A DNA stretch of 64,000 nucleotides, from contig PDLQ01000012.1 in NCBI GenBank assembly GCA_002591745.1, positions 1-64,000 of the forward strand, read 5' to 3'. The DNA is from Lewinellaceae bacterium SD302. GTDB lineage: Bacteria > Bacteroidota > Bacteroidia > Chitinophagales > Saprospiraceae. Of the stretch, positions 1 through 64,000 are shown in pieces. The number at the start of each line of letters is the position of its first letter. The stretch's first letter is position 1. The notes beneath the pieces are model-generated. The model was given only the letters and a program-made list of their open reading frames with translations, did not search any database and had not been told where the DNA came from. A program made the position numbers and the translations under genes.

Positions 1-165
1 AGTATTCTGAAAAGCAAAAATCGTTTTGGACGCTATTATCGCCATAAAACACAAGGAGAAAACAAGCTTCACCTTATTGCGGTGAACAACTTACGCAACA
101 AGATGATTCATACCGTAATAGCGTGCTTAAGAAATGAGGTTATGTATGATGAAAATTATGCATAA
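1..165 (+). CDS. C-terminal fragment of an IS110-like transposase
   Basis: An open frame enters from the left edge and stops at TAA 163-165, giving 54 residues. It contains a KNRFGRYYRHK stretch and then GENKLHLIAVNNLRNKMIH, which resembles the C-terminal end of IS110/IS116/IS902 transposases (a basic RYY segment, GKNK, then NAIRNKLIH). IS110 enzymes have a DEDD catalytic domain and a C-terminal serine domain; only the extreme tail is visible here, so neither can be checked. The 80 bases that follow (166-245) would contain the right end of the element and lead into the terminator of rocD. Family assignment is by pattern recognition; an unrelated transposase is possible. Confidence 0.6.
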   Translation, partial: SILKSKNRFGRYYRHKTQGENKLHLIAVNNLRNKMIHTVIACLRNEVMYDENYA

Positions 166-190
166 ACACTTGCACAAACCATAGCAATCC

Positions 191-205
191 AAAAGGGCTT
201 CGCCC
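191..205 (-). terminator. possible short terminator of rocD
   Basis: On the minus strand the sequence reads GGGCGAAGCCCTTTT, a 4-bp GC stem with a GAA loop followed by four T, about 40 bases past the rocD stop codon. The stem is short, so this is only a candidate. Confidence 0.35.
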
Positions 206-245
206 GTCCAAGAGCCGCAGGCGTCCAAAAGCGAGGAACGAACGT

Positions 246-1547
246 CTACAACTTAGCGTCCATCTCCTCCACTACGGAACGAATCATACCTACACATTCC
301 TCAATCTGTTCTTTCATGATCACCAGTGGTGGTGCGAAGCGGATAATATTCCCGTGAGTCGGCTTGGCCAACATTCCTTTTTCGGCGAGTTTGACGCAGA
401 AATTCCAGGCCGTTTTACTTTCCGGGCTGTCGTTGATAACGATGGCATTCAGGAGACCTTTCCCACGAACCAGTTTCAGGAGCCCGGGATAATCATCGAC
501 TATCTTTTGTACTTCGGCGCGGAAGTGATGGCCGAGTTCGCGGGCGTTTTGGGTCAGTTTTTCATCGCGGATCACTTCCAGCGCTTCAGTAGCCACGGCA
601 CAGGCCAGTGGATTGCCCCCGAAGGTAGAGCCGTGTTGACCGGGCTGAATCACTTCCATGATCTCGTTATTTGCCAAAACGGCGGAAACGGGATAGGCAC
701 CCCCACTGAGGGCTTTACCCAGGATCAGCACATCCGGAGTTACGTAAGTTTCCGGCTGGCGTTCGCAGTGTCCCTGACAGGTACAATCGCCACAAATGCG
801 GAGTAGGGCTCCGGTACGGCCGATGCCGGTCTGAATCTCGTCCGCGATAAACAGGATGTTACGCTCGGCACAAAGTTCCTTAACGGCTTTGAGGTAGCCT
901 TCGGTGGGGACGAAAACGCCAGCCTCTCCCTGGATGGGCTCCAGCATGACGGCGGCAATCTTATCGGTGTCTTTGTCGAGTTCGGCGCGCATGGCCTCTA
1001 CATCGCTGTAAGGTACGCTGACGAAGCCGGGGGTGTAAGGACCAAAGTTCCCTTTGGCATCCGGGTCACTGGAAAAACTGATGATGGTGGTGGTGCGGCC
1101 GTGGAAATTCTGGCCTGCTACTACGATCTTTGCCTCGTTGCTCGGGATACCTTTTTTTTCGTAGCCCCACTTCCGGGCGATCTTTACGGCGGTTTCCACG
1201 GCTTCAGCGCCGGTATTCATCGGTAGTACTTTTTCAAGACCGAAGTAGTCGCTCAGATAACGCTCGTACTCGCCGAGCTGATCGTTGTAAAAGGCGCGGC
1301 TCGTGAGGGTCAGGGTACGCGCCTGTTCCACCAATTTGTTGATGATCCGAGGGTGGCAGTGCCCCTGGTTGACGGCGGAGTAGGCCGAAAGAAAATCGTA
1401 GTATTGCTTGCCCTCGGCGTCCCAGACGTGTACACCCTCGCCCCGGCTTAGTACCACGGGGAGCGGATGATAATTATGGGCACCGTACTGGTCTTCCAGT
1501 TTCATGTATTCGTCGGAAGAAAGTCGGGGCGTCGTGGCGGTTGTCAT
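246..1547 (-). CDS. rocD: ornithine--oxo-acid transaminase
   Basis: 433 residues, a class III PLP-dependent aminotransferase that converts ornithine and 2-oxoglutarate to glutamate semialdehyde and glutamate in arginine/proline catabolism; cytosolic. Visible family features: NTGAEAVETAVK (111-122), the GQNFHGRT phosphate-site loop (145-152), the cofactor aspartate in IADEIQTGIGRTG (234-246), and the Schiff-base lysine K278 in ILGKALSGG. Odd: between GALLR and PDVLILGK there is a short insertion with four cysteines, CGDCTCQGHC (252-261), where textbook homologues have only a few residues. It looks like a small metal site and is probably lineage-specific. The gene stands alone; the promoter is probably the TACATTTG at 1661-1668. 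Confidence 0.93.
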   Translation of the reverse strand: MTTATTPRLSSDEYMKLEDQYGAHNYHPLPVVLSRGEGVHVWDAEGKQYYDFLSAYSAVNQGHCHPRIINKLVEQARTLTLTSRAFYNDQLGEYERYLSDYFGLEKVLPMNTGAEAVETAVKIARKWGYEKKGIPSNEAKIVVAGQNFHGRTTTIISFSSDPDAKGNFGPYTPGFVSVPYSDVEAMRAELDKDTDKIAAVMLEPIQGEAGVFVPTEGYLKAVKELCAERNILFIADEIQTGIGRTGALLRICGDCTCQGHCERQPETYVTPDVLILGKALSGGAYPVSAVLANNEIMEVIQPGQHGSTFGGNPLACAVATEALEVIRDEKLTQNARELGHHFRAEVQKIVDDYPGLLKLVRGKGLLNAIVINDSPESKTAWNFCVKLAEKGMLAKPTHGNIIRFAPPLVIMKEQIEECVGMIRSVVEEMDAKL

Positions 1548-1660
1548 GGTCGGATCGGTTAAGGGCTTGTTAAAGAATATGCATTTCAGCGATTATCTGC
1601 ATCTAGTTCATGTGCAACGGAAATACTCGTTTTCGTTTTGCATGATGACAATCATTTCAG

Positions 1661-1668
1661 CAAATGTA
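1661..1668 (-). promoter_or_regulatory. candidate -7 promoter element for rocD
   Basis: The minus strand reads TACATTTG, matching the Bacteroidota -7 consensus TAnnTTTG, 114 bases upstream of the rocD start. The 300-base spacer 1548-1847 shows no other clear signal; no TAnnTTTG match is obvious for the plus-strand gene at 1848. Confidence 0.5.
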
Positions 1669-1847
1669 AGAACGTGGATAATACTATCTTACGTCCCGAA
1701 CGTTTAAAGAGCATAAATTTTAAATTATCATTGATAATTTTCGTGGGCTTGATAGAAAGGGTGTCGAAAGTGATTGACAAAGAGTGTCGTCATCATTTTT
1801 ATCAAGCTTTGATCCACGAAAATTACCAATGAAGCAACTACAATGCT

Positions 1848-2789
1848 ATGGAATCTGCCCTGCATCAAGAAAAGAACCTGAAGAGTCACCGGATCGGTAA
1901 ACGGGCCGCCACTATTGGTGGTGTAACCCTGGCCATTTTATTGTTAATTCCCATCTTTTTCTACCAGGATCCACCGCCGGGTCAGCCCGGTATTCTCGTC
2001 AACTTAGGACTTCCAGACCAGGGCCAGGGTGATGAAGATGCCCAGGCCGCCGCCGCTCAGCCGAGTGAATCCGAGCCGGAGCCCCCTACCCCCTCCGAAC
2101 CGGAAGTGGTCCCCCCCACCCCGGAACCAGAGCCGGAACCCGAACCCGCCCGGGCTGAGCCGCAACCTGAACCTGAGGTGGTCCAACAGGAAGACCCCAG
2201 CGCGGTAGCTTTAAGAAAAGCCAAAGAGAAAGCCGCCCAGGAAAAAGCCGATGCCGAGCGTAAAGCCCGGGAGGCCAAGATCGCCGCCGATCGCAAGGCT
2301 AAAGCCGAAGCTGATCGCAAAGCCCGCGAAGCTGCCGAAGCCGCCGCTAAAGCCGAAGCTGAACGTAAAGCGCGCGAAGATGCTGCTAACGCCACCAAGA
2401 GTCAGATCGGAGGTCTGTTCGGTGACGGAGCCGGCAAAGGGAATACGGGTACAGCGGGTAACCAGGGTGATCCTAATGGTGACCCTAACGCCAGTGCCGT
2501 CAGTGGTATCTCTACGGGTAACGGTAACGTATCTGGTCTGGGAGGGCGCAATATTGTAAGCGCACCACCGGTCACCGGACGTACCCAGGATGCGGGAACG
2601 GTCGTCGTCAAAATCTGCGTGGATTCAAATGGCAAGGTCGTCTCCGCCGATTATACCCAGAGCGGATCAGTGGGTGCTACGCCTCAGTTGAAGAGCCTGG
2701 CTCTGGAAAACGCCAAGAGATATAAGTTCTCCTCCGGTACGCTGGATAAGCAGTGTGGGCGAATCACTTATAAATTTAAGGTGCAATAG
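1848..2789 (+). CDS. TonB/TolA-like energy-transducer protein
   Basis: 313 residues with TonB-type architecture: a short basic N-terminus, one membrane anchor (about 20-39), a Pro/Glu-rich stretch (about 72-116) that could span the periplasm, an Ala/Lys/Glu helix (about 120-183) as in TolA, a Gly/Asn-rich linker, and a C-terminal domain (about 245-313) resembling TonB C-terminal folds. C257 and C303 could form a disulfide in that domain. TonB proteins transmit proton-motive force from ExbB/ExbD to outer-membrane receptors such as SusC. No exbB/exbD genes are adjacent, although in this phylum the transducer commonly sits beside them. The ATG at 1848 is the first in frame. Confidence 0.75.
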   Translation: MESALHQEKNLKSHRIGKRAATIGGVTLAILLLIPIFFYQDPPPGQPGILVNLGLPDQGQGDEDAQAAAAQPSESEPEPPTPSEPEVVPPTPEPEPEPEPARAEPQPEPEVVQQEDPSAVALRKAKEKAAQEKADAERKAREAKIAADRKAKAEADRKAREAAEAAAKAEAERKAREDAANATKSQIGGLFGDGAGKGNTGTAGNQGDPNGDPNASAVSGISTGNGNVSGLGGRNIVSAPPVTGRTQDAGTVVVKICVDSNGKVVSADYTQSGSVGATPQLKSLALENAKRYKFSSGTLDKQCGRITYKFKVQ

Positions 2790-2818
2790 CCTACCGGGAT
2801 AATCTCGCATAAAACCCT

Positions 2819-2827
2819 GCTACTTTG
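2819..2827 (+). repeat. GCTACTTTG motif, copy 1
   Basis: Part of CTGCTACTTTGAAGTC in the convergent spacer between the TonB-like gene and the minus-strand barrel protein. No plus-strand gene follows it closely; the palindrome 2848-2908 starts about 20 bases downstream. Confidence 0.8.
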
Positions 2828-2847
2828 AAGTCATAGAAAACAGATAG

Positions 2848-2908
2848 TATGATAGTGGGTAGTATGATAGTTTTGATCAACTGGACTAGCATACTACCCA
2901 CTATCATA
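2848..2908. repeat. perfect 19-bp inverted repeat between convergent genes
   Basis: Arms 2848-2866 (TATGATAGTGGGTAGTATG) and 2890-2908 are exact reverse complements around a 23-base loop that itself contains ATGATAG-like words. The right arm ends immediately before the stop codon of the minus-strand gene. There is no T tract, so it is not a canonical intrinsic terminator, but it could form a bidirectional 3' stem. Confidence 0.85.
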
Positions 2909-4636
2909 TTATTCACTCCCCTCCCCTTTCTTCTTCCACTGGAAAGCGTAGCCGTAAGATAGTTGTAGATTAAAGTCCTGGAAATCATTAATAGCTGAAT
3001 TATTGTTGACGTATGCAGCCATCAGACTCAATTGATGTGCTTGACCAATCTTGGCTGAAAGGCCCGTTTGAAAACGCAATACACCACTGGCCTCAAATAC
3101 TGGTGAACTGACCCGAGAATAAGCCACGGAGGAATTTAGTTTCACCTTCTCGCCAAACAATGGCCGCCCATAGCTAATGCTTGGACCAATCGTAGTGATG
3201 TTACCGATGCCGCCGGCGTTACGGTGCAACAGCATGCTTACAGTCAGGCTACTCTTACTTTGTTTGGGACGGTAGCTGTAGCTGACCAAACCCATTATGA
3301 AATTTGTATTCTGGCTGCTATCCACGGCTTCGTTGCGGATGGCATCAGCATTCTGCCAACTGGCGTTCGCGGAGACGACATGCTCACTTTGGTCGTCCAG
3401 TAAATAACTACCGCCGAGACTGAGATTGCGGTTGGTTTGTACGATGACGATGCTGTCCGTCAACACGAAAGCGGCGTTGATTGCCCGTAAACGATTGGTG
3501 GTGCTAAAGTTGGAAAAACTTAACTGGGTATTAAGGCGATCGGTAAAATTGGCCGCAAGTGATAACGAGCCGATGAAGCGGTTAAAACTGGTGTTATTTA
3601 CGTCACTTAAGTTGTTGCGCTGTACCCCCGCATTGAGCGCGAGTTGGTACTTTCCCTTTGCCAATGGTAAGGCCATCCGCCCGGTAAAATCCTCCAGGTC
3701 ATTTTGAAAATACAGTGAGCCCAAGGTGCGATATCCAGGATCAATGCGCTTGTATTGGAGACCGAACTGGGCTATTTTAGGCGTAAAATCCACCCCGATC
3801 TCGTAGGCATTGTGGAAACCCGTAGAAACAGTTGGCCGGTAAAATCCGTACATTTTTTGGCCAAAGGTTGGATCTAGCAATTCGTCGGTACGAGTATCTC
3901 TGGTCAGTGCAGTGCGGGCCACGAGCGCTCTGAAATTGAGCACTTCGGATATTTTTTGATTCACTTCCAGACTCAAGGCGAGATTTTCTTCCGGTTTGTC
4001 AAGGGTATCGGCGGTATTCGTAGCCAGGCTATTCGCTACATCACGGCCCAGGAAGGCAGATAGGGTCACCTGTGTTTTTTCGCCCTGGTAACCGACTTGC
4101 CCACCGCTACCAATACGGCGGTAACGGGACTCGATATTCTGGATACTACCTGCATTGGCGATTGTGGCACGGCGTAACCTGCCGTGAAAGGCGGATACCA
4201 GAAATTTGCCCGGTCGTAGCTCCATTCCCCCTCCTCGATAGGAAATACCCGTACTAGTATAAGGGCTCAGGTTCATACTGCGATCACCGCCATGAAGGGT
4301 AATCCAACGATAAGATGGACTGATGCCATAAAAGGAGTAAGCCGGCAGCCGGTAAACGTCGTTGCCATTAGCAAAGGCCGCGGTTAGAGGAGCCTGGATG
4401 CCGAGTATATCGAAATTAATGCCCGCACTGGCCTGCCAGGCGAAAGCTTGCTGACGGCGCATAATGCCGCTAATACTGTTGAAAGCAAAGCTAGTATTGA
4501 GATTTCCGGAAACGCGAAGAATGTCGCGTTCCGTCAGCCGTTGATTTATTTCAGACCAGAAAGATTCGACGTTCTGAGCGGAGATTGCCCCCCAACAGCT
4601 CAGGGAACAGAGGCAGATAAACAAAAAGCGTAGCAT
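2909..4636 (-). CDS. predicted outer-membrane beta-barrel protein, unknown function
   Basis: About 575 residues. I place the start at the ATG at 4636 because it directly begins a signal peptide (MLRFLFICLCSLSCWGAISA); the open frame extends to 4663. The mature part is rich in alternating hydrophobic/aromatic strands and ends with LQLSYGYAFQW followed by a short charged tail, consistent with a large outer-membrane barrel. A segment near the N-terminus with YSFYGISPSYRW and GGGMELRPGKF resembles conserved stretches I associate with Bacteroidota outer-membrane proteins of unknown role, but I cannot name the family. The gene is alone and convergent with the TonB-like gene. Confidence 0.6.
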   Translation of the reverse strand: MLRFLFICLCSLSCWGAISAQNVESFWSEINQRLTERDILRVSGNLNTSFAFNSISGIMRRQQAFAWQASAGINFDILGIQAPLTAAFANGNDVYRLPAYSFYGISPSYRWITLHGGDRSMNLSPYTSTGISYRGGGMELRPGKFLVSAFHGRLRRATIANAGSIQNIESRYRRIGSGGQVGYQGEKTQVTLSAFLGRDVANSLATNTADTLDKPEENLALSLEVNQKISEVLNFRALVARTALTRDTRTDELLDPTFGQKMYGFYRPTVSTGFHNAYEIGVDFTPKIAQFGLQYKRIDPGYRTLGSLYFQNDLEDFTGRMALPLAKGKYQLALNAGVQRNNLSDVNNTSFNRFIGSLSLAANFTDRLNTQLSFSNFSTTNRLRAINAAFVLTDSIVIVQTNRNLSLGGSYLLDDQSEHVVSANASWQNADAIRNEAVDSSQNTNFIMGLVSYSYRPKQSKSSLTVSMLLHRNAGGIGNITTIGPSISYGRPLFGEKVKLNSSVAYSRVSSPVFEASGVLRFQTGLSAKIGQAHQLSLMAAYVNNNSAINDFQDFNLQLSYGYAFQWKKKGEGSE

Positions 4637-4776
4637 AGAGAGATAAAAGTGAACGCTGGGCAATTAGGGTAATACGACATGAAGATAGTTGTTTTTCAAT
4701 CGACGATAAAAACCGTTATAAAAGATTACCCATCTTTCGGATAGTAGTTGCGAGGTATCCGTCATCGGGTTCATTA

Positions 4777-5053
4777 ATGAAAAATCTGATATTTCAATTG
4801 ATTTTTCTGCTTCCGATGCCTCTAGTTACTCCATTGACCCCAGGTTTTCCGGAGTATCGACGGAGCGCCCATCACCACACTAAGAACACTCAAATTGGAT
4901 GAGCCCGAGCTAAATGAACTGGGCACTCAGCGTTTTGAATTCGTAGACACAGAACTACGCTCCGGCAATCGGGCAACGTATCGGATACTGGCGCGTTATC
5001 CAGACGGAGATTTCACGCCACTCACCGATCCTATTGAACTAATTATCAAATAA
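4777..5053 (+). pseudogene. frameshifted remnant of a small secreted protein
   Basis: An ATG at 4777 opens a clear signal peptide (MKNLIFQLIFLLPMPLV). That frame breaks down within about 30 codons (YRRSAHHHTKNTQIG then stop at about 4902). From about 4838, the frame shifted by one base encodes a convincing extracellular-domain tail, GAPITTLRTLKLDEPELNEL ... TYRILARYPDGDFTPL, ending at TAA 5051-5053. A single indel around 4841-4861 would join the two. The stop lies 5 bases before the next gene, as in an operon. It may be a real pseudogene, an internal deletion or a sequencing error. Confidence 0.55.
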
Positions 5054-5058
5054 CCGAC

Positions 5059-5760
5059 ATGCGCCTTTTCAATATTGTACTATTTCTTATTTGCTTCGCA
5101 GCCGGTTCAATTTTTGCCCAGCCCAGCTTGGTGATGAGCCGTAGCCTGAATGGAACCGACCAGGAGCAATATCGTATGATTCGTGAGTTGAGACAATTTT
5201 CTCCGGAAGATTTTACGGAAGCAGATAAAAATAGAATTGCCGAGAAAATATTGAATGAGGAAACTATTCAGTTAACGGATTACTTTATGCTGGCCGGATA
5301 CCTGAAACTATTCTCGGCATTAAGTGAGGTGGACCGCGAGCGACTACGCACGGAAAAACTGAAACGTAGTTATGGCTTGGCAATGGTGAGGGCCGGTGAT
5401 GAGTCAAAGGCAAGGGTTCTTCTGAAGAACTTACGAGGACTGGAATACAATGATGATTTCACCTATGACTTGGTTCCTTTGCTAACCTACACCCGTAATC
5501 GTGAAATCTTCGATTACCTCATCGAGCTTACCCTGCGGCCCAACCAAAATTGCCTTCCACCCGACCCGCACGCCGAGGGCAGCATCGATTGCGGCTACCG
5601 CATGATGGAGTCCTTGGCTCCCGTATTAAGAGACTTTCCATTCGAGTTGGGCCCGAGCGGTGACCTGGAAGTCGATGACTACCCCGCAGCATTGAAAGAA
5701 GTTCGGATTTGGCTGAAACGGCATCGGCAAGACTACGAGATTTTAGTTGATCATTACTAA
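5059..5760 (+). CDS. secreted protein of unknown function
   Basis: 233 residues with a clear signal peptide (MRLFNIVLFLICFAAGSIFA, cleavage before Q21). The mature part is mostly helical and polar, with no motif I recognise. The only cysteines outside the signal are C174 and C187, flanking a Pro/Gly segment (NCLPPDPHAEGSIDCGY), which could form a disulfide. It starts 5 bases after the stop of the frameshifted remnant, so both were probably one transcription unit. The 261-base spacer behind it (5761-6021) holds an imperfect hairpin (CGCTGTTAGAAA with TTTCTAGCAGCG) and one GCTACTTTG motif copy. Confidence 0.6.
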   Translation: MRLFNIVLFLICFAAGSIFAQPSLVMSRSLNGTDQEQYRMIRELRQFSPEDFTEADKNRIAEKILNEETIQLTDYFMLAGYLKLFSALSEVDRERLRTEKLKRSYGLAMVRAGDESKARVLLKNLRGLEYNDDFTYDLVPLLTYTRNREIFDYLIELTLRPNQNCLPPDPHAEGSIDCGYRMMESLAPVLRDFPFELGPSGDLEVDDYPAALKEVRIWLKRHRQDYEILVDHY

Positions 5761-5908
5761 GGGGTATAAAGTATAGATCGCTCCTACGTCGCTGTTAGAA
5801 AATAGAATACAGACTACAATTTAAGCCTGTACGCGTATCTTGAGTGCGGGAAAGCGGAAGTCTATTTTATATGCTCTGATTTCTAGCAGCGCAGCGGTCT
5901 TTTGACTT

Positions 5909-5917
5909 CAAAGTAGC
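5909..5917 (-). repeat. GCTACTTTG motif, copy 2
   Basis: Minus strand reads GCATTGCTACTTTGAAGTC. It points toward the 3' end of the plus-strand gene 5059-5760, so no sense gene lies downstream. It sits right after the imperfect hairpin in the same spacer. Confidence 0.8.
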
Positions 5918-6021
5918 AATGCTCCCTAAAAACATCAACCGTAGGGGCAACCGATGAACAACTACATCGTCTCTTTATAACTGCCCCCATCTTTTATCCT
6001 AATAAAACTCCCCCACCCATT

Positions 6022-8256
6022 ATGACGTTCGCTACTATGAATTCCTCGCTAAGCCGCTGGGCAACTCTACTACTGGCAATTTTGCTGGTGAGTTGTAATG
6101 CGGAAAACGCGACCAATACACCCGACGATACTAATACGATGACCCCATCAGAAATGTACGGCAAGCTGGACCTCCCCCAGCCCGAAGCCGCCAAAAAGCC
6201 CCACGAAATGACCATCCACGGCGACACCCGCGTGGATGACTACTACTGGATGAAGCTGACCGACGAGCAGAAAAATGCGGAAGACCCGGACGAGCAAACG
6301 ACCGAAGTTCTGGCCTACCTGAACGCCGAAAACGACTACTTCGACCAGATGACCGCTCACATGAGTGACCTGAAGGAAACCATTTTCCAGGAGATCAAGG
6401 GACGAATCAAGGAGACGGACGAAAGTGTACCTTACAAGGTTCGTGATTACTACTACATCACCCGCTACGAAGAAGGTAAAGAATACCCCATCTACAGCCG
6501 GAAAGCTGGCTCCCTGGACGCCGATGAGGAAATCATGATGGATGTCAACGAAATGGCGGAAGGCCACGATTACTACGCCCTGGGCGGTAATAACGTGAGC
6601 ATGGACAATCGCTACGTCGCCTTCGGGGTAGATACGGTAAGTCGCCGCCAATACACCATCCGCGTCAAGGATCTTCAGACCGGAGAAATGCTCAACGACG
6701 TGATTCCGAACACCACCGGCGGCTCCACCTGGAGCAACGACGGTCAGTATCTGTTCTATACGGTCAAAGAGCCCGTATCTCTGCGCTCTTACCGCATCTA
6801 CCGCCACAAGATCGGCACCCCGACCCAGGAAGACGTAATGATCTTCGAGGAAGAGGATGAAACTTTCAGCGCCTTCGTTTACAAATCCAAATCGGACAAA
6901 TACCTGATCCTGGGCTCTTACCAGACCTTGAGCACCGAGTTTCAAATCCTGGAAGCGGATAACCCAACTGGTGAGTTTCGTATGTTCCAGCCCAGAGAAC
7001 GGGGTCTGGAGTACGGCATCGCTCATTACGGTGACAAGTTCTACATCCGCACCAACCTGGATGCCAAGAACTTCCAGTTAATGAGCACCCCCGAAACCGC
7101 CACCACCAAAGACAACTGGGAAACGGTGATCGGTAACCGCGACGATGTACTACTGGAAGGCATCGATATCTTCAAAGACTACTTGGTCGTCAGCGAACGC
7201 AAAGCCGGACTAACCAACATCCGTGTTATGCCCTGGGAAGGTGAAGAACACTACCTGGAATTCAATGATCCGGCATACGTGGCCGGTACCAGCGCCAATC
7301 CGGAATTCGATACCGATGTCTTGCGCTACCGCTACCAGAGTCTGACGACGCCTTCTACCGTCTATGACTACAACATGAACTCCAAAGAGCAGGAACTGCT
7401 CAAGCAGCAGGAAGTACTAGGTGGTTTTGATGCCTCCGAATACCAAAGCGAGCGCATTATGGCCAAAGCGCGTGACGGTGCCGAGGTGCCCGTGAGCATT
7501 GTATACAAGAAAGGTACGCCAAAAGACGGTAGCGCTCCACTGCTTCTTTATGCCTACGGCAGCTATGGTTACAGCATGGACCCCAGCTTCAGTATCTCCC
7601 GCCTCAGCCTGCTGGACCGGGGCTTTATCTACGCCATCGCCCACATTCGTGGTGGAGAGGAAATGGGCCGCAACTGGTACGAAGACGGCAAGATGATGAA
7701 CAAGATGAATACCTTCACCGACTTCATCGACGTGGGTAAAGTACTGGTTGAGAAAGACTACACCCAAAATGATCGCCTCTTTGCCATGGGCGGTAGTGCC
7801 GGCGGTCTGCTGATGGGTGCTATCATAAACCTGGCCCCCGATATGTGGAAAGGCGTAGTAGCCGCTGTGCCCTTTGTGGACGTAGTAACCACAATGTTGG
7901 ACGAAACCATTCCACTTACTACGGGAGAGTACGATGAGTGGGGTAACCCCAACGAAGAAGCGGCCTATAAATACATGCTCAGTTACAGTCCCTACGACAA
8001 CGTAGAAGCCAAGGATTACCCGGCGATGCTGGTCACGACCGGATTGCACGACAGCCAAGTACAGTACTGGGAACCGGCCAAGTGGGTAGCCAAGCTTCGG
8101 GAAATGAAAACGGATCAGAACCCATTGCTGATGCACACCAATATGGAAGCCGGCCACGGAGGTGCTTCCGGCCGATTCAAAAGGCTGCGTGAAGTGGCCC
8201 GGGATTATGCTTTCTTTGTTGATCTGGCGGGGAAAGGCGAAGTGAATAGCAAATAA
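6022..8256 (+). CDS. oligopeptidase B-like S9 serine peptidase, lipoprotein
   Basis: 744 residues from the ATG at 6022 (ATG 6037 is an equally good start). It is a prolyl-oligopeptidase-family (S9A) enzyme: an N-terminal beta-propeller, then an alpha/beta-hydrolase domain from about 480. Catalytic triad from the sequence: S592 in GGSAGG, D677 in GLHDSQV, H712 in EAGHGG. RGGEEMGRNWYEDGK and the EYDEWGNP stretch are typical of oligopeptidase B (cleavage after Lys/Arg in short peptides). A lipobox LLVSC at C25 indicates an exported lipoprotein, unlike the cytosolic enterobacterial enzyme. It is transcribed alone and followed by a strong terminator. Confidence 0.9.
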   Translation: MTFATMNSSLSRWATLLLAILLVSCNAENATNTPDDTNTMTPSEMYGKLDLPQPEAAKKPHEMTIHGDTRVDDYYWMKLTDEQKNAEDPDEQTTEVLAYLNAENDYFDQMTAHMSDLKETIFQEIKGRIKETDESVPYKVRDYYYITRYEEGKEYPIYSRKAGSLDADEEIMMDVNEMAEGHDYYALGGNNVSMDNRYVAFGVDTVSRRQYTIRVKDLQTGEMLNDVIPNTTGGSTWSNDGQYLFYTVKEPVSLRSYRIYRHKIGTPTQEDVMIFEEEDETFSAFVYKSKSDKYLILGSYQTLSTEFQILEADNPTGEFRMFQPRERGLEYGIAHYGDKFYIRTNLDAKNFQLMSTPETATTKDNWETVIGNRDDVLLEGIDIFKDYLVVSERKAGLTNIRVMPWEGEEHYLEFNDPAYVAGTSANPEFDTDVLRYRYQSLTTPSTVYDYNMNSKEQELLKQQEVLGGFDASEYQSERIMAKARDGAEVPVSIVYKKGTPKDGSAPLLLYAYGSYGYSMDPSFSISRLSLLDRGFIYAIAHIRGGEEMGRNWYEDGKMMNKMNTFTDFIDVGKVLVEKDYTQNDRLFAMGGSAGGLLMGAIINLAPDMWKGVVAAVPFVDVVTTMLDETIPLTTGEYDEWGNPNEEAAYKYMLSYSPYDNVEAKDYPAMLVTTGLHDSQVQYWEPAKWVAKLREMKTDQNPLLMHTNMEAGHGGASGRFKRLREVARDYAFFVDLAGKGEVNSK

Positions 8257-8283
8257 TTTCCAATCTTAGCGTTACCGCTCCAA

Positions 8284-8318
8284 GCCCCCCGTAGCTAGTG
8301 ATACGGGGGGCTTTTTTT
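8284..8318 (+). terminator. intrinsic terminator of the S9 peptidase gene
   Basis: GCCCCCCGTA pairs with TACGGGGGGC, followed by seven T, 27 bases past the stop codon. Confidence 0.9.
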
Positions 8319-8341
8319 CACTCTAAAGCACTTACACTCCT

Positions 8342-9205
8342 TTGTCCTTCCTCTCTAAACCATATCCGGCTCCCGATACCCGCATTTTCAAAATAGCTTT
8401 GGTTAGCCTTGGGCTGGGCGCTTTTGTCGCTCTCTTTCTGATTCTTTTCAAACCATTCGATACCAGCGAGGCTACCATGCCGGGGCTTAATCTTTTCCTG
8501 GGTGGTTATGGAATTGTAGTAGCAGCAGTGACCTTCATACCCACATATTTAATGAGTGTCTTAGCGCCCAATCAGATAACGGAGGACCGCTGGACGATCG
8601 GTCGACAGATACTCTACCTATTCATCATTATCGGACTGGGCATCTCGGCCTCTTATTTCTACCTCTTGTTGTCCGGGGGTACACCCAATTGGACCGATTA
8701 CTTCTATTTCTTCCGCAACGGATTACTGGTTGCCTCCTTTCCCATCGTGATCTTAACGCTACTCGATTACATCCGTAAATTGCGGTATTACGAGTCCGGC
8801 GCGGAGCAACTGAACGCGCAGCGTACTCCTTCTACTGTCCCAGCCGCGTCAGCGAATACAATTGAACTTACCGATAGCCAGGGACGGATAGAACTAAAGC
8901 TTAGCCCGAACGACCTGTGGTGTCTCCATAGTGACGGCAATTACGTGGAAGTTTGGACAATCGACCAGGACAAACAAGGTCACGAGCGGACGCTGATCCG
9001 TAACACCATTTCCGAACTGAGTAGTCAGTTGCCGGTTGATTCCAATTTCATCCTCTGCCACCGTTCCTGGGTGGTCAATATTGACTTGGTGGAGAGCGTT
9101 TCCGGTAACGCTCAGGGATATCGCTTACACCGGGAAAATGCACCTACGGTGGTGGTGGCACGGGGGCGTTCCAAGGAAGTCATGGCGGCTATTCAACAAG
9201 ATTAG
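8342..9205 (+). CDS. membrane-anchored LytTR-domain transcriptional regulator
   Basis: 287 residues. The N-terminal half has four predicted membrane helices (about 16-37, 50-73, 86-108, 124-142). After a Ser/Ala/Pro linker (about 155-168) comes a LytTR DNA-binding domain (about 185-285): DLWCLHSDGNYVEVW, TLIRNTISELSSQL, FILCHRSWVVNIDLV. There is no response-receiver domain, so it presumably senses a membrane signal directly. The start is TTG (8342); the next in-frame ATG would remove the first helix. It begins just after the strong terminator, so it has its own promoter, not obvious in sequence. Targets unknown; the CPBP protease gene follows 157 bases later. Confidence 0.85.
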   Translation: MSFLSKPYPAPDTRIFKIALVSLGLGAFVALFLILFKPFDTSEATMPGLNLFLGGYGIVVAAVTFIPTYLMSVLAPNQITEDRWTIGRQILYLFIIIGLGISASYFYLLLSGGTPNWTDYFYFFRNGLLVASFPIVILTLLDYIRKLRYYESGAEQLNAQRTPSTVPAASANTIELTDSQGRIELKLSPNDLWCLHSDGNYVEVWTIDQDKQGHERTLIRNTISELSSQLPVDSNFILCHRSWVVNIDLVESVSGNAQGYRLHRENAPTVVVARGRSKEVMAAIQQD

Positions 9206-9362
9206 CCGTGATTCTAGGCTTGCATTTCGTCCCAGAATCCACATTTCATCAAGTTTTCGACGCATTTCGGCCCCGTAGGTTGCCGGCCATCACACTGAAT
9301 TGTCAAACTGTCTTTCGCGCCCTTCATTTGTAGCATCGCTTCACCAATAAAACACGAAAAGC

Positions 9363-10172
9363 ATGCAAAGCGCAATACAAAAGCAACCAACCAATTACGT
9401 CATCTACAGCATTCTGATCCTGGCCTTTTATCTATTCGGTCAGTTTGCGGGAAGACAGTTGTATCCCTATTACGGATTCTTATTGACCGACCTGGACCCT
9501 GCCCTGAGGAGCTTCATTTGGTCGGCCACTTATAACGGAATCGTCCCTCTCGTTGGCACGATCCTGATCTTCGGTCGTAAAGGCCTGGGTGAGCGATTGG
9601 GGCTTAACCACGGCTTCTGGAAAGGATTGGTTATTGCCTTTATCATGACCCTTCCGATGCTGATCGGTTACGCCTGGATCGCAGATTTTACCGTCAATAT
9701 CGATTTGCGCAATGATTTCCTATTTGGTACGCTGACGGCGCCTTTTTTTGAAGAGTTCTTCTTCCGTGCGTTTCTCTTCGGCTTGCTCTATCGCTACGCC
9801 GGTTGGGGCCTGTGGCCCGCTACCCTGCTAGACGGCCTGCTGTTCGGCGCTATTCACATCAGTCAGGGGCATGACGTGGTAAGCGCAGTCTCGGTATTCG
9901 CCGTTACCGGATTGGGAGCCGTCGGATTCAGCATCATTTACAAAGAATGGGAGTGGAACCTCTGGCTGGTCATTTTCCTCCACGCCTTTATGAATTTCCA
10001 TTGGATGGCCTTCGACATGGCTGAGAACGCAGCTGGTGGACTATGGGCAAATGTGTTTCGGGTGATGACGATTTTAGTGGCGATTGGCTGGACGGTGCTG
10101 GAAACCAGAAAACGGAAAGAGGACACCAATAATTCTAAACAGAAAGAAAGCAATTTAATACTTGCCAATTAA
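9363..10172 (+). CDS. CPBP-family intramembrane glutamic protease
   Basis: 269 residues, about eight membrane helices. It has the three signatures of the CAAX-protease/bacteriocin-processing family: E130-E131-xxx-R135 in FFEEFFFR, H165 in LLFGAIH, and H207-xxx-N211 in LHAFMN. These enzymes cleave substrates within the membrane; bacterial members act in bacteriocin immunity, signalling or unknown roles. The C-terminal tail is short, charged and cytoplasmic. It follows the LytTR regulator on the same strand, which could be functional pairing, but the 157-base spacer leaves that open. Confidence 0.88.
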   Translation: MQSAIQKQPTNYVIYSILILAFYLFGQFAGRQLYPYYGFLLTDLDPALRSFIWSATYNGIVPLVGTILIFGRKGLGERLGLNHGFWKGLVIAFIMTLPMLIGYAWIADFTVNIDLRNDFLFGTLTAPFFEEFFFRAFLFGLLYRYAGWGLWPATLLDGLLFGAIHISQGHDVVSAVSVFAVTGLGAVGFSIIYKEWEWNLWLVIFLHAFMNFHWMAFDMAENAAGGLWANVFRVMTILVAIGWTVLETRKRKEDTNNSKQKESNLILAN

Positions 10173-10191
10173 TTCACCTACCAAAACAGTC

Positions 10192-10222
10192 TTCCGAGAA
10201 AATTCTCGGAAGACTGTTTTTA
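10192..10222. terminator. terminator behind the CPBP protease gene
   Basis: AAACAGTCTTCCGAG pairs perfectly with CTCGGAAGACTGTTT, flanked by A and T runs. It can serve the plus-strand CPBP gene and the minus-strand lipoprotein gene ending at 10237. Confidence 0.88.
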
Positions 10223-10236
10223 AATATCCACACTTC

Positions 10237-10911
10237 CTATTCCGGCCGGATAAAAGTACCGAAGCAGGAGTCCGTATTAGTAACTTCGAAATCCAGAACG
10301 AAGTCTTCGTAGCCCCAGAAGAACATACCATCCAAAGTGTCCTGATTACCGGGATGACGCATTTTGCCCCGGAACTGTAATTTAGGACTGGCGGGAGGAT
10401 CGGGCTCCCCGGGAATTTTCCACTCTAAGTCTGATAACGTAAAGATTATACTGTCGTAGCCGGTGGAAGTGCCTAAAAGATAAAGCAAAAATGGTGAATC
10501 CACTATAAGTATGTCCCCCGCTCCTCTTACTGGTCTGATTACTTCCGCAATATATCGATAACCATTAATACCATCATCATATGCGCTCCCAGAAGTGGTA
10601 TCCGCTAAATCCCAGTCACTTTCCCCAATGGCTTGGCCAAAAGCCATTCCAATCGGATAAGGACATCCATTCATATCTGCATACCAATAATCTTCGGGAA
10701 GCGTATAACAGAGAATAGAGTCGTGTTGTATCTTATCCGGAGGACAATCACAGGCTGTCCCGTCCGCGTTTGCTTCGAATTCGTAGACGCACTGTATCGG
10801 TTCAGGTTCTGGTTCGGGAATAATCTCCTCGTCATCTACACAGGCGAAGAGCAAACTTAGACTACAAAACGTGAAGAGCCAAGCAAGGGTATGGTTTGAT
10901 CTCCTGATCAT
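10237..10911 (-). CDS. lipoprotein of unknown function
   Basis: 224 residues. Signal peptide with lipobox LLFAC (C24), then an Asp/Glu/Pro linker (VDDEEIIPEPEPEP). A short Cys-containing segment (QCVYEFEANADGTACDCPPD) looks like a small disulfide knot, followed by a beta-rich domain (about 75-224) with no family I recognise. Its ATG overlaps the stop codon of the upstream small gene by 4 bases (10908-10911), so the two are translationally coupled and form an operon. Confidence 0.65.
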   Translation of the reverse strand: MIRRSNHTLAWLFTFCSLSLLFACVDDEEIIPEPEPEPIQCVYEFEANADGTACDCPPDKIQHDSILCYTLPEDYWYADMNGCPYPIGMAFGQAIGESDWDLADTTSGSAYDDGINGYRYIAEVIRPVRGAGDILIVDSPFLLYLLGTSTGYDSIIFTLSDLEWKIPGEPDPPASPKLQFRGKMRHPGNQDTLDGMFFWGYEDFVLDFEVTNTDSCFGTFIRPE

Positions 10912-11225
10912 TGGATTACGATTTTCTCAGTGGAAAATAAGCTATCATAGCCATTAATTTGTTGCCAGATATGAACTACGTAAATTCCACCAGCAACTTT
11001 GTCTCTAAGCGTAGTGGTGAGCTTGGCCTTGAAGCTGTCTGTAAGTAAGGGTGCGTATGCAACTACCCCATCATTTGTTTTGAGTGGATAAGCAAGCTTA
11101 GTGCTCAAGCTTGGTACCGGAGACGAATTAACTTGGGTAACCAGGTTAACTTGCGGAAGTAAGAGAACAGTGAAAAATACGAGTAATTTTAGGCCTAAGG
11201 CCTGGGGGGGAGGGTAATTAATCAT
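10908..11225 (-). CDS. small secreted protein with a T9SS-tail-like C-terminus
   Basis: 105 residues: a hydrophobic signal segment (about 10-30) and then about 70 residues ending AGGIYVVHIWQQ ... STEKIVIQ. That ending resembles a type A T9SS sorting domain (GxYxxxI, about 20 residues, then a basic residue and a short hydrophobic strand). There is almost no cargo between signal and tail, so it may be a truncated T9SS protein or a genuine minimal exported protein. It overlaps the lipoprotein gene by 4 bases. The 295-base spacer upstream (11226-11520) is AT-rich and shows no feature I can support. Confidence 0.5.
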   Translation of the reverse strand: MINYPPPQALGLKLLVFFTVLLLPQVNLVTQVNSSPVPSLSTKLAYPLKTNDGVVAYAPLLTDSFKAKLTTTLRDKVAGGIYVVHIWQQINGYDSLFSTEKIVIQ

Positions 11226-11520
11226 GCGTTAAGGGTTTTATGAGTCGTGTTCAAAAACTGAAAGAGTGCTCGAAAAATCGGCTCGTTAATAATTCTAGGG
11301 TCTGTCGCAACTTAGAGGAAATATGTAGTACGATGCAAATTCAATGCTCGAATATGGACTAATTATTTACGTGTTGATAGCACGAAAACACCTAATGGAA
11401 GGGCGAAGCATCAATAATGATTAATAATTCCAACTTAGCAAAGTTATAATTTTCAACATTTTTTAAATAACAACATTTTCGAAATTTAAGCCTGAATACA
11501 TACAATAATTGAGCACCTCA

Positions 11521-11955
11521 CTAGCTTTCTATACGTTCAATCGCCTCCACCCACTCAGCTGGTAGGTCAACCTTCCTGAGCAACTCATAATCGTAGGGAA
11601 CGATCACCTGGGTAGAGATTGCCGCGATTCGCTTGTGTTTCTCGGAGAAAACCCCCGCTTGTAAAACGAAGCGATCCTTCAACACTTCCAGTGTGCGGGT
11701 TCCGATGATGGCTACATCCGGATAGGTCATCGGAAAAATATACTTCCCATCCTGGTAGCTGAGGATCGGCCCCGTGCCAGCGCCGCGAAAAGAGATATTC
11801 ATCTTCATTTTTTCGAAGTACTCTACCCGGGCGGTTTCGCACCAACGCAGGTAGACCAGATTGTTGACATGAGCGGCAGCATCCATGTCGTTCCACTGTA
11901 CGGGGATACGGGTTTGCAACGGAAAATCGGAGAGCTTAAGTTGTTCTTTTGGCAT
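11521..11955 (-). CDS. acyl-CoA thioesterase, hot-dog fold (4HBT family)
   Basis: 144 residues, a single hot-dog domain. The segment VQWNDMDAAAHVNNLVYLRW carries the family pattern in which the aspartate after WxD/N polarises the attacking water, followed by HVNN. It cleaves CoA or ACP thioesters in the cytosol; the actual substrate cannot be told from sequence. It lies 9 bases downstream of the lamin-tail protein gene, so co-transcription is likely although the functions look unrelated. Confidence 0.85.
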   Translation of the reverse strand: MPKEQLKLSDFPLQTRIPVQWNDMDAAAHVNNLVYLRWCETARVEYFEKMKMNISFRGAGTGPILSYQDGKYIFPMTYPDVAIIGTRTLEVLKDRFVLQAGVFSEKHKRIAAISTQVIVPYDYELLRKVDLPAEWVEAIERIES

Positions 11956-11964
11956 TTTTTATGG

Positions 11965-12738
11965 CTAGTTAGGTTGAACTAAAATTCTCCGCATCTCTAC
12001 GGACTTGCCATTGGTGAACCGCAGAAAGTAAGTACCATTACTAAGCTCTCTGATGGATATGCTTTGCTCCAAACTGCCTTTCGGAATCGAGCCGTCTATC
12101 ACGACCCGGCCGGTAGCGTCAATTAAATTAAAAGTAAGCACCTCGCTCAGGGCTTCGCTCAGCGTCAGGTTAACGTGCTCGGCAGCCGGGTTAGGAAAAA
12201 CGGATAGTTTTTTACCCAGAAAACCCACTCTTCTCACGGAAACTGCGTTTCCATTATCCGCCGCGAAAGTGGGTGACTGATAAACAAAATTACCAGTACC
12301 GTTGGGTATCCGGGCGTAGGCCGTATCGGTAAACTGCTCGGGGAAAGAGAGACTGTCGATGACCAGGGTATCCTGATCGGATAGAATCAAAGACTCCCCG
12401 TCAGCGGAAAGCTTGAAACTGGCGTGTAGCCCTTCCTGTTCTTCGTCATCGTCGGCCCAGATAATCAGGTAACCGCCCTCGGGAATCAGCGTACCGGCCG
12501 GGAAGGTCCACTTGTCCAATTCTTCTGGATCGTCGGAAAGGAAGAAGTTATCCAGGCTGATTTCGATGTCGGTCAGGTTGTAGAGTTCTACCCAATCGTC
12601 GAATTCTCCGTCCTGGTCGGCTACCGTGCTGTCGTTGGAGGCCAGAAATTCGTTGATGACTAAATTACCCATTTGTGGGCTCTGGGCGTATAAACCGATA
12701 CAGGTAAATAGACAAAATAGTAAGTAGCAGTTTTTCAT
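11965..12738 (-). CDS. secreted lamin-tail-domain protein with T9SS sorting domain
   Basis: 257 residues. Signal peptide (MKNCYLLFCLFTCIGLYAQ), then a lamin-tail (LTD) domain at about 25-150 recognisable by LVINEFLASNDS, GEFDDWVELYNLTD, LDNFFLSDDPEEL and GYLIIWADDDEE. A C-terminal type A T9SS domain (about 178-257) has SVFPNPAAEHVNL, LIDATGRVV and SNGTYFLRF. The protein should be exported and processed by T9SS. Upstream, 12769-12790 is a 22-base palindrome (AAAAACGTATTTATACGTTTTT) that could be an operator or hairpin. Confidence 0.9.
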   Translation of the reverse strand: MKNCYLLFCLFTCIGLYAQSPQMGNLVINEFLASNDSTVADQDGEFDDWVELYNLTDIEISLDNFFLSDDPEELDKWTFPAGTLIPEGGYLIIWADDDEEQEGLHASFKLSADGESLILSDQDTLVIDSLSFPEQFTDTAYARIPNGTGNFVYQSPTFAADNGNAVSVRRVGFLGKKLSVFPNPAAEHVNLTLSEALSEVLTFNLIDATGRVVIDGSIPKGSLEQSISIRELSNGTYFLRFTNGKSVEMRRILVQPN

Positions 12739-12908
12739 TTTGGGTCGTTGAGGGAGGTTTTATGGAGTAAAAACGTATTTATACGTTTTTGCAGCGGTCG
12801 CAAATTACGCCTTTGAATTTTTATCCCTATCTGGATTTCTACCCCAGAGTATCTGGGTGGATACAGGTTTCCTGAGAATATATAAATTTTTCTGACGTGC
12901 CAAAGTAA

Positions 12909-13814
12909 TCAAACGGCCACCGGCGCCTTGATCCCCGCTTGCGGATGGTAGTTCAACAATTCAATGTCCTCGAAAGTAAAGTCGAAGATCGACCGTTTCT
13001 CCGGGTTCAGTTTCAAGGTGGGCAGCACTCCCGGTGTCCGCGCCAGTTGACGATCAACCTGCTCGAAATGATTGGAATAAATGTGAGCGTCGCCAAAGGT
13101 ATGGACGAAGTCTCCTACTTCCAGCCCGCAATCATGGGCGACCAGGTGAGTCAGCAATGCGTAAGAAGCAATATTGAATGGGACGCCTAAAAAGCTATCC
13201 GCACTGCGTTGATAAAGTTGGCAACTCAGTTTCCCTTCGGCCACGTAGAACTGAAAGATGGTATGGCAGGGCGGTAAACCAGCTTTCACCATTTCGGGGA
13301 TGTCGACCGGGTTCCAGGCCGTAACGATGTGCCGCCGTGAATCCGGATTGCGTTTGATATTCTCAACAACCTCAGCCAATTGATCGACGCCGCTGAAGTC
13401 GCGCCATTGTCGCCCGTAAACCGGCCCCAGTTCACCCCAGCGCTTGGCAAATTGGTCATCTACCCGCACTGCTTCTATGAAGTCCCCCAAAGCCGCCTTC
13501 CATTCAGGACTATATTTTTCCAGCGAAGCCGCCTTACCTGTTTCTCGTAAATAGTGCTGAAACGGCCATTCGTTCCAGATACGCACCCCATTTTGCACGA
13601 GGTACTGGATGTTGGTATCTCCGCGAATAAACCAGAGTAATTCGTGAGCCACGCTCTTCCAGTGTATCTTTTTGGTGGTCAGCAGCGGAAAACCCTCTTG
13701 CAGATTGACCCGTAATTGATAGCCGAAAACGGAGCGGGTACCCGTACCGGTACGGTCGCCTTTGTCAACGCCGTGATCTAAAATGTGCTGGAGGAAGTCG
13801 AGGTATACTTGCAT
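12909..13814 (-). CDS. thyA: thymidylate synthase
   Basis: 301 residues. Converts dUMP to dTMP with methylene-tetrahydrofolate. Catalytic C183 lies in [24 protein letters not shown] (21-31), [12 protein letters not shown], the dUMP-binding [13 protein letters not shown] and HIYSNH are all present. It is longer than the 264-residue E. coli form because of an insertion around 88-128 ([19 protein letters not shown]), found in many other ThyA proteins. No dihydrofolate reductase gene is adjacent. Motif copy 3, about 50 bases upstream, is oriented as a promoter would be. Confidence 0.96.
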
Positions 13815-13863
13815 GCTTTGCTAGGGAATGACGGTACGCAAAGCTAGTAAGTATTATGGCTAT

Positions 13864-13872
13864 CAAAGTAGC
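13864..13872 (-). repeat. GCTACTTTG motif, copy 3
   Basis: Minus strand reads CATTGCTACTTTGATAGCC, 50 bases upstream of the thyA ATG and in thyA orientation, so here it could act as a -7-like promoter element. Confidence 0.8.
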
Positions 13873-13921
13873 AATGTTCAAAATAGGTCCATTTGCATTA
13901 ATAGAACAGCCATACTTTACC

Positions 13922-14500
13922 TCAACTGACTGCTATTGTATTTACGTTCGTCGCTCGCACAGCCTGTTCCAAATGACGCCAGTTGTGATACACGACTACT
14001 CGCAACGTATCTCCAAGACGTAATTTGATCAGGTTCGTAATACTGATACCCGTTTTGGTCTTGGTCAGATTAACTTCAGAGGCCAAATCCAAAAGCTCCA
14101 GAAGTTCAGTTTGGTCTCGCAAAAAAGTATTTAAGATCGAGCGGTCCGCAGACTGGGCGAAATTGATTGGATTTGCGGATTTGAAAGTGCTGATCTGTTT
14201 CATATCCTTGCCCGGCTTCATACCATTGGCGAAGTAATTACCCATTCGTGATGAGGTAAAAACAGGCTCCGCCACGTGTTTGCTTGCGTTGATCCTTTTC
14301 TTGATCTCAGGATGGTAGTATTCGCTGTAATGATTGAGGTGGGCCAGACAGTCCAGCGCACTCCAGCTTTCAGCGTCGGGCCGGCGTGCCAAAATATCGT
14401 CTGGCATGGACGCCAGGTCTTTGGCTATCAGAATATTCTGTTCGGTTCTTTCACGGAGTTTAGTCAGTAGTTCCTCACTAGATCGGGGCTGCATGGGCAT
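13922..14500 (-). CDS. DinB-like four-helix-bundle protein
   Basis: 192 residues from the ATG at 14500. The open frame runs to 14548, but a TACTTTTG promoter element lies inside that extension, so 14500 (or ATG 14494) is the better start. It has the DinB/YfiT architecture: an N-terminal helix, WSALDCLAHLNHYSEYYHP (first metal-binding histidines) and VVYHNWRHLEQ near the C-terminus (remaining histidines). Members bind a divalent metal and include thiol transferases; the substrate is unknown. It lies 68 bases downstream of the Crp/Fnr-like gene and has its own promoter. Confidence 0.8.
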   Translation of the reverse strand: MPMQPRSSEELLTKLRERTEQNILIAKDLASMPDDILARRPDAESWSALDCLAHLNHYSEYYHPEIKKRINASKHVAEPVFTSSRMGNYFANGMKPGKDMKQISTFKSANPINFAQSADRSILNTFLRDQTELLELLDLASEVNLTKTKTGISITNLIKLRLGDTLRVVVYHNWRHLEQAVRATNVNTIAVS

Positions 14501-14521
14501 CTTTTCATTTTTTGTTCCCCA

Positions 14522-14529
14522 CAAAAGTA
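14522..14529 (-). promoter_or_regulatory. -7 promoter element for the DinB-like gene
   Basis: Minus strand TACTTTTG, an exact TAnnTTTG match, 21 bases upstream of the ATG at 14500. It decides against the longer open frame. Confidence 0.65.
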
Positions 14530-14568
14530 GGACCGCTCCCCTCCCCAATTATTGATCTGGCGCAAGAA

Positions 14569-15120
14569 TTAAGCCTGCTGCGCCCTGATCCTGGATAGAG
14601 TTTCCGGGGTCATCCGCAGATAATTCGCAATGTACTTAGCCGGCACTTCCTGAAAGAGTTGCGGGCTACGTACCCATACCCGCCGGTAGCGTTCTGTGGC
14701 ATCGGTAGTAAGTAAGTCGATCTCTCGCTCCGTTTGTCCGATGACCAGATTCCTGAGTATGTCGTACCAGGCGCGGCGTAACTCCGGTACTTCCAGAACT
14801 ACTTTTTCATAAACCGTTCTGGCAACCACTTTCAACTCTGTACGTTGCAATGCCCGCCCGGAAAACATAGTCGGTTTATCCGTCAAAAAAGTATCGATGG
14901 CCGTGACGAAATTGCCAACGTAACCAAACCGAATTATTTGTTCCCTCTCCTCCGGCTTCATCGTGATGGAGTAATACAGCGTACCGCGTTTAACGTAGTA
15001 CAAATTATCATTACGATCACCAGCGTGGTGGAGGTAGTCGTTTCGCTTCAACTGTACCTCACCCGTCCAGAGTTGATGGGTATCAAAGTAATCGTATAAT
15101 ATTTCAAGTGGGCTATCCAT
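14569..15120 (-). CDS. Crp/Fnr-family transcriptional regulator
   Basis: 183 residues from ATG 15120. The frame continues to 15144, but those eight codons are formed by the glgP terminator stem and its T tract, so 15120 is preferred. There is a cyclic-nucleotide-binding-type beta-barrel (about 15-110; RNDNLYYVKRGTLYYSI), a dimerisation helix, and a C-terminal winged helix whose recognition part is VPAKYIANYLRMTPETLSRIR. The phosphate-cassette arginine of true cAMP binders is not visible, as is usual in the short Bacteroidota members. Ligand unknown. Confidence 0.85.
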   Translation of the reverse strand: MDSPLEILYDYFDTHQLWTGEVQLKRNDYLHHAGDRNDNLYYVKRGTLYYSITMKPEEREQIIRFGYVGNFVTAIDTFLTDKPTMFSGRALQRTELKVVARTVYEKVVLEVPELRRAWYDILRNLVIGQTEREIDLLTTDATERYRRVWVRSPQLFQEVPAKYIANYLRMTPETLSRIRAQQA

Positions 15121-15123
15121 GCT

Positions 15124-15168
15124 GTAAAAATAGAAAGTCCCCATCCGATTTACGAATGAGGACTTTCT
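15124..15168 (-). terminator. intrinsic terminator of glgP
   Basis: On the minus strand AGAAAGTCC pairs perfectly with GGACTTTCT and is followed by ATTTTTA. It lies 167 bases past the glgP stop codon and immediately before the Crp/Fnr-like gene. Confidence 0.85.
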
Positions 15169-15171
15169 GTA

Positions 15172-15333
15172 TTGAAATAGGAACTGGGAGCGCTGCGCTT
15201 TGGGAGACAGGAGCCCTCTTGACAGTCCTACCGCTGAAGCGGAGACCTTGTCTGGGAACGTATTCTACTCGGTTCCTATTTCCCAAAGCCAGGGAAGCGC
15301 AGCGACCAAAGGCGGTCCTATCTCCTGTTTCCA
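15172..15333. repeat. scrambled imperfect palindrome
   Basis: The left part holds the words AATAGGAAC, GCGCTGCGCTT, TTTGGGA and ACAGGAG; the right part holds the complements of the same words in a different order. The result is an irregular long hairpin between glgP and its terminator. Confidence 0.55.
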
Positions 15334-15334
15334 A

Positions 15335-17893
15335 CTAGGCCCAGTACATCAGATTCAGATCCTGACGATGAGCCGCCAGCTTGTGCCGGGGGCTTACGCG
15401 GAATCCGTATTCGTAAACACCAGCCAGTTGCGGATCCAGGCTGACTTCATAGACCGCCTCGTTGCCCTGGCTGGAAGAAAACTTGAATTCCTTGCTATTC
15501 CGTAAGATCAATTTGTCTTCGTTCTCCCGCTGAAAGAAGAGGACTTCGATACCTACGTGCTTCGGGTCCAGGCCGTTCAGGTTCAGGGTAATCTGGGCGG
15601 TGAAGTCACGGCCTACCGGTAGACTATGGTTATCGGTATCCGGGCTGGTGATGTTAACCGTCTCGATACCGTGCCAGCGGTCTTTCATAAAGGCTTTCCA
15701 GGCAGCGTATTCCTTAGCGGGCTGGTAATTCTTCGGACGCATTTTCTTGGCTTCCTTGTAAAGCGGGAAGTAGAAACGCTCGTAGTAATGGTCCATCATC
15801 CGCTTCATCGTGAAGTCTGGTGCAACTTCGGCGATATTCTGCTTGATAAAATTCATCCAGGATGCGGAAATGCCTTTGTCGTCCGTTTCGAAGTAAGTGG
15901 GGACGATATCATTTTCAAGGATGCTGTAGATCGTCTCGGCGTCGAGTTCGTTCTGCAGATGCTGATCTTCGTAGGTGCGTTCCAGCGGCAAGGCCCAACC
16001 GGCGTCGGGTCGGTAGCCTTCGGCCCACCAGCCGTCCAGCACGCTGAAATTCAGGGAGCCATTTAGCGTCGCTTTCATTCCGGAAGTTCCGGAAGCTTCC
16101 AACGGCCGGGTTGGGGTATTCAACCAGATGTCTACGCCCTGGGTCAACAGCTTGGCCATTTCCATGTTGTAGTCCTCCAGGAAGATCACTTTGCCGGCGA
16201 AGTCAGGCTGCTTGCTGATGTGGATGATCCGGCGGATCAAATCCTGACCACCCTGATCAGCGGGGTGGGCTTTACCAGCAAAGAGAAAGATGACCGGGCG
16301 GAAAGGATCGTTGACGATCTCTTTTAATCGCTCTTCGTTCTGAAAGAGTAGCGTAGCCCGCTTGTAGGTGGCAAAGCGGCGGGCAAAGCCCAGTACCAGC
16401 GCATCGTCGTTGATGTTGTTCAAAACGCTGAAGGTCGTCCGGGGGCTCTCTCCGCGTTTACGCATATCCACCTGCAGCTTCTCACGCACGTATTCGAGCA
16501 GACGGGATTTGAGCTGCTTGCGCACTTCCCATAAGTCACCGTCCTTGATTTTGTGGATGTTGCGCCAGATGTCTTTGTTGCTCTGGTCGCGCACCCAATC
16601 TTTACCGAACACCTTGCTGTATAGCTCGTGCATATCATTGGCTATCCAAGTCGGATAGTGCACAGAATTGGTCACGTAACCAATGTGTACCTCGTCGGCC
16701 GTATAACCGGGATATAGTTTCGTGAACATCTCCTGACTCACGCGGCCGTGAAGTTCGGATACGCCATTGACTCGCTGGCTCAGACGGATCGACATGTTAC
16801 TCATGTTGAAATCCTCGCCAAAATCGTCCCGCTTCACGCGACCGATACTCATAAATTCTTCCCAATCGATGCCCAGTTCACCGGCGTAGTTGTACAGGTA
16901 CTCCCGCATCAAGTGCTCGGGGAAATGATCGTGACCGGCAGGTACCGGTGTGTGGGTAGTATAGAGGGAAGAAGTTCTCACGATCTCCACCGCCTCGTTG
17001 TAGCTGTAACCCTGGCCGACCAAATTGCTCAGTCGCTCCAGGCTCAGGAAGCCGGCGTGGCCTTCGTTGAGGTGGAACAGGTCCGGCTCCAGCCCCATGG
17101 CTTCGATGGCGCGCACACCACCAATACCCAGGAGAATCTCCTGCTTCAGACGATGCTCATTGTCACCACCGTAAAGTTGATGGGTCAGGGCGCGATCATC
17201 CCAGCTATTTTCGTCGAAGTCGGTATCCAGCAGATAAAGCTGGATACGGCCAATAGCCAGGCTCCAAACCTTGACCTGTACGATGCGGCCTTGCAGGGAA
17301 ACAGAAACTTTCAGCCAGCTGCCGTCTTCATTGCGAACCGGCTTTACCGGAAGCTGGGTGAATTTTTGGGCGGGATAGTGGTGAATCTGGTCACCATTCA
17401 TGCTCAATCCCTGGTTGAAGTAGCCATAGCGATACAGCAAGCCGATACCGAAGAGATTGACGTTGCTGTCACTGGCTTCCTTGAGGTAATCGCCGGCCAG
17501 TACACCCAGTCCACCGGAGTAGAGCTTAAGGCTGATGTGTAGACCATACTCCATGCTGAAGTAGGCGATGGCGGGCTGTTCTACCTTACGCGGCTCGCCC
17601 AGATAAGCGTCAAGGGCCTTCTCGGCGCTTTTGAGTTGCTTTAAGAAAGTCTTGTCCTTGCTCAACTCGTCAATTCGCTCTGGGCTCAGACTTTCCAGTA
17701 AAGCTACCGGGTTGTAGTTCAATTGAATGAAAAGCTCCGGGTCGATATTCTTGAACAAACCGCTGGCCTCGTGGCTCCAGCTCCACCAGATGTTCTCGGC
17801 CAGGCGGCGAAGGGGAGCGAGTTTGTCGGGCAGCTGGTTCTCGATAAAGATCCGTTTGAGCTTCAGCCCGCTATCGTTTAATTGACCAATCAT
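15335..17893 (-). CDS. glgP: alpha-glucan (glycogen) phosphorylase
   Basis: About 852 residues from ATG 17893 (the open frame extends to 17932). It is the short alpha-glucan phosphorylase type, which releases glucose-1-phosphate from glycogen. An N-terminal DUF3417-like segment (ENIWWSWSHEA) is followed by the phosphorylase core: SMEYGLH, YSGGLGVLAGDYLKEASD, HLNEGHAGF, FAGKAHPAD, and EASGTSGMKATLNG with the PLP lysine at about residue 607. The last ~120 residues (after EYAAWKAFMKDRW) form a beta-rich extension. It stands alone with its own terminator. Motif copy 4 lies about 150 bases upstream in promoter orientation. Confidence 0.92.
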   Translation of the reverse strand: MIGQLNDSGLKLKRIFIENQLPDKLAPLRRLAENIWWSWSHEASGLFKNIDPELFIQLNYNPVALLESLSPERIDELSKDKTFLKQLKSAEKALDAYLGEPRKVEQPAIAYFSMEYGLHISLKLYSGGLGVLAGDYLKEASDSNVNLFGIGLLYRYGYFNQGLSMNGDQIHHYPAQKFTQLPVKPVRNEDGSWLKVSVSLQGRIVQVKVWSLAIGRIQLYLLDTDFDENSWDDRALTHQLYGGDNEHRLKQEILLGIGGVRAIEAMGLEPDLFHLNEGHAGFLSLERLSNLVGQGYSYNEAVEIVRTSSLYTTHTPVPAGHDHFPEHLMREYLYNYAGELGIDWEEFMSIGRVKRDDFGEDFNMSNMSIRLSQRVNGVSELHGRVSQEMFTKLYPGYTADEVHIGYVTNSVHYPTWIANDMHELYSKVFGKDWVRDQSNKDIWRNIHKIKDGDLWEVRKQLKSRLLEYVREKLQVDMRKRGESPRTTFSVLNNINDDALVLGFARRFATYKRATLLFQNEERLKEIVNDPFRPVIFLFAGKAHPADQGGQDLIRRIIHISKQPDFAGKVIFLEDYNMEMAKLLTQGVDIWLNTPTRPLEASGTSGMKATLNGSLNFSVLDGWWAEGYRPDAGWALPLERTYEDQHLQNELDAETIYSILENDIVPTYFETDDKGISASWMNFIKQNIAEVAPDFTMKRMMDHYYERFYFPLYKEAKKMRPKNYQPAKEYAAWKAFMKDRWHGIETVNITSPDTDNHSLPVGRDFTAQITLNLNGLDPKHVGIEVLFFQRENEDKLILRNSKEFKFSSSQGNEAVYEVSLDPQLAGVYEYGFRVSPRHKLAAHRQDLNLMYWA

Positions 17894-18282
17894 GTCTTGA
17901 AATTTTAGGGCCACCGGCGGGGGAAGGAACACTAAAGTGTGGGGCGGAGTCTGCCGGGCGGCGGGTTGGGGAGTGAGGTGCCAGGTATTAGGTATCAGTT
18001 ACGCGGTATGACCAGTACCTGATACATCATATCTTTTTGTCTTCAAAGTAGCAATGCCACGATAAAGGCCAAAGGCCACCAGCGATCTCGGCCAGCAGAC
18101 CTGCGCTGAATTCCCCGATCATTTATGCAAATAATGATACGGTGCTCAAACATTAGTGGCTGGAAATGGAAGCATAACTCACGATCGACTCCGCGTAGAA
18201 AGCGGTTACCTAGTGCAGATCAAGCCGTTTAAGCGCGCCAAATATGCGAAAATTCAGCTTTACGGACAAATGACTTAGTGTA
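17894..18282. other. 389-base spacer upstream of glgP
   Basis: Contains a word-repeat palindrome at about 17981-18025 (GGTATCAG and CCTGATAC words), motif copy 4 at 18044-18052, and no open frame I can support. Confidence 0.5.
18044..18052 (-). repeat. GCTACTTTG motif, copy 4
   Basis: Minus strand reads GGCATTGCTACTTTGAAGAC, in the orientation of glgP, directly after the palindrome. Confidence 0.8.
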
Positions 18283-18528
18283 CTATAGGTCATAAGCCTG
18301 TTGGTTACGCCGATATTTCCTGAGAAAATAAAGGCCCAGGAATATATTCATTGCGATGAGTCCGAATTTATTGTATTGCATGAAACAGTCAAAGATCCCT
18401 TCACAAGCAGATACAAATTTCCCCGTATAAAAGTAGCGCACGATGTGTATCAGTAACATTCCCGCCCCTCCGGCAAGGAATAAAAGCCCCAGTAGTTTGT
18501 ACGATATATTTTCTTTCTTCTTGTCCAA
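18283..18528 (-). CDS. small membrane protein of unknown function
   Basis: 81 residues: a lysine-rich start (MDKKKENISYK), a first membrane helix (about 12-31), a polar loop with two cysteines (SACEGIFDCFMQ), a second helix (about 54-69) and a basic tail (RKYRRNQQAYDL). The charge pattern puts both ends in the cytoplasm. No family recognised. It faces away from the sirtuin gene. Confidence 0.55.
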   Translation of the reverse strand: MDKKKENISYKLLGLLFLAGGAGMLLIHIVRYFYTGKFVSACEGIFDCFMQYNKFGLIAMNIFLGLYFLRKYRRNQQAYDL

Positions 18529-18579
18529 TTTTCAAGCTTGTATTCAAAATGTTATTATGCTACAAGAAACAAAAGCTTT

Positions 18580-18588
18580 GCTACTTTG
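18580..18588 (+). repeat. GCTACTTTG motif, copy 5
   Basis: Reads CTTTGCTACTTTGAAGTC, 138 bases upstream of the sirtuin ATG and in its orientation. It is followed by reiterated words (CAGTCAACCGGTCAATCAAC, about 18620-18642). Confidence 0.8.
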
Positions 18589-18726
18589 AAGTCGAACGAA
18601 AAATGCTTAACCGTTTGATCAGTCAACCGGTCAATCAACCGCCCAGTTATCATTAAATCCAGCCAGAATAGCTCTACTGTAATTCATACTCAGAAGTCAT
18701 AACAAGCTCTTAAAAATCAACCATCT

Positions 18727-19422
18727 ATGCCCAAAAGAAATCTAGTCGTACTTACCGGAGCCGGAATGTCGGCCGAAAGCGGCGTTAAAACTTTCCGCGA
18801 CAACAACGGTCTGTGGGAAGAGCACCGCGTGGAAGATGTAGCCACTCCCGAAGCTTTCGCCCGTGATCCCAAGCTGGTGCATCATTTTTACAATCTGCGC
18901 CGTGCCCAACTTCAGCAAGTGGAACCCAATACGGGCCACCGCATTTTGGCCGAACTGGAAAGTGATTTCAACGTGCAGATCATCACCCAGAACGTCGACA
19001 ATCTCCACGAGCGGGCCGGATCAACCAAAGTCATGCACCTCCACGGCGAACTGACCAAGGTGAGATCGACCGTCGACGAATCCCTGATCTACGATTGGCC
19101 GGGTGAACTGACGTCCGAAGATCGCAATGAAGAGGGTCATCCCTTGCGCCCCCATATCGTCTGGTTCGGTGAAGCCGTTCCGATGATCGAGCCCGCCGCC
19201 CGCCTGGTGGCCAATGCACACATCATCGTTATCATCGGCACCTCTATGCAGGTCTACCCCGCCGCCGGACTGGTGGGTTTGGCCGATCCCGATGTTCCGA
19301 TCTACTATATCGACCCCAACCCAACGATTAGTCACGAGCTGCGAATGCGGCAGGAGTTGGATGTACTGGAGATGGGGGCGAGTGAAGGAATGACGAAGTT
19401 GAAAGGGCTGCTGTTGAACTAA
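18727..19422 (+). CDS. Sir2-family NAD-dependent protein deacylase, class III
   Basis: 231 residues. NAD-binding TGAGMSAESG (10-19), TFRDNNGLW (22-30), ITQNVDNLHERAG (86-98), catalytic H106 in LHGE, and GTSMQVYPAAG. Y55 and R58 in FYNLRR match the Tyr-x-x-Arg pair that binds acidic acyl groups in SIRT5/CobB-type class III sirtuins, so desuccinylation/demalonylation is likely alongside deacetylation. Odd: the protein contains no cysteine at all, so the structural zinc ribbon with four cysteines is missing; the corresponding segment is KVRSTVDESLIYDWPGELTS. Cytosolic, single gene, followed by a hairpin shared with rnpB. Confidence 0.9.
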   Translation: MPKRNLVVLTGAGMSAESGVKTFRDNNGLWEEHRVEDVATPEAFARDPKLVHHFYNLRRAQLQQVEPNTGHRILAELESDFNVQIITQNVDNLHERAGSTKVMHLHGELTKVRSTVDESLIYDWPGELTSEDRNEEGHPLRPHIVWFGEAVPMIEPAARLVANAHIIVIIGTSMQVYPAAGLVGLADPDVPIYYIDPNPTISHELRMRQELDVLEMGASEGMTKLKGLLLN

Positions 19423-19427
19423 ACAAA

Positions 19428-19463
19428 GTCGGCCGACCCTCGTTTCCACGAAGATCGGCCGAT
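19428..19463. terminator. hairpin between the sirtuin gene and rnpB
   Basis: GTCGGCCGA (19428-19436) pairs with TCGGCCGAT (19455-19463), with an inner TCGT/ACGA stem. No clear T tract. It lies between the 3' ends of the sirtuin gene and rnpB. Confidence 0.55.
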
Positions 19464-19855
19464 AAGTTGACCGCCCGATAAGCCGGGTTCTGTCACTCCC
19501 CCGGCAAAACCGAAGAAGGCTTCATCATTTATCCAGGCCCGCCGTTGCCGACGGGCTCAAACTACCTACCCTTGCCACTGCCGGCGGGCCGCCGAAACGA
19601 GGACAATGCTTGGTATTTCAACCCACGGGGTTTACCCAAATCGACGTTGCCGCCGAAGCGCGTGCGCTCTTACCGCACGATTTCACCCTTACCCCTCCAA
19701 AGAAGGGCGGTATCTTTTCTGTGGCACTTTCCATATCGCCCGGACTGAATCCGATCGACCCCGGCCGTTAGCCGGCGTGGTGCCCTGTGTTGCCCGGACT
19801 TTCCTCCTGCCGCTCTCGAAGTCGGCCGGCGATGAAGTAGGCGGTCAGATTGGTA
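19463..19855 (-). ncRNA. rnpB: RNase P RNA, bacterial type A
   Basis: On the minus strand the conserved 5' core reads GAGGAAAGTCCGGGC (with ACACAGGGC after it) at about 19785-19807. The conserved 3' core is ACAGAACCCGGCTTAT at about 19477-19492. The ends pair as P1 (TGACCGCC near 19847 with GGGCGGTCA near 19472), which sets the boundaries to within about 10 bases. It is the catalytic RNA that matures tRNA 5' ends. Apparent open frames in both directions across this region are not genes. Confidence 0.95.
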
Positions 19856-19971
19856 AACGTTGTATTGTGAAGAGAAGTTGAATTTTACCAACTACCCTGC
19901 CAAGCAGTTTTGCGGAGATTTACAGGAACTAAAGCAAAACACTATCTATCTACCCGTATCATTTACAACAA

Positions 19972-20007
19972 GAAACCCCTAATAACCTTTAAGTCATTAG
20001 GGGTTTC
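19972..20007. terminator. bidirectional terminator
   Basis: GAAACCCCTAAT pairs perfectly with ATTAGGGGTTTC. It lies 22 bases past the stop of the minus-strand lipoprotein gene. Confidence 0.85.
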
Positions 20008-20029
20008 AAAGACATGCAGCCTTTTAGAG

Positions 20030-20602
20030 TTAAAGCTTAGCGGCCAACTCCTTCAGCGCCACTAGCACATCGTCTTTATCTCTTTCCTGGTAATAGCTGG
20101 CGTCTACCGAATAAGAAACGGTATTCCCCACTCGCCAATCCAGGCGGTAGGAGAAGGCTGGTCCGTTTTTGCCGCTACCGTAGATCGCCTGGTCGCCCAG
20201 GCTGGCTGATACCTCTTCGTACTTAAGTTGACCATCCGTCTTTTCCAGGCTGGTCGTGAAACTACGCTCCAAACGCTTACTGGCAATCGTGTTTTCATTG
20301 CTGGTGCTGATGGAGATCGTGGCTGCCCCGACGTTATCATTGGAGGAGTAATAGCAAGATTGTAAGCGCCCGTCACGCATTGTGGTAGGCATCCCATCGT
20401 TAGATCCCGCCCAACCTAGTGCAGCAGCGACCTCGGCCGGACTGATGGTTTCGCAAGGATTTTCGCTGTTTTCAGCGGGTGCTTCCGTTTTCATTTCGGG
20501 AGCCGTAGTTGCTGTCGTAGAGGAACTCGCTTGGGCTGTAGCATCACTGCCACCACAGGCAAAAAGGGCAAAGCATAAGAGCAAATACATAAGTAATTTC
20601 AT
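20030..20602 (-). CDS. lipoprotein of unknown function
   Basis: 190 residues from ATG 20602 (MKLLMYLLLCFALFAC, lipobox cysteine C16). The frame extends to 20629, but the promoter element TACCTTTG at 20627-20634 makes that start impossible if it is used. A Ser/Thr/Ala-rich linker is followed by a domain (about 55-190) with NPCETISPAEVAAALGW, LQSCYYSS and RLDWRVGNTVSYSVDASYY. This arrangement (two cysteines, ISPAEV) resembles DUF3558-like lipoproteins, but I am not certain. It has its own promoter and terminator. Confidence 0.65.
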   Translation of the reverse strand: MKLLMYLLLCFALFACGGSDATAQASSSTTATTAPEMKTEAPAENSENPCETISPAEVAAALGWAGSNDGMPTTMRDGRLQSCYYSSNDNVGAATISISTSNENTIASKRLERSFTTSLEKTDGQLKYEEVSASLGDQAIYGSGKNGPAFSYRLDWRVGNTVSYSVDASYYQERDKDDVLVALKELAAKL

Positions 20603-20626
20603 AAAGTGTCTTTTAACTTTTATTAC

Positions 20627-20634
20627 CAAAGGTA
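20627..20634 (-). promoter_or_regulatory. -7 promoter element of the lipoprotein gene
   Basis: Minus strand TACCTTTG, exact TAnnTTTG, 24 bases before ATG 20602. Confidence 0.6.
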
Positions 20635-20659
20635 AATAGTTGTTACACTTTGCACGAAA

Positions 20660-21256
20660 TTAAGACAAGTCGTTAGAGATCAGCTTCATAAACTCGTTTC
20701 GGGTCTGCACTCTTTCGAAGGCACCGGTGAAAGCCGAAGTTGTCGTCACGCTGTTCTGCTTTTGCACACCCCGCATCATCATGCACATATGGCTGGCCTC
20801 AATCACTACGGCTGCGCCCAATGGTTTGAGGGTATCCTGTATGGCGTCCAGAATTTGGTCGGTCAGGCGTTCCTGTACCTGCAGGCGGCGGGCAAAAACA
20901 TCGATTACCCGTGGAATTTTGCTGAGGCCGACAATGTGGCCATTCGGAATGTATGCAACGTGGGCCTTGCCGAAAAACGGTAACATGTGGTGCTCACAAA
21001 GACTGTAGAGTTCGATATTTTTCACAATCACCATTTCACTATAATCCTCGGCAAACATTGCGGAGCGCAGGATGGCTTTAGCGTCCATATCGTAACCTTG
21101 GGTGAGGAACTGCATAGCCTTAGCCGCCCGTTCGGGGGTCTTAATTAATCCTTCCCGCTGAGCATCTTCACCGATGTCCGCAATGATACTGGTAAAGCAC
21201 TTGCTGATGTTTTCGGTGACGGCTTCGTCGTATTCTTCGGTCTTGGTGTAAGCCAT
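20660..21256 (-). CDS. folE: GTP cyclohydrolase I
   Basis: 198 residues. Makes 7,8-dihydroneopterin triphosphate from GTP, the first step to folate and other pterins. Zinc ligands C87 and H90 in [10 protein letters not shown] and C158 in SHMCMMMRG are present, as are GLSKIPR (110-116), [13 protein letters not shown] and the C-terminal RNEFMKLI. Its start is 8 bases after the stop of the PTPS/QueD-family gene, so the two are co-transcribed from the promoter at 21695. Confidence 0.96.
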
Positions 21257-21264
21257 GGTTAGAT

Positions 21265-21675
21265 TTATTCTCCCAGATACTCTGCGTAAATGTTCTCGGT
21301 TTCATAAAGTTTAACGCAATGCAGTTTTCCGTCATTCACTTTATCTGCCAACCGTCTCCAGATGTGAATCACCACGTTTTCGGTAGTCGGCTGCAGGTCT
21401 TTGGGTAGCCAGTCTACGTCTAGGTTCAGGTTGCTGTGATCCAGGTCGTCAATCACTTCTGCCTGGATGATATCGCGCAATTTTTTAGCGTCCATTACGA
21501 AGCCCGTCGTCGGGTCCGGCTCCCCCTTAACCGTAACGTGCAGGTCATAATTGTGGCCGTGCCAGTTCTTGTTCGCGCACTTGCCGAAAGTAGCCAGATT
21601 TTGTTCTTCCGACCACTCCCGTACCCACAGTTTGTGAGCGGCATTAAAACGCATCCGGCGGGTGAGGTACACCAT
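21265..21675 (-). CDS. 6-pyruvoyl-tetrahydropterin synthase / QueD family protein
   Basis: 136 residues. Zinc ligands H14 (NAAHKL) and H39/H41 (HGHNY), catalytic C33, and ETENIYAEY near the end. The spacing is C33-x5-HGH ([11 protein letters not shown]), the pattern of mammalian-type 6-pyruvoyl-tetrahydropterin synthase (PTPS-II), rather than the C-x3-HGH of E. coli QueD. It therefore probably acts on dihydroneopterin triphosphate made by the downstream FolE. Either a tetrahydrobiopterin-like cofactor or the queuosine precursor could be the product. Co-transcribed with folE. Start ATG 21675 follows the promoter by about 20 bases. Confidence 0.85.
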
Positions 21676-21694
21676 TGTTCTTTGTTTTGGGCCG

Positions 21695-21702
21695 CAAAGA
21701 TA
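21695..21702 (-). promoter_or_regulatory. -7 promoter element of the PTPS-folE operon
   Basis: Minus strand TATCTTTG, exact TAnnTTTG, 19 bases before the ATG at 21675. It implies a leader of only about a dozen bases. Confidence 0.65.
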
Positions 21703-21795
21703 AGGTCTATTTTGACTAGCTACTACGGGGAGCTGACTTTAAATTCAGTCGTTTTATGGCTAGCAACTCTGAGGAGCTCGCGACGATTACCGTTG

Positions 21796-22005
21796 GAAGT
21801 CTAAAGTCAGTTAGTCGGGAGTCGGGAGTCGGGAGTAAATTAGTCGGGAGTATAATAGTCGGGAGTGTTTTAGTCGAAAGTCAGTTAGTCGGGAGTGTTT
21901 TAGTCTTAAGTCGGGAGTCAGGGGCCTAGACTAACTGACTCTCGACTACTTGACTTCTGACTATTCAACTCTTGACTACTTGACTCTCGACTCCTGACTG
22001 AGAAA
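21796..22005. repeat. reiterated AGTCGGG array with complementary right half
   Basis: The left half contains seven GTCGGGAGT words separated by short AT spacers (21796-21929), plus degenerate forms (GTCGAAAGT, GTCTTAAGT). The right half (21930-22005) is made of the complementary kind (GACTCTCGACT, GACTACTTGACT, ACTCCTGACT). It fills most of the 330-base spacer between two minus-strand genes and could fold into a long irregular hairpin. No spacers of CRISPR type. Confidence 0.8.
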
Positions 22006-22488
22006 CTACTTACTTACGGACTCGTACATCTGCTCCACCGCTTCCTGGTTGAAGATCCGCCCCATCCCGTTTTGCATCACGATTTCCAGATCACCCTGAT
22101 AGACCACGTAACGAAAGCCAAAGGCCGAGGTAGAGTCGATCTTGTTTTCAAAAATAAATCCTGCTGGATCTTCTTTGACAATTCGGCTGAAGTATGGATT
22201 GTCGCGCACCAGTTCCAACTGAGCACTTTTCAGGCGGGCCAAATCACTCGTAAAGGCCTGTCCACTGAAAATTTGGACGAGAAAATCGTTCTCGGCATCC
22301 TCAATAGTTACGTCCCTCACTACTCCGGAAACTTCGGCGGTATTAACCTTTGCGCTGTCCGGAGCCATGATGGATACGGGAATATTGTAGCGCATCAGGT
22401 TTAATTCCTGCCAGCCGCTTTTCCCATCAGATTGACAAGAAAGCATGGTGATCGAGACGAGTAGCGTAATGAATAACCTAAACTGCAT
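22006..22488 (-). CDS. lipoprotein of unknown function
   Basis: 160 residues, lipobox MLSC (C18) after a short signal peptide. The mature domain is mixed alpha/beta, with SIMAPDSAKVNTAEVSG and FGFRYVVYQGDLEIVMQNGM, and no family I can name. It has its own promoter element (22557-22564) and reads away from recN. Confidence 0.6.
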   Translation of the reverse strand: MQFRLFITLLVSITMLSCQSDGKSGWQELNLMRYNIPVSIMAPDSAKVNTAEVSGVVRDVTIEDAENDFLVQIFSGQAFTSDLARLKSAQLELVRDNPYFSRIVKEDPAGFIFENKIDSTSAFGFRYVVYQGDLEIVMQNGMGRIFNQEAVEQMYESVSK

Positions 22489-22556
22489 AAATTTTAATCT
22501 TTGGGAACAACAGATCGGACACTTATGTAATTTGATGTCCCTTAGTTTACTTTGCG

Positions 22557-22564
22557 CAAACCTA
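22557..22564 (-). promoter_or_regulatory. -7 promoter element of the 22006-22488 gene
   Basis: Minus strand TAGGTTTG, exact TAnnTTTG, 68 bases upstream of the ATG. Confidence 0.5.
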
Positions 22565-22617
22565 AGACTAATTTTCAGTTCGATGGCCTTAATCCCCTCG
22601 GCAACCGAAAAGTTTAA

Positions 22618-22625
22618 TATTTTTG
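22618..22625 (+). promoter_or_regulatory. -7 promoter element of recN
   Basis: TATTTTTG, exact TAnnTTTG, 50 bases upstream of the recN ATG. Confidence 0.5.
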
Positions 22626-22675
22626 CATTTTAAAACAATTCACGAACTGTTTCGTGATCCTTTAACCACGACTTC

Positions 22676-24346
22676 ATGATCAGCCGCCTGCAAATCAGCA
22701 ACTACGCCATCATCGAGGAGCTCGACCTGGATTTTGCCAATGGACTTTCCATCATCACCGGTGAGACCGGGGCCGGCAAGTCTATCCTGCTCGGCGCACT
22801 GAACCTGATTCTGGGTGGCCGGGCCGATACCAAGACCCTATTTGAAGAAGATCGCAAGTGCGTTATTGAAGGACGCTTTAAAATCGATCGCTACAACCTC
22901 AAGGGCTTTTTTGAGACCAACGACCTTGATTACGACGACGAGGTAATCATCCGCCGCGAAATTACTCCCTCCGGCAAAAGCCGTGCTTTCGTCAATGATA
23001 CGCCGACCAACCTGAAGATCCTTCAGCAACTCGGCAATGCCCTGATCGACCTCCATCAACAGTTCGACACCCTGGACATCAACAACAGCAGTTTTCAACT
23101 CAAAATGCTGGATGCCCTGGCCGAACAAACTGAAAATTTTCAGCAATACCAGCGTGACTATCGCGAACTACAGCAGGCCAAACGATCATTGGCTGTCGCC
23201 CACGAAGAAGCTCAGCGCGCTCACCGGGAACGAGAATTTGTTCAATATCAGTTTGATGAATTGGAAGCCGCAGCGCTCGTTGCCGACGAACAGGAAAAGC
23301 TGGAAACCGAGCAAACCCGCCTGGGCAACGCCGAAGAGATCAAACAGCTTTCTACCGGCGTTTTCAATCTGATCAGCGAAGATGACAATTGTATTAACGA
23401 TCAATTGCTCGCCATTATCCAGCAACTCTCCCCCCTCTCCCGGGGTGATGCGGGCGTCAATGAAATTAAAGAACGCTTCCTGAGTGTCCAGTTGGACCTG
23501 GAAGCCCTCAGTACCGACGTTCAGGCTTTCGGCGAAGCTACCGAACACAACCCCGAACGACTCGGTGAGGTAAATGAGCGACTGGACTTGATCTACCGGC
23601 TCCAGAACAAACACCAGCTAAATTCCGCTGCGGAATTACTGGACCTGCAGAACCAGCTCTCCGACAAACTTCTTGGCTTCGCCGACCTTAGCGGGCGGAT
23701 CGACAAACTGGAAAGACTGGTCGAGCAACTTGACAAGAAGATTCGCAAGCGGGGTCTGGCCTTGCGCAAAGCCCGCCAATCCGTCGCTCCGGATTTCACT
23801 TATCACGTCCACGAGCAATTGGTTGACCTCAGTATGTCCAACGCCAAACTAGAAGTCGATTTCCAGGAACTGCCGGATGGCCCGGGCCCCTATGGCCTCG
23901 ACGAGGTACGCTTTCTCTTTAGTGCCAATAAGGGTGGACGGATGCAGACAATCAAGGACGCTGCTTCGGGTGGAGAGATGTCGCGGCTCGCACTGGTCAT
24001 GAAGTCACTGGTGGCTACGGCCATGGCCCTGCCGACCCTGATCTTCGATGAGATTGACAGCGGCGTTTCCGGCGACGTAGCCCAGAAAATGGGTCAGATA
24101 ATCGCCCGCCTCAGCAAGCATCACCAGGTCATCGTAATCACCCATTCTCCCCAGGTTGCCAGCCGGGCCGATCGTCACTTCTTTATCTACAAAACTGATC
24201 TGGACGACCGCGATCGCACTATTACCAAAGTCCGCCAACTGACCCGCGACGAGCGTATTCGCGCCATCGCCACCATGTTGAGTCAGAATCCGCCGAGTGA
24301 TTCGGCCATGAACAATGCCCAGGATTTGATTGCGGCGGCGGAGTAG
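22676..24346 (+). CDS. recN: DNA repair protein RecN
   Basis: 556 residues, an SMC-like ATPase that helps tether or align broken DNA ends in recombinational repair. The N-terminal half has the Walker A GETGAGKS (about 29-36) and Q-loop segment DLHQQFDTLD. The middle (about 150-380) is a long coiled coil. The C-terminal half has the ABC signature ASGGEMSRLAL, Walker B TLIFDEIDSGVSG and the switch histidine in VIVITHSPQVAS. Length matches the family. It is monocistronic and convergent with the gld operon. Confidence 0.95.
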   Translation: MISRLQISNYAIIEELDLDFANGLSIITGETGAGKSILLGALNLILGGRADTKTLFEEDRKCVIEGRFKIDRYNLKGFFETNDLDYDDEVIIRREITPSGKSRAFVNDTPTNLKILQQLGNALIDLHQQFDTLDINNSSFQLKMLDALAEQTENFQQYQRDYRELQQAKRSLAVAHEEAQRAHREREFVQYQFDELEAAALVADEQEKLETEQTRLGNAEEIKQLSTGVFNLISEDDNCINDQLLAIIQQLSPLSRGDAGVNEIKERFLSVQLDLEALSTDVQAFGEATEHNPERLGEVNERLDLIYRLQNKHQLNSAAELLDLQNQLSDKLLGFADLSGRIDKLERLVEQLDKKIRKRGLALRKARQSVAPDFTYHVHEQLVDLSMSNAKLEVDFQELPDGPGPYGLDEVRFLFSANKGGRMQTIKDAASGGEMSRLALVMKSLVATAMALPTLIFDEIDSGVSGDVAQKMGQIIARLSKHHQVIVITHSPQVASRADRHFFIYKTDLDDRDRTITKVRQLTRDERIRAIATMLSQNPPSDSAMNNAQDLIAAAE

Positions 24347-24351
24347 ACTGT

Positions 24352-24492
24352 AGCTCGTCCGCCGAAACGTGACGGAAGGAGCTGGTTCGTCGGCCGAGCG
24401 GGACTTTATGTTTCTACCAGTCATCAGGATAAAATACTGAATTTCGCTCGACCGACGAGTCAGGCCCTTTGGTCCGCCTCGGCGGACGAACT
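24352..24492. repeat. nested imperfect palindrome between convergent genes
   Basis: Outer arms 24352-24366 (AGCTCGTCCGCCGAA) and 24479-24492, inner arms 24385-24400 (GTTCGTCGGCCGAGCG) and 24445-24460. The two pairs share the word CGTCGGCC/CGTCCGCC. It lies between recN and gldF and may act as a bidirectional transcription stop. Confidence 0.7.
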
Positions 24493-24500
24493 CAATCTTT

Positions 24501-24509
24501 GCTACTTTG
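24501..24509 (+). repeat. GCTACTTTG motif, copy 6
   Basis: Reads CTTTGCTACTTTGAAGCT, 9 bases after the palindrome and 14 bases before the gldF stop codon. It points into the 3' end of the gld operon, where no plus-strand gene exists. Confidence 0.8.
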
Positions 24510-24522
24510 AAGCTATAATACC

Positions 24523-25254
24523 CTACCACTTCCTACGCTCCAGGCTAAGTAAAGTGAGCATGATGAAAAAGGCCGTGATGGATAAGAAATAAACAATATC
24601 CCGGGTATCCAGCAGGCCACGTCCAAGGCTATTGAAATGATGCAGCATGCCGAGCTCCTGCAAGAAAGCCTGCAGACTACCGTTTGCGACACTGAGGTCG
24701 GCCAGGAAATCGAAACCGAAATAGCACCAAAAACACAGACCGATAGCGATAAGCAAAGAGACGATCTGGTTGGAGGTCAGAGAACTGGCGAAGAGGCCAA
24801 TGGAGACAAAAGCCATGGCCAGAAAAACCAGACCGATGTAGGAACCGATGGTGCCTCCTACGTCGATATTCCCCACCGGCGCAGCCAATTGATAGATGGT
24901 AAGAAAGTATAGCAACGTGGGTAAAAGGGCAAAAAGTACCAATACCAGACTGGCGAGATACTTGCCGAGAATGATCTCGATGTCCTTGATCGGTTTAGTG
25001 ACCAGTAATTCGATGGCTCCGCTTTGCCTTTCTTCGGCAAAAGCACGCATGGTGATGGCCGGGATGACAAAAATGAAAATATTAGGCACCATACTGAAGA
25101 AGGGCCCCAAAGTGGCAAAACCGTAATCCAGCAGGCTGGTGTCGCGAAACACGAACATGAACAGACCGAGAATGACCAGGAAAAGGCCAATTACAACGTA
25201 ACCGATCAGGGAACTGAAAAAAGTGTTGATCTCTTTGCGGAAAATAGCTAGCAT
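24523..25254 (-). CDS. gldF: gliding-motility ABC transporter permease GldF
   Basis: 243 residues with six membrane helices. An ABC-2-type permease: KEINTFFSSLIGYVV at the start, then FVIPAITMRAFAEERQSGAIELLVTKPI, the signature cytoplasmic segment of GldF. With GldA (and GldG) it forms an inner-membrane ABC transporter required for gliding in Flavobacterium. The gene starts 6 bases after the stop of an unknown secreted-protein gene and closes the gldA operon. gldG, normally next to gldF, is not in this locus. Confidence 0.88.
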   Translation of the reverse strand: MLAIFRKEINTFFSSLIGYVVIGLFLVILGLFMFVFRDTSLLDYGFATLGPFFSMVPNIFIFVIPAITMRAFAEERQSGAIELLVTKPIKDIEIILGKYLASLVLVLFALLPTLLYFLTIYQLAAPVGNIDVGGTIGSYIGLVFLAMAFVSIGLFASSLTSNQIVSLLIAIGLCFWCYFGFDFLADLSVANGSLQAFLQELGMLHHFNSLGRGLLDTRDIVYFLSITAFFIMLTLLSLERRKW

Positions 25255-25260
25255 CCAGGC

Positions 25261-25935
25261 TTATTCTGATTTGGGGGGAAGTGGCAGCAGCAAAGGCTCC
25301 CGTTCATTATATAATTTGACGGCCCGGGTAAGTTTGGAGCGCAACTCTTGATCATCCGGGGCCAGCAAAGCTACGGCGCGTTGCAGGTCGGAGTAACCAT
25401 CGAGTATCTCGTAAACATTCTGCCGGTTCAGCGATCTTTGCTCACCGCTGGGTACGTGGAGAAGTACTTCGCTGAGGACTTCGCGCTCACGCTCTACCTC
25501 CGCCCCACGGAATGGACGGCCATTGGCGGGATTATAAGCGTACATCATTTTACTGGTCAGTTCCTTACGCGAATAGCGGAAATAGGCATAGCGACCGCGG
25601 AAACGTAAGCCGGCGAACTCGTGAAAATTTTTCTGCTCATCGTGGCGCACGCAGATGTAGGGAAAACCATCCAGGCTCATGGCGTAAACACGCTCGAATT
25701 CGGAACCGTTTTTGTGGCGCATGGCGGCAATCTGGACCCGATAGTCTTCGGGGAGTTGCACCATTTCGCCGTCAATTTCCTCCCAACTGAGGTCGGGGGT
25801 ATTGGCCAGCCAGCTGGCGTGGCTGAGGTATATTCCATCGGTAAACTGGTAATCGGCGTTGAAAATTTTAGCTTCGTATTGGGCCGAAATACCAGTAAAC
25901 AACAACGAAAAAAGCAAAGTGAAGGTCAGTCTCAT
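25261..25935 (-). CDS. secreted protein encoded between gldA and gldF
   Basis: 224 residues with a signal peptide (MRLTFTLLFSLLFTGISAQ). The mature part has YEAKIFNADYQFTDGIYLSHASW and an aromatic/basic stretch FRGRYAYFRYSRKELTSKMMYAYNP; no lipobox, no membrane segment after the signal. Family not recognised. Its ATG overlaps the gldA stop by 4 bases and gldF follows after 6 bases, so it is embedded in the ABC-transporter operon. That argues for a periplasmic or outer-membrane role linked to the transporter. Confidence 0.6.
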   Translation of the reverse strand: MRLTFTLLFSLLFTGISAQYEAKIFNADYQFTDGIYLSHASWLANTPDLSWEEIDGEMVQLPEDYRVQIAAMRHKNGSEFERVYAMSLDGFPYICVRHDEQKNFHEFAGLRFRGRYAYFRYSRKELTSKMMYAYNPANGRPFRGAEVEREREVLSEVLLHVPSGEQRSLNRQNVYEILDGYSDLQRAVALLAPDDQELRSKLTRAVKLYNEREPLLLPLPPKSE

Positions 25936-26855
25936 ACCGGAACATTTTGTTGGGCGGTCAGTTGGCGGAAGACGTCTTCTACGCTGAGTTCCTCCCGCTG
26001 CATACCCAGCATCGTTAGTCCTTTATCGACCACGAAACGGAAAATCTCGGCCCTCGGATCATCTTTGCCGCTAATAAAGAGACGATAACGCCCCTGACCG
26101 TTGGCTTCGGCCCGGCTAACGCCGCTAATATTCTCCAATTCTTTGGTCGCTACCGAGCCGATGAGCTCCAGTTTGATGATCACTTCCCCCTTGAGGCGGG
26201 ATTGAAGCCGCTCAATCGGATCATCGGCCACGAGGTTACCACGGTCGATGATGAGTACGCGGTCACAGATGGCCTGTACCTCCTGCATGATGTGGGTCGA
26301 AAATACGACCGTTTTTTCTTTGCCCAGATCCTGGATCAGCTTGCGAATCTCAGCCAGCTGGTTAGGATCGAGACCACTGGTCGGCTCATCCAGAATCAGC
26401 ACCTGCGGATCGTGAAGCATGGCCTGGGCCAATCCTACCCTTTGGCGATACCCCTTACTGAGGGCACCGATCAGCTTATGGCGTTCGCGGCCGAGGCCGG
26501 TCATTTCAATCAGGTCCTCAATCCGTTGTCCGGCATTGGTCAGTTTACTCGTTCGGGCGGCAAATTGCAGGTACTCCCGTACGTACATGTCCTTGTAGAG
26601 CGGATTGTGTTCGGGCAAGTAACCGATCTGGCGGCGCACATCCAGGCTATCGGTGATCGTGTCGTAACCACAGACCGTCACTTTGCCTTCCGTTTGGGGA
26701 AGAAAGCAGGTGATGATCTTCATGGTGGTGGTCTTCCCCGCACCATTAGGCCCCAGGAATCCGAGCACCTGACCTGGTTTGGCCTCGAAGCTGATGTTAT
26801 TTACGGCTCGTTGATCGCCGTAGACCTTCACTAAATTTTCAACCAGTATGGACAT
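25932..26855 (-). CDS. gldA: gliding-motility ABC transporter ATP-binding protein GldA
   Basis: 307 residues. ABC ATPase with Walker A GPNGAGKTT (34-42), signature LSKGYRQRVGLAQAM, Walker B VLILDEPTSGLDPNQ and the H-loop in VVFSTHIMQE. A C-terminal ~80-residue domain follows. It pairs with the GldF permease at the other end of the operon. The start ATG 26855 comes only 4 bases after the -7 element TACTTTTG, so the message may be leaderless. Confidence 0.88.
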   Translation of the reverse strand: MSILVENLVKVYGDQRAVNNISFEAKPGQVLGFLGPNGAGKTTTMKIITCFLPQTEGKVTVCGYDTITDSLDVRRQIGYLPEHNPLYKDMYVREYLQFAARTSKLTNAGQRIEDLIEMTGLGRERHKLIGALSKGYRQRVGLAQAMLHDPQVLILDEPTSGLDPNQLAEIRKLIQDLGKEKTVVFSTHIMQEVQAICDRVLIIDRGNLVADDPIERLQSRLKGEVIIKLELIGSVATKELENISGVSRAEANGQGRYRLFISGKDDPRAEIFRFVVDKGLTMLGMQREELSVEDVFRQLTAQQNVPV

Positions 26856-26859
26856 GGGG

Positions 26860-26867
26860 CAAAAGTA
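26860..26867 (-). promoter_or_regulatory. -7 promoter element of the gldA operon
   Basis: Minus strand TACTTTTG, exact TAnnTTTG, with the gldA ATG 4 bases downstream. Confidence 0.6.
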
Positions 26868-27125
26868 AGGTTAAAGATTCTTGAATCTCGATTCTTGAAT
26901 CTCGATTTTAGATTTTTCTGCTTCGGGTAGTCCCTTTCGAGTGTATTGATCTGGTTTTTAAACAGAGCACTGCTAATTACTTCGGTGATCGCTCCCGGTG
27001 TACACCGGGACGTCTCGGAGTTGTTAGCCATAATGATTTTAAAGACAAAGACAATAGATGTCTAACCCTACTCGCGGGTATATCTAATGCCTTCCGTCTA
27101 TTTTCTAGTATGTGTTTTCTACTAA

Positions 27126-27134
27126 CAAAGTAGC
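27126..27134 (-). repeat. GCTACTTTG motif, copy 7
   Basis: Minus strand reads AACATTGCTACTTTGTTAGT, 270 bases upstream of gldA and in its orientation. Confidence 0.8.
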
Positions 27135-27207
27135 AATGTTTACTATCCGACAAAACGCTAATTTCCCCCGTTTACACATTCACCACTGCACGCATTTAAA
27201 AATTTTA

Positions 27208-27215
27208 TATATTTG
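27208..27215 (+). promoter_or_regulatory. -7 promoter element of the 27312-31234 unit
   Basis: TATATTTG, exact TAnnTTTG, 96 bases upstream of the ATG at 27312. Confidence 0.55.
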
Positions 27216-27311
27216 TAACAAAATAGCTTCGGGCGGCCATTATTGCATACCGTTATTATTCGGCGTTCCTCCTTATACTGTTAGCATATCACGCTTCATA
27301 AACCCATAGCT

Positions 27312-27974
27312 ATGAGTACCGTTCGACAAACCTTGTTGGAGCACGCGCATACAGCGTGTGAGCAATGCTTTACCAGACAGTTAGAACTGATCGCGGAGGC
27401 CCACCGGCTTTCTTCCGACGTCAAAGACCTTAATGCCACTCTTTATCTGGAAGTGCTGAGGATAGCAAAACTGAACCCTTTTCCCGACGACGTGCCGGAC
27501 GAGACCCTAACCGAAATCACCAGTACAAGTGCAGTGGTGGAAACTGCGGCTACCCCCGATGACCTGGAAGCTCTCCAGGAAAAGTTGCTGGAACAGTTTA
27601 AGTCCATCGGAGAACCAGTGGATGCCAAGGTTTCACCGGCTTCCACCGACAACCTGCTGAACAAACGCATGATCGACCTTCTGTATTTAATGAAGGACAA
27701 GATCCGGACAACCCGCCGTCGCCTCAACGACAATGGTGGCGGATACGACGAGGACGCCTACCGCTCCGTCCGCAACCAGCTTTACCTCACCCAACACGTT
27801 TATCTGGAACAACTCGACAACGATTTGGTCTTCGCCGATCACGAAGGCTGCGCCAGGGTCGAGCAGGTGCTCTACCCTGCCATCCTGGAAGCTGATGTCT
27901 CCAGTTTTGTATCCAGCTTGCAAAACCTGCAGGACTTTCTCAAAGCGCGGGTACTGGAAGCCACCGTAGCCTGA
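27312..27974 (+). CDS. cytosolic helical protein of unknown function
   Basis: 220 residues without signal peptide or membrane segment. Strongly helical, acidic, with two parts: about 1-60 (LEHAHTACEQCFTRQLELIAEAHRL) and about 110-220 (NKRMIDLLYLMKDKIRTTRRRLNDNG, then LYLTQHVYLEQLDNDLVFADHEGC), joined by a Ser/Thr/Ala linker. No motif or family recognised. The exported 1072-residue protein gene starts 41 bases later on the same strand, so the two probably form one unit. Confidence 0.6.
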   Translation: MSTVRQTLLEHAHTACEQCFTRQLELIAEAHRLSSDVKDLNATLYLEVLRIAKLNPFPDDVPDETLTEITSTSAVVETAATPDDLEALQEKLLEQFKSIGEPVDAKVSPASTDNLLNKRMIDLLYLMKDKIRTTRRRLNDNGGGYDEDAYRSVRNQLYLTQHVYLEQLDNDLVFADHEGCARVEQVLYPAILEADVSSFVSSLQNLQDFLKARVLEATVA

Positions 27975-28015
27975 TCCCGATTTCCCAATTTTATTTTCCC
28001 TTTAGTTTCCGACCT

Positions 28016-31000
28016 ATGCACACCCATAAGATCATTGTTGGTTTTTCACTGCTGCTCATTATCGCCACCGGCACGCTATCCGCTCAGCGATTGAGTACTG
28101 ATGTGGACCGTATGTTGTACGCCGCTAATATGATCAGCGATTCCAGCTACGACGCCGCAGCCCTGGATACCCTGATTCTCGAACTGGCTTATTACGCAAC
28201 GGCCCCCGATACGAACGCCGCCCATAAACTCGCCAGCGGACCAGCCATTCTCGCCCATTACGGTAAAAACGAAGAGATTGCCGAGTTCATTAAACGTAAA
28301 GGACTTGATTCTCTGCTCTGGGAGCATCAGTTCACTGGAGAACCTGCTTTCGGCTGGCTGGTCGTAACCGACCGTATCAACTATCTGCGAAAACCAAAAG
28401 CCGCCGATCTTTTTTCCAGAAACGGGTTAATCGATGTGGAAAAAATCCAGTCTGCCTACACTACTCCCCTGCCCCCGATGAGGCAGGCTATTCCCCTGGC
28501 AGTAGACAGAGCCAAGGAAAAAGCAGCTCCGATTCCGGACCCTACCTACGTTAGTCTGGCCCTCACTGGCTTATCCGACTGGATCGGACGCCGAGCCCAG
28601 GAGGAATTGACCTTCACCTTCCTGACTCGGCTGCGCAAGCAATTGAATGAAAATAAACTGGAATACCTTTTCCCCAATACCGTCGAATATCTCCCGACGC
28701 TCAATCTCATCAACTATAAATCAATACTACCCAGTATCCGCCAGGCCTTCGCCAAAGACATGAACCAGATTTCGTTGAACCTGGGTAATTTTCTCAACGC
28801 GCGTGACCCAAACACTTATAGCGACCCGGCGGTGTACAATATGTTTATGGTCTACCGGCTTCTGGACCTCGGCGTGCGGAAAGTCCCACTGTCCGACATC
28901 CTGGCTTTCACTTATGGTGAACTGGCCGACACCCGCCTGAATACCCGCCGCAATATCGACCTCACCCTGGCTGAAATGGCAACCGGATCGGAAGAATACA
29001 GCACGGTAATGAGTGCCTATAACCGGCTGATCATTCAGCTCGACCTCGTAGAAAACGCTTTTCAACGGGCTAAATCCGACCTCAGTGACATCGAAGAAGA
29101 GATCGTCGACGATCACGGAGAAGACCCCGTTCGCCCCTTTCGCAACCAGATCGACCAAGCCATTGATTTCGATTTTTCCAACCTGCTATTTCAGCGCGAG
29201 GAAGCTCCGGAAGTTATTAGATCATGGTTACTCGGCGAGCCTGCCTACGCCTATTTCAGTGCTAATCCTTCTTTGACCAAATACGATGAATTCTTCGGTC
29301 CCGATCGCCAGGAACTCACTCCCCAGCAATTAAGAGCTGCCGGACTGACCGGAGTACGGGAACTATTAAGTCGCCGCGATCAACTGAACCAGCGCTATGA
29401 TTACCTGATTTCAGCCCGAGCCACGCTGGATTCACTGCGCAGCGCCCTGAACGTCCCGGTAGTAGACAGCAGCAGCTTTGCGATCAAGCGGCAATTGACC
29501 AGTCGACTGGACAAGGAATTTAGTCATTTCCGACGTACAAAGGACAGTACACAATTAAGATTTCTGACCAATTTACTGGCGGAAGTATTACCCGAAACAC
29601 CGGGTAGTCTGGAAAAGCTCCGGGCCATTAGCAGCAGATTGGATACCTTCTCGATCCGCTCCGGCGATCTCTCCAGTCCTAATTACCAACGGCTTAATCC
29701 AGCCGAGCCTACGCCGGAGGTCTACGCAAATATCAAACAAGAGATTGACTTAGCTAATCAGCAATTCAACCTGATGTTCAACGCCCTGAACGTTTATAGC
29801 CAGGACAATGCCAGCAACCTGATCCGGGCCCACCGCAATGCCGCCAACTTTGAAACCGTCTTCGGCCTGGGCAAAGAGCTTTTCTTCCTGCTTTACGATC
29901 GCGAGGGCGACTCAGATGACTCAGCTACCTTCACCGGACTGGCCAGGAATAACGAGTTTGCCGCCGTCGGAACAATTACCAATCTACTGCTGGACCCGGA
30001 CGCGGATTTACTCATTCGTGGTTTGGCCCGAGAGCGACTGGGTCGGGTTCCGGGAATCGGGCAATTGAACGGTAAAGGCATCGGGCAATTTGTCATGTCT
30101 TTCACAGAGCAGCTGGCCCAACTACGTGCCCCCTTACCCCCCGGAACACCGGATAAACGTACCGCTGCCCGGATCAAAACGGTCGCCTTCATTACCGGTA
30201 CGGTGAGCAAGATCGTTGAAGCTCAATTCTTGAATGATCCGCTCCAGCCCGGCACATCTTACGGTTTAGTTGACATCCTACCCGGCTTTAGTAAAGTACC
30301 GGAGATCAATGGTAACCTGGAGGAATTATTTCGATTGTCACAGTCGGGGCAGTTCCGCTACGCCATCACCAACCTGATCCAGCTGATCGATCTATTTGGC
30401 ATCATTCCACCAGCATCTAAAAAGCAGCAGCGCCTGGTCAAACAAAGAGATTATTACCGCAACCGACTTACGGACCAGCAAGAAGGCATTGTTTCTAAAG
30501 ACTACTTGGGGCTGGCCCTGCACAGCGCCCCGGTTGATGGTATTGACAGCACGGGCTATTTCCAATCTCAGATTACAGTTCTGGATCGAAAGCTAAGGAA
30601 TCTCGATACTGCCCGCGTAAATCGTCAGCGTCAGGAGTTATTTCTCTACGGCACTTTTATGGCCGACGTGGCCGCCGCCGACAACCCGGATGCCTTCGCA
30701 GCGGCGCTAAACAACGTAGCCTTACCGCCCGGCAGTTCTCAATTGAAGCGTAATCGGCCTTTCAGTTTGGAACTCAACGCTTATTTCGGCTTTACCTACG
30801 GCCGAGAAGTATTGAATTACCCGGATGATGTCCTGGCCCTGGATGACCTTCCCAAACGCGAGGCTTCGGTCGTCTCTCTGTTCGTTCCCGTTGGTCTGAG
30901 TATGAGTTGGAAAACCAGCTACCAACAGAAGTCGTCGTATAGCTTATTTCTGCCCCTGATCGATCTTGGCGCCGTTTCTGCCTATCGTTTCGATACGGCG

Positions 31001-31234
31001 GAAGACCAGGTGGAACGGCTCCCCCGCTTCACTTTTCAAAACGTCTTCGCCCCCGGTGCTCACCTGATGTACAATTTCGCCAACACCCCCTTCAGCCTTG
31101 GTTTCGGAGCCCAGTATGGCCCCACCACCCGACGGATCAACCCTGATGGAAGCCCGCAGTTTAACGCGAGTGGCGTTAGGTTCATGGCCAGCTTTAGCGT
31201 GGATGTACCGGTCTTTAGTTTCACCAGCCGGTAG
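28016..31234 (+). CDS. large exported protein with a C-terminal barrel-like region, unknown function
   Basis: 1072 residues with a signal peptide (ITGTLSAQ-type cleavage near residue 24). Residues about 25-900 are helical and repeat-like, rich in Leu/Arg/Asp (for example NYKSILPSIRQAFAKDMNQISLNLGNF). The last ~160 residues (LELNAYFGFTYGREV, LFVPVGLSMSWKTSY, SLFLPLIDLGAVSAYRF, FSLGFGAQYGPTTR, ending FSVDVPVFSFTSR) alternate as outer-membrane strands and end in a hydrophobic/aromatic strand. I do not recognise the family. The layout suggests an outer-membrane protein with a large periplasmic helical domain. Preceded by an unknown cytosolic gene in the same unit. Confidence 0.6.
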   Translation: MHTHKIIVGFSLLLIIATGTLSAQRLSTDVDRMLYAANMISDSSYDAAALDTLILELAYYATAPDTNAAHKLASGPAILAHYGKNEEIAEFIKRKGLDSLLWEHQFTGEPAFGWLVVTDRINYLRKPKAADLFSRNGLIDVEKIQSAYTTPLPPMRQAIPLAVDRAKEKAAPIPDPTYVSLALTGLSDWIGRRAQEELTFTFLTRLRKQLNENKLEYLFPNTVEYLPTLNLINYKSILPSIRQAFAKDMNQISLNLGNFLNARDPNTYSDPAVYNMFMVYRLLDLGVRKVPLSDILAFTYGELADTRLNTRRNIDLTLAEMATGSEEYSTVMSAYNRLIIQLDLVENAFQRAKSDLSDIEEEIVDDHGEDPVRPFRNQIDQAIDFDFSNLLFQREEAPEVIRSWLLGEPAYAYFSANPSLTKYDEFFGPDRQELTPQQLRAAGLTGVRELLSRRDQLNQRYDYLISARATLDSLRSALNVPVVDSSSFAIKRQLTSRLDKEFSHFRRTKDSTQLRFLTNLLAEVLPETPGSLEKLRAISSRLDTFSIRSGDLSSPNYQRLNPAEPTPEVYANIKQEIDLANQQFNLMFNALNVYSQDNASNLIRAHRNAANFETVFGLGKELFFLLYDREGDSDDSATFTGLARNNEFAAVGTITNLLLDPDADLLIRGLARERLGRVPGIGQLNGKGIGQFVMSFTEQLAQLRAPLPPGTPDKRTAARIKTVAFITGTVSKIVEAQFLNDPLQPGTSYGLVDILPGFSKVPEINGNLEELFRLSQSGQFRYAITNLIQLIDLFGIIPPASKKQQRLVKQRDYYRNRLTDQQEGIVSKDYLGLALHSAPVDGIDSTGYFQSQITVLDRKLRNLDTARVNRQRQELFLYGTFMADVAAADNPDAFAAALNNVALPPGSSQLKRNRPFSLELNAYFGFTYGREVLNYPDDVLALDDLPKREASVVSLFVPVGLSMSWKTSYQQKSSYSLFLPLIDLGAVSAYRFDTAEDQVERLPRFTFQNVFAPGAHLMYNFANTPFSLGFGAQYGPTTRRINPDGSPQFNASGVRFMASFSVDVPVFSFTSR

Positions 31235-31251
31235 TTAGGTAGTTTGGGCTT

Positions 31252-31372
31252 CAAAGTAGCAAAGCTTGTTTGAGCTCCTGTTCAGACCTGCCAGGAAAAT
31301 AACTGCCCTGAACTGGAGCTATACTCCCTTCGGGCACAAGAGGGGAGTATAATTACCAGCATTGCTACTTTG
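31252..31372. repeat. palindromic block bounded by two inverted GCTACTTTG motifs
   Basis: Motif copy 8 (minus, 31252-31260) and copy 9 (plus, 31364-31372) flank two hairpins: GAGCTCCTGTTCAG (31272-31285) with CTGAACTGGAGCT (31308-31320), and ATACTCCC (31321-31328) with GGGAGTAT (31343-31350). The ends GACTTCAAAGTAGCAATGC-type and GCATTGCTACTTTGAAGTC-type make the whole block an inverted repeat. It sits between two convergent genes. No open frame. Confidence 0.75.
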
Positions 31373-31515
31373 AAGTCAAGAAAACCGGATATGTGATCTG
31401 AAATTGCCCGGGATTTGAATGCTACCCTGGCAAGTACACCCGAACCAAAGTGGTTTGGGTATTATCATGTTACCGACCGGCTCGTCGCACCTCCCCGTTG
31501 CTTCGAAGGATAGGG

Positions 31516-34500
31516 TTACTTCGCCATCGACCATATCCACTCGCCGGTGGCGGTAACGTAACCGATATCGTTGCCTCTTTCCACCCGAAACAGCCGGTCA
31601 TCAACTGCTTCGATAAAGGGGTATTCCGGCGGCAGAATAACCTTCCCCCTGGCGTCAATCAGGCCATACTTGTATTCGGTAGTTACCCGGGCTAATCCGT
31701 TTTCAAAATCGGAAATCGTAGCGAACCGGGGCTTGATGAGGGTGAGTCCACGGCGATTGATCAGTCCCCAACGACTTCCCTGGCGAATGGCCGCTACGCC
31801 GTGGTAAAACGGGCGGGCCTCGTCGTAATACCCGTCGTATAAAGCCGCTTTATCCGTGATGTAGTAGTAACCTTGTTCTTCGTCTTGCATCAGGCCGCGT
31901 CCTTCGCGGAAATGCAACATTCTTTCGAGGGTCGGAGCAATGAGTTCGTTGCCCTGGGGATCGATGATTCCGGCATTACGGATATTCCGATAGATCACGG
32001 CCCGTTCTTCACTGAAGGGCAGACAGCGGGCATACTGGCAAGCAACGACCAACTTACCGCTAAGGTCGATATAGCCACAGAGGCCGTTTTGACGCACCAC
32101 GGCACGCTGATCGCTGAACGATTCGGCGTAACCCCAATCCGCCCGAATCACTTCACGCCCCGTCAGGTCGATAAAGCCGTAACCATTATTGCCCCTCACC
32201 AGGGCGCGCCCTTCCTGAAACGGATAGATCTCCCGGTAAGCTTCTGAGGTTAATGTCTGGCCGAGAGTATTGATCAATACGTAGCGATCCTGGATAGAAC
32301 TGAGTCTGGCGATGGCAACACCTCCTGACTGAAAGGGCTCGATAACGGAATAACTGGGTCTTTTAACCCAGTTTCCCGCCGGACCGATCAGCCCCCACTT
32401 CTCGTCGATCATTACACGCGCTACTTTACCCTGAAAGTCGGTCGCCTCGTCGAGGCGGGGTTCGATAACGAAGCGTTCGTTTTGATCGATGTAGCCGTAT
32501 TTGCCATTCGAAGTCTTTACCCAGGCGATGCCTCCCTTAAAGCTGCCCGCTCCCTCAAAGGTAAGGTTGCCGGGTTGCTGTTCTACGGCATCGATAAAGG
32601 TCCAGCCCAAAGATGTTTTGACGGCGGCTTTGGATTCAGAAAAGGGCTTTACGGCTTCATAAATAAAGGAAATGGCCGGCATACCACTCTCCGTCAGAAA
32701 GCCCCAGAGATTTCCACGCCGGGCGGCCATGAAGCCTTCGGTGGGAACTCCGACTTCTTCGTAACGGGCGGCGACCCGCAGATTTCCGCTGGTGTCGATC
32801 AGACCGGCAGCGGGTAAATGCACCTTGGTCCTAAAACTGTTGCCGACCCGTTCAATTTCTCTTGAATCGGGGCGAATGATAAATTTGCCGGTTCGGTCGA
32901 TCACCCCGTTCCCGGTATCATTCTTGACAATCGCACGACCGTTTAAAAATGCTCCCGCGCGCTCGAAGACCGGAATTACAATTTCCTTGCCTGCTCCGTT
33001 TACATAGCCCCAACTACAATTTTCACAGTTTATGAAAGCCTTCTTAGCAAAATCACGATCGTAGTTGGTTTGATCAATTAAGTTGACGGTGCTTCTTAGA
33101 CCTTTAACGAATTGGCGGATGCTAATCAAGTTTTCCGGCGATTTACCTAACCGACCGCTAATCCTGCCCTGATAACTCAGCGGTGCAGCACCCTCGGAAA
33201 AGGGACCGACGTAGGCAAGGTCTTTCTTCAGGATTCGGCCCATTTGATCCATCAGTCCAAACCGACCATTGTTGAACATACAGCGAGCCACTGCATTCCC
33301 ACTTTTCCAGTCTTCCACCCGCAGATCGATCAGGTTTAGTTCGCTTACCAATAAGCCTTCGGCGTTCAGCAGGATACCGAACACCATATTTGCCCGGAAT
33401 TTGGTTCTCTCCAGGGTAAACTCGGAGCCACTGGGTAATCCCACCAGTGTTATCCCCAGGTCAGAGAGCACTTCAATTTGTGTGAAGGTCGGTGGGATGG
33501 TTGTTTTGCCATTAGCTCGGCTCCTCAAGCCCCACTTACCGCTATTAGCTTCGTAGAACCACTCGAATTTTGGGAGAACGCGTTTACTGCGGTCCAGATA
33601 AAGCGGCTGATCTTCTACGGCCAGTTCGTCATTCCCCCTGACCCTGATCCGAAAGTGCTGACGACTTTGGCCGCTACCGTCCAGCTTACCATCGGCCCCT
33701 ACCCGAAAAGTAGTTAGACCACCACCATTAAGCTGACTATCGTAGGCCTGGACGTTATCACGATCCAGGACAATGCGATCATAGCCGGGTTCCGCCAATA
33801 GTTCTCCCCGAAAATTTACAAATCCATATGCATCACCGCGTTTTACACCGGCAACTCTGCCGTTCAGTGGTGAAATGTAATTGTAGACTTCCGGTAGTAC
33901 TACTCGGTCACCCGCCGAACGCAACCCCCACTTCCCGTTCATTTTGATCCGGAAAATTCGTTGGGAAAAAGGTTGAATCTCTTCGTAAGCCGCCGCTAAT
34001 GCCTGATCTCCGCAACGATTGACCAGTCCGATAGCTCCGTTGGTGCGCAGTGCCAGGTAGTTGGCGGAAAAGGGCAATACCTGTACCTGGGCATCTACCA
34101 GGTGGAGTCCGTTACAAGTGGAACTGTAGACAGCTTGTCCGGTAGATGAGCGGAGCAATAAGTCACCGTAGCCTAGGTCTTCTGATTCGGTAAATCTTGC
34201 GGGAATACGTTGACTTCCGTTGTAATCGATCGCGCCCCAGTTTAGTCCGCGACGGTACAGAATCAAATCTTCCCGGTCAAAATTGAGTGTATCCGCAATC
34301 GGCGGTAGCAATTGCTGCCCGGCCAGGTTAAAGAGTCCTTTGTAATGATACTGTTCGGTTTCCAGCATACCGTTGACCAGACGTCGAACCGCCTCGTAAG
34401 CCGGCTGTATGATCAACTTACCGGTACGATTAACCACTCCCCAGCCAGAATCGGTTCGGTAGGCCAGCAGGCCATCGCCGAGGGGTTCGAGCTGTAAATA

Positions 34501-34848
34501 ATCGCTGGTTAATAAATTTTGTTGGAGGCGATTGATTACGCGCCAGCCGGCACCGTCAAGTACGGCAAAAATATCTTCATCGAGTACCTGAATGTCCAGG
34601 AAGTCGGCGGGTAGTATCATTCGTCCACCAGCACCTACCAGTCCTAACTTCCCCCCGCGTTGAATCACCAAAAAGCCGTAGGGGTCCGGATTACTTACAA
34701 GGTCGTAGGTAGGTTGAACGACGAGCCGGCCACGGGGGTCGATCAAGCCCCACTTATCCGCTTCTTTGACGGGATAAACGCGTTGCGCCTCGCAATTCGT
34801 GAAGTGCGCGCCGAGTGCCAGCAAAAAACAAACAAGGGTAAAACGCAA
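31516..34848 (-). CDS. WG-repeat protein, exported
   Basis: About 1110 residues from a TTG at 34848, which begins a textbook signal peptide ([20 protein letters not shown]). The open frame extends to ATG 34971, but that extra leader looks non-coding. Over twenty WG-type repeats cover the protein ([55 protein letters not shown] and so on). Each repeat is a short beta hairpin of about 35-40 residues, giving a long repeat array. A less regular central region (about 390-520) may be a separate domain. WG proteins are often cell-surface or exported, with unknown ligands. Monocistronic. Confidence 0.85.
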
Positions 34849-35075
34849 AGTTGCCGGGGGATTAGTAGTATGGTCTCTTAGTCGGGTGCAAGAAGACTCC
34901 GATCTGAGTGTTTCATCTAAGAAACGCTGAAAAACGGCGTCAAATTTTATGCAGGAATGACGATTTGGCAAGCGTCCTGCCTAAATCACCACTCCTAAAG
35001 ATAGTTTTTCGAAACTTCTGTATTCATCGTTTGGGGGCGTGTTTTAGGATGCGGTGCTTAAAACCAAGGCAAAGG

Positions 35076-35699
35076 TTAACGAATGGCACAGTGAAGTAGT
35101 GATTGCTCCCCAGCTTTGGTGACAATGAATGCTTCCAACTCATCACCGACCTGAACCGGCCCTACCCCACTGGGAGTACCTGAAAAGATCAGATCCTTCA
35201 TGTGCAGGCGAAAGTACTGACTGACGTAAGTCACTAATTCCGGAGGTTGAAAAAGCATGTCTTTCGAGTTCCCTTTTTGCACCAATTCGTCGTTTTTGCG
35301 CAGACCGAATTCAATTGCATTTTGGTCCGGGACCTCATCCAGAGAGATGAATTCAGATATCGGGGCGGAACCATCGAAGCCCTTCGCGATTTCCCATGGC
35401 TGCCCCTTCTTTTTGAGTTTCGCCTGGAGATCACGGGCCGTAAAATCAATTCCAATACCCAATTCCCCGAGATAGGCCGGAGCAAATTCCGGCTGTACGT
35501 GACGACCATTTTTGGCGATCCGATAGACCAATTCTACTTCGAAGTGAAGGTTTTGGGTGAACTCCGGATAGTAAAACGGTTTGTTATTCACTAACAAAGC
35601 CGACGGTGGTTTCATAAAGACAACCGGCTCTTGGGGCCGTTCTACTTTCATTTCGTCAGCGTGAGCGGCATAGTTGCGCCCGATACAAATGATTTTCAT
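35076..35699 (-). CDS. fumarylacetoacetate hydrolase-family protein
   Basis: 207 residues, a single FAH domain as in acylpyruvate hydrolases. MKIICIGRNYAAHADEM, VFMKPPSAL and LHFEVELVYRI (metal-binding Glu pair), the aspartate of GIGIDFTARDLQ, the lysine in AKGFDGSAP and SGTPSGVGPV are the family signatures. It hydrolyses C-C bonds of acylpyruvate-like compounds or decarboxylates oxaloacetate; the substrate is undecided. The ATG follows a TACTTTGC element by only two bases (CAAAGTA at 35704-35710), suggesting a leaderless message. Confidence 0.88.
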   Translation of the reverse strand: MKIICIGRNYAAHADEMKVERPQEPVVFMKPPSALLVNNKPFYYPEFTQNLHFEVELVYRIAKNGRHVQPEFAPAYLGELGIGIDFTARDLQAKLKKKGQPWEIAKGFDGSAPISEFISLDEVPDQNAIEFGLRKNDELVQKGNSKDMLFQPPELVTYVSQYFRLHMKDLIFSGTPSGVGPVQVGDELEAFIVTKAGEQSLLHCAIR

Positions 35700-35805
35700 G
35701 TTGCAAAGTATAAAACTTATTAGCCCGCTTCCTAGTGTTAAACAAATGTATCTTTCATCACCTTGATGTAAGTGTTATCTGTATTAGAACCGTAATCATT
35801 TGCCC

Positions 35806-36882
35806 ATGAGCCAGCTTTGCTACTTTGTTAGCCCAAAATCCAAACTTCTATCATTAACCTTTCTAATATTACTGCTGAGCTGTAATGCTGAGCCGGCAGA
35901 CGCCAATCAGAATCCCCAAGTCGGCAACGAAACAGAAATGGAGGCTAAGCCACCCCGGGAAAACATACAGCAAGATGCTACCCGCACGGATAAAAACGTG
36001 GCAATCACGGAAGATGAGCCAGCACCAGTGCCAGCACTTGAACTCAACGAACAGACTCCGCAAAAAGGGGCAATCAGTAGCAGCGAACCCGCACCTGTAC
36101 GCCAAAGCAAAACCAAGGCGGTACAGCAAGAGGAACAGCCCATTGCTCAACGGCAACCTAAACCACCCGCTGCAGAAGTGCCCAAAGCATCAGATAAAGA
36201 AGAAGTTGTTACCGAACCCATTAAATCGACCCAAGCTAAATACCCAAGCCACGCTGCTTGGAACAACTTGCTAACCAGCAATGTATCTTCGGACGGCTCC
36301 GTTAATTATAGTGGACTAAAGAACAGAGAACAAAAGTTGGATGAGTACCTGGAAACATTGAAAAACAGTCATCCAAATGCTACTTGGCCCCGTAATGTAT
36401 CCAAGGCCTACTGGCTCAATGCCTACAATGCTTTCACCATTAAGCTGATTCTGGATAACTACCCCGTCAACAGAATCACCGATCTCTACGGCGGCAAACC
36501 CTGGGATGTGAAGTGGATCGAATTGGGCAGTAAAAAATACAGCCTCAACAATATTGAGCACCAGGTAATCCGGCCGACTTACAATGATCCTCGCATCCAT
36601 TTCGCCGTTAATTGTGCGGCCGCCAGTTGTCCTCCCTTACACAATAAAGCCTTTACAGCGAACGGACTGGACGCAACGCTAACTTCTCTGACCAAGCGAT
36701 TCATAAACAATCCCGCCTACAACGATATAGGCAGTGAAGAAGCCGTGGTTTCTAAAATCTTCGAGTGGTACGCCGAAGACTTCGGAGACTTACAGAAGTA
36801 CCTTAATACCTATTCGACTACCCAGCTCGAAGAGAAAGCCAAGATTAGTTTCAAGGAATACAACTGGAGTCTGAATGATTAA
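35806..36882 (+). CDS. DUF547 lipoprotein
   Basis: About 358 residues from ATG 35806 (a TTG at 35800 is also open). A signal sequence with lipobox LLLSC is followed by a low-complexity Glu/Pro/Gln linker (about 28-140) and a DUF547 domain (about 150-350): SKAYWLNAYNAFTIKLILDNYPVNRI, DPRIHFAVNCAAASCPPL, EYNWSLND. DUF547 proteins are exported proteins of unknown function. Odd: a GCTACTTTG motif lies inside codons 5-8 of this start; if it is a promoter, the true start would have to be downstream, yet no later start retains the signal peptide. Confidence 0.82.
   Translation: MSQLCYFVSPKSKLLSLTFLILLLSCNAEPADANQNPQVGNETEMEAKPPRENIQQDATRTDKNVAITEDEPAPVPALELNEQTPQKGAISSSEPAPVRQSKTKAVQQEEQPIAQRQPKPPAAEVPKASDKEEVVTEPIKSTQAKYPSHAAWNNLLTSNVSSDGSVNYSGLKNREQKLDEYLETLKNSHPNATWPRNVSKAYWLNAYNAFTIKLILDNYPVNRITDLYGGKPWDVKWIELGSKKYSLNNIEHQVIRPTYNDPRIHFAVNCAAASCPPLHNKAFTANGLDATLTSLTKRFINNPAYNDIGSEEAVVSKIFEWYAEDFGDLQKYLNTYSTTQLEEKAKISFKEYNWSLND
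35819..35827 (+). repeat. GCTACTTTG motif, copy 10
   Basis: Reads GCTACTTTGTTAGCCCAAAA, inside the first codons of the DUF547 gene. The same 20 bases occur at copy 13 (minus strand, about 47375-47394). Confidence 0.8.
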
Positions 36883-36937
36883 ACACACAAGAACGAAAGC
36901 AATACAAGGCTGAATAATCTTGTGTTCGCTTGTAGTC

Positions 36938-37879
36938 CTAGTGCTCTTGGTGGTTCGCTCTACGCAGAGCCACCGGATAATGGTACAATTCCCTTGCTAA
37001 ATGCGTGTTACGAAATTTCTCTGCTGCCTCCATTCGCAATGGCTCCAGATCGTGATAACGGGCACTAAAATGACCGATGAGTAACTGCTTAGTTTTGGCT
37101 AACGAGGCCATTTCCCCCGCCTGCAAAGCAGTACTGTGGTTCGTCTTTAACGCCTTTTCTAGGTCTTCGTGCAAGAAAGTGGCTTCGTGGTAAAGCAAAT
37201 CCACGCCACGAATAACCTTGGCCAACTCCGGTTTAAATAAAGTATCTGAGCAATAGGCAAATGCCCGGGGAGGCGACGCCGGACGCGTTAGTTCTTCGTG
37301 CGGGATCGTCCGGCCATCATTAGTTAAAAAGCTATCCCCGGCTTTAATGCCGGGTATCTGCTTATAGGGAATGGAGAATTCCTTAATCTTTTCAGGAAGG
37401 ATATTCGCCGGCCTTTGCTTTTCGCGCAGCAAGTAACCATTCGTTTTGATACGGTGGTCGAGGGGGAAGCCGGTTACTGTAAAAGCAGGAAGGTCGATCA
37501 GGACCGTGGGTTCTTCACAGTGAATTTCTATAAAATCTATATTAAAGGGAGGGGCGTACTTATCGTATTCCAGCAATACAGCCATCCGGTCCCGTAAGCC
37601 CGGAGGGGATACAATGACCAAGGGAGCTTTACGGCCGGCCAAGGCCATGCTTGTCAACAATCCCGGCAACCCGAAATAGTGATCTCCGTGGAGATGGGTG
37701 ATCAGGATCAGATCCAGTCGACCGGGGCTTTCTCCGGTTCGCTGGAGCTGCTGCTGAGTAGCTTCTCCGCAATCGAAAAGTACGTTTGAGCTTTCCAGGC
37801 AAAGTAACTGCCCGCTACAGTGACGCCCCAGGGCAGGTACAGCGGCACTACTGCCCAGTACGATCAGTTCAAATCGCAT
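36938..37879 (-). CDS. rnz: ribonuclease Z
   Basis: 313 residues. Metallo-beta-lactamase-fold endonuclease that removes tRNA 3' trailers; relevant because the tRNA-Leu and tRNA-His genes in this window encode no CCA. Metal ligands: HLHGDH (62-67), the histidine in NHSTALQAGE, D in AYCSDT, and GHFSARYHD near the C-terminus. It overlaps the stop of the STAS gene by one base (TAATG), so the two are translationally coupled. Confidence 0.94.
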   Translation of the reverse strand: MRFELIVLGSSAAVPALGRHCSGQLLCLESSNVLFDCGEATQQQLQRTGESPGRLDLILITHLHGDHYFGLPGLLTSMALAGRKAPLVIVSPPGLRDRMAVLLEYDKYAPPFNIDFIEIHCEEPTVLIDLPAFTVTGFPLDHRIKTNGYLLREKQRPANILPEKIKEFSIPYKQIPGIKAGDSFLTNDGRTIPHEELTRPASPPRAFAYCSDTLFKPELAKVIRGVDLLYHEATFLHEDLEKALKTNHSTALQAGEMASLAKTKQLLIGHFSARYHDLEPLRMEAAEKFRNTHLARELYHYPVALRRANHQEH

Positions 37880-38262
37880 TACCCCTCGTCGCCGCCGGAT
37901 TGCAGGTCCCGCTGGAGATCTTCCATGAAGATGTAATCAACGGATTCTGAAACCGTGGGGAGAATGGTAAGTACACTGTCTACTTTAGAGATTTCAACCA
38001 GTCGCTTGACGGCACTGTGCTCTACGCCGGTCACGACAAAGGTACCGAGCTGTGTCCACAAGCGGCGAGCAGTCAGAATGGCACTGAGGCCACTACTATC
38101 GACGTAGCGTACGGAACTAAGATCCAGCAAAAGGTTCTGAATGCCTTCATTGGCTAAAATCACAAACTCGGACTTCAGCTGTGGAGCACAAATGGAGTTG
38201 AGGTTCTCCTCTTCTGGCCGGAAAATAGTGTAGCGTTCTTGTTTATCGATACTGAACTTCAT
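37879..38262 (-). CDS. STAS-domain anti-sigma-factor antagonist
   Basis: 127 residues from ATG 38262 (open to 38289). A single STAS domain with the phosphorylatable serine in VRYVDSSGLSAIL, as in SpoIIAA/RsbV. These proteins release a partner by competing for an anti-sigma or switch kinase; no kinase or phosphatase gene is nearby. A Gly/Asp-rich tail ends at the start of rnz. The motif variant at 38339-38347, about 77 bases upstream, is in promoter orientation. Confidence 0.85.
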   Translation of the reverse strand: MKFSIDKQERYTIFRPEEENLNSICAPQLKSEFVILANEGIQNLLLDLSSVRYVDSSGLSAILTARRLWTQLGTFVVTGVEHSAVKRLVEISKVDSVLTILPTVSESVDYIFMEDLQRDLQSGGDEG

Positions 38263-38679
38263 AATTGTTAGGGGTAGTTTATTGCGCAAATGTAAGCCTT
38301 TGTTGCGACATGAATTCGCTATTTCATCTTACGGACTTCAACGTAGCAATGTTTGGTGAGGAACCGGATTGATTCAGCTGGCGATTTCAGTATTACTTCC
38401 AGTCCTATAAACACTCTCGCTATCATTAGCAGTCATTCCTTGTGTAGATAATACGGCCGGGGTAAAAGAACTAAGCCGCTAAACAGACGTTTATACCTAG
38501 CAGACCGGTTGGTAGCTTACCACAACTGGTCCACAAAAATTTTGCCAAAAGTCGCTCACCCGAAATCAACTTTTTCAACACGGCGTTTTGTCAGGATTAT
38601 TTGTCAGTTGTTAATTTATGGCACGATAGTTCCATTGTTTAACTGACTATTTATATTTAACCCGATCAACATTTATTAA
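38263..38679. other. spacer between the STAS gene and clpC
   Basis: 417 bases. It carries motif copy 11, a one-base variant (minus strand GCTACGTTG, 38339-38347). A possible clpC promoter (TATATTTA near 38651, with TTG about 20 bases upstream) lies just before the clpC start. No open frame I can support. Confidence 0.5.
38339..38347 (-). repeat. GCTACTTTG motif, variant copy 11
   Basis: Minus strand reads ACATTGCTACGTTGAAGTCC. One substitution in the core, flanks conserved. In the orientation of the STAS-rnz operon. Confidence 0.65.
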
Positions 38680-41262
38680 ATGAATCCTAGTCAACGACAA
38701 TTCACGCCCGAGATAAAACAGGCGATCAGTCGTTCCAAACAAGAAGCCGTCCGGCTGGGCCACAGCTATGTGGGTCCCGAGCATTTACTGCTGGGCGTTT
38801 TGAGTATGGACGAAAGCCTGTCGATCAGGGTGTTAAAGAACCTGGGGGTCGACCTTGGTGCACTTCGTGAGAATTTGCAGGAAAATGTTCAGCGATACGG
38901 TGGAGACGAATCCGGGAAGTCTATTTCTAAAATGCCCCTTAACTATCAGGCGGACAAAGTTTTAAAAGTGACTTTTTTGGAGGCCAAGATGCTGAAAACG
39001 ACTCAAATCAGTCCGGAGCATTTGATCTTATCGATCCTCCGCAACAAAGAGTTGCCCGCTACCCGCATCCTCGGACGATACGAGGTAGATTACGATATCT
39101 ATAAATCTGAACTCGACTACGTGCAAGACGAAAAAGACTTTACGGAAGACGAAACGCTTCCAATAAATCAGGCGCCCTCCGATAGCGAAGGCGAATACGA
39201 AGAAGATGAGCAAGGCGGCCGCGGTGGTGGCTTTCAGCGAAAAGGCGGCAGTTCCGGTAGCGGCAATAAATCACGCACTCCGGTACTTGACAATTTTGGT
39301 CGCGACGTCACCAAACTCGCCGATGAAGGTCGCCTGGATCCCATCATAGGCCGTGAAAATGAGATTGAGCGCGTCAGCCAAATTCTGAGTCGCCGTAAGA
39401 AGAACAATCCGATCCTGATCGGCGAACCCGGTGTTGGTAAAACGGCTATCGTAGAAGGTTTAGCCCTGCGTATTCAGCAGAAACGCGTCAGCCGTACGCT
39501 CTTCGACAAGCGGATCGTCATGCTCGATCTGGCAGCATTGGTTGCCGGCACCAAATACCGGGGCCAATTTGAAGAGCGGATGAAAGCAATTATGAACGAG
39601 CTGGAAAAAAGCCGTGACGTAATTCTATTCATCGATGAGATTCACACCATCGTCGGTGCAGGTGGCGCCACTGGCTCCCTGGATGCCAGTAACATCTTCA
39701 AGCCAGCGTTGGCCCGTGGAGAATTACAGTGTATCGGTGCCAGTACGCTGGACGAGTACCGTCAGCACATTGAAAAGGATGGTGCCCTGGATCGTCGCTT
39801 CCAGAAAGTAATTGTGAACCCGCCGAGTTCGGAGGAAGCCATTCATATCCTTCAGAACATCAAGCCAAAGTACGAGGAGTTCCACAATGTGATCTACTCC
39901 GACGATGCCATTGAGGCTTGTGTAAAGCTAAGTGACCGCTACATCTCCGACCGCTTCCTTCCAGACAAAGCCATCGACGTACTCGATGAGGTAGGTGCGC
40001 GCACCCACCTTAAGAACATCCACGTTCCCGAGCACATCGAGGAACTGGAGTCAGAGATTGAAACGGTGAAGGAGAAAAAGAACTCCGCCGTAAAAAATCA
40101 GAAGTACGAGGAAGCCGCTGATCTGCGCGACCAGGAAAGTAAACTCCAGCGCAAACTGGAGGAAGCCAAAGTCGCCTGGGAAGAAGAAAGCAAGACCAAG
40201 CGCTATCCCGTTGGTGAAGACGATATTGCGGAAGTAGTGAGTATGATGACCGGCATCCCCGTTCGTCGTGTCGCCCAGAACGAAAGCAAGAAGCTGGTGA
40301 GCATGGAAGAAGACCTCCAGCGCGTGCTGATTGGTCAGGATGAAGCCATCACTAAAGTGACGCGAGCTATCCAGCGCAACCGTGTGGGTCTGAAAGACCC
40401 TAAGAAGCCAATTGGTACGTTCATCTTCCTCGGTCCAACCGGGGTGGGTAAAACCGAGCTGGCCAAAGCACTTGCCCGTTATATCTTCGACAGCGAGGAC
40501 TCATTGATCCGTATCGACATGTCTGAGTATATGGAGAAGTTCAGCGTCAGTCGTTTGATCGGTGCGCCTCCGGGTTACGTAGGTTACGAAGAAGGTGGAC
40601 AGCTGACCGAAAAGGTGCGCCGCAAGCCTTATAGCGTAATCTTGCTGGATGAGATTGAAAAAGCTCACCCGGACGTTTATAACATTCTGCTCCAGGTGCT
40701 GGACGACGGACAACTGACTGATGGCATGGGTCGCAAGGTAGATTTTAAGAATACCATGATCATCATGACCTCCAATATCGGTGTCCGCCAATTGAAAGAC
40801 TTTGGCCAGGGGGTAGGTTTCGCCACCAAAGCCCGGACGGAGAACGCCGAAGAGACCAGCAAGAGCGTGATTCAAAACGCCCTGAAGCGTACTTTCTCTC
40901 CGGAATTCCTCAACCGGATCGACGACATCATGATCTTCAATAGCCTGGGTCAGGACGAAATCTTCAAGATCATCGACATTACCCTGCGCGACCTCTATCA
41001 ACGGATGGAGGGTATGGATCTCAAACTGGACCTTACCGATGACGCTAAGCAGTTCGTTGCCGAAAAAGGCTTTGATCCGCAGTTCGGTGCTCGGCCACTG
41101 GCCCGCGCCATTCAGAAGTACATCGAAGATCCACTGGCGGAGTTCATTCTCAACAACAGTCCGGCTTCCGGCTCTACCCTTCAGGCAACCCTCAATGAGG
41201 ATAAGGATGGTCTATTGATCACTCATCCTGACACCGTAGAAACGGATGTCGAGAAATCGTAA
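38680..41262 (+). CDS. clpC: ATP-dependent Clp protease ATP-binding subunit ClpC
   Basis: 860 residues. AAA+ unfoldase that feeds ClpP. Two Clp-N repeats (about 1-145), a Gly/Ser/Glu-rich linker (about 165-205), AAA1 with Walker A GEPGVGKT and Walker [11 protein letters not shown], and a UVR/coiled-coil middle segment ([16 protein letters not shown]) typical of ClpC. AAA2 has [15 protein letters not shown] and [14 protein letters not shown], followed by a C-terminal Clp D2-small domain. The middle segment separates it from ClpA and ClpB. Monocistronic, with a terminator directly behind it. Confidence 0.93.
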
Positions 41263-41275
41263 CTGACATTTTTTT

Positions 41276-41321
41276 AACAAAAGCGGGGTGGATTGCAACA
41301 TTTATCCACTCTGCTTTTGTT
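41276..41321 (+). terminator. terminator of clpC
   Basis: AACAAAAGCGGGGTGGAT pairs with ATCCACTCTGCTTTTGTT (two mismatches), 14 bases past the stop codon, then ATTTTACC. Confidence 0.85.
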
Positions 41322-41397
41322 ATTTTACCACACAAATTATCATAGTGGCCGCTGGGCGAAGTCTCATGCCACGATTTTTTTCATTAAAAACAATATA

Positions 41398-42003
41398 TTG
41401 GCTAAGAGAAGAGGCGGCCGTGGCCGTTACATTCAAAGAGAAGAAGAAAAACCACAGTTTCGGATCAACGACATGGTCCGGGTTCCTGAAGTTCGCCTGG
41501 TTGGCGATAACCTGGAAGCCTTATCCGAAGCGGTTGGTCAAGAAATCACCAGCGACGTTTACGATACCCGCCAAGTTAAACAATGGGCCCGCGATGCCGG
41601 GCTGGACATGGTAGAGATCAGCCCAAAGGCTGCCCCACCGGTTGTTCGGGTCATCGACTACAAGAAGTTCCTCTACGAGAAAAAAAAGAAGGAAAAAGAG
41701 CTGAAGGCTAAAGCAGCTAAAACTGTGATTAAAGAGGTCCGCTTCGGTCCTAACACCGATGATCACGATTTCAATTTTAAATTGCGCCACGCTCGTGGCT
41801 TCCTGGAAGACGGTGCGAAAGTCAAGGCTTACGTTCATTTCCGTGGTCGTGCCATCGTCTTTAAAGACCGTGGTGAATTGTTACTCCTCCGCTTTATGGA
41901 TGAGCTGCAGGACCTGGGTGCCGCCGAAGCCATGCCCAAACTCGAAGGTCGCAGGATGACGGTGATCATTTCTCCGAAAAAGACCGCCAAGAAAAAGAAA
42001 TAA
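41398..42003 (+). CDS. infC: translation initiation factor IF-3
   Basis: 201 residues. Binds the 30S subunit and checks start-codon fidelity. I place the start at TTG 41398 (AKRRGGRGRYIQREEE follows), matching the N-terminus of related IF-3 proteins. The frame stays open to ATG 41293, but that region holds the clpC terminator stem. A non-ATG start is typical of infC, which represses its own translation. IF3-N (about 15-85, FRINDMVRVPEVRLVG), linker, IF3-C (about 90-180, VKEVRFGPNTDDHDFNFKL). rpmI and rplT, which commonly follow infC, are absent; a tRNA-Leu gene follows instead. Confidence 0.93.
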   Translation: MAKRRGGRGRYIQREEEKPQFRINDMVRVPEVRLVGDNLEALSEAVGQEITSDVYDTRQVKQWARDAGLDMVEISPKAAPPVVRVIDYKKFLYEKKKKEKELKAKAAKTVIKEVRFGPNTDDHDFNFKLRHARGFLEDGAKVKAYVHFRGRAIVFKDRGELLLLRFMDELQDLGAAEAMPKLEGRRMTVIISPKKTAKKKK

Positions 42004-42028
42004 ATCTTCGGGATTCGCCCGAGCGGAT

Positions 42029-42036
42029 TATATTTG
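42029..42036 (+). promoter_or_regulatory. -7 promoter element of the tRNA-Leu gene
   Basis: TATATTTG, exact TAnnTTTG, 57 bases upstream of the tRNA 5' end. Confidence 0.6.
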
Positions 42037-42126
42037 CAGCAACGTAGTACCCAATCGCTTGATTGGTTTTGATCCGCCCTGTGCGGTGAAGGGCCCGGAT
42101 GGCGGAATTGGTAGACGCGCTGGACT

Positions 42127-42848
42127 CAGTTTTGCGGTTCGTTTGCTCCACGTTCTTTAGTATATTTAGCTATGCGCTATTCATACACAAAAGAAGAATT
42201 ACGAGCCGCTGTTGAAACCTCATACAGTATTGCCGAAGTTTGTAGAAAGCTACAGATTAAAGCAGCTGGCGGTAATTATACCACGCTTAAGCAGAAATTT
42301 GTCACCTGGAATATTGACACCTCACACTTTCGTGGGCAAGGATGGAATGTTGGCTTAAAATTCAAGCCTAATCCACGAAAACCTCTCCACGAAATCCTAG
42401 TGAAGAACTCAACATTTCAGGCATACAAGTTGAAGCGACGCCTTCTTAATGAAAACGTTCTTGTACGTGTTTGCAATTCTTGTAACCGAACCGAATGGCT
42501 AGACCAGCCGATTCCGATTGAACTACATCATAAAAATGGCGACAAGCATGATAACCGTTTAGATAACCTTGAGTTGCTTTGCCCAAACTGCCACGCACTC
42601 ACGGATAATTATCGAGGTCGCAACATTAGGGTTGCCCATTGAGAAATCTTTGGAGTAGAACTCGTCAAATTCGGTGAACGCTTCTGTGGTGACGCAGGTG
42701 CCAATACCGAGCCAAGTCCCGAGTCAATCGGGAAAGGTGTAGAGACTTGACGGCGAGCACCTAACTTCCTTCAGGAATAAGGTGAAGGTAAAGTCCAGAC
42801 CACAAACGCCATAGAGCATAGGCGGCGGCGAAAGCCGTAGCTGGTAAG
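42127..42848 (+). ncRNA. group I intron in tRNA-Leu(UAA)
   Basis: 722 nt. P1: exon UGGACU (42121-42126) pairs with guide GGUUCG (42136-42141), with the required U-G pair at the 5' splice site. P10: UUUUG (42130-42134) pairs with 3'-exon UAAAA. Conserved core: GCCAATACCGAGCCAAG (about 42700), the R segment GTGTAGAGACTTGACGG (about 42737-42753), the S segment AAGGTAAAGTCCAG (about 42786-42799). The intron ends in the obligatory G (42848). The core is close in wording to the cyanobacterial tRNA-Leu(UAA) intron (subgroup IC3), but the insertion point is after U33 instead of U34. The HNH gene fills the 5' peripheral loop. Confidence 0.93.
42172..42642 (+). CDS. intron-encoded HNH homing endonuclease
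   Basis: 156 residues. The N-terminus (about 1-60) has a helix-turn-helix-like segment, YSIAEVCRKLQIKAAGGNY, then TSHFRGQGWN, likely for DNA recognition. The C-terminal HNH domain (about 98-150) has zinc-knuckle cysteines C101/C104 and C137/C140 and catalytic ELHHKNGD (117-124), DNRLDNLELLCPNCHALT (H119/H120, N132, H141). It lies wholly inside the tRNA-Leu intron, between P1 and the core. Role by analogy: it cuts intronless tRNA-Leu alleles to copy the intron. The short, AT-richer leader before ATG 42172 (TATATTTAGCT) may allow expression from the precursor RNA. Confidence 0.92.
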   Translation: MRYSYTKEELRAAVETSYSIAEVCRKLQIKAAGGNYTTLKQKFVTWNIDTSHFRGQGWNVGLKFKPNPRKPLHEILVKNSTFQAYKLKRRLLNENVLVRVCNSCNRTEWLDQPIPIELHHKNGDKHDNRLDNLELLCPNCHALTDNYRGRNIRVAH

Positions 42849-43019
42849 TAAAATCCAGTTCCCTTTGCGGGAGTACGGGTTCGATTCCCGTTCCGGGTAC
42901 TAACGTTAATTGCAGGGAGGTTTGCCAGAGCAAGCCTCCCTCTTTTTTTGCCCGCCAGCGATATTTCGCTAAACAAGACATTTAATTACCTTTACGCCTT
43001 TCAAACCTGAAAGAAGATC

Positions 43020-44096
43020 ATGCCCAATACCAGAATCGCCGGGGTCGGCCACCACGTACCGGAAAACATCGTTACCAACGATGACCTGACCAAAGTAATG
43101 GACACCACCGATGAATGGATTCGCGAAAGAACTGGCATCGAAGAACGCCGCTACGTCACTCGTGGAGAAGATTCAACCACCACCCTGGCCGCCAAAGCCT
43201 CTCGCAAGGCCATCGCTGATGCCGGCATCCAAGCAGAGGATCTCGATTTCATCATTTTTGCGACGCTCAGTCCGGACTATTACTTTCCCGGTTGTGGCGT
43301 ATTGCTGCAACGTGAACTCGGCATTACCAAGACCGAAATCGGTGCCCTGGACATCCGTAATCAATGTACCGGATTCGTTTACGGACTGTCTGTAGCCGAC
43401 CAGTTCATCAAGTCAGGCATGTATAAAAACATCCTGCTCGTTGGCGCAGAAATTCACTCTTACGGCCTTGATTTCAGCACGGCCGGGCGCAGTGTATCCG
43501 TCATTTTTGGTGACGGAGCCGGAGCCGTTGTATTGCAAGCCAGTGATGACGATACCGGCGTTATAAATACCAAGTTGCACAGTGACGGTACCCACGCCGA
43601 AAAATTGGCCGTACTTCATCCGGGTATGCACGCTAATGTTCTGATCAACAAGATCGACGGCTTCGATGAATTTCTGATCAACTTCGACTACGAGGATCAG
43701 CCCTACGGCGGTCTCTTTATTAACAATGAGATCGTAGACACCAAGATCTACGCCCCTTACATGGAAGGCCAGGCAGTCTTCAAAAAGGCTGTTCAGAAGT
43801 TCCCTGAGGTCATCATGGAAGGTCTTGCTGCAGCCGGTTACGGCCCCGGTGACCTTGACATGTTCATCCCTCACCAGGCCAACTTGCGGATCAGCCAGTT
43901 CGTCCAACGCCTGATGAAACTGCCGGACGACAAGGTCTACAATAACATCATGAAGTACGGTAACACTACTGCCGCTTCCATTCCAATCGCCTTCTCCGAA
44001 GCCATCGAAAAAGGTAAGATCAAGCGGGGCGACCTGGTGAGTCTGGCCGCTTTTGGCAGTGGATTTACCTGGGCCAGCGCTTTGCTGCGTTACTAG
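43020..44096 (+). CDS. 3-oxoacyl-ACP synthase III-like protein (FabH family)
   Basis: 358 residues, about 40 longer than E. coli FabH because of an insertion at about 198-245 (HANVLINKIDGFDEFLINFDYEDQPYGGLF). Catalytic triad C116 (NQCTGFVYGL), H285 (PHQANLR), N315 (YGNTTAAS). TDEWIRERTGI and GDGAGAVVL are conserved. FabH condenses acyl-CoA with malonyl-ACP to start fatty-acid synthesis. The insertion puts it among FabH-like enzymes that may use other acyl donors. It lies 120 bases after the tRNA-Leu gene and appears monocistronic. Confidence 0.88.
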   Translation: MPNTRIAGVGHHVPENIVTNDDLTKVMDTTDEWIRERTGIEERRYVTRGEDSTTTLAAKASRKAIADAGIQAEDLDFIIFATLSPDYYFPGCGVLLQRELGITKTEIGALDIRNQCTGFVYGLSVADQFIKSGMYKNILLVGAEIHSYGLDFSTAGRSVSVIFGDGAGAVVLQASDDDTGVINTKLHSDGTHAEKLAVLHPGMHANVLINKIDGFDEFLINFDYEDQPYGGLFINNEIVDTKIYAPYMEGQAVFKKAVQKFPEVIMEGLAAAGYGPGDLDMFIPHQANLRISQFVQRLMKLPDDKVYNNIMKYGNTTAASIPIAFSEAIEKGKIKRGDLVSLAAFGSGFTWASALLRY

Positions 44097-44101
44097 TTTG
44101 A

Positions 44102-44143
44102 AGATTGCATAGGGATTGACAAACTTCAGTCCTTATGCAATCT
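44102..44143. terminator. hairpin behind the FabH-like gene
   Basis: AGATTGCATAGGGATTG (44102-44118) pairs with CAGTCCTTATGCAATCT (44127-44143) with one mismatch and one wobble pair, starting 5 bases past the stop codon. No T tract. Confidence 0.65.
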
Positions 44144-44186
44144 CACTTGGTGTAGAACCCCTTGCCGGAATTCCTCTATGCGCATT

Positions 44187-44195
44187 GCTACTTTG
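44187..44195 (+). repeat. GCTACTTTG motif, copy 12
   Basis: Reads GCATTGCTACTTTGGTAGCC, 44 bases after the hairpin, in the convergent spacer between the FabH-like gene and the asparagine-synthetase-like gene. No plus-strand gene follows. Confidence 0.8.
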
Positions 44196-44311
44196 GTAGC
44201 CCACCTGCTTCATCGCCAGCTAGCTAGATCTTTAAAAACCGGCCGTATCATCAACGAGGAGAACCTCATTATTCAAGCAGGTGATGGGTTTGACACCAAA
44301 GAGAAATACAT

Positions 44312-44351
44312 AGAGCTTATTTGGATTTCTATTTCCTGAAAAACAAGCTCT
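44312..44351. repeat. 40-bp internally deleted copy of the 57820-57976 element
   Basis: AGAGCTTATTTGG at the left and AACAAGCTCT at the right are inverted ends. The inner GATTTCTATTTCCTGAAAA matches, in reverse complement, the right end of the 157-bp element at 57820-57976. Confidence 0.7.
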
Positions 44352-44380
44352 AAGAGAAAACAAATGAATTGGTCATCAGT

Positions 44381-45868
44381 CTACTTGGACTCTTGGCCTT
44401 TTTTCTTTTGGTAATATTCGGTCAGGTAAGTTCCCAAAGCCGCGTTGACCTCCGTTTCGCCTATTTTCCGGTCCAGTAGTTTTTCCAGCATTGGAGCGAT
44501 CCGGTTTGGGTCTGGAATACCCGCCGCCAATCGGTCGCCAAAGGGTAAGAACCGACGAATAAGCCGACCGAGACTTACCCGGGGTGTTTCCCCTTCGCCG
44601 ACGAAGTGAATACCTGCGGGTTCGAAAAATATTTTCTTGCACCACTCCCGATATTTGAGCCGGAAACGACGATTGCCAACCGGCTGCTGGTCCCAGAAGG
44701 CAATGAAGTCGGCATCCCACTGGGGTAAATACCAGTCGAAGCCATAAAACTCGTACACCCGTAAAGTGGTACAGGTATATTTGCTCACCCTTTCAAAAGT
44801 GATCACCTCTTCCGTGGCCGCGACCGCAGCCCGCTCACTACGATCGGCCGGTGGCCTGAGTTTAATTACTTGCATCCATCGTTCGGCAGCATTACTTCTG
44901 ACGGGATAGCGGGTCAGGCGGCTCAAAAGCCAGCGTTGTAAAGTCTTCTCGCTACGATTTCCCGGCCAACGAAACCAATAAGGAGGAACGTAACTGCCCC
45001 CCTGCAAATCCCCGCAAATACCCGGCACGATGATGCATTCTACCGCAAGCAGATCACGAAGTTTGGCGCAAGCGTAAATTTCCTGTTCCTGGATCACCGA
45101 GGTGCCATTGGCATAAAGGCGCACCAACTCCGGATAATCGCGGGCCATTATATCGGCATGTTCGGGCTCGGCATAGTCGATGAATGACCAGGCGACGCCA
45201 AGGCGCTCGGCTATTGCCCGGGCGCGTTCCACCACTCCGTTCCCAGCTATCCCGTAAGTGACGGCCAGCAAATTATCGTAACCAAGCTTACAAAGTGCCG
45301 CCAGGACAAGTCGGCTGTCGTAGCCGTCACTGAGTAGTACGATGATCTTTTTGCCCTCAGCGTACTTGATCAGACGACGGGTAGAATCCATTACCACCCG
45401 CTCAAAATCAGCGTCGTCATTGCCGACTTTGGAACGAGACTGCGGATACTGATCAGTCTGATGATCTTCCTTGATCTCCGTACGTAATGGTACTGGGAAA
45501 TATTTTTCGTAAACCGTGTTTGTCCCGGGTAGCGCTTCTACGTAACTCCAGTGATTTTCCTCCAGCCAGTGTGCTTCGATATTCAGACTGAGTTCTCCCG
45601 GTCGATCAGTGATGTAGTCGGGCCCGATATAGATCGGTTGACTACCCAAACGATCGGTAATAACACGAAAACGGCTGTTCTCCGGATCGTAATAAATCCA
45701 GCAAAAGCAGCCATTCAGTTGATCAGGCCCCGGCGAATCATTGTCCTCTCCAAGCAGCCCGGGATTCCAACGTACACCATTCAGCCAGGCGTAGCCCCGC
45801 CAGTAATGGTTACCATAACGTTCCCACCGTTCATCAAAAAGCCTTAATTGCGGATAATCCCGGGTCAT
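44381..45868 (-). CDS. asparagine-synthetase-like protein in the arsS cluster
   Basis: 495 residues from ATG 45868 (a TTG at 45874 is also open). The N-terminal part (about 1-130) resembles a class II glutamine amidotransferase fold (LNGCFCWIYYD, ITDRLGSQPIYI) but lacks the Cys2 nucleophile, so it cannot hydrolyse glutamine in the usual way. The second part has a PP-loop LLSDGYDSRLVLAAL (variant of SGGxDS), which adenylates a carboxylate. It may form an amide using ammonia or another amine, as in beta-lactam synthetase relatives. It starts 6 bases after the arsS stop, so it belongs to that operon. Its substrate is unknown. Confidence 0.75.
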   Translation of the reverse strand: MTRDYPQLRLFDERWERYGNHYWRGYAWLNGVRWNPGLLGEDNDSPGPDQLNGCFCWIYYDPENSRFRVITDRLGSQPIYIGPDYITDRPGELSLNIEAHWLEENHWSYVEALPGTNTVYEKYFPVPLRTEIKEDHQTDQYPQSRSKVGNDDADFERVVMDSTRRLIKYAEGKKIIVLLSDGYDSRLVLAALCKLGYDNLLAVTYGIAGNGVVERARAIAERLGVAWSFIDYAEPEHADIMARDYPELVRLYANGTSVIQEQEIYACAKLRDLLAVECIIVPGICGDLQGGSYVPPYWFRWPGNRSEKTLQRWLLSRLTRYPVRSNAAERWMQVIKLRPPADRSERAAVAATEEVITFERVSKYTCTTLRVYEFYGFDWYLPQWDADFIAFWDQQPVGNRRFRLKYREWCKKIFFEPAGIHFVGEGETPRVSLGRLIRRFLPFGDRLAAGIPDPNRIAPMLEKLLDRKIGETEVNAALGTYLTEYYQKKKGQESK

Positions 45869-45874
45869 CCGCAA

Positions 45875-46945
45875 TTATACAACAGTTCCTCCGCAACTAC
45901 TACCGGCACCGGCCGTGCAGCCGTAACAGTGTTGGTTGAGCAGGATGTTACGATCGTTCAGGCTCTCCCCTTTCCATTCGCTCAGGTGCTGGATCGGGTG
46001 AGCGATCTTCAGATCCAGCATCTGGTTGAAGTCACAGTCGTAGAGATAACCGTCCCAACTTACCGAGATGGTATTGCGGCACATTAAGCCTTCTACCGTA
46101 GCGGGATTAAAGGCATTGACCAGCTTTTCCATATACTCCACGTAATTCTCACTTTCCAGTAGATAATCCAGGAAACGGGCTACTGGCAGGTTGGTAATGG
46201 CAAATAGGCTGTTGAAAACGATGTCATATTTACGGTCCAGTTGCCGCTTAAACTCCCGTTCCAGGGTCATCTGATCGCCGGGCAGAAAAGCACCGTTGGG
46301 GTTATATACCAAGTCCAGGAGCAGGCCACTACCCTCCTTACCGTACCCAACTTCATTCAACAACTGCAACGCTTTAATTGAATCCTCAAATACCCCGTCA
46401 CCTCGTTGGCTATCCGTCCGCGACTTGCTGAAATACGGCAAGCTGGAGATCACGTGCACTTTATTTGCAGCCAGAAATTCAGGCAAATCACGGTACTTCG
46501 GATTGGCCATGATGATCGTCAGATTACAGCGGTCGATCACCTGCTTACCCAGTTTTGTGCATTCTTCCACAAACCAGCGAAAATGAGCGTTCATCTCCGG
46601 TGCGCCTCCGGTGATGTCCACCGTTTTAATACTCGGCGTAGCGGCAATCACGGCCAGGCACTGCTCCAGGGTCGCCCGATCCATATTTTCTTCTTTCCGG
46701 TCCGGCCCGGCATCCACGTGACAATGAGCGCAAGTCTGGTTACAAAGCTTACCGATGTTCAACTGGAAGATTTCGATCTCCGTCGGTCTGAAGGGGCGAT
46801 GCCCCATTGTCGCCAGCTTCCCGGCAAAGGGTTGAAAATTTGCGTCGGCAACGTCTTTACCACTCAAGACATCCAGCTGTACGTAAGAGCTGGCGAGGTC
46901 TTTGCCCCGGGCTTTGAGGGATTTCGTTTTTTGTTTGATGGCCAT
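45875..46945 (-). CDS. arsS: arsenosugar biosynthesis radical SAM protein ArsS
   Basis: 356 residues from ATG 46945; the frame extends to 47002, but the extra codons come from the palindrome upstream. Radical SAM cluster CNQTCAHC (C68, C72, C75), then DITGGAPEMNAHFR and a C-terminal Cys-rich tail NQHCYGCTAGAGSSCGG. In some organisms the last position of that tail is selenocysteine; here it is TGC cysteine. ArsS uses SAM to attach a 5'-deoxyadenosyl group to dimethylarsenite, the key step to arsenosugars. arsM, which supplies the methylated arsenic, is not in this window. Confidence 0.9.
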   Translation of the reverse strand: MAIKQKTKSLKARGKDLASSYVQLDVLSGKDVADANFQPFAGKLATMGHRPFRPTEIEIFQLNIGKLCNQTCAHCHVDAGPDRKEENMDRATLEQCLAVIAATPSIKTVDITGGAPEMNAHFRWFVEECTKLGKQVIDRCNLTIIMANPKYRDLPEFLAANKVHVISSLPYFSKSRTDSQRGDGVFEDSIKALQLLNEVGYGKEGSGLLLDLVYNPNGAFLPGDQMTLEREFKRQLDRKYDIVFNSLFAITNLPVARFLDYLLESENYVEYMEKLVNAFNPATVEGLMCRNTISVSWDGYLYDCDFNQMLDLKIAHPIQHLSEWKGESLNDRNILLNQHCYGCTAGAGSSCGGTVV

Positions 46946-47028
46946 GATTAATGATTGATTGGTTAAATGATTTAATGATAAAATGCCCATTAGATCATTC
47001 AATCATTGATTTGTTAAATCACTCTTGT
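46946..47028. repeat. word-repeat palindrome upstream of arsS
   Basis: The left half repeats TTAATGATTGATTGGTTAAA-type words; the right half carries the complements (TTCAATCATTGATTTGTTAA). It fills the whole 83-base gap between arsS and the phosphoesterase-AhpD gene. Confidence 0.7.
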
Positions 47029-48288
47029 TTACATAGTTAGCTTTTCGATCTGACGCTTCATTTGCAAGCTGTAGATCAGGGTGGTTCCGGCTTTGATGGC
47101 CGCAGCAACGTGTACGGCTTCCATCATCTGTTCTTCGTCGGCACCACTTTCCAAACTTCCGGTGGTATAGGCATCAATGCAGTATGGGCATTGGATTGCG
47201 TGGCTGACCGCCAATGCAATGAGCGATTTTTCCCGTTGGGTCAGTGCAGAATCTCCGTGGGTCACGTTTTCGTACCAATCGAAGAACTGCCTGCCCATTT
47301 CTTCCTGATACTCACTGATTTGCCCAAATTTCTTAAGGTCTTTCGGGTCGTAATATTTGTTGTCCATTTTTCTTTTTTGGGCTAACAAAGTAGCCGTGTT
47401 TTCTGATACCCCGGAGTAGGTTTCTTGGGGACGAACGTTAAAGCCTTTAGTCCCGTCGATCATTTCCGGTGTGAGTGGTTGACCTTCTCTGCCAGCTTCT
47501 GCGGCTGGCATGATCTCAGTATTATCCCACAGTCCGTTTTGCAGGGTTAGGGCGTACGATTTTGGTAAAGGCTTTTCCAGCATCACTGCCCGAGCCGCCT
47601 GATGATCGTATTCCAATCGATGAAATTCGTAAGAGAGTTGGTTCTTTTGATCATCCAGCAACAGGTACCAGACGCTGTTCGTTCCGTCGTTGGCCGGCAT
47701 CCCGATGACTCCGGCGTTAAGCCAGGTCTTGTCGTCTTTACAATCAGCAAATGGCAAGCCGCAATGACCGGCTAAGATCAGATTTGAGCCACTCGCCTCG
47801 AAGGATGATTCTTTCTTTGCCCACTCCGTGGATTGCCAAACGAACTCTGCGGTTTCAGCATAGCTACCATGGATTACTATTCCTGTTTTGCCAGCGTACT
47901 CGAATTGGAGTTTGGCCGGTAAATCTGCGATGTAGGCCCTGGCGACTTCCCTGGTATTGTCTCTGGCGTAAGGATACCACATGCGGGCAAAGATGTCGCA
48001 GCGGCTATCATCGCCGAAGCCACAACCGCAATCGTCTAAACCGTCGCGGATGTTCTCTTCTACGTTACCGGTGATCGCGTGAATACCCCATTGCTGAATA
48101 AACTCCAGGCACTCGTTTGGAAAGGCACAATAGCCGGCAATATCCCCGGTACAGATAGTATTCTCCGCGGGGATAGCCAGCTTTTGAGCCACGCCATACA
48201 TCGCCTCCAATGCGTGCAGGTTAGAGTAGACCCCACCGAATACCAGGACCTTGCCTTCCAGCTGGCCGATGTCGTTTATCTTATTCAT
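47029..48288 (-). CDS. phosphoesterase fused to arsenosugar-associated AhpD-like protein
   Basis: 419 residues from ATG 48288. Residues about 10-245 are a calcineurin-like phosphoesterase domain: FGGVYSNLHALEA, CTGDIAGYCAFPNE, ITGNVEENI, VIHGSY, LAGHCGLPF. The first metal motif, normally SDxHxN, is GGVYSN, so at least one metal site looks degraded. Residues about 308-419 are the AhpD-like domain seen beside arsS elsewhere, with CxxC in IQCPYCIDAYT. One unbroken frame joins them through a ~60-residue linker, but an internal ATG (47367) starts exactly at the second domain and is preceded by a GCTACTTTG motif. The start overlaps the symporter stop by 8 bases. Confidence 0.82.
   Translation of the reverse strand: MNKINDIGQLEGKVLVFGGVYSNLHALEAMYGVAQKLAIPAENTICTGDIAGYCAFPNECLEFIQQWGIHAITGNVEENIRDGLDDCGCGFGDDSRCDIFARMWYPYARDNTREVARAYIADLPAKLQFEYAGKTGIVIHGSYAETAEFVWQSTEWAKKESSFEASGSNLILAGHCGLPFADCKDDKTWLNAGVIGMPANDGTNSVWYLLLDDQKNQLSYEFHRLEYDHQAARAVMLEKPLPKSYALTLQNGLWDNTEIMPAAEAGREGQPLTPEMIDGTKGFNVRPQETYSGVSENTATLLAQKRKMDNKYYDPKDLKKFGQISEYQEEMGRQFFDWYENVTHGDSALTQREKSLIALAVSHAIQCPYCIDAYTTGSLESGADEEQMMEAVHVAAAIKAGTTLIYSLQMKRQIEKLTM
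47386..47394 (-). repeat. GCTACTTTG motif, copy 13
   Basis: Minus strand GCTACTTTGTTAGCCCAAAA, in the linker of the phosphoesterase-AhpD fusion, ending about 8 bases before the internal ATG 47367 of the AhpD-like domain. Identical over 20 bases to copy 10. Confidence 0.8.
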
Positions 48289-49822
48289 GTTCGGGCTGTT
48301 TACGCACCGCCAGGGGCAGCAAGTAGGCAAGGTAACACGCCAGGGTACCGTAAAGGTTGATACTCAAAAGGTCCGCGTATTTACCGTTCGTGAAGTTCCA
48401 GTGTTCCGGCCACCAGCCGTTGATCAGGCAGATGCCCAGCAGTAAGCCAATAGCCACCGAAGCGTAGAAGGAAATTACCGGTGGTTTCAACCACCAAAGT
48501 GTAAAGACCGGCGCCAGGCCAATGACCATTGTACCGGAAACGGTAGTAGCACTGAGAATTTCTGCTCCCAGAAAGATGGGTAGCGAGCCGAGTACGGTTA
48601 CTATGACCATCGCTAAACGTCCTAAACTGACCGATCCGCGATCGTCATCTACTTCGCCAATGTTATCAAGAACAGAATTATCCGGGGGTGAAACAGATTG
48701 GAATACACCGCTCTCCGAGCGGCTAGTGAGCTTTGGTTCTAGCCGCTCAGCGAGCGGCGTACGCCGGTTGAAGAGTGGCATATCCACCACTACCAGCTTA
48801 CTAAAGGAAGCAAAAGTGGAATCCAGAGTAGATGCAGCAGAAGTGACCATTATAAAATTCATGACCAGCATAATTACGGGGCCAAGCAGCTTAGCCACTT
48901 CTACCGGTGCCTGGCCCGTTACGCCCCGGTACTGCCCATAAACACCTACGAAACTGAACAGTATAATGGATGCTGCACCGATGGGAGCTGCCCAGAGATA
49001 ACTCTTGAGCGTCGTTTTCGGAGAAGAGATGAAGCCCCGGTCAGTCAGTACCGGATCGTGAAAGGGATAACTGAGGCTCTGGATGAGTGCTGCAAATAAT
49101 AGGTTGCCGCCCATCGCCATCGTCCAGGAACCCGAAACGACATGGTGACCAAAACCGGCATTGCTACCCCGTCCGTCTGACAGACAGGCCGGGCAGGTTT
49201 GATAGTCCAACTCATTTGCCCCCGTAACTGAAAGAATTGCGCCCAGGATAACCACCAGCAGAACCCCGAATAGCACCATCTGAATGACGTCCGAAAGCAA
49301 ACTGCTGCTCATGCCGCCTTTCAGGCTATAGGCCAGTGTCAGCAAAGTGAATATGACGATGGACCAGATATATCCGCTACTTCCTTCCGGTCCGAAATAA
49401 GAACCGATGACCATGGTATTGGACCAGACTTCGTTAAAGAGCCGGAAAGCAATCAGCAAGGAAAAAAGTAATAAAGCTCCTCTGCCAAATCGACTGCTTA
49501 AAAACTCATGGATGCTATTGAAACCGCCCCGTGTTCTGATTCGATAGAGCACGATACCCGCCACCACGAATGAAGCGTAATAAGCCGCATATGCTACCCC
49601 ACCCGCCAGACCGAAGGCAAGTCCCAGGTTGGCGGCGTTGGTAATGCTCTTGGCAAATAACCAGGAGATGACCAGGCTACTCGTCAATACCCAGACATTC
49701 GGCATCCGATCCGCCTTCCGGCCGGCGAAAAAGGCCTCCGTCGTTTTGGCCAATGGCGTCACGGCCAGCAACGCGACGCTGCTGAGAATGATGAGAAGCC
49801 ATTGGATGAGGTAGGTGGTCAT
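48281..49822 (-). CDS. sodium:solute symporter (SLC5-type)
   Basis: 513 residues, about 13 membrane helices. SSS-family features: LAKTTEAFFAGRKADRMPNVWV at the start, LAYSLKGGMSSSLLSDVIQMVLFG, and SAASTLDSTFASFSKLVVVD, which carries the sodium-binding Ser/Thr. The substrate cannot be read. Odd: the cytoplasmic loop after LFNRR is long and partly encoded by a 50-bp palindrome (48708-48757). It is translationally coupled to the phosphoesterase-AhpD gene (8-base overlap), so it likely moves a substrate or product of that pathway. Confidence 0.85.
   Translation of the reverse strand: MTTYLIQWLLIILSSVALLAVTPLAKTTEAFFAGRKADRMPNVWVLTSSLVISWLFAKSITNAANLGLAFGLAGGVAYAAYYASFVVAGIVLYRIRTRGGFNSIHEFLSSRFGRGALLLFSLLIAFRLFNEVWSNTMVIGSYFGPEGSSGYIWSIVIFTLLTLAYSLKGGMSSSLLSDVIQMVLFGVLLVVILGAILSVTGANELDYQTCPACLSDGRGSNAGFGHHVVSGSWTMAMGGNLLFAALIQSLSYPFHDPVLTDRGFISSPKTTLKSYLWAAPIGAASIILFSFVGVYGQYRGVTGQAPVEVAKLLGPVIMLVMNFIMVTSAASTLDSTFASFSKLVVVDMPLFNRRTPLAERLEPKLTSRSESGVFQSVSPPDNSVLDNIGEVDDDRGSVSLGRLAMVIVTVLGSLPIFLGAEILSATTVSGTMVIGLAPVFTLWWLKPPVISFYASVAIGLLLGICLINGWWPEHWNFTNGKYADLLSINLYGTLACYLAYLLPLAVRKQPEHE
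48708..48757. repeat. palindrome inside the symporter coding sequence
   Basis: CCGCTCTCCGAGCGGCTAG (48708-48726) pairs with CTAGCCGCTCAGCGAGCGG (48739-48757) at 17 of 19 positions. It is in frame and encodes part of a hydrophilic cytoplasmic loop. Confidence 0.8.
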
Positions 49823-49912
49823 ATTAAATTAGCACGTTTGTCTGATTGTAAAGGCGGAATGTGATGGGATTATTCTGGAGCAGCTAATTGCTCACCAACC
49901 ACTCCTTCCAGA

Positions 49913-51343
49913 CTAATCCACGTCCCACCAAACCCCGGTATTCACTGAATTTCCTTCGGTGGCCTGGGCGGCAGATGCGTAATTTTCGAGATTTAGAGCC
50001 TGCTCATCAGCCGGGTAGGGCATCCGGACGGGGTAAAGACCATCATTAAGGCTGGCGGCGACAGGGCGTAGATTTGGAAAGCCGGTACGCCGCCACTCCG
50101 TCCAGCCTTCATAGACGTTACTCATGTTGGCGATCCACTTCTGAGTGATTATCTGCTCAATGGCATTGTTTGCGTCGTAGGCAGCGGGGCCAGCAAGCAG
50201 GTAGTCTTCGTTTAATGGCGTATTCCAATACTCGAAGGCAAGGCGAACCCCCTGCTCATAATGAGCCTCTGCCGAGTTATCGGTCAAGAGGTTACGTGCG
50301 ACCAATTCTGCGAGGACGAAATGGGTTTCCCAGGCGGTCAGATAGTTAAAATCGAGTTCGCCGGTGTTTTCCCGCCAGATCATACCCGGTCGGGCGAAGC
50401 TATCGGGCACAATGGCCGATGCTGCATCGATACCGTTAGCGACACCGGTAAAACTCTCCGTGATGGCAGCCGGACGATAGAGCACCTCTACCCTCAGATC
50501 ATTGAGTTCAGTGAAAATAGCTTCCGCCGTTTCAGACATTAGAAAGACGTTGAAAATACCTACCCGGGTATTGGCCAGCGGGTAATTATTAGGCTGTCCG
50601 TCAGTGAAGCGAAAAACAGCATTATCCTCATTAGTCTCTAATAACGGACCCTCAGCGATAACTGCCTGCGCAAGATCGCTGACGTCAATGCGGCCACTGA
50701 TGCGCAACAAGGCTTTCAATTCCAGGCTCCGGCTGAACTTTAACCACTGATCCAGGTCACCGGCGTAAAGAATATCTCCGTTTAACGGCAGTACCCCCTC
50801 GTAACTTTCAATGGCCCGGCGGCCAGCACTCAGGTTGGCCAGGATACCGTTCTCGCCCAGGTAAATGTCTTCCTGACTATCGTAAGACGGATTGACAATG
50901 CCTTCACGGCCCCTTACGGCTTCCGAGTAAGGAACATCGCCGAAAAGGTCAGTCAAATTCATCGCCAGATAGGCTTTCAGGATCAGGGCCGGCCCCTCGT
51001 AGACGGCTGCGGTCGGGTCCTCCCGGCTGATGGTCAGAATCGTTTCATTATCGCGCAAATGCTGATAGAAAATATCCCAGGGATTGCCTCCTTCCTGGGG
51101 GCTGTTGAGCGCGTGTCGGTCAAAAAGATTGAAATCGATCATCGCCAAGTGCTGGCTCAGCAAATTGCCGGCCACAAAACTTTCGTAGCCCATGTCATCA
51201 CCGTAGCCGTAGAGTACCTGCCGTAGCAGTAGCTCGGGCTGTACCTCGGTAGGGGCGTTTTCGTTGGTATTGATCTCCTGAAAATCTTCGGTACAGCCAG
51301 TAAAGGCCAGGGCGAAGAGCAGGACGTATATTATATGTTTCAC
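49913..51343 (-). CDS. SusD/RagB-family outer-membrane lipoprotein
   Basis: 476 residues. Lipobox FTGC (C17), then a SusD-like tetratricopeptide-type helical fold: ENAPTEVQPELLLRQVLYGYG, LILKAYLAMNLTDLFGDVPYSEA, LYAGDLDQWLKFSRSLELKALLRISG, and YEGWTEWRRTGFPNLRP near the C-terminus. SusD proteins cap the SusC barrel and bind the incoming ligand. Pairs with the SusC gene 82 bases upstream. No glycosidase gene accompanies the pair, so a polysaccharide target is not indicated. Confidence 0.93.
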   Translation of the reverse strand: MKHIIYVLLFALAFTGCTEDFQEINTNENAPTEVQPELLLRQVLYGYGDDMGYESFVAGNLLSQHLAMIDFNLFDRHALNSPQEGGNPWDIFYQHLRDNETILTISREDPTAAVYEGPALILKAYLAMNLTDLFGDVPYSEAVRGREGIVNPSYDSQEDIYLGENGILANLSAGRRAIESYEGVLPLNGDILYAGDLDQWLKFSRSLELKALLRISGRIDVSDLAQAVIAEGPLLETNEDNAVFRFTDGQPNNYPLANTRVGIFNVFLMSETAEAIFTELNDLRVEVLYRPAAITESFTGVANGIDAASAIVPDSFARPGMIWRENTGELDFNYLTAWETHFVLAELVARNLLTDNSAEAHYEQGVRLAFEYWNTPLNEDYLLAGPAAYDANNAIEQIITQKWIANMSNVYEGWTEWRRTGFPNLRPVAASLNDGLYPVRMPYPADEQALNLENYASAAQATEGNSVNTGVWWDVD

Positions 51344-51425
51344 TGTTTATTCTTTTGATGGTAGCTAGACGACTGATTCAAGCAGGTTGACCCTACGTTG
51401 TCTAGCGTCTTTTATCTGGTGTCTC

Positions 51426-54400
51426 CTAGAATTCCAGATTCAAATTCACTCCAAAGCTCCTGGCGCTCGGGTAGGTCATGTCTTCCACTCCACCCAGCAG
51501 GTTTTGGCCCTGAATGGCAAATTGCTCCGGGTCGAAGTGAGGTATTTCCGACCAGGCGTGCAGGTTGCGACCGATGAGAGAAATGGTGATCCCTTCCAGA
51601 CTCCGTAAAAAACTGTCCTCCAGCTGCCTGGCGCCTAAGCGGTAGCTGATGGACACTTCACGTAGTTTGAGGTAACTGGCGTCGTAAACGTTGTTCTCTT
51701 CGTGGTTGCGGTTATAGAAGGAGCGGTAAAAGCTCTCCGCTGAGATAGCCGTGTTGTTTGTCTCGAAGACTGGATTTTCTTCGGTACCTATGTTCACGAC
51801 ACCGTCGATGACAATTCCTTCCTCAGGGCGGTCTTCCGTTTCGACGATCTGACCGGCCACACCCGCCAGACTAAGGGTTCTGGACACCAGTTCACCGCCC
51901 TGACGCCAATCCAGCAAGAAGTTGGCACTGAAGTTCCCGAAGCTGAATCGGTTGGCGAAACCAAGCATGAAATCAGGGTTGGCATTGCCTAGTTTCTTCA
52001 GGGTATTGTCGGCAATAAGGTTACCAGCTTCGGTTAGAATGAATTGACCATCGTCGTTTCGGAGATAGCCAGTCCCCCAGAGATCACCGAGCTGCCCGCC
52101 TTCCTCGGCAATGAAGAATACGGTTTGGTTGACGCTGTTGTAAACCCTGCTGTAGCCGACCGTGAAGCGTTCCGTTCCTTCCGGCAGTTCTTCTACGGTA
52201 GCGCGATTAGTACTGAAGTTGAAACGGGCATCCCAGCGAAATTTCTCATTGTAGATCGGGGTTAGCCCGAGGATGGCTTCGAAGCCGCGGGTTCTTACCG
52301 TTCCACCATTAACGATCCTTTGGCGGTAGCCACTGGAAAGCGGAGTGGGGAGGGATAGAATCTGGTTTTCAGTATTCTGGTCATAGTAAGTGAGGTCCAG
52401 AGCGATACGATCATCGGCGAAGCGAATATCCGCTCCGATCTCGCGACTGAAGGTTTGCTCGGGCAGCAAATCGGGCTGAGCCAGTACGGCTTGCTCACTG
52501 AATGTCGGTTGACCACCAAAGGGTGTCTGGGCAACAAAGGTGGAGGACGTGCGGTAAGGATCGGTATCGTTACCCACTTCGGCCAGACTGGCACGTAGTT
52601 GCAGGAAGCTGATTGCCCTGGGCAACTGGAAAGCCCGGCTGGCGACGAAACTTAGTGCGGCGGAGGGATAAGCAAAGCCCTCTACCTCATCCCGGCCAGG
52701 TGTTGCCAGTGCGCTGGAATAATCAGCCCGGGCACCAACATCCAGGAACATCCATTCCTTATAGTTGAACTTTGTCAGCAGGTAAACGCTATTGATTTGC
52801 TTTTCAGCAGTACGATCAAAGATCTCAACCGGGCTGGCTGCATTACTCAGCCGGAAGATGCCGGGCTGAGCCAGTGTCAATGCCTGGCTTTGGGTATTGG
52901 TGGCCCGCTGACGCATCACATTCCCCCCCAATAGGAAGTTCACTTTAAAATTACCGATGGTTTCCCGGTAATCCAGCAGAAAGTCGGTGTTGATCTCGCG
53001 AAAGCCGACCTGTTGCTCAGCGTAGGCACCCTGAGCGAATCGGTTAGTACTGAAGTTACGCAGATAGCGCCGATCCTCGTCACTGTAATCCATTCCCCCA
53101 CGAATCGTCAATCTTAGCTGTTCCGTAAATTCATAGCTAGCACTCAGGAAACCGAAAAGCCGGTTGCGATCAAAACTGTTCCGGTTTTCCAACAACGTGA
53201 AATAAGGGTTATCGAAGAAGGTGTAATTGTAGCTGAATTGCTGCAGGCCTTCCAGACCAGGTTGCCAGTAATCCTCCAGCACTTCCAAATCCGTTTGTCG
53301 TCCCAGCCAGGCGGTGAGGTCATAGTTGATGTTCTCGGAACCATAACCGGCCGCGGGACGGTTGTCGCTGTTGGCGTTCACGTAAGTAAGACCAGTCTGG
53401 ATACTGATTTTTTCCGTTGGATTAATGCCCAGTCGCAGGTTCACGGTCTTACGCTCAAGGTTGACACCAGGGATGTAGCTATCGGAGCGTAAGTCGGTCA
53501 GGGACAGCCGTAGATCAGCCATTTCACTGCCGGCGGAAAAGGCCAGGTTGTTTATAGCGGTCCGGCCGGTTTCGTAAAAGTTCCGGACATTATCTGGCCG
53601 ACTCACGAAAGGCGTAGCAGGAATGTCCTGGCCACCGTGAACGGCAACGTCACCGCCCCGCACTACCCTACCGTCAGGTAAAGTAACCGGGCTATCGAAT
53701 TGGGGAATGTTTATTCCGGCATCCAGGCGTGGGCCGTAGCTATAGGTGATGTTGTCGCTAATACCGGCGCCTAAACCATCGACGAATTCAAACTCGCCAC
53801 CCTGTCCCTGGCCAAAGGTATTTTGATATTCAGGTAATTGAAACGGACGGTCCATCGTCAGAGAGGAATTGAAGCTGACGCCCAATGGTCGTTTGCCTCG
53901 TCCCGTTTTTGTAGTGATCAGTATGACACCGTTGGCTGCGCGGGTACCGTACAAAGCGGCGGCGCTGGGACCTTTCAATACAGTTACCTCTTTTACATCA
54001 TAAGGATTGACTTCCATCGCCCCATTTCCGAAATCGATTTCCTGGAAACCGGCGGCCGCTTCGTTCGTCTCGTTAATGATGGTGTTATTATTGATCGGAA
54101 TACCATCTACTACGAAAAGCGGATTGTTATTGGTGAAGCTGCTTTCTCCTCTGATTACGATGCGGCTGGTAGAACCTACCCCGGTTGCCCCGGCCGTGAC
54201 ACTCACTCCGGCGAATTGCCCGGCCAGATTATCAATGAAGTTGGTGGATTGTACGTCCGTCAGTTCTTCGTTATCGATGCTCTGAACGGCGTAACCCAGC
54301 TCTCGATTGGAGCGTTCCAGACCGAGTGCGGTAACCACCACTTCATCCAGCGTCGCGTCGCGTTGGAGCACTGCTACATTAGCTGGCGCTGATCGTCCTT

Positions 54401-54683
54401 CGTCCTCGGAGTTGTTAGTCAAAAAATACCTAGGGTCGAGCTTAAGGGTTTCGAAACCGACGTAGGAAAAGAGAATTTCGCTGACCGATTCTGGGAAACT
54501 GAAGGTGAACCGCCCCTCAAAATCAGATATGGTTTGTACGGCATTGTCATCCGTATAAATTTGGACACCGACCAAGGGGGAGCCATCTTCATCGACGACC
54601 TGACCGCTCACGGTCTGCTGAGCCGCCAGCGCGAAGGAGAGTGCCAGGCCGCACAATGCCAGCCAGTAGCGTAAGGAATACAT
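51426..54683 (-). CDS. SusC/RagA-family TonB-linked outer-membrane transporter
   Basis: 1085 residues. Signal peptide to about residue 21, a carboxypeptidase-D regulatory-like domain (about 24-100, VSGQVVDEDGSPLVGVQIYT), a plug domain (about 112-235: LDEVVVTALGLERSNRELGYAVQ, SRIVIRGESSFTNNNPLFVVDGIPI, LKGPSAAALYGTRAANGVILITTK), and a 22-strand barrel ending SFGVNLNLEF. It imports ligands using TonB energy; the TonB-like protein at 1848 may or may not be its partner. It lies between the DUF2064 transferase and SusD in the same-strand arsS block. Confidence 0.95.
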   Translation of the reverse strand: MYSLRYWLALCGLALSFALAAQQTVSGQVVDEDGSPLVGVQIYTDDNAVQTISDFEGRFTFSFPESVSEILFSYVGFETLKLDPRYFLTNNSEDEGRSAPANVAVLQRDATLDEVVVTALGLERSNRELGYAVQSIDNEELTDVQSTNFIDNLAGQFAGVSVTAGATGVGSTSRIVIRGESSFTNNNPLFVVDGIPINNNTIINETNEAAAGFQEIDFGNGAMEVNPYDVKEVTVLKGPSAAALYGTRAANGVILITTKTGRGKRPLGVSFNSSLTMDRPFQLPEYQNTFGQGQGGEFEFVDGLGAGISDNITYSYGPRLDAGINIPQFDSPVTLPDGRVVRGGDVAVHGGQDIPATPFVSRPDNVRNFYETGRTAINNLAFSAGSEMADLRLSLTDLRSDSYIPGVNLERKTVNLRLGINPTEKISIQTGLTYVNANSDNRPAAGYGSENINYDLTAWLGRQTDLEVLEDYWQPGLEGLQQFSYNYTFFDNPYFTLLENRNSFDRNRLFGFLSASYEFTEQLRLTIRGGMDYSDEDRRYLRNFSTNRFAQGAYAEQQVGFREINTDFLLDYRETIGNFKVNFLLGGNVMRQRATNTQSQALTLAQPGIFRLSNAASPVEIFDRTAEKQINSVYLLTKFNYKEWMFLDVGARADYSSALATPGRDEVEGFAYPSAALSFVASRAFQLPRAISFLQLRASLAEVGNDTDPYRTSSTFVAQTPFGGQPTFSEQAVLAQPDLLPEQTFSREIGADIRFADDRIALDLTYYDQNTENQILSLPTPLSSGYRQRIVNGGTVRTRGFEAILGLTPIYNEKFRWDARFNFSTNRATVEELPEGTERFTVGYSRVYNSVNQTVFFIAEEGGQLGDLWGTGYLRNDDGQFILTEAGNLIADNTLKKLGNANPDFMLGFANRFSFGNFSANFLLDWRQGGELVSRTLSLAGVAGQIVETEDRPEEGIVIDGVVNIGTEENPVFETNNTAISAESFYRSFYNRNHEENNVYDASYLKLREVSISYRLGARQLEDSFLRSLEGITISLIGRNLHAWSEIPHFDPEQFAIQGQNLLGGVEDMTYPSARSFGVNLNLEF

Positions 54684-54756
54684 ATAAACAATTGATGGAG
54701 ATCACGCGACACACGCAGCGGATCACAGAATGAAATAAGATGGGTTGCGGATAAAA

Positions 54757-55494
54757 TCAGCCCAGAACGGGTGGTCCGCGGCGGCCGGTGGCCGATAAAT
54801 AACAACAATGGCTAATGGTAACGAGATACTGGACAACATCAATACTTACTCTCGCCAGCAGCAAGGAAACAGAAGATTTTCCAGCAAGTAGTCCAATCAA
54901 TCTACTTAAGTCACCGATTGAGTTAACATCACTTAATTCCCTGACAAATAGAAGATTATTACAATCATTCTGGTTTTCATGATTTGCCTGAAGGTCAGGA
55001 TACGCCAAAAGGGTTCGTGAGACAGAGGTTTTGGCCAACAGGCCAGCCAGATCCGTACAAAGTCGATCAGTTTGCCAGGGCAACTCTTCAAAAGCTGAGC
55101 CTAACTGATCGGCCCCCACCCCGATCAGGTAGGCACCTCCACGGCGATCGGGGCCAATGACGAATTTTCCCGCCTCCAGGCCTTTTTTTGCCCGCTGCAA
55201 GTCATTCAGGCGAAGTTGTGGTGCATCGTTACCGAGGATGATCAGTTTGGAATAGCCTTTCGCAACGATCTGAGCAGCGGCTTGGTTGATTCGCTCACCA
55301 AAGCTAGTACCTGATTGCTGCTCCTCGTCGATCTGAAAAACCGGGAGGCCGGTACGGGCCGCGAGTCGATGGGTCCGGCGAATCATCCGGTCCAGCAAAC
55401 GGGCATTACGATCAGCACTACCAGCAAGCTGCTTAGCCCGTGCCTCCGAACTGGCGGTACGGCTGAAAAGAAGTATGGCGGTTTTGCTGGTCAT
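54757..55494 (-). CDS. DUF2064 glycosyltransferase (rSAM/selenodomain-associated type)
   Basis: 245 residues from ATG 55494 (MTSKTAILLFSRTASSEARAK). GT-A-like fold: FGERINQAAAQIVAKGYSKLIILGNDAPQL holds the metal-binding Asp, GPDRRGGAYLIGVG the sugar-nucleotide loop. This matches the TIGR04282-type transferases named for their association with the ArsS radical SAM family, which supports a role in arsenosugar assembly. The last ~50 residues (LLAGKSSVSLLLARVSIDVV onward) are unlike the family and may be a frame extension past the natural end. Confidence 0.78.
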   Translation of the reverse strand: MTSKTAILLFSRTASSEARAKQLAGSADRNARLLDRMIRRTHRLAARTGLPVFQIDEEQQSGTSFGERINQAAAQIVAKGYSKLIILGNDAPQLRLNDLQRAKKGLEAGKFVIGPDRRGGAYLIGVGADQLGSAFEELPWQTDRLCTDLAGLLAKTSVSRTLLAYPDLQANHENQNDCNNLLFVRELSDVNSIGDLSRLIGLLAGKSSVSLLLARVSIDVVQYLVTISHCCYLSATGRRGPPVLG

Positions 55495-55581
55495 TGAGAC
55501 GTAAAGGAAAGATAAATTTCTGTAACCGTCGGCAGCTGCTATTGATTCGTCGGATAAGGACGTTCCAATCCTCACTTTACA

Positions 55582-57504
55582 TTACTGCTTGATGAGTTTT
55601 TTTACCGCCCAGGTTCCATCGGTATCATCTTTGACGTAGAGGTAGTAAACGCCAATCGGCAACTGTTGCAAGTTGATCTGGTTACTACCTGGCTCAAGTG
55701 ATCCTTGTATTGCGACTACTCCATTTACATCCATGAGGCGATATTCGGATAAACTGACCGACGGATCAGCAGACAACCATACCGCCTCGCTGGCAGGATT
55801 GGGAACAAGTTGAATTTGTTCCGCAGCGTTTTCTATTATACTCGTAGACATGGTGACTGTGATGCTGTCCACCGCTTGAGCATTTCCGGCGAAATTGAAG
55901 TTCTCTGTGTCGTAGGTATAAAATACTGGAAAGGTTCCGACACCGGTAGCCATGGGGTCGAAACTAAATGTCAGTCCGTTGCCATCGTCTGATACACCCA
56001 GACCGCTATATACACCACCCGGTGGGTTACCGCCGCCTAAGTCGCTTACGATGCCACCATCGATACTGATGCTATCTATCGTGATTGAAAACTCGATGGT
56101 AGAAACTGCTGTTTCAAATACCTCAAGTAGATCATAGCTTGGGTCCATACATCCATTGGAGTCTATGTAGGTGTAAGTTATTAGGTAGGTTCCAGAATCT
56201 GGAACCGCAGAGGGATCAAAGGTAAAGGTAAGACCATTGCCATCGTCGGTTACACCGCTTCCGCTGTATATACCGCCAATGGGGGTTCCTCCTCCTATAC
56301 CGGAGACCGGGTCACTATTTACTTCGATAGAATCTTGATTTAACTCCAGATTGGATGTAGGCAAAGGATAAACATCTAACTGAATCTCCGCGTAGGGTCT
56401 GCAATCGTAATTCTGTGGTGCTGGCCAGAGTCGTGCGTAAAGAAAGCCGCTATCACCAAAAACATTAGCAGGAAGTTCATTGCCGGATATTGTTGCAACA
56501 CCACCCTCAAAATCATCGCTTTGAAGTATATGTAAAATCGTAAAGTTACCAGACTGCCAGATATATGGATTTTCGACGATTTCCGGGCTATGAAAAATCA
56601 CCACAGAGTAATCGTTACAAGAATTAACGATGCCATCCAGCGTTTCTGCATCATTTATATCAATGGATATTTCATCATAGGGTTCCCAAGTACAGACAGC
56701 ATCAGGATTAACCTCCATGGAAACGATCTCTGGACAGATACATGCTACGGGTGGGGTGATTGCCTCAAGACGAATATTATCGAAGGCTATTTCCTCTCCA
56801 ACTGAATTAGAGATGACCCGTATTGACAAGGACAACGTATAGGCTGTATCAGGCACTGGAACCGTAAAGCTATACTCTGTGAACTCATTGGATACATATC
56901 CTTCTTCTCCATCACCGTCACAATCTTCGTCCAGATTCAAAGGTTGGTTCGACATTTCATTTGCAGTGTTACACTCCAAATCAGGCGAAAAGCAAAGTCC
57001 TTCTACCGTCGGATTAGAAAAATTATAACCATAAAAGACTTTCAAACCTTCTCCAGCATCCCACCGAGCCCGATAGTCTCCGCAAGGCCCAGCCCCATTG
57101 GCAACCAGAATTTTACAGGTTATTTCCGACGCTCCTTCAATGCGAATAGCCCCTAAACGAAGAAATTGCCAATCATTATTATTAGCGCAATCATCACCAT
57201 CAAGATTTTCGGCAGCAAAGAAATGCTCACCACTTTGTGAAACGTATTGATTATTTACGTTGATCGGTACCGGCTCCGAGCCTATGTGATATAGCTCATC
57301 GTTCACATTTACTACACGCCCAAAATAGCTATCTGAGTCTCCGTCTCCAATGGCAAAGGAGGCGCTTGAATAATAGCGATCTCCTTCTCCATTGGTTTCA
57401 AAATCTTCCTGAAAAAAAGTGACTTGGCCAGATAGGTCGGATAGGAATAACAAAGAGACAACCAGCAGGCAAATCGTAGAAAGAAAATCTTGTAAGTTTT
57501 TCAT
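55582..57504 (-). CDS. secreted T9SS-sorted protein of unknown function
   Basis: 640 residues. Signal peptide (about 1-26), an N-terminal domain (about 28-255) beginning FFQEDFETNGEGDRYYS, which resembles jelly-roll/concanavalin-type extracellular domains and has many Cys and Asp/Asn residues. Two adjacent Ig-like repeats share GGGTPIGGIYSGSGVTDDGN and GGGNPPGGVYSGLGVSDDGN. A type A T9SS tail (about 560-640) has LVPNPASEAVWL, LMDVNGVVAIQG and LPIGVYYLYV. It is exported by T9SS. It lies 87 bases upstream of the DUF2064 gene on the same strand; membership in that operon is uncertain. Confidence 0.85.
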   Translation of the reverse strand: MKNLQDFLSTICLLVVSLLFLSDLSGQVTFFQEDFETNGEGDRYYSSASFAIGDGDSDSYFGRVVNVNDELYHIGSEPVPINVNNQYVSQSGEHFFAAENLDGDDCANNNDWQFLRLGAIRIEGASEITCKILVANGAGPCGDYRARWDAGEGLKVFYGYNFSNPTVEGLCFSPDLECNTANEMSNQPLNLDEDCDGDGEEGYVSNEFTEYSFTVPVPDTAYTLSLSIRVISNSVGEEIAFDNIRLEAITPPVACICPEIVSMEVNPDAVCTWEPYDEISIDINDAETLDGIVNSCNDYSVVIFHSPEIVENPYIWQSGNFTILHILQSDDFEGGVATISGNELPANVFGDSGFLYARLWPAPQNYDCRPYAEIQLDVYPLPTSNLELNQDSIEVNSDPVSGIGGGTPIGGIYSGSGVTDDGNGLTFTFDPSAVPDSGTYLITYTYIDSNGCMDPSYDLLEVFETAVSTIEFSITIDSISIDGGIVSDLGGGNPPGGVYSGLGVSDDGNGLTFSFDPMATGVGTFPVFYTYDTENFNFAGNAQAVDSITVTMSTSIIENAAEQIQLVPNPASEAVWLSADPSVSLSEYRLMDVNGVVAIQGSLEPGSNQINLQQLPIGVYYLYVKDDTDGTWAVKKLIKQ

Positions 57505-57649
57505 TACTTAGGGATTATGTCGGTATTCGGTGAGATTATCAACAAATATAATTAGATGCAATACACTCCCAAACCTACCGTCAGTTTTAACTTTTTAACA
57601 TCTCCGCAAATATTCTTTCCAAAAATTTCCTTTCGAGGAAGGAACTAAT

Positions 57650-57657
57650 TATCTTTG
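57650..57657 (+). promoter_or_regulatory. -7 promoter element of the tRNA-His gene
   Basis: TATCTTTG, exact TAnnTTTG, 30 bases upstream of the tRNA. Confidence 0.65.
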
Positions 57658-57686
57658 CGTCGCTTTATAACAAAGCACACCAACAT

Positions 57687-57761
57687 GGTAGTTGTAGCTC
57701 AGTTGGTTAGAGCGCTGGATTGTGATTCCAGAGGTCGCCGGTTCGAACCCGGTCTTCTACC
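57687..57761 (+). tRNA. tRNA-His(GUG)
   Basis: Anticodon loop TTGTGAT closed by CTGGA/TCCAG, D-arm GCTCAGTTGGTTAGAGC, T-arm GCCGGTTCGAACCCGGT. G-1 (57687) opposite C73 (57761) is the histidine identity pair. CCA is not encoded. The acceptor arms GTAGTTG and CTTCTAC leave two adjacent U-U mismatches (5-68 and 6-67). Confidence 0.93.
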
Positions 57762-57768
57762 CCAAAAT

Positions 57769-57806
57769 AAAATGCCTGGTCCTTTCGGCCAGGCATTTTT
57801 TGTTTT
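57769..57806 (+). terminator. terminator of the tRNA-His gene
   Basis: AATGCCTGG (57771-57779) pairs with CCAGGCATT (57789-57797), followed by TTTTGTTTT. Confidence 0.92.
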
Positions 57807-57819
57807 CAGCAAAACCTTA

Positions 57820-57976
57820 AGAGCTTGTTTGGGAATAGCTATGAACGGAAAAACAATGATTTATGGTTCTGACTACACCATAAAAATGTGAGCTTGGCGG
57901 GTCAAGCGATCTATTTTTGGTGACGCCAGGTTCATAAATGCTTGCTTTTCAGGAAATAGAAATCCAAACAAGCTCT
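57820..57976. mobile_element. MITE-like element with 13-bp terminal inverted repeats
   Basis: 157 bp bounded by AGAGCTTGTTTGG (57820-57832) and CCAAACAAGCTCT (57964-57976), perfect inverted repeats, no open frame of note. A 40-bp derivative of the right end with both termini lies at 44312-44351. A target duplication is not clear. The lone AACAAGCTCT at 18701-18710 may be a further relic. Confidence 0.65.
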
Positions 57977-58050
57977 CAGTTCATCAGGTAATATCAGTGC
58001 TCACCAGCTTTACCGCTAATTACATTCAGGATCTTGCCCTAAACAGTTGA

Positions 58051-59136
58051 TCAGTTACCCTTTGGTTTCAGGCCCAGTTTAGCGCTGATCACGTGGCTAA
58101 AAGTTGAGCGCTCATCCCCCAGATCAGTGTAGGCATAATCCACGAATAGCTGACCAACCTTGAGGCCAAGGCCAAGGCTGGGCCGGCTGTTGATGTTTTC
58201 CGTGCCATCAAAATCAAGCACCTGCTGAAACTGGCTGACGCCGGCACGTACGAAAACGAACTCTCCGTAGCTGGTTTCCAGCCCGAAAGCCGGGTCGATA
58301 CTAAAGGGGTCGCCGGAAATCAGGGTATTGCGCTGGCCGTCGGTAGAGACAATCAGGTCCAGTTCAGCATCCAATCGAATTTTATCGTTGAACTGAAAAC
58401 GGCGCATCGCACCGAGCATGATCTGTGGCTTGGTAATCTCCACACTATTGATCGGAATGGAGTTATTCGTAATCTCCAGAATTTCCCGCTCTTCGTCGGT
58501 GAAACTGAAAGACCAGGCGTTAAAAGTCGTCGTAATATCGCGAGCCAGTAAACCGAAAATCCAGTTACCACGCTCCAGTTGTGCCCCCAGGTCAAGGCCG
58601 AAACCCCAACTGGTGGCAAATGGACCGATCCGACGGTGCACCACTTTCACATTACCACCAATGCGCAGCGGCCCTTTGCCATTCTTGTTGTAGGAGCGGG
58701 CGTAGGTGCCCAAAAAAGCATAATCCGCAGAGGAAAACTCTACGACATTATCAAAATTGATGGTCCCGTCGCTTTCATAAAGTGACAGTGTGTTCGGAAT
58801 TTGATCGATACCAAAGCGGATCAGACTAAGACCAATGCGCTGATTGTTATTATTCAGTGGTAAGGTAAAGCCGAGATAATCGTAATTGCCTACGCCACCA
58901 AACCACTCAGAGTGCATTGCCCCAATCTCCACACCGCGTTCAGCGGGTAATCCAGCCAGTCCGGCGGGGTTCCAGGCACCACTAAAGACATCTTGTTGCC
59001 CGGCAATAACCGCACCACCCATCCCCTGGGCTTTGGCTCCCGGCCCGATGCTCAGAAATTCGTTGCTGTATTTTTGTCCTAGCAAAGTAGCAAGGCTGGC
59101 AAGAAACAGGTAAGCGAGTAAAATTGATCGAATCAT
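58051..59136 (-). CDS. PorV/PorQ-family outer-membrane protein
   Basis: 361 residues. Signal peptide (about 1-20), then FLSIGPGAKAQGMGGAVIAG ... VFSGAWNPAGLAGL, the N-terminal hallmark of the FadL-like PorV/PorQ family linked to type IX secretion. The rest is a 14-strand-type barrel ending SHVISAKLGLKPKGN. PorV shuttles T9SS cargo to the attachment complex, and several T9SS cargo proteins are encoded in this window. Which paralogue this is (PorV, PorQ or another) cannot be decided. Monocistronic; the 288-base spacer 59137-59424 shows nothing I can support. Confidence 0.82.
   Translation of the reverse strand: MIRSILLAYLFLASLATLLGQKYSNEFLSIGPGAKAQGMGGAVIAGQQDVFSGAWNPAGLAGLPAERGVEIGAMHSEWFGGVGNYDYLGFTLPLNNNNQRIGLSLIRFGIDQIPNTLSLYESDGTINFDNVVEFSSADYAFLGTYARSYNKNGKGPLRIGGNVKVVHRRIGPFATSWGFGLDLGAQLERGNWIFGLLARDITTTFNAWSFSFTDEEREILEITNNSIPINSVEITKPQIMLGAMRRFQFNDKIRLDAELDLIVSTDGQRNTLISGDPFSIDPAFGLETSYGEFVFVRAGVSQFQQVLDFDGTENINSRPSLGLGLKVGQLFVDYAYTDLGDERSTFSHVISAKLGLKPKGN
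59083..59091 (-). repeat. GCTACTTTG motif, copy 14
   Basis: Minus strand CTTGCTACTTTGCTAGGAC, inside the signal-peptide codons (LATLLGQ) of the PorV/PorQ-like gene. It may be chance coding use. Confidence 0.55.
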
Positions 59137-59424
59137 CTAGAAAAAATCGTTGTAACTGAAAGAGTAGTGTAGAATCCGTTGAAACTTTTACTTCCGGCCC
59201 AGGAGTGGCAACTATCTGATTACATTTCACCCCAAGAACGGTCACTTAGCGTAGCCAAACTCCCAACCTCAGCACTCGTCTGATCAAATATCTCCCGACT
59301 CTCAAGTTTCAGTGGGTTCTTTGGCTAACGGATTGACCCGGCGCTTAGGTCTATCAGCTTCGTCATTTAATAGCACAAAGAAATGAAAAGCGGTACATTC
59401 GTCGTATAATAACAACCGAATCTT

Positions 59425-60111
59425 ATGTCCGCTCCCGTCGTTGATTTAATGAACGCCACGATCAGCCAGGCCAAAAACGTCGTCTTGAGCCAGGTGAATC
59501 TAAAGGTGGCCGCCGGAGAATTCACCTATCTGGTCGGGCGTACGGGAAGTGGTAAAAGCAGTCTTCTCAAAACTCTCTACGGCGACCTGCCCCTGGGAGG
59601 CGGCAGCGGGAAAGTGGCTGGTTTCGACCTCAAAAAACTGAATCGCCACCGCATCCCTAAACTTCGCCGCAAACTGGGCATCGTTTTTCAGGATTACAAC
59701 CTGCTCATGGACCGCAGCGTGAGTCAAAATCTTGATTTCGTTCTCCGTGCTACCGGACACAAGGACAAGAACAAACGAGCAACCCGAATCGCCGAAGTTC
59801 TTGCCGCCGTGGACCTTACACACAAGACCAATGAGCCCCCCCACGCCCTCAGCGGTGGAGAACGTCAGCGGATTGCCTTCGCCCGGGCCTTACTCAATCA
59901 CCCGGAAATTCTGATAGCTGACGAAGCCACAGGAAACCTCGATCCTGAGACCAGCGACGAGATTCTGTTACTCATGCGACAACTGGCCGAACAAGAGAAT
60001 TGCGCCGTCATCTTCGCTACCCACGATTACCGGATACTGGAAAACTTTCAGGCGCGCATCATCCGCTGCCACGAGGGAAAGGTGTTTAATCAGGAAGAAA
60101 TGCGGCTATGA
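59425..60111 (+). CDS. ftsE: FtsE-like cell-division ABC ATPase
   Basis: 228 residues. ABC ATPase of the FtsE/LolD class: Walker A GRTGSGKSS (about 38-46), Q-loop GIVFQDYNLL, signature LSGGERQRIAFARAL, Walker B ILIADEATGNLDPE, H-loop in IFATHDYRIL. With FtsX it controls cell-wall hydrolases at the septum. ftsX is not downstream: the next gene is a small unknown one 213 bases away. The FtsE call rests on the overall pattern (VFQDYNLLMDRSV); LolD-like transporters are the alternative. Confidence 0.8.
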   Translation: MSAPVVDLMNATISQAKNVVLSQVNLKVAAGEFTYLVGRTGSGKSSLLKTLYGDLPLGGGSGKVAGFDLKKLNRHRIPKLRRKLGIVFQDYNLLMDRSVSQNLDFVLRATGHKDKNKRATRIAEVLAAVDLTHKTNEPPHALSGGERQRIAFARALLNHPEILIADEATGNLDPETSDEILLLMRQLAEQENCAVIFATHDYRILENFQARIIRCHEGKVFNQEEMRL

Positions 60112-60164
60112 CCCCGTCAGTACACTTGATGACTTCAGGAAGAGGTAGGCTGACGGCTGTTTTT

Positions 60165-60248
60165 GATTAGCAATTCATGATATTTGATTCTTGATTTTGC
60201 GAAACATGCGTACACGCCGCTTTGACTATAAATCACGAATCGCTAATC
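60165..60248. repeat. imperfect palindrome behind ftsE
   Basis: GATTAGCAATTCATGATATT (60165-60184) pairs imperfectly with AAATCACGAATCGCTAATC (60230-60248). Motif copy 15 follows 49 bases later. Confidence 0.65.
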
Positions 60249-60296
60249 ATTGAGGCACTTTTCAGCCCCCTGAACCTTCAGCCTTCCTAAATCATT

Positions 60297-60305
60297 GCTA
60301 CTTTG
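60297..60305 (+). repeat. GCTACTTTG motif, copy 15
   Basis: Reads CATTGCTACTTTGAAGAC, ending 19 bases before the ATG at 60325 and in that gene's orientation, as a promoter -7 element would. Confidence 0.8.
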
Positions 60306-60324
60306 AAGACAAAATAATTTCCCC

Positions 60325-60603
60325 ATGCGCGTAATCGGCAACATTGCCCATCCTACCCTTAAGATCACCGTATTTGAAACGGATACTCGCTTCCCCGTGC
60401 AATTCGAAGCAGGTGGTGTGGCCCAGATTTTCCGGTTCCGGCGAGGTGGCCAAATTGAGAAGCTGTCGGACATCAAAGCCATCGTCGATGACACTATGTG
60501 CAAAGGAGTGCTAGAAGGTCTGAAACGCCAAAACAAACTGATGGTAAGCACCCAGGCGAGAAAAGCCACGGAAGAATCGGATGACTTACCTTCCATTATT
60601 TAG
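60325..60603 (+). CDS. small conserved protein of unknown function
   Basis: 92 residues, no signal peptide. MRVIGNIAHPTLKITVFETDTRFPVQFEAGGVAQIFRFRRGG is a compact beta-rich start, then IVDDTMCKGVLEGLKRQNK as a helix. The balanced hydrophobic pattern and tidy spacing (38 bases before lpxD) argue that it is a real gene, probably conserved in Bacteroidota. Function unknown. Motif copy 15 is its likely promoter region. Confidence 0.65.
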   Translation: MRVIGNIAHPTLKITVFETDTRFPVQFEAGGVAQIFRFRRGGQIEKLSDIKAIVDDTMCKGVLEGLKRQNKLMVSTQARKATEESDDLPSII

Positions 60604-60641
60604 TCCCTACAGTTTACCTTTAAGCCAAGTAAACAAGTTTA

Positions 60642-61682
60642 ATGCAAATTAGCGTAGCCAAAGTAGCCGAACTAGTAGGAGGAACCGTGGATGGTGATTC
60701 AAATACGTTGATCGACCGCCCCGCCAAGATAGAGGAAGCCGGCCCCGGCAGCATTTCTTTCCTGGGGAATATGCGCTACGAACCTTACGTCTACACCAGT
60801 AGAGCTGCAGCATTGCTGGTGCCGGTAGACTTCATCCCCCGCAAGCCCTACCAGCCCGCGTTAATCCGGGTGGAAGAGGTCTACACTGCCGTAGGGCAAT
60901 TACTGTCAGCTTTTAACATCGACCCCTCCGCCGGCTTGCCCGCCAGTATTTCCGAAAAAGCCAGTGTGGATGAAGATGCCCAGTTGGGTAACGGCGTCAG
61001 TATCGGGCGATTTTCCATCGTGGAAAAAGGTACTCAACTGGGTACTGATACCCGTTTGATGGACCAGGTTTTCATTGGTGCCGACTGTAAGATTGGTAAG
61101 AATTGCCTTTTCTACCCCGGCGTTCGGATCATGCACGGCAGCGTGATCGGCGACAATTGCGTCATTCATTCAAACACCGTTATCGGCGGGGATGGCTTTG
61201 GCTTCGCGCCGAGAGAAGATGGCTCCTACACTAAAGTACCGCAAGTGGGGAACGTCATTTTGGAAGCCGACGTAGAGATCGGCACCAATTGCTCCGTAGA
61301 CCGGGCGACCATGGGGTCTACGATCATCCGTCGTGGGGTGAAGCTCGACAACCTTATCCAAATCGGCCACAACGTAGAGATTGGAGCGGATACTGTGATT
61401 GCCTCCCAGGCTGGAGTAGCCGGGAGTACCAAGATTGGGCCTTCTTGTAAAGTTGGAGGTCAGGCAGGCTTTGCTGGTCACCTCACCATTGCGGCAGGGT
61501 CATCCTTTCAGGCCCAAAGCGGCATTGCGGGGAATGTAAAACAAGAAAACGGCACCTATTTTGGGTCGCCGGCCATTGATTACGGCAATTTTGTGCGTAG
61601 TAGCGTAGTATTCAAACAGTTGCCAGAGTTGGCTAAAACCGTAGCCAGGCTAGAGAAAAAGCTCAAAGAGCTGGAGAAATAG
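60642..61682 (+). CDS. lpxD: UDP-3-O-acylglucosamine N-acyltransferase
   Basis: 346 residues. Third lipid A step: N-acylation of UDP-3-O-acyl-glucosamine. N-terminal uridine-binding domain (about 1-100, KVAELVGGTVDGD, ISFLGNMRYEPYVYTSRAAALLV), then a left-handed beta-helix of hexapeptide repeats (about 105-310). The catalytic histidine is in LIQIGHNVEIGAD; the C-terminal coiled coil is LPELAKTVARLEKKLKELEK. First of three clustered lipid A genes. Its codons 6-8 contain the GCTACTTTG 9-mer on the opposite strand (60659-60667). Confidence 0.94.
   Translation: MQISVAKVAELVGGTVDGDSNTLIDRPAKIEEAGPGSISFLGNMRYEPYVYTSRAAALLVPVDFIPRKPYQPALIRVEEVYTAVGQLLSAFNIDPSAGLPASISEKASVDEDAQLGNGVSIGRFSIVEKGTQLGTDTRLMDQVFIGADCKIGKNCLFYPGVRIMHGSVIGDNCVIHSNTVIGGDGFGFAPREDGSYTKVPQVGNVILEADVEIGTNCSVDRATMGSTIIRRGVKLDNLIQIGHNVEIGADTVIASQAGVAGSTKIGPSCKVGGQAGFAGHLTIAAGSSFQAQSGIAGNVKQENGTYFGSPAIDYGNFVRSSVVFKQLPELAKTVARLEKKLKELEK
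60659..60667 (-). repeat. GCTACTTTG 9-mer inside lpxD
   Basis: Copy 16: minus strand GGCTACTTTGGCTAC within the codons for VAKVAE. The flanks differ from the consensus, so this one is probably chance. Confidence 0.35.
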
Positions 61683-61725
61683 TTCAGCTTACTGCGAGCA
61701 GAATTGGCCCTTCGCCAGATCGGTG

Positions 61726-61733
61726 TATCTTTG
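61726..61733 (+). promoter_or_regulatory. promoter of lpxC-fabZ
   Basis: TATCTTTG (exact TAnnTTTG) with TTG at 61704-61706, 19 bases upstream, a good Bacteroidota -33/-7 pair. It lies 25 bases before ATG 61759 and places the longer open frame (61723) out of reach. Confidence 0.7.
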
Positions 61734-61758
61734 CGGCCGATTAGGATTTACACAGTCT

Positions 61759-63150
61759 ATGAAACAAACAACGATCAGCGCCGCACGTAGTATCAAAGGT
61801 ACTGGCCTGCATACTGGCGCGGATGTCAATCTCACCTTTCGCCCGGCTCCCACCGATCACGGGATCAAATTCCAGCGAATTGACCTCGACGGTCAGCCCG
61901 TCATCGATGCCGATGTAAAACGGGTAGTCAGCACCGAGCGCTCTACTACGCTGGGGCAAAATGGTGCCACCATCTCAACGGTAGAGCACGTACTCTCGGC
62001 ACTGGCGGGTCTACAAGTCGACAATGTACTCATTGAGATCGACGGGCCCGAAATGCCCATCATGGACGGCAGCGCCCGCCCCTTTGCCGCCGCATTAAAT
62101 GACGCCGGCATTGAAGAGCAGGACGAAGAGCGGGAATACTTTGTCGTTGAAACGCCCATCAGTTACCGCGATGAGGAGAGCGGCTCCGAAATGATAGCCC
62201 TGCCCTACGATGGTTATGAGGTGCTCTGCATGATCGACTTCGACAGTCCCGTACTCGGCCAACAGTACGCTACCCTGAATGAACTCGGAGAGTACGAAAC
62301 GGAAATTGCCCCCTGTCGAACTTTCGTTTTCCTCCACGAACTAGAGCAGCTCTTCGAGCACAACCTGATCAAAGGAGGCGACCTGAACAATGCCATCGTC
62401 ATCGCAGACTACGGCGTTCCACAAGACCGGTTAGACCGGCTGGCCAAAAAACTTAACCGTGAAAGCGTGGAAGTCAACGAGGCCGGCATCCTGAATACCC
62501 TGGACCTGCAATTCCACAATGAGCCCGCCCGCCACAAGCTGCTGGACGTAATAGGCGACCTACAACTGCTTGGAGCTCCCATAAAAGGCCGGATTCTGGC
62601 CAAAAAGCCCGGCCACCGGGTGAATGCCGAGTTCACCAAACTCCTCAAGAAAGCTTACACGGATCAGCGTCGCCTTAAGGGCAAGCCCAAATACGATCCG
62701 AACGCAAAACCCGTTTTCGATATCAAGGACATTACTTCCATGATGCCCCACCGCTATCCATTTTCTTTGATCGACAAGATCATCGAATTGGAAGGCAACC
62801 GCATCGTGGGTATTAAGAATGTGACCTTCAACGAGAACTTTTTCATGGGGCATTTCCCCGGCAACCCGGTCATGCCGGGTGTATTGTTAATCGAATGTAT
62901 GGCCCAGACCGGCGGATTGTTGGTGCTGAGCCCTCAGGAGAATCCCAGCGACTGGGACACCTTCTTTTTAAAAATTGAGAACGCCAAGTTTAAGAGTTTC
63001 GTAGTTCCAGGAGACACCGTGATCTTCAAAATGGAGCTGATCGCCCCCGTACGCCGGGGCATTTGCCAAATGCAGGGGACAGCCTACGTTGGTAACAAGA
63101 TCGTAGCGGAAGCGGACCTGGTAGCACAAATCGTAAACCGGACACTCTAA
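61759..63150 (+). CDS. lpxC: bifunctional LpxC deacetylase / FabZ dehydratase
   Basis: 463 residues from ATG 61759. Residues about 1-305 are LpxC, the zinc deacetylase that commits UDP-3-O-acyl-GlcNAc to lipid A: GTGLHTG, TVEHVLSALAG (zinc His), FHNEPARHKLLDVIGDLQLLG (zinc His/Asp region). Residues about 318-463 are FabZ, the 3-hydroxyacyl-ACP dehydratase: MPHRYPFSLIDKI, catalytic His/Glu around GHFPGNPVMPGVLLIE. The fusion is characteristic of Bacteroidota and couples lipid A and fatty-acid synthesis. It has its own promoter; lpxA follows after 5 bases. Confidence 0.96.
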   Translation: MKQTTISAARSIKGTGLHTGADVNLTFRPAPTDHGIKFQRIDLDGQPVIDADVKRVVSTERSTTLGQNGATISTVEHVLSALAGLQVDNVLIEIDGPEMPIMDGSARPFAAALNDAGIEEQDEEREYFVVETPISYRDEESGSEMIALPYDGYEVLCMIDFDSPVLGQQYATLNELGEYETEIAPCRTFVFLHELEQLFEHNLIKGGDLNNAIVIADYGVPQDRLDRLAKKLNRESVEVNEAGILNTLDLQFHNEPARHKLLDVIGDLQLLGAPIKGRILAKKPGHRVNAEFTKLLKKAYTDQRRLKGKPKYDPNAKPVFDIKDITSMMPHRYPFSLIDKIIELEGNRIVGIKNVTFNENFFMGHFPGNPVMPGVLLIECMAQTGGLLVLSPQENPSDWDTFFLKIENAKFKSFVVPGDTVIFKMELIAPVRRGICQMQGTAYVGNKIVAEADLVAQIVNRTL

Positions 63151-63155
63151 ATCTC

Positions 63156-63968
63156 ATGGCTCTTCATTCCCTCAGTGTTGTAAATCCTACGGCGAAAGTT
63201 CACCCGAACGTCGAAGTGGGTCCCTTCTCATTCATCGACGATGACGTCGAGATCGGGGAAGGCTCTTGGATCGGTCCCAACGTCTCCATTTTCGCCGGTG
63301 CGCGTATCGGCAAAAACGTGAAAGTTTTTCCCGGGGCCGTTATCGCGGGTATTCCCCAAGACCTCAAATTTAAAGGCGAGTATACCACGGCCTCCATCGG
63401 TGACAATACGACGGTTCGTGAATACGTGACAATCAATCGAGGCACTGAGGCTGCTGGCACCACCAGCGTTGGCAGCAACTGCCTGCTCATGGCCTACGCT
63501 CACGTAGCCCACGACTGTGTGTTGGGCGACCACGTAGTCATTGCCAACAACGTCAATCTGGCCGGCCACGTAAAGATCGACGATTGGGCCATCATTGAAG
63601 GACAGGTCGGCGTACAGCAGTTTACCCGTATTGGTCGCCATTGCTTTATTGCCGGTGGAAGTCTGGTACGTAAAAGCGTACCGCCATATATCCGCGCCGC
63701 CCGGGAACCGCTGAGTTATATTGGCGTAAACCGTATCGGTTTGGAAAGAAGAGGATTCTCCGTTGAGCAGATCAACCGCATCCACGACATTTACCGAGTG
63801 CTTTTCGTGCGCGGACTCAACATCACTAACGCATTAGAGTACCTGCTCAATGAAATGGAGGATTCTCCTGAGCGAGACGAGGTAGTGGACTTCATCCGAG
63901 ACACCGAGCATACCGGCATTTTGCGATCCTTCCAGCAAATCAATGGCAATAAGGTCAATACTAACTAG
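63156..63968 (+). CDS. lpxA: UDP-N-acetylglucosamine acyltransferase
   Basis: 270 residues. First lipid A step: O-acylation of UDP-GlcNAc. A left-handed beta-helix (about 8-190) with hexapeptide repeats. The catalytic histidine lies in LLMAYAHVAHDCVLGD, and the site between VIAGIPQDLKFKGE and EYVTINRGT is typical. The helical C-terminal domain (about 195-265) is GLERRGFSVEQINRIHDIYRVLF. Co-transcribed with lpxC-fabZ. Confidence 0.96.
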   Translation: MALHSLSVVNPTAKVHPNVEVGPFSFIDDDVEIGEGSWIGPNVSIFAGARIGKNVKVFPGAVIAGIPQDLKFKGEYTTASIGDNTTVREYVTINRGTEAAGTTSVGSNCLLMAYAHVAHDCVLGDHVVIANNVNLAGHVKIDDWAIIEGQVGVQQFTRIGRHCFIAGGSLVRKSVPPYIRAAREPLSYIGVNRIGLERRGFSVEQINRIHDIYRVLFVRGLNITNALEYLLNEMEDSPERDEVVDFIRDTEHTGILRSFQQINGNKVNTN

Positions 63969-63978
63969 CTCAGGGCAA

Positions 63979-64000
63979 TGCGCATTGAACTGGAAAAGCT
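63979..64000 (+). CDS. start of a further gene, cut by the window edge
   Basis: ATG at 63979, 10 bases after the lpxA stop, begins MRIELEKL and runs off the edge. The opening would suit an ABC ATPase, but seven codons are not enough to say. Confidence 0.4.

Follow-up and report, generated by a model that had tools for sequence, protein, structure and literature searches.

A tRNA-Leu(UAA) gene that lies in two pieces raises the question of what separates them, how its transcript could be made whole, and by what route the insert came to sit after U33 rather than after U34, which we take to be the classical (cyanobacterial) site in this tRNA. We examined this question in a window of 64,000 nucleotides from Lewinellaceae bacterium SD302, all features lying on the forward strand. 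The 5′ exon (42093–42126) ends in U33 and the 3′ exon (42849–42899) begins with U34, with 722 bases between them. ARAGORN recognizes no tRNA at this locus without its intron option; with introns allowed it reports a tRNA-Leu(taa) containing a 722-nt intron and joins 42126 to 42849. Our scripted exon joining gives the same junction, and both place the insertion in the anticodon loop, after U33. The intron (42127–42848) is bordered by U at 42126 and ends in G at 42848; the script required a terminal G, so that this feature was imposed on the join, though the window intron fits it. The Rfam group I covariance model RF00028 matches 42600–42808 with 53.3 bits, just above the cut-off of 50 (E = 2.1e-12 within its own genome). 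The flanks of the tRNA gene (42004–43019) contain infC on one side and fabH on the other.

An intact open reading frame of 156 amino acids occupies 42172–42642 within the intron. Its domain match (PF13392, HNH_3; 25.7 bits) is just above the cut-off of 24.8, and the HNH residues and zinc cysteines (C101, C104, C137, C140, H120, N132, and H141) are invariant in 43 sequences. Together with the position of the frame, these features identify an HNH endonuclease gene. HNH_3 is the only Pfam match; PF11645, the PD-(D/E)XK family of I-Ssp6803I, is absent. The AlphaFold model (mean pLDDT 87, pTM 0.54) shows N-terminal helices and a C-terminal part with the HNH motif. A fold search against the PDB returned nothing at E 0.001, the best entry being EcoKMcrA (E = 0.018), and a sequence search of the PDB found no solved relative. 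The nearest named protein is from Neolewinella agarilytica (78%), and a sister intron (L150) comes from Bacteroidia, in keeping with the Bacteroidota host proposed in the initial annotation. That annotation had also read, from the letters of the window, two tRNA halves joined at 42126 and 42849, a group I intron inserted after U33 and not U34, a terminal G, and a complete internal HNH gene, all of which the searches above bear out.

We then asked how well a group I core accounts for the sequence downstream of the gene. A core model of 53 pairs was written by hand and counted on an alignment of 41 related tRNA introns (7 Leu-U33, 18 Leu-U34, and 16 fMet-U33, named by tRNA and insertion site), all from the host family except L013, which is from the same order. 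Pairing reaches 95.7% of pair cells compared with a mean of 76.8% in shuffles, in an alignment that was not fitted to structure; the structure itself was drawn on the window sequence, a procedure that somewhat favors it. When partner columns are slid by 1–3, core pairing falls to 31.5–48.6%. Changes on both sides are seen in 37 of the 53 pairs.

The covariation count yields the usual P3/P7 pseudoknot, plus P4–P6 and P8, in the window intron. P3 joins 42661–42666 to 42752–42757 (helix 2 of the count), with 100% of cells paired and five of six pairs changed on both sides, and P7 joins 42744–42748 to 42791–42795 (helix 7), again 100% paired, with one of five pairs changed on both sides. The P4–P5 domain (42670–42711; helices 3 and 4) consists of P4, 42670–42675 with 42706–42711, and P5, 42680–42681 with 42700–42701. 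It is followed by the P6 region (42712–42737; helices 5 and 6), where 42712–42713 pairs with 42736–42737 and, distally, 42718–42722 with 42728–42732; the P6 loop is the site of the HNH gene in other lineages. P8 (42758–42784; helices 8 and 9) is made of 42758–42761 with 42781–42784 and a distal 42766–42769 with 42774–42777, and P9.0 and P9 (helices 10–12) fill 42799–42845. On the 5′ side of the core lies the P2 hairpin (42636–42653; helix 1), formed by 42636–42642 with 42647–42653.

The internal guide, GGGUU at 42629–42633, is best placed at the downstream side of the ORF, which puts the HNH gene within the loop of P1. P1 comprises G42630·U42126, G42631–C42125, U42632–A42124, and U42633·G42123, with the U·G pair at the splice site. 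From the letters, G42629 could pair either with C42127, extending P1, or with U42849, as P10. The guide pairs in all seven distinct Leu-U33 introns; the end of the 5′ exon is invariant across them, and the guide is therefore expected to be invariant too. It is kept in sister introns that have lost most of the HNH gene (L015, L022, L023, and its duplicate L024). In the window, the final HNH codons and the stop overlap the guide and P2, the stop codon falling within P2. The weak spots of the fold are a P1 of four base pairs with two wobbles, two U–U mismatches in the window copy of P2, and a weak P10.

The host family provides a broad setting for this intron. Of 398 family genomes, 75 have RF00028 matches, above the cut-off in 65, and we examined 104 intron loci, 102 from the family and two (L003 and L013) from elsewhere in the order. 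Through exon joining, 95 of them were placed: 38 Leu(UAA)-U34 (37 in the family; L056 and L078 counted here), 32 fMet-U33, 15 after position 36 of CAU tRNAs (Met or Ile; CAU-36), 8 Leu(UAA)-U33, and 2 Arg(UCU)-U34. No gene was assigned for the other nine (L003, L025–L028, L030, L075, L094, and L104); by eye, L003 has the look of a tmRNA T-arm, for which ARAGORN gave no confirmation. The genome of the window itself has a second intron, of 367 nt, after U33 of tRNA-fMet (L001:1375–1741, contig C60), which by eye contains the remnant of an I-Ssp6803I-like ORF.

The guides differ between site classes, each fitting the exon of its class: GGUU in 8/8 Leu-U33 loci, GGGCU in 32/32 fMet-U33 loci, and GAGU in 33 of 38 Leu-U34 loci, the remainder being L077 (GGGU) and four loci outside the displayed list (L080, L082, L083, and L096). 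Three bases of the CAU-36 guide, GGUGC, fit the exon. The ORF type also differs by class. The fMet-U33 ORF that was tested (L047) is a relative of I-Ssp6803I (2OST, E = 6e-63; PF11645), and six family Leu-U34 ORFs resemble the window HNH, the one that was scanned falling below the Pfam HNH cut-offs. HNH-like ORFs were seen by eye in 4 of the 15 CAU-36 introns (L008, L029, L034, L041, and 11 more), and the one scanned had no Pfam match above cut-off. Leu-U33 introns were seen only in the host genus and at one Armatimonadota locus. A search with the exact 14-mer GGTAAGTAAAATCC, which misses variants, matched 18 of 298 genomes in the order, with four true U33 introns, and 15 of 395 in the phylum, with two; all were from the host genus.

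Where, then, does the U33 site come from? We lean toward an origin of the Leu-U33 intron from a Leu(UAA)-U34 intron by a slide of one base. The guide would have changed from GAGU to GGGUU, and U34 would have left the 5′ exon to become part of the 3′ exon. A change from GAGU to GGGU sets a G opposite U33, and the U34 intron L077 already has GGGU. All nine Leu-U33 rows of the genus (seven distinct; L150 is probably from the same genome as L018) score 120–156 bits with a Leu-U34 profile and 91–112 with an fMet-U33 profile.

Descent from the fMet-U33 introns of the same genomes, by reverse splicing into tRNA-Leu at the same loop position and later gain of a Leu-type HNH gene, is the main alternative, and we consider it rather unlikely. 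The insertion position is identical and the guide frame is shared (GGGCU and GGGUU). Both classes begin with CA (8/8 Leu-U33 and 31/32 fMet-U33), though so do most CAU-36 introns, and an fMet intron is present in five of the seven Leu-U33 genomes (G000, G002, G003, G011, and G017). A 92-row core tree (the family loci and L150, minus L101, L103, L082, and L020) also places Leu-U33 beside fMet-U33 at an unstarred node (63/90, bootstrap not settled); a grouping of Leu-U33 with Leu-U34 is not rejected on it (AU p = 0.117). In a quick tree of the HNH proteins, that of the window falls among HNHs most of which belong to Bacteroidales Leu-U34 introns (support 89), and the six Leu-U34 HNHs of the host's own family form a separate group (support 98), which counts against a local slide. 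The intron and the gene may for that reason have had different histories, as far as these sequences indicate.

Against descent from fMet-U33, the Leu-U34 profile is better by 21–45 bits for every one of the nine rows. P5 spans 14 nt in 32/32 fMet introns and 16–49 nt in the 36 measured of 38 Leu-U34 introns, and the Leu-U33 introns, as read from the alignment, have the longer form. In a 139-row core tree (L142 and L186 dropped beforehand; bootstrap not settled) the fMet introns join gammaproteobacterial Leu-U34 introns (89/89) and not Leu-U33, although this tree also keeps Leu-U33 and Leu-U34 apart. On the origin of Leu-U33 the two core trees are in disagreement. The window HNH is, moreover, unlike the PD-(D/E)XK type of the fMet introns. 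As to the more distant past, the initial annotation had suggested horizontal arrival or a sister branch of the cyanobacterial intron. Mobility is supported, but this reading is too narrow: Leu-U34 introns make up 37 of the 102 family loci, and a cyanobacterial source is therefore not required. An apparent second Leu-U33 intron, with U on both sides and its HNH gene in the P6 loop, is present in Armatimonadetes (L187:3001–3447). In the tree its core sits on a long branch far from that of the window, and the locus has the look of an intermediate stage in a shift of site.

The initial annotation is supported in placing a group I intron, with an HNH gene of homing type, after U33 of tRNA-Leu(UAA), but its P1 and P10 are not upheld, the guide that pairs in 7/7 Leu-U33 introns being the one after the ORF. 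It gave no coordinates for them; we take its guide to be GGUUCG (42136–42141), with UUUUG just before it for P10, which would leave the ORF outside P1. This upstream guide is very improbable: its six-base exon pairing exists in the window intron alone (1/7). The opening 45 bases of the six other distinct Leu-U33 introns give runs of 1–3 at best despite the invariant exon end, and when that stretch of the window intron is shuffled, 201 of 2000 permutations do equally well.

Comparison within the host genus bears on whether the intron moves. Seven of 21 genomes carry a Leu-U33 intron and 13 have an uninterrupted tRNA-Leu(UAA) gene; the one other genome, 55% complete, gave no full-length match. 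In six of the seven intron-bearing genomes the tRNA has a flanking gene in common with one or more of the empty genomes (L113 being outside the comparison). The window's own locus, from infC to fabH, has flanks common to none of the empty genomes and no gene within about 1.0–1.5 kb in common with the other genus genomes compared. HNH matches at E 0.001 are confined, in the genus, to intron-bearing genomes: G000, G002, and G017 have an intact gene, G018 has it split over two frames, and G001 retains a remnant, and there is no such match in G003, G011, G010, or the 13 empty genomes. The empty alleles, mostly at shared loci, support the mobility that the initial annotation had proposed. The distribution follows the pattern of gain and decay expected of homing, and transfer would be read from that distribution. 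In G011, two near-identical intron-bearing tRNA-Leu loci (L023 and L024) lie on different contigs, through duplication or through assembly or contamination (4%). That the intron is a dead relic, no longer spliced, with the tRNA supplied from elsewhere, is hardly credible: four of the seven intron-bearing genomes have an HNH gene that is disrupted or mostly lost, yet core and exons are intact, the window ORF is intact, and, one weak match (C60:78041) aside, no second tRNA-Leu(UAA) gene was recognized among the matches in its genome, rated 100% complete.

We searched for relatives of the HNH protein with an alignment against 84,980 species, each represented by a single genome, and examined the best 80 of 487. 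Among these, 71 are linked to tRNA-Leu, either inside an intron or at most 400 nt from an intact gene, a fraction valid for the lineage of the window HNH and not for HNH proteins at large, since the query was built from tRNA-Leu introns and the sample was confined to its nearest matches. By script, 28 lie in sense orientation in a tRNA-Leu(UAA) intron (26 U34 and 2 U33) and 18 in antisense; L155 and L167 are also sense, by eye. The remaining 23 have an intact tRNA-Leu within 400 nt, and in 21 of these the ORF ends at most 39 nt upstream of the tRNA (18 UAA, 2 CAG, and 1 CAA), with one 3-nt overlap. No link to tRNA-Leu was seen for L138, L139, L141, L146, L147, L176, L181, L196, and L211, the last of which is near tRNA-Cys and tRNA-Gly. 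The script places 15 of the 26 Leu-U34 sense ORFs in the P1 loop and four in P6, and the other seven are in the P1 loop by their position near the 5′ end. All 18 antisense ORFs, and that of L187, are in the P6 loop. RF00028 at its gathering threshold gave one intron (L155) in 60 of the 80 HNH loci; introns with long inserts escape it, and we therefore relied on exon joining for the introns of these loci.

Six Hymenobacter loci (L171, L184, L189, L192, L206, and L212) have a free-standing HNH gene between tRNA-Gly and an intact tRNA-Leu(UAA), 10–30 nt before the latter. In Mycobacteriaceae (L199, L204, and L209) the HNH ORF ends 26–39 nt upstream of a 77–78-nt tRNA that has the loop CTTAAAA but whose variable arm is short, which is unusual for tRNA-Leu. 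Viral contigs show a similar association: for the best 80 of 574 relatives, some of them near-copies and therefore not independent events, 51 are linked to tRNA-Leu by the same measure. Of these, 41 have an intact gene no more than 400 nt away (40 of them UAA) and exon joining puts 10 inside tRNA-Leu introns (4 sense and 6 antisense), while 10 others have only other tRNAs near and 19 have none. The phage copies suggest a route of transfer.

Overall, the locus very probably holds a mobile tRNA-type group I intron, inserted between U33 and U34 of the sole recognized tRNA-Leu(UAA) gene of its genome and carrying an HNH gene in its P1 loop. In the precursor, the 5′ exon would pair through its final four bases with GGUU at 42630–42633, leaving the whole HNH gene looped out of P1. 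Guanosine attack followed by ligation at the terminal G would then restore the tRNA. The target of the HNH protein would be the uninterrupted tRNA-Leu(UAA) gene in related bacteria, and repair of the cut would copy in the intron together with its gene. We infer splicing, cleavage, and the origin of the site alike. The HNH lineage itself would be tied to its target gene and not to one intron position. It stands at an even chance that this lineage, bound to tRNA-Leu(UAA) and free beside the intact gene in chromosomes and phages, repeatedly entered the intron (P1 sense, P6 sense, and P6 antisense), one carrier having slid by one base through a change of guide.

How mobile introns form and find their sites has so far been argued from few cases. 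The states around tRNA-Leu include empty alleles; introns without a nuclease gene, with an intact one, or with a decayed one; a free-standing nuclease beside an intact target; and a change of site by one base. The HNH relatives in or beside tRNA-Leu across bacteria and phages may thus be a record of mobile-intron assembly and, if so, a full series of its steps would be preserved around one gene. Searches of open-licence literature turned up no report of the Leu-U33 site, of a P1-loop HNH gene in tRNA-Leu, or of an HNH lineage bound to tRNA-Leu.

The nearest known system is the classical tRNA-Leu(UAA) intron, which (PMC3984707) shares with the window intron the tRNA, the anticodon loop, the group I core, and the terminal G. 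The host family also has introns after U34, whereas the window intron is inserted after U33, has the guide GGGUU (GAGU in the U34 introns of the family), and holds an HNH gene in its P1 loop; the U34 sequences compared are those of the host family and the HNH-bearing loci. Group I introns of tRNA genes with homing genes are a known kind (PMC1995217). The Synechocystis tRNA-fMet intron with I-Ssp6803I (PMC1995217; 2OST) likewise combines a tRNA intron and a homing nuclease, and its relatives are found in the fMet-U33 introns of the host family (L047 tested). Its nuclease is of the PD-(D/E)XK type, unlike the HNH protein of the window. According to PMC11915505, group I introns occupy four subsites in the T-loop of tmRNA, and one subsite is confined to Saprospiraceae. 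These share with the present case neighboring sites in one loop, lineage-restricted variants, and the wobble-U and terminal-G rules, but they lie in tmRNA, and the few nuclease genes reported for them are LAGLIDADG. In collaborative homing, as outlined in PMC3984707, a free-standing nuclease and an intron converge on one target, and the nuclease gene later enters the intron. Here, with the target of the nuclease read from position only, the corresponding arrangements surround one tRNA gene and occupy two loops in both orientations.
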